Assembly: GCA_030673425.1 (NCBI GenBank)
Contig: DAOVJB010000022.1
Span: 1-12,537, forward strand
Length of the DNA: 12,537 bases
Direction of reading: 5' to 3'
Source of the DNA: Elusimicrobiota bacterium
Lineage (GTDB): Bacteria; CAYTYR01; UBA6262; DAOVJB01
Each line of letters opens with the position of its first letter. Position 1 is the stretch's first letter. The notes under the pieces were generated by a model. That model saw only the letters and a list, made by a program, of their open reading frames with translations. It made no database searches and was not told where the DNA came from. Positions 1-12,537 of the stretch are shown one piece after another. Both the position numbers and the translations under genes were made by a program.

Positions 1-431
1 AAATGCATCCTGCTTTTGTTGTATATAATCCATATACTCTCCTAAAACTACGGGATGCGGTAGGAGAGACGATAGGGGCTAACTTCGATCCAAGTCATCT
101 TTTCTGGCAGGGGATAGACCCTGTCGCAGCAGTAAAGAAATTGGGTAAAGCCATTTATCATGTTCATGGTAAAGATACAAGGATAGATGCTGATAATACC
201 AGTATAAATGGAACGCTCGATACAAAACCATATACTGATCATTTGGAACGTTCCTGGATATTCCGTACCGTTGGTGACGGACATGATATATCTTTCTGGA
301 AGGATTTTGTTAAAGCTTTGCAAAGCGTAGGGTATGATGATGTAATAAGTATTGAGCATGAGGATCAGTTGATAGGTATGAACGAAGGTTTTGAGAAGGC
401 GGCGTCATTTTTAAGTGAGGTGTTGAAGTAA
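1..431 (+). CDS. Sugar phosphate isomerase/epimerase-like TIM barrel protein, 3' part only
   Basis: This is the C-terminal ~142 residues of a xylose-isomerase-like TIM barrel protein (AP endonuclease family 2 fold), which in known members isomerises or epimerises sugars using a divalent metal. The sequence shows the expected ligand-bearing strands in order: NFDPSHLFWQG (Asp and His), a strand ending HVHGKDT, and a late SIEHED (Glu). It closes with an amphipathic helix, as in the family. The ATG at 3 is probably internal. The full family is roughly 280-330 aa, the MHPAFVVYNP strand normally follows a conserved Glu, and the two bases before the ATG (aa) would fit a GAA codon. The 5' end therefore lies outside the window. 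The next gene starts 25 bp downstream on the same strand, so co-transcription is likely. The substrate cannot be read from the sequence. Confidence 0.85.
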   Translation, partial: MHPAFVVYNPYTLLKLRDAVGETIGANFDPSHLFWQGIDPVAAVKKLGKAIYHVHGKDTRIDADNTSINGTLDTKPYTDHLERSWIFRTVGDGHDISFWKDFVKALQSVGYDDVISIEHEDQLIGMNEGFEKAASFLSEVLK

Positions 432-456
432 AATTAAATTTTAAGGTGTTTTTTTA

Positions 457-2037
457 ATGTTTAAGAAAATATTATTTTTATTATTGTTTTTATTTATCCT
501 GGCGCATGGAGCATGGGGTATTGATACAGAGAAAGGGGTTGTATACTACAATGCCTGGGAAATGGACAAGGTTGAAGATATAGCCCATGGATTGCTTACT
601 AAGGGTTCTCTTAAGGCAGATGAGGAATGGTTTCTGGGTTTATTCTATTTTTATAACGGTAATTATGAAAAAGCCACGTATCATTTAGGCAATGCTTCTC
701 GTAAAGATTCTAACAATAAAAAATGGAGTGATTTTTATACTTTCGTTAAGGCAACAGGTGAGATTACCAGAGATTTTTATACTTATGAAAGCGAACATTT
801 TATTCTTCGTTTAGATGGAAAAGATATCATACTTGCTGATTATGCACTTAGTGCTCTTGAGAAAGGATATTGGGAAGTCGGGAGGGATTTAGAATGTTTT
901 CCCTCACGTAAGGTGCTGGTGGAAATATATCCCAGTAGTGAAGATTTTAACCTGGCAAGCAGCCTTTCCAAAAGGGATATGGAAGTTTCAGGGGCAATAG
1001 GAATTTGTAAGTTTAATCGTTTAATGGCAGTCTCACCACGGTGCTTAGCTTTCGGGTACAGGTGGCTTGATACTCTTGTTCATGAATATACCCATTTCGT
1101 AGTTAATATTAAAAGTAACGGTAAATGTCCTTTATGGCTTCATGAAGGAATTGCTAAAAATGAAGAAAGAAGATGGATTAGTAATGAAAAGAGAAATTAT
1201 CTAATACCTGTTTATAGTAGTCTTCTTAAGGAAGCTCTTGATAATGATGAAATGATAAGTTTTGATAGAATGTCTCCTTCTCTTGTTAAATTAGATACAC
1301 AAAAAGAGGTAACATTGGCTTATGCCCAGGTTGCAACGGCCGTGGATTACATGGTCTCTTTTTATAGTATAGGTATATTGCCTGAAATCTTGACTGAATT
1401 AAAAGAAAACGATGACTATAAGAAAGTTATTGAAAAGCTTTTAGGGAAAAAGTATAGCAGGTTTCAGAAAGACTGGCTTAAGTTTATTGAAAGTATGAAT
1501 TTAACTATAATTCCTGGAATAATGATGGATAGTCTTAAGATTAAAGTTACGGATGCTGATTATGAAATGGAGGAATATTTAAAAGGAGAACTTCGGATTT
1601 ATATTCGCTTAGGGGATAGGTTCAAGAAAAAAGGTAAGTTGAAGATAGCACTCCATGAGTACGAAAAGGCTCTTAAATCACATCCTTATAACCCGGCAAT
1701 TCTTAATCGCATCGGAAAAATATATTTTGCCATGGATGATTTGATAAAGGCTGAAGAATCATTTAAGAAAGCTATACAGATGAACCCCAATTATGTCTCC
1801 TCTTATACCAATCTTGGAGATTTATATTTTTATCGTAGGGATTTTACCAGGGCTTTAGATAATTACCAGGAATCTAACCGTATTAATCCCTTTAATCCGA
1901 GTATTCATAAAAATATGGGGCTTATTTATTATTCAAACGACAAAGAAAAGGCACTTCGGGAATGGCAGATTGCCGAGAAACTTACTCCAAGGGATTTAGA
2001 GCTTAAGGGTTGGTTGATGAACTTAAAGGGTAAATAA
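457..2037 (+). CDS. Secreted HExxH metallopeptidase-like protein with C-terminal TPR repeats
   Basis: A 526-aa protein. Residues 1-21 form a signal peptide or membrane anchor (Lys-Lys, then a long Leu/Phe run, then AHGAWG), so it is probably exported. The central region matches the peptidase MA-like gluzincin pattern. It has H209-E-Y-T-H213 as the zinc-binding helix, followed by PLWLHEG with Glu230 as the likely third ligand, 16 residues after H213. All three ligands are present, so activity is plausible, but no substrate can be inferred. Residues about 382-517 form three to four tetratricopeptide repeats (for example NRIGKIYFAMDDLIKAEESF and TNLGDLYFYRRDFTRALDNY), which usually bind partner proteins. 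An AAGGTG at 443-448 is spaced 8 bases from the ATG. The next gene starts 23 bp after the stop. A role in envelope maintenance is possible but is inferred only from the secretion signal and neighbours. Confidence 0.85.
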   Translation: MFKKILFLLLFLFILAHGAWGIDTEKGVVYYNAWEMDKVEDIAHGLLTKGSLKADEEWFLGLFYFYNGNYEKATYHLGNASRKDSNNKKWSDFYTFVKATGEITRDFYTYESEHFILRLDGKDIILADYALSALEKGYWEVGRDLECFPSRKVLVEIYPSSEDFNLASSLSKRDMEVSGAIGICKFNRLMAVSPRCLAFGYRWLDTLVHEYTHFVVNIKSNGKCPLWLHEGIAKNEERRWISNEKRNYLIPVYSSLLKEALDNDEMISFDRMSPSLVKLDTQKEVTLAYAQVATAVDYMVSFYSIGILPEILTELKENDDYKKVIEKLLGKKYSRFQKDWLKFIESMNLTIIPGIMMDSLKIKVTDADYEMEEYLKGELRIYIRLGDRFKKKGKLKIALHEYEKALKSHPYNPAILNRIGKIYFAMDDLIKAEESFKKAIQMNPNYVSSYTNLGDLYFYRRDFTRALDNYQESNRINPFNPSIHKNMGLIYYSNDKEKALREWQIAEKLTPRDLELKGWLMNLKGK

Positions 2038-2046
2038 AAGAGGCTT

Positions 2047-2052
2047 AGGAGG
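2047..2052 (+). promoter_or_regulatory. Shine-Dalgarno of the acyl synthetase fusion gene
   Basis: A perfect AGGAGG lies 8 bases before the ATG at 2061 and fixes the start of the 919-aa fusion protein. It is in the short gap after the stop of the preceding peptidase gene. Confidence 0.8.
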
Positions 2053-2060
2053 ATGCCCTC

Positions 2061-4820
2061 ATGAATAAGAAAGCATACACATTACCTGACAAGTTAAAGG
2101 AAGTGGTTGGCCAGTTTCCTGATAAGGTTGTTTTGCAGGTTAAAGAGGGAAGCGAGTATATTAGCTATACCTATAAAGAGTTTTATAAGATTGTTCAGAC
2201 TATCGCTCATTTTTTAATGAGTATGGGTATACAAAAGGGTGATAAAGTTGCTATTGTTTTTGAAAATAGACCTGAATGGGGCGCTGTCTACTTCGGGATT
2301 GTATTTACAGGTGCTATTGCTGTTCCGCTTGACCTTCAATCCAATCGAGAAGAGATAAAGTATCTTTTGCGTGATTCAGGAAGCAGGATGCTTTTTTCAT
2401 CCTATAAGTCACTTTCATTATTCAGTGGTCTAACCAATGAATTGGAGTCTCTGGAAAAGATAATAGTTCTTGATTACGAGAAAACATCTAAAGAGATTAT
2501 TCCTTTCTCAAGGGTAGTTACTACTATATCTGAGGCAACCTCAGAAGAAAATATACCTATAGTCAAAGCCGAAGATGTTGCCTCTATAGTCTATACCTCG
2601 GGAACGACCGGAGGGCCTAAAGGGGTAATCTTAACACACGATAATTTCTGCTCAAATTTTGAAGGTGTTGATAGATTAAAACTTATCTCTTCAAGTGATA
2701 ATATCCTCTCTATTTTACCTCTGCATCATACCTTCCCGTTTACCGTGACGCTGATTATTCCGATTTTTTGTGGGGCCACCATTACCTATATTAAAACCTT
2801 AAAGAGTGATGAATTACTGGAGTGTATGAGAGAGACAGGCGTAACAATACTGGTTGGGGTGCCCCAGCTTTTTTATATGTTTTTTAAACATATAGCTGAT
2901 GAACTGGCGAAAATCAATCTTTTCATCAGGATACCCCTTTTAGGTTTTATAGAAATGTTATCCTTTGTAAGGAAATTCAGCAGGGTTAATGTATTAAAAC
3001 CTGTGCTTTCAAAGATACATAGTTCCTTTGGAAAGAAGTTAAGATTTTTCGTGAGTGGAGGTGCACCGTTAAATGAAGATGCAGCAAGATTTCTTACGAA
3101 AATAGGCTTTACAATCATTGAAGGATACGGGCTTACTGAAACCTCACCTATTGTAAGCTTAAATCCGCTAAAGAAGCAGAAAATAGGGTCAGTGGGAAAG
3201 GTTATTCATAATGTAGAAGTCCGTATTGATAGTCCCGATAAAGATGGTATAGGAGAGATTATAATAAAAGGGCCTAATGTTATGGGAGGATATTACAGGC
3301 GGGATGAAGAGACACGGGCTGTCTTAAAAAATGATTGGTTCTATTCCGGTGACCTGGGTTATCTGGATGCTGAGGGATATCTTTATATCACGGGGAGAAA
3401 AAAAGAGATAATCGTTTTAGCTTCGGGGAAAAATATTTCACCGGTTGAAGTTGAATCACATTATGCCGTTAGTCCTTTTATAAAAGAACTCTGTATACTT
3501 GGGCTCGGAAAGCATGAGGATGAAAGCCTGGGTGCTGTTCTCGTACCTGATTTTGACCATATACGCAAAGTCAATGAGATTAATATTTATGCGGCAGTAA
3601 AGTGGGAGATTGAAACGCTCTCAAAACAGCTCCCCGCCTATAGGAGAATAACAGACTTCATAATTACAAATGAAAACCTGCCACGTACCAGACTTGGGAA
3701 AATAAAGAGGTTTGAAATTAGGAATAAATACCTGGATAAGTTTAAGGGAATCAAGCTGGAAAGGCCGGAAGATGGATTACCTAAAAGTGAGGAGGATTTA
3801 CGTATACTCCAAACAGAAGTTGCAAAGAAGATAGTTGAGATTTTAGCACGTGGATTGAAGATAAAGAGGAAAATTCGTCTGGATGACCACCTGGAATTGG
3901 ATTTCGGTGTCGATTCTTTAGGGCGTGTGGAATTGATGGGAGATATAGAAAAAGAATTTAATATTACTCTGCCTGAAGCTTTGATGGCGGGTGTCTATAC
4001 GGTTAAAGAGCTTATTTTCTTAATAGAAAGGTTAGTAGCAGAGGGAATTGTGAAGGGTGAGCAAGTTTTATCCTCTCAGGTAGCCGAAGACTTATGGACT
4101 GAAATATTAAGGAGAGAGCCTCCTCTGGATATAATTAAAAAAATAGATTTGCCTTATAAAAGGATATTGAGATTATCGACTATTCTTATACGTACAGGTT
4201 TATATATCATTTTTAAGATAATATGGCGTATCAGAATTGTTGATATAGGAAATCTTCCTGATGATAGGACATTTATCTTGTGTCCTAACCATGGAAGTTA
4301 CCTGGACGGTTTTATTATTGCAGGTTCCCTACCTTTATCCTTTAAGAAAGATATGTACTTTCTGGGCCAAAGGGCTTATTTTGAAGGTGCGATACTTAAG
4401 AGATTGACAAAACTTATAAGGGTAATTCCTATAGACCCGGCTACGAACCTTGTTAAGACTATGCAGACATATAGCTATCTTTTGGATAAGGGTAAAGCTG
4501 CCTGTATCTTTCCTGAAGGTACGAGGTCAATTGATGGTGAGGTTAAGGAATTCAAAAAAGGAGTGGGGATACTTGCTAAAGAATTACAAGTGCCGTTAGT
4601 CCCTGTTTATATAAGCGGTTCGTATGAATCCTGGCCCAGGACAAAAAGATTCCCTAAACCTCATGCAATTACGGTTGTTTTCGGGGAATCCTCTAACGTA
4701 GATGAACTTATTAAGATAGGCAGCAGGCTGGGAGCAGAGGATGAGTATGGGGCGGTGGTTTTAGGCATAAGGGAAAAGGTAATAGAATTGAAAAACAGGC
4801 TAAAAGAAAATAAAGGATAA
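2061..4820 (+). CDS. Acyl-(ACP/CoA) synthetase - acyl carrier - PlsC acyltransferase fusion
   Basis: A 919-aa protein with three enzyme modules. Residues ~1-565 are an adenylate-forming fatty acyl synthetase. They show the ATP-binding loop [11 protein letters not shown] (178-188), [10 protein letters not shown] from Glu354, a YSGDLGYLD segment, a hinge [10 protein letters not shown], and a C-terminal catalytic Lys547 in RLGKIKR. Residues ~580-660 are an acyl carrier domain, with [11 protein letters not shown] carrying the phosphopantetheine serine, Ser619. Residues ~690-905 are a PlsC/LPLAT acyltransferase with NHGSYLD (His744, Asp749) and FPEGTRS (817-823), preceded by a hydrophobic stretch near 712-735 that would attach it to the membrane. 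The likely role is to activate a fatty acid, load it on the internal carrier and pass it to a lysophospholipid or glycerol phosphate acceptor. E. coli Aas combines synthetase and acyltransferase but in the opposite order and without a carrier domain. The acceptor is not determined. Confidence 0.9.
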
Positions 4821-4831
4821 AGACACAAAAT

Positions 4832-6073
4832 ATGACAAAACAGGAAAGAAGCTGGATACTTTACGATTGGGCAAATTCAGCATACTCTATCGCTATTACA
4901 GCAGCAATACTTCCTATTTATTTTAAGGATGTAGCAGCTAAAGGGATAGAACATTATCTTTCAACAGCATACTGGGGCTACGGAACTACCATAGCGACAT
5001 TGATTGTTGCGGTACTTGCTCCTATCCTGGGTACGGTTGCTGATTATAAAAGCTACAAGAAGAGATTTTTACTCTTTTTCTTTGCTATAGGAGTTATATT
5101 TACCGGGTTGTTATCAGTTGTGACCGAAGGCGGCTGGATTCTCTGTCTCGTGTTGTACATTATATCCGCAATAGGTTTCTCAAGTGCGAATATCTTTTAT
5201 GATTCGTTTCTTGTTGATGTTACTGATAAAAAGAGAATGAACTGGGTTTCGGCGAGCGGATATGCCTGGGGGTATTTGGGAAGCACCATCCCTTTTATAA
5301 TAAGTATCGCTATAATCATCAAACCCGCGCTTATAGGTTTAACTTCATCTCTTGCGGCAACACGTCTCTCTTTTATTATCACCGCAGTCTGGTGGTTTCT
5401 ATTCTCCCTGCCTCTTGCCAGGAATGTAAAGCAGGTTTATTACATAGAACCTTCAAGGCATCCTTTAAGGGATAGTTTTACACGCCTCATTCAAACGATT
5501 AAGGATATAAAAGATTATAAAAATGTCTTTATATTCTTACTCGCATATTTTCTCTATATTGATGGTGTAGATACAATAATCAGAATGGCTGCTATCTATG
5601 GCAGGGATATCGGTATCAGCGGAAATAACCTTTTAGTTATACTTCTGGTTGTACAGTTTATTGCTTTTCCCTTTGCCCTTCTTTACGGTAAGCTCGCGGA
5701 AAAGTTTTCAGCAAAAAGGATGCTATTAATCGGTATAGGTGTTTATATAATAATAACCATTTTTGCATATTCCTTAGAGACACTTACCCAATACTGGATT
5801 CTGGCTATACTGGTTGGTACCTCACAGGGCGGGATACAGGCCCTTAGCAGAGCTTTCTTCGGTAAGATAATCCCAAAGCATAAATCAGCAGAATTCTTCG
5901 GGTTTTATAACATATTCGGGAAGTTTGCAGCAATAATAGGCCCGTTTTTGGTAGCAATTTTCACACACATTACAGGAAGTTCAAGATTAGGTATTCTTAG
6001 CCTTATGTTGCTTTTCGTAGCGGGAGGGTTCCTGTTAATAAGGGTGCGGACTGTTGATAATTCATGGGCATGA
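4832..6073 (+). CDS. MFS permease, UMF1/Atg22-like family
   Basis: A 413-aa membrane protein with about twelve hydrophobic segments, at roughly residues 16-31, 48-70, 79-97, 102-126, 143-163, 179-196, 231-257, 266-289, 296-314, 321-344, 357-379 and 387-404. The N-terminal signature [12 protein letters not shown] and the late segment [17 protein letters not shown] followed by [17 protein letters not shown] are typical of the UMF1 (Atg22-like) branch of the major facilitator superfamily. An MFS loop 2-3 motif is seen as [12 protein letters not shown] (67-78). Known relatives are poorly characterised exporters or permeases, so the substrate is unknown. The gene starts 11 bp after the acyltransferase fusion, with an AAAGGA Shine-Dalgarno overlapping that gene's end (4812-4817), so the two are almost certainly co-translated. 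The pairing suggests, without proving, a lipid-related substrate. Confidence 0.88.
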
Positions 6074-6094
6074 AACTCAGCTTTAATAATACCT

Positions 6095-6122
6095 TTGTCA
6101 ATTTATGCAGCCACTGTATAAC
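6095..6122 (+). promoter_or_regulatory. Candidate sigma70-type promoter upstream of the gene cassette
   Basis: TTGTCA (6095-6100) and TATAAC (6117-6122) are each one base from consensus and are separated by 16 bp. Transcription would begin near 6129, pass the cassette boundary at 6195/6196 and read the carbonic-anhydrase-like gene. The promoter lies outside the proposed cassette, in sequence that appears resident. A second TATAAT at 6142-6147 has no good -35 partner. The rest of the interval 6074-6195 shows no gene. Confidence 0.45.
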
Positions 6123-6194
6123 TATCAAATGTCATATTTTCTATAATAATGTAGTGTAGTTTTCTGAAAATAGAGTAGCCAGATAATATATAAT

Positions 6195-6201
6195 GTTAGA
6201 C
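6195..6201 (+). other. Cassette left boundary: recombined integron core site GTTAGAC
   Basis: GTTAGAC fits the integron crossover consensus GTTRRRY, and is the exact reverse complement of the R'' box GTCTAAC at 6599-6605. Integrase cuts between G and TT. On integration, the TTRRRY half of the cassette's own R' moves to the left end of the inserted cassette, so a left-end sequence complementary to R'' is what the mechanism predicts. It lies 31 bp before the start codon of the cassette gene. Confidence 0.75.
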
Positions 6202-6677
6202 AAATAAAATTAATTAAAATTGGAGTCAAAAAATGACTTTTTGCACATCAATTCATTGCATGGATGGGAGGATCCAGGAACCTATCATAAAATATTTAAA
6301 AAAGAACTATAGCATAACCTATGTTGACACAATAACTGAACCGGGGCCATGCAAAATACTTGCTGAGAATGAAGACAAAATATCAGTTAATTCCATTATA
6401 GAAAGGACTAAAATATCAATAAATAGGCATGGTTCGAAACTCATTGCTATTTCTGGACATTATGATTGTGCAGGAAATCCTTGCGATGAAGAGATACAGA
6501 AAAAACAAATAAGAGAATCTGTTAAACATCTTAAAAACAACTATCCTGAAATAAAAATAATCGGGTTGTGGATTGATAATGAATGGAAAATAAATAATGT
6601 CTAACAACTCAATGCAGCGGACCTAAAACCGCCGCAAGTTTAAGCCGCCAGCGGTTTTAGGCCGCTGATTTCGGGCG
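6196..6677 (+). mobile_element. Solitary integron gene cassette (482 bp)
   Basis: The unit runs from the TT of the left core site to the G of the right core site (G6677^T6678). It has the compact layout of integron cassettes: a short leader of 37 bases without its own promoter, one gene, a stop codon inside the R'' box, and an attC site filling the 3' end. The gene and attC are in the usual relative orientation. No second attC, attI or tyrosine-recombinase integrase is visible in the window, so this resembles a single attC lacking an integrase, inserted at a secondary G^TT site. The integrase could be elsewhere in the genome or could have acted and been lost. Removing the unit joins AATATATAATG to TTATATAGTC. 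Confidence 0.75.
6233..6604 (+). CDS. Small beta-carbonic-anhydrase-like protein encoded in the cassette
   Basis: A 123-aa soluble protein. It has the beta-carbonic anhydrase active-site pattern: C9-x-D11-x-R13 (CMDGR) and H76-x-x-C79 (GHYDC), which in that family supply the three zinc ligands (Cys, His, Cys) and the Asp-Arg dyad. At 123 aa it is much shorter than ordinary beta-CAs (about 180-230 aa). It lacks their N-terminal helical arm, and where they have a NAG-type segment it has ITEPGPCKILA. It may be a minimal CA-like branch rather than a proven CO2 hydratase. The start at 6233 is supported by GGAG at 6222-6225, spaced 7 bases. The TAA stop lies within the R'' box of attC. The gene is AT-rich with no operon partner, as expected for a captured cassette gene. 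Confidence 0.8.
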   Translation: MTFCTSIHCMDGRIQEPIIKYLKKNYSITYVDTITEPGPCKILAENEDKISVNSIIERTKISINRHGSKLIAISGHYDCAGNPCDEEIQKKQIRESVKHLKNNYPEIKIIGLWIDNEWKINNV

Positions 6678-6683
6678 TTATAT
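6599..6683 (+). other. attC recombination site
   Basis: The order of elements matches an integron attC. R'' is GTCTAAC (6599-6605), followed by an unpaired spacer (6606-6614). The left arm CAGCGG-A-CCTAAAACCGC (6615-6632) pairs with the right arm at 6651-6667, giving a perfect 17-bp stem apart from one extrahelical A at 6621. An 18-nt terminal segment (6633-6650) separates the arms. A second unpaired spacer ATTTCGGGC (6668-6676) leads to R' GTTATAT (6677-6683). R' deviates from GTTRRRY at one base, which is expected if its TTATAT half belongs to the invaded target. The single extra base in the left arm is the feature that directs integrase to the bottom strand in known attC sites. Confidence 0.82.
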
Positions 6684-6759
6684 AGTCATTGAGAAATATA
6701 AGAAATTGATATAAGTATCGAACTCCTGAAATGCGGAAGTCAGACCCCTGAAATTTTTT

Positions 6760-6784
6760 AACCGCCAATAAGGGTGGTTTTTTT
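6760..6784 (+). terminator. Rho-independent terminator
   Basis: AACCGCC (6760-6766) pairs with GGTGGTT (6773-6779) through seven base pairs, including one G-T wobble, around the loop AATAAG. A run of T follows to 6784. It would end transcripts that read through the cassette. It lies in the resident sequence right of the cassette boundary, so it probably served the locus before insertion. Confidence 0.7.
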
Positions 6785-6809
6785 ATAAAAATACTTGCTA
6801 AGGAATCCA

Positions 6810-6839
6810 AAAGTATGATAGAATACTTTAGTTAAAGTA
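6810..6839. repeat. Overlapping inverted repeats built on AAAGTA
   Basis: AAAGTAT (6810-6816) and ATACTTT (6823-6829) form a 7-bp inverted repeat around six bases. The second arm overlaps a further palindrome, TACTTTAGTTAAAGTA (6824-6839, arms of 7 around GT). The same 6-mer core thus occurs three times in alternating orientation between the terminator and the PPDK gene. The region is AT-rich, so chance is possible. A protein-binding array upstream of the PPDK promoter is an inference. Confidence 0.4.
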
Positions 6840-6859
6840 CTATTTGATTATATTTAATA

Positions 6860-6874
6860 TAACTATAATAGTTA
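6860..6874 (+). promoter_or_regulatory. Palindrome over a TATAAT -10 box before the PPDK gene
   Basis: TAACTATAATAGTTA is a perfect 7-1-7 palindrome whose centre contains a consensus TATAAT (6864-6869). The -10 box would start transcription near 6876, giving a leader of about 35 bases. No convincing -35 is present: TTGATT at 6844-6849 is only 14 bp away and TATTTG at 6841-6846 is a poor match at 17 bp. A repressor site overlapping the -10 box is possible but unproven. Confidence 0.4.
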
Positions 6875-6892
6875 AAAATTAATAAAACAAAA

Positions 6893-6900
6893 AAGGAGGT
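6893..6900 (+). promoter_or_regulatory. Shine-Dalgarno of the PPDK gene
   Basis: AAGGAGGT is a near-perfect anti-16S match placed 10 bases before the ATG at 6911. It supports that start despite the lysine-rich N-terminal tail, and predicts efficient translation. Confidence 0.8.
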
Positions 6901-6910
6901 TGTATTAAAG

Positions 6911-9685
6911 ATGGCTACTAAGGGGAAGCAAAAAGCAAAAAGCAGTAAGAAGTACGTTTATTCTTTCGGTGGTGGAAAAAGCGACGGGAACCAAAGCATG
7001 AAGAATCTGTTAGGTGGTAAGGGCGCTAACCTGGCAGAAATGGCAGGGCATCGGGAATTAAGGCTTCCGGTACCACCCGGTTTTACCATAACAACGGATA
7101 TCTGCACCTATTATTACGATAATAAGAAAATTTATCCAAAGGATTTAGAGCGACAGCTAAAGACAGCTCTTGAAAAAGTTGAAAAAATAATGGGTAAAAA
7201 ATTCGGGGATTCTTCGAATCCACTTCTTGTTTCAGTCCGTTCCGGTGCAAGAAAATCAATGCCTGGTATGATGGAGACTGTCCTAAATGTCGGCTTAACA
7301 AAGAAAACCATACCCGGCCTTATAAAGCAGGCAGGCGGTAATGAAAGATTTGTCTATGATGCTTACCGCAGGCTTATTACGATGTATTCTGATGTAGTTA
7401 TGGAGAAAGCAGCAGGTATCGAGCCTGCAGAGGATATGGGTATCAGGAAACAGCTGGAAAAATTAATGAGCAAGAAGAAAAAGCAGAAAAAGGTAGAGAA
7501 TGATACAGATCTTGATGCAGATGATCTTAAAAACTTATGTGAACAGTATAAGGCAAAGGTTAAGGAAGTGCTGGGGAAGAGTTTCCCTGATGATGCTATG
7601 AAACAGCTCTGGGGTGGTATTGGTGCTGTTTTTGGCTCATGGAACGGAAAGCGTGCCATAAGTTACCGCAGGATTGAGAACATCCCGGGTGAATGGGGAA
7701 CTGCTGTTAATGTGCAGACTATGGTATTCGGTAATATGGGAGAAGGTAGTGCTACAGGTGTGGCTTTTACACGTGATCCAGGAAACGGTGATAATAAATT
7801 TTACGGGGAATACCTGATGAATGCGCAGGGAGAGGATGTAGTTGCGGGTATCCGTACTCCTGCACCTGTTAATAAAGCCAGTCAGAGTGACCATAATAAA
7901 TATCTTGTTACCTTAGAAGCAGAGATGCCTGTTATATATAAAGAATTGTTCAACATTCAGAAAAGACTGGAAAAACACTACTATGATATGCAGGATATAG
8001 AATTTACCATAGAAAAAGGAAAGCTTTTCATGCTTCAGTGCCGTATAGGAAAGCGTAACGGTCCTGCTGCCGTAAAGATGGCTTTAGATATGGTAAGAGA
8101 GAAACTTATTTCCAAAGAAGAAGCTGTCATGCGTGTAACTCCGGAACAACTTGATGAGTTATTACATCCTATTGTTGACCCAGAAGCAGAAAAAGCACAA
8201 AAACCGCTTGCAAAAGGTTTACCGGCAGGTCCTGGTGGAGCTACTGGTAAAATTGTTTTCTCATCTGAAGATGCTGTCAAATGGGCTAAATCCGGTAAAA
8301 AGGTAATTCTTGTACGTGAAGAAACCAATCCTGAAGATGTTGAGGGTATGCGTGCTGCTGAAGCTATTTTAACTGCACGTGGCGGTATGACTTCCCATGC
8401 AGCTCTTGTGGCTCGTGGTTGGGGAAAATGCTGTGTTGTTGGATGTGGAGCATTAAATGTTAATTACAAAGCAAAGACATTAACAGTTGACGGTAAAACG
8501 CTTAAAGAGGGTGATTGGGTTACCTTAAATGGTACAAAAGGTAATGTTTTTGAAGGAAAGTTGCCTATGATTGATGCTTCAGAAGAGAATGCAATTTTGA
8601 ATCAATTTCTTAAAATCTGTGATTCAGTCAGAAAGCTTAAGGTCAGAACTAATGCTGATACACCGGAGGACGCAGCAAGAGCCCGTTCCTTTGGAGCGGA
8701 AGGAATCGGTCTGTTCCGTACAGAGCATATGTTCTATGGCAAGAACAGTGAAAAGCCTTTGTTTAAACTTCGTAAAATGATTGTTTCCAAAAGCGTAGAA
8801 GAGAGAATAGCAGCGTTAGATGAATTATTCCCTTATGTGAAAAATGATATTAAGGCTACTCTTGAGGCTATGGAAGGTCTGCCTGTGACTGTAAGATTAA
8901 TAGATCCACCTTTACATGAGTTTGTTCCTCATGAAGAAGAAAAGCTTAAAGAATTGGCAAAAAGTCTTAATATGGGTATGGAGGAATTATCCAAGAGAGC
9001 TTCGTTGCTTCGTGAATCTAATCCTATGATGGGACACCGCGGAGTGCGTCTTGGAATAACTTATCCAGAAATAACCGAGATGCAGGTACGAGCTATATTA
9101 GAAGCTGCTGCTGAATTGACAAAAGCCGGCAAGAAAGTTACCCCTGAGATTATGATACCGGTTTTAGGTTTAGTATCAGAACTTAAAAATCAGAAAGAGA
9201 TTGTAGATAGAGTTTATAAAGAAGTTTTGAAAAAATATAATCTCAGAAAATTAAATTATATGGTAGGGACCATGATAGAGATTCCAAGGGCATGCTTAGT
9301 TAGCGGTAAGATTGCAGAAATAGCCGAGTTCTTTTCTTTCGGAACCAATGACCTTACTCAGATGAGTTTCGGGTTCTCACGTGATGATATGGGTGGTTTT
9401 TTACCGGATTATATGGATAAGAAAATTCTGCCGGCAGATCCTTTCCAGACTGTTGATCAGGAAGGTGTCGGTGAGTTGATTGAGATGGCTATAAACCGGG
9501 GGCGCAAGACAAAGAAAGACTTAAAAATAGGTATTTGCGGTGAGCATGGCGGCGAGGCAGAGAGCGTGAAATTCTGCCACAGGGTAGACATGAATTACGT
9601 AAGTTGTTCGCCGTTCAGAGTTCCTATTGCCCGTTTAGCTGCAGCTCAGGCCGTGGTTGAGGAAAAAAGTAAAAAGAAAAAATAA
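6911..9685 (+). CDS. ppdK: Pyruvate, phosphate dikinase
   Basis: A 924-aa cytoplasmic enzyme that interconverts pyruvate + ATP + Pi with phosphoenolpyruvate + AMP + PPi, linking glycolysis and gluconeogenesis. Residues ~16-390 form the ATP-grasp nucleotide-binding part (SFGGGKSDGN, then LLGGKGANLAEM, and SVRSGARKSMPGMMET). Residues ~425-530 hold the swivelling phosphohistidine domain, with GGMTSHAALVARGWG and catalytic His496. The C-terminal TIM barrel (~555-915) binds pyruvate/PEP, with SFGTNDLTQM and GICGEHGGE containing catalytic Cys876. The RGWGKCCVVGCG segment distinguishes it from PEP synthase. It is about 50 aa longer than the 874-aa clostridial enzyme, partly because of Lys-rich tails and a charged Lys/Glu/Asp stretch around residues 185-205. 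It has its own leader region, so it is probably separately transcribed from the upstream operon, and SMC follows 17 bp later. Confidence 0.96.
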   Translation: MATKGKQKAKSSKKYVYSFGGGKSDGNQSMKNLLGGKGANLAEMAGHRELRLPVPPGFTITTDICTYYYDNKKIYPKDLERQLKTALEKVEKIMGKKFGDSSNPLLVSVRSGARKSMPGMMETVLNVGLTKKTIPGLIKQAGGNERFVYDAYRRLITMYSDVVMEKAAGIEPAEDMGIRKQLEKLMSKKKKQKKVENDTDLDADDLKNLCEQYKAKVKEVLGKSFPDDAMKQLWGGIGAVFGSWNGKRAISYRRIENIPGEWGTAVNVQTMVFGNMGEGSATGVAFTRDPGNGDNKFYGEYLMNAQGEDVVAGIRTPAPVNKASQSDHNKYLVTLEAEMPVIYKELFNIQKRLEKHYYDMQDIEFTIEKGKLFMLQCRIGKRNGPAAVKMALDMVREKLISKEEAVMRVTPEQLDELLHPIVDPEAEKAQKPLAKGLPAGPGGATGKIVFSSEDAVKWAKSGKKVILVREETNPEDVEGMRAAEAILTARGGMTSHAALVARGWGKCCVVGCGALNVNYKAKTLTVDGKTLKEGDWVTLNGTKGNVFEGKLPMIDASEENAILNQFLKICDSVRKLKVRTNADTPEDAARARSFGAEGIGLFRTEHMFYGKNSEKPLFKLRKMIVSKSVEERIAALDELFPYVKNDIKATLEAMEGLPVTVRLIDPPLHEFVPHEEEKLKELAKSLNMGMEELSKRASLLRESNPMMGHRGVRLGITYPEITEMQVRAILEAAAELTKAGKKVTPEIMIPVLGLVSELKNQKEIVDRVYKEVLKKYNLRKLNYMVGTMIEIPRACLVSGKIAEIAEFFSFGTNDLTQMSFGFSRDDMGGFLPDYMDKKILPADPFQTVDQEGVGELIEMAINRGRKTKKDLKIGICGEHGGEAESVKFCHRVDMNYVSCSPFRVPIARLAAAQAVVEEKSKKKK

Positions 9686-9702
9686 AAAAATAAAGGGGTC
9701 AG

Positions 9703-12537
9703 ATGTACTTTAAGAAATTAGAATTATTAGGTTTTAAGTCTTTTGCCGACAAGGTAGATTTAAGGTTTGAATCCGGCATTACCGCTATTGTAGGACCTAA
9801 TGGTTGCGGGAAGACCAACATTTCAGATGCTATAATGTGGGTTTTGGGAGAACAGAGTGCCAAGCAGCTGCGCGGTAGTAAAATGGGAGACATTATATTT
9901 AACGGTTCATCATCCCGTCAGCCTTTGAGTATGGCAGAAGTATCTTTAACTCTGGATAACTCCCAGAATGTTATTCCTGTGGATTATGGTGAAGTAACAA
10001 TTACACGCAGGATGTTCCGTTCAGGGGAGACCCAGTATTTTATTAATAAAACACCTTGTCGGCTTAAAGACATAGCCGAACTCTTTATGGATACAGGAAT
10101 AGGGACTGATGCTTATTCCATCATAGAAGAGTCCAAGATAGATCTGATATTAAGTTCAAAAAGTGAGGACCGGCGTTTCCTCTTTGAGGAAGCTGCCGGC
10201 ATCATGAAATATAAGAGCAGGAAAAATGAAGCCCTTCATAAGTTGGAGAAGACAGAACAAAACCTGGTACGTTTAGGGGATATTTTGACAGAAATAAAAT
10301 CAAGGGTCAGCTCTTTAGACTATCAGGTTAGAAAAGCACGCCAGTATCAGAAGTATAAACAGACGCTTAAGACAATAGAGATAGAACTCCTAAATGATCA
10401 ATTGCGTGAGCTTACCAATAGTTTAGCTTTTACGGCAGAAGAGTTTAATGATGTCAGAGATGAAATAGAAAAATTAAATGTTTCAATTAACACGCAGGAA
10501 GCTGATGTTAGTAAAATAAAACTGGAACTGACGGAGCTTGATGAAAAGACGCTTGCTGTTGGGCAGGATCTTTCAAAAATTACAGGCGAACTAGAGAGAA
10601 AAGAAGAAAGAATATCCAATCTACAAGAGAAGAAAGAAACCCTTTCGATAGAGGAGTCTAAGTTAAAAGAAAAGATTAAACTGGATGAAGAAAAAACAGA
10701 AAGGGTAAAAGAGAGAAATATTGCGCTGGAAGAAGAAATAGAAGAATTAAATAGAGACATAACAACAGGAGAAGCCGCGTTAAAGGAGAAGGAAGGGGTA
10801 TTAAAGACACAGAATAGGGAAATTGAGGGTATCAGTAAGAGTTTAGATTCAGTAAAGGATGCTACCTTTAATTTATTAAATGAAATATCCCACCGCAAGA
10901 ACGAAGTAACCACGCTTTCTGTGACTCTCAAGAATATAAAGATGCAACAGGATAAATTAAAAGGGGAAGAAAGAAATCTTGAGTCGTTGACAGCTGATGT
11001 TGAAGGTAGAATCGAAAGCGCGCGAGATAATATAAGCACGCAAGAAGAACAGTTACGCAATGAACTCCAAAGTAAGAAACTGCTTAAGAGAGAAATAGAA
11101 GAAAAAGAAAAATCACATTATAACCTCAACGAGGAATTTGAAAACATAAAGCAAGAATTTAATATTAAATCTTCCCGATATGAATTCTTGCAAAAACTAC
11201 AGGCAAATTTTGAAGGTTATGATGCCGGAGTAAAAGAGATCTTAAACAGTAACTTTACCGGTATTCATGCAACTGTAGCATCTATAGTTGATGTAAAAGC
11301 TGAATATGAAGTTGCTATTGAGGAAGTCCTTGGAAATAAACTTCAATATATAATTGCTCAAGATATAAACTCGGCCAGGAATGCTATAAGGTATCTTAAG
11401 GAAGAAAATAAAGGTCGGGTTAATTTTTTGGTGCTTGATAATTTCATCAACTATAAGGTGCAGAATAGATTAAATATAGAAAATGAAAAAATAATTGCTA
11501 AAGGTATTGATTTAGTATCATTTAATCCTAAATACAGAGCTGTTATGGACTATTTATTAGGGGATGTTTTAGTAGTAGATAATCTTGAGGCGGCTTTAGA
11601 AATAAGTAAAGATTCTGATTTTAATGGTAGGACAGTAACATTAAAAGGTGAATTACTGGAATATATATCAGGAACTACTACCCTCTTAAGAGGGGGGAGC
11701 AGGATAGGGGAGAGCGGTTTTTTAGGAAGGAAAAGAGAGATTAGAGAATTAAAAGAATTTCTACCCGGTATTTCTGAAAATATAAACAGATTGAAAACAG
11801 ACAGGGAGGGTTTAGAGCAGAACTTAAAAGCTAAAAAGCTTGAGCTTGAAAAGATAAACTTAAGCATTCAAAAACTTGAGGTAATCCTGGATAATTCGCG
11901 TGAAAGTCATAAGGAATTACAGAATGAAATAGAAAAAATAAGAAAGCAGGCGGAGACATTATCAATAGAACAGATACAGTGGCACAAGGAGCACGAAGAG
12001 ACGAACACGGCTTTAGCTGATGTCAATAATTTACTTGTGGAACTAGAAAAAAACAACTCCGAAAATCAAGACAATATAAACAGATTAGAAAAAGAACTAC
12101 ATGATAAATCTAACTTAAATATATCCTTAAATGAGACAATAACAACAATCAAAGTAAATCTGGCTCAAAAGGGACAGAAAAGAGAAAGCCTCCTTTATGA
12201 GATTAAAAGGGCAAAAGAAGAACTGAACGAGGTTATTAACTCTTTAGAAGATGAAAAGAGAGATATCTCTTCTATTGACCAAAAAGTTGTTGAATTAGGG
12301 AATATAAAAACAGAAGAGGATTCATACATAGAAAGATTAATCAGCGAGAAAGACCATACCGAAAAACTAGTCAATGAAGCCAGAGAAAACCGTCAACAGC
12401 TTATGGACTCATTAAATGAGAAAGAGAGTTCTGTTAAGGCGCAAAGGAGCCAGATAGAAGCTCGTAAGGCGGCTTTTCACCAGAAAGAATTAAAAAATAC
12501 CCAGATTAATACACATATAGAAGATATAAAGAAAAGG
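9703..12537 (+). CDS. smc: Chromosome segregation ATPase SMC, N-terminal 945 residues
   Basis: The frame is open from ATG 9703 to the window end (945 codons, checked without stops); a complete SMC is about 1,150-1,200 aa, so the C-terminal head is outside. SMC forms ring dimers with ScpA/ScpB that compact and segregate the chromosome. The N-terminal head begins YFKKLELLGFKSFADK, with a Walker A GPNGCGKTN (31-39), then VLGEQSAKQLRG and a SSKSEDRRFLFEEAAGI segment after the Q-loop. A long Glu/Lys-rich coiled coil covers ~170-500, a hinge about 505-675 (starts FEGYDAGVKEIL and includes FLVLD and RGGS), and the returning coil follows. Walker A differs from the common GPNGSGKSN at Cys35 and Thr38, and residues 142-144 read Glu-Glu-Ser where most SMCs have x-Gln-Gly. 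AAAGGGG at 9692-9698 is the likely Shine-Dalgarno, 4 bases from the ATG. Confidence 0.93.
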   Translation, partial: MYFKKLELLGFKSFADKVDLRFESGITAIVGPNGCGKTNISDAIMWVLGEQSAKQLRGSKMGDIIFNGSSSRQPLSMAEVSLTLDNSQNVIPVDYGEVTITRRMFRSGETQYFINKTPCRLKDIAELFMDTGIGTDAYSIIEESKIDLILSSKSEDRRFLFEEAAGIMKYKSRKNEALHKLEKTEQNLVRLGDILTEIKSRVSSLDYQVRKARQYQKYKQTLKTIEIELLNDQLRELTNSLAFTAEEFNDVRDEIEKLNVSINTQEADVSKIKLELTELDEKTLAVGQDLSKITGELERKEERISNLQEKKETLSIEESKLKEKIKLDEEKTERVKERNIALEEEIEELNRDITTGEAALKEKEGVLKTQNREIEGISKSLDSVKDATFNLLNEISHRKNEVTTLSVTLKNIKMQQDKLKGEERNLESLTADVEGRIESARDNISTQEEQLRNELQSKKLLKREIEEKEKSHYNLNEEFENIKQEFNIKSSRYEFLQKLQANFEGYDAGVKEILNSNFTGIHATVASIVDVKAEYEVAIEEVLGNKLQYIIAQDINSARNAIRYLKEENKGRVNFLVLDNFINYKVQNRLNIENEKIIAKGIDLVSFNPKYRAVMDYLLGDVLVVDNLEAALEISKDSDFNGRTVTLKGELLEYISGTTTLLRGGSRIGESGFLGRKREIRELKEFLPGISENINRLKTDREGLEQNLKAKKLELEKINLSIQKLEVILDNSRESHKELQNEIEKIRKQAETLSIEQIQWHKEHEETNTALADVNNLLVELEKNNSENQDNINRLEKELHDKSNLNISLNETITTIKVNLAQKGQKRESLLYEIKRAKEELNEVINSLEDEKRDISSIDQKVVELGNIKTEEDSYIERLISEKDHTEKLVNEARENRQQLMDSLNEKESSVKAQRSQIEARKAAFHQKELKNTQINTHIEDIKKR

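Follow-up and report, generated by a model that had tools for sequence, protein, structure and literature searches.

Integron gene cassettes move by recombination of their attC sites, which are recombined as a folded bottom strand and cut in the R' box between G and TT (PMC2727003, PMC10127599). Cassettes inserted outside integrons have also been described. The aadB gene in RSF1010 is cited as a single cassette at a secondary site (Recchia and Hall 1995, cited in PMC10127599), and genome-wide insertion at attG sites in E. coli has been reported (Loot et al. 2024, doi 10.1038/s41564-023-01548-y; cited in PMC11023631, PMC12901181, PMC12444791). Genomes lacking an integrase may also carry attC sites, either clustered (CALIN) or single, and IntegronFinder 2 drops the single-attC cases by default, though these "can be true positives" (PMC9024848). 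In addition, alpha and beta carbonic anhydrase genes are found in CALINs of vent symbionts (PMC10295459).

Here we describe a lone cassette in a window of 12,537 nucleotides (contig DAOVJB010000022.1, assembly GCA_030673425.1) whose host probably belongs to candidate phylum UBA6262, in which two class relatives place it; the name is in use in the literature (PMC9391474). As far as aadB in RSF1010 and the E. coli attG insertions are described in the papers that cite them, the likeness is close: a whole cassette stands singly between G^TT boundaries, at a site of neither the attI nor the attC type, and its expression, as for attG-type insertions, would depend on nearby promoters. Unlike the attG-type examples so described, our cassette is natural, comes from an uncultured candidate phylum without detectable IntI and carries no resistance gene. 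It shares with CALINs and single attC sites the presence of attC in a genome without integrase (PMC9024848), but here a homologous copy elsewhere, in a different genome, delimits the mobile unit independently. Carbonic-anhydrase-like genes beside attC are found in three further genomes (G245, G219 and G372), as in the vent-symbiont CALINs (PMC10295459), but all those cassettes sit in arrays. Since secondary-site insertion and lone attC sites are already known, the mechanism is not new; the example is unusually well-bounded. The novelty lies in the host, in the lack of an integrase among the class genomes examined, in a further candidate within this genome, and in a distant copy that fixes the left boundary to the base.

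Cassette anatomy and attC structure

An earlier note on this DNA had placed a cassette at 6196-6677, with a promoterless gene whose stop lies inside GTCTAAC and core boxes in the correct orientation at both ends; this anatomy is confirmed, and the coordinates are exact to the base. The cassette measures 482 bp, with crossovers at G6195^TT6196 on the left and at G6677^TT6678 on the right (Table 1). The left core must complement the R'' box because both boxes pair in the excised circle, and GTTAGAC is indeed the perfect complement of GTCTAAC. This motif is found in a single copy on the + strand of the window, and a random occurrence within the 122 bp between the genes has a probability of about 0.9%. 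The right core matches GTTRRRY at 6 of 7 positions. One ORF takes up 372 of the 482 bp, which leaves little non-coding DNA, and its stop codon TAA lies inside R''. The 5' untranslated part within the cassette is 37 nt long, and a scan for consensus sequences found no promoter-like site on the + strand of the cassette.

Table 1. Positions of the features of the cassette, its attC site and its surroundings in the window, and of the attC sites of a class relative (G003)
Feature	Position	Strand	Basis
Left intergenic half of the target, 27% G+C	6074..6195	.	joined flanks
Left core GTTAGAC, the cassette's own R' after G^TT	6195..6201	+	sequence
Complete integron gene cassette, left-core TT through right-core G	6196..6677	+	sequence and blastn against G245
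Shine-Dalgarno-like TTGGAG, 7 bases 5' of ATG	6220..6225	+	sequence
Cassette gene, 123-aa beta-carbonic-anhydrase-like protein (Pro_CA_2, PF20393)	6233..6604	+	Pfam
attC, 85 nt as present, with the target's right half serving as R'	6599..6683	+	R2, fold, covariation
R'' box GTCTAAC with the stop codon	6599..6605	+	sequence, model alignment
L'' arm AAT-G-CAGCGG with extrahelical G6614; A6621 a second extrahelical base	6611..6620	+	model alignment, fold
Variable terminal structure, 11-bp stem and loop atop the attC hairpin	6622..6661	+	fold
L' arm CCGCTG-ATT	6662..6670	+	model alignment
Right core GTTATAT: G6677 is the cassette's last base, followed by the target's right half	6677..6683	+	sequence
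Right intergenic half of the target, 25% G+C, no attC or attI	6678..6910	.	R2 scan, joined flanks
Intrinsic-terminator-like hairpin 3' of the cassette	6760..6779	+	consensus scan only
G003 attC sites	L102 552-627; L103 3307-3370; L104 11410-11486; L105 7108-7173		R2

The attC layout R''-L''/L'-R' is complete, with the spacers AACTC after R'' and TCGGGC before the core GTTATAT. The 17-bp stem with one extrahelical base that had been seen earlier is real and can be refined. CAGCGG (6615-6620) is followed by the unpaired A6621 and then by CCTAAAACCGC; to this are added the extrahelical G6614 and three extra pairs, between AAT (6611-6613) and ATT (6668-6670). The bottom strand, i.e. the one recombined by IntI, folds at -22.6 kcal/mol (z -4.7), a value equalled by 0 of 200 shuffles; the z of the top strand is -3.9.

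We then scored the site with a covariance model, R2 (60 positions, 16 pairs), made from ten attC sites with the window excluded: environmental genomes that carry an integrase supplied seven, and the other three belong to class 1 integron cassettes (aac(3)-Ib, qacF and qacG2). R2 matches 6599-6683 with 46.5 bits (E 2e-9 in the window and 2.2e-7 genome-wide), the runner-up in the window reaching 7.3 bits. These E-values are rough, the calibration being short, and specificity therefore rests on control genomes. Three of the four class relatives (G001, G002 and G004) gave no match at E<=1, and where a genome carries IntI the model finds arrays, some with many matches (e.g. 57 in G091). Across ten attC sites, the window's included, the named pairs hold in 89% of cells, and 25 cells are double-changed vs. 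10.2 in shuffles. The covariation score is 0.429 and falls to 0.073 or less when the partner is slid, a slide of one column being enough to destroy the signal. According to the earlier note, the lack of a covariance-model match, together with the same 482 bp in all relatives and diverged, unconstrained stem arms, would refute a cassette; this combination was not observed. An Rfam scan of the window returned no attC and no other noteworthy RNA-family match. A simple IUPAC pattern for attC was also run on the whole genome and is useless alone, as its 23 matches equal those of the reversed control.

Copies in other genomes and the encoded protein

The protein encoded by the ORF was searched for in 386 genomes, among which a single relative stands out, with 88% protein identity, in G245, a genome outside the class. 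With blastn, positions 6195-6613 match G245 at 91.9% identity over 419 bp with zero gaps, from the crossover G to the L'' arm of attC, the 5' untranslated part being included in this gap-free alignment. Upstream of the crossover G, no homology to G245 was detected and the outside sequence is unalike. In G245, a different attC (R2 25.7 bits) ends at the base preceding the shared TTAG; the copy follows it directly and is therefore a cassette in an array there. On the 3' side, the homology ends within attC, and the other half of the copy's attC seems to be lost in G245. The adjacent housekeeping protein, PPDK, is 62% identical between the window's genome and G245, vs. 92% for the unit, which therefore travelled alone. 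G245 carries an intI (454 bits). This gene (L214, contig C4:3843-4787) has one in-frame TAG with a full family score; the TAG may mean that the gene decayed recently to a pseudogene, or it may be a recoded stop or an error of sequencing.

Among the features that define an integron gene cassette, a single ORF with no promoter-like site of its own, an attC at the 3' end, G^TT boundaries and movement as a unit between unrelated places are found here. With the covariance-model match, both core sites and a DNA homology edge at the crossover base in another genome, it is as good as shown that 6196-6677 is an integron cassette.

Other members of the gene family were also found as cassettes. The left core GTTAGCC of such a cassette in G219 is perfectly complementary to its R'' GGCTAAC, and no IntI above the family cut-off was found in this genome. 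The G219 locus (contig C51, L212 421-5380, - strand) is an array of at least four attC sites with the Pro_CA_2 cassette, and is a CALIN. In G372, a Pro_CA_2 relative also lies beside an attC. Nevertheless, apart from the window, an attC was found near the Pro_CA_2 homologue in only 3 of the 31 loci tested. As most homologues have no attC nearby, the family is mostly ordinary and has repeatedly been made into cassettes. The PPDK proteins of G245, G219 and G091 share 54-66% identity with the nearest named loci. Searches of plasmids, phages and viral contigs with the protein, and of plasmids with the DNA, gave no match.

The 123-aa protein matches the Pfam family Pro_CA_2 (PF20393) at 1e-47, with 161.8 bits for a cut-off of 30. 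Two motifs, C9-x-D11-G-R13 and H76-x-x-C79, are invariant in 27 homologues, and C9, D11, R13, H76 and C79 are at the positions expected of the zinc site of beta-carbonic anhydrases (CxDxR dyad, HxxC). From these zinc-site motifs, the protein is a putative beta-type carbonic anhydrase. Its matches to the solved beta-CA structures 1g5c and 3las are weak and not significant (E 0.2-0.5), and the enzyme activity is therefore a prediction.

Insertion site, host genome and further attC sites

The cassette lies between a gene encoding a UMF1-type MFS transporter and ppdK, both co-directional with it. Upstream, the transporter gene closes an operon-like run that comprises a sugar-isomerase-like fragment, a TPR/peptidase gene and an AMP-binding/acyltransferase gene; downstream, ppdK is followed by smc, in agreement with the housekeeping neighbours named in the earlier note. 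Within this region, one ORF (2061-4820) joins AMP-binding, phosphopantetheine-carrier and acyltransferase domains, like acyltransferase/acyl-ACP synthetase fusions. The smc gene (9703-12537) runs off the contig end, and its coiled-coil part yields long antisense ORFs (e.g. 10398-11060, - strand), which are not evidence of genes. A consensus scan detected no terminator-like site between the transporter stop and the cassette.

Joining the two flanks reconstitutes a putative empty site, ...gataatatataatg^ttatatagtcattgag... (ataatg^ttatat at the junction), and R2 detects no attC in either flank. No attI or integrase is adjacent either, and the right half reads GTTATAT. The cassette sits precisely at a G^TT that is neither attI nor attC, very probably a secondary site, and the flanks give good support to the non-attI insertion proposed earlier. 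We searched for a relative with both flanks, by PPDK and UMF1 synteny, and none was found. The transporter gene is absent from the four class relatives (G001-G004), in which ppdK has another neighbourhood, with glyS upstream and a BamA-like gene downstream, and among 80 named PPDK loci none has the transporter gene.

The window's genome is a MAG of 1.32 Mb in 199 contigs, 88% complete. Its PPDK is 82% identical to those of the class relatives, and the contig is therefore correctly binned. This genome encodes two tyrosine recombinases, both of which read as XerC/XerD-like. Against the integron-integrase family TIGR02249 (cut-off 265 bits), its best score is 91.9 bits, and no protein of the four class relatives passes the cut-off. 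With no intI in the window and none above the cut-off in these five genomes, no complete integron was found. The absence of an integrase from the region, claimed from the sequence at first, thus extends to the assembled genome; since the MAG is 88% complete and in 199 contigs, an intI or further cassettes could be missing from it.

A search for further attC sites in the window's genome returned a second candidate for a lone cassette, on another contig (C89, L083 1113 to 386, - strand, 727 bp). Its product is an OmpW-like outer-membrane protein (206 aa), its left core is GTTATAC and its R'' ATCTAAC. A Big_5-domain gene follows closely, and the G^TT site is AT-rich like that in the window (...tatattatatg^ttatgtgcataaaatt...). 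Its attC is weak, at 24 bits and a genome-wide E of 0.04, and the L stem contains two mismatches. Its protein has a single, weak relative in the 386 genomes, so this second cassette is only presumed to be mobile. With one attC in the window and the second on another contig, the genome does not show the cluster of at least two attC sites that makes a CALIN. In one class relative without IntI, G003, attC sites are scattered over four places (33 bits for two of them, 24 for the others), some close to contig ends, next to a methyltransferase gene, a DUF4160 gene and other small ORFs. At one of these loci (L102), the ORF preceding the insert resembles a truncated transporter (169 aa). The second lone cassette and the four sites of G003 fit the earlier suggestion that this lineage takes part in cassette exchange.

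Origin of the cassette

It is very likely that an intact, lone cassette entered as a circle at an AT-rich, non-attI G^TT site, with an integrase that acted in trans or has since been lost. The circle (GTCTAAC...GTTAGAC) would have been opened at R', an integron integrase would have recombined the folded bottom strand of attC with the genomic G^TT, and the junction would have been resolved by replication, giving target-left-G^TTAGAC...cassette...attC-G^TT-target-right. The integrase may have come from a transient element, or the lineage may have lost it since. Transcripts of the upstream genes, which point the same way, would probably read through the cassette and end at the terminator-like hairpin (6760-6779), and so express its gene. 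The known recombination steps (PMC2727003, PMC10127599) account for all the features seen.

Where an integrase is lacking, attC sites, lone or clustered, are often taken as remnants, and G219, with its four attC sites but no IntI that passes the cut-off, is such a case. The cassette might likewise be the relic of an integron or cassette array whose integrase and other cassettes were deleted here. However, no second attC, attI-like site or integrase fragment was found in the 12.5-kb window, both flanks are short, AT-rich and intergenic between co-directional host genes, the four class relatives have no IntI, and the second lone cassette lies on another contig in a similar AT-rich G^TT context; such a relic is therefore unlikely. 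It is also rather doubtful that a lineage without any integron integrase keeps gaining scattered single cassettes, circles from the community being integrated at AT-rich G^TT sites without resident IntI, for example by an integrase imported for a short time or by the Xer recombinases of the host.

Two other explanations deny that a cassette moved into this genome at all. As the sequence is a MAG assembly, the cassette of another organism could have been joined into the contig, but both junctions fall exactly at integrase crossover points, the target halves are the contig's own AT-rich sequence, and the contig runs on in both directions for roughly 6 kb, its genes co-directional. Moreover, no identical copy that could have seeded a chimaera was met, the nearest being 92% identical, and we regard this artefact as very improbable. 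A native gene followed by a terminator-like hairpin, resembling a cassette by chance, would agree with the many Pro_CA_2 homologues without a nearby attC, e.g. the G091 copy beside a nuoN-like gene. This is even harder to credit, and the chance that it is correct is slight indeed: the R2 score is 46.5 bits, the hairpin is not followed by a T-run, the homology with G245 begins at the very base predicted for the crossover, the copy there abutting an attC, and the gene is absent from all four class relatives, its closest homologue being in a distant genome.

Our limited literature search found no report of integrons in UBA6262. The insertion of cassettes outside integrons was so far a matter of the laboratory and a few resistance plasmids, and this locus is a natural case with both ends fixed. 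Default screens, which require at least two attC sites, would miss such a lone cassette. A survey of the number of lone cassettes in integrase-free genomes, and of the G^TT sites they have chosen, is now possible. The locus suggests that a cassette pool reaches genomes without an integrase.
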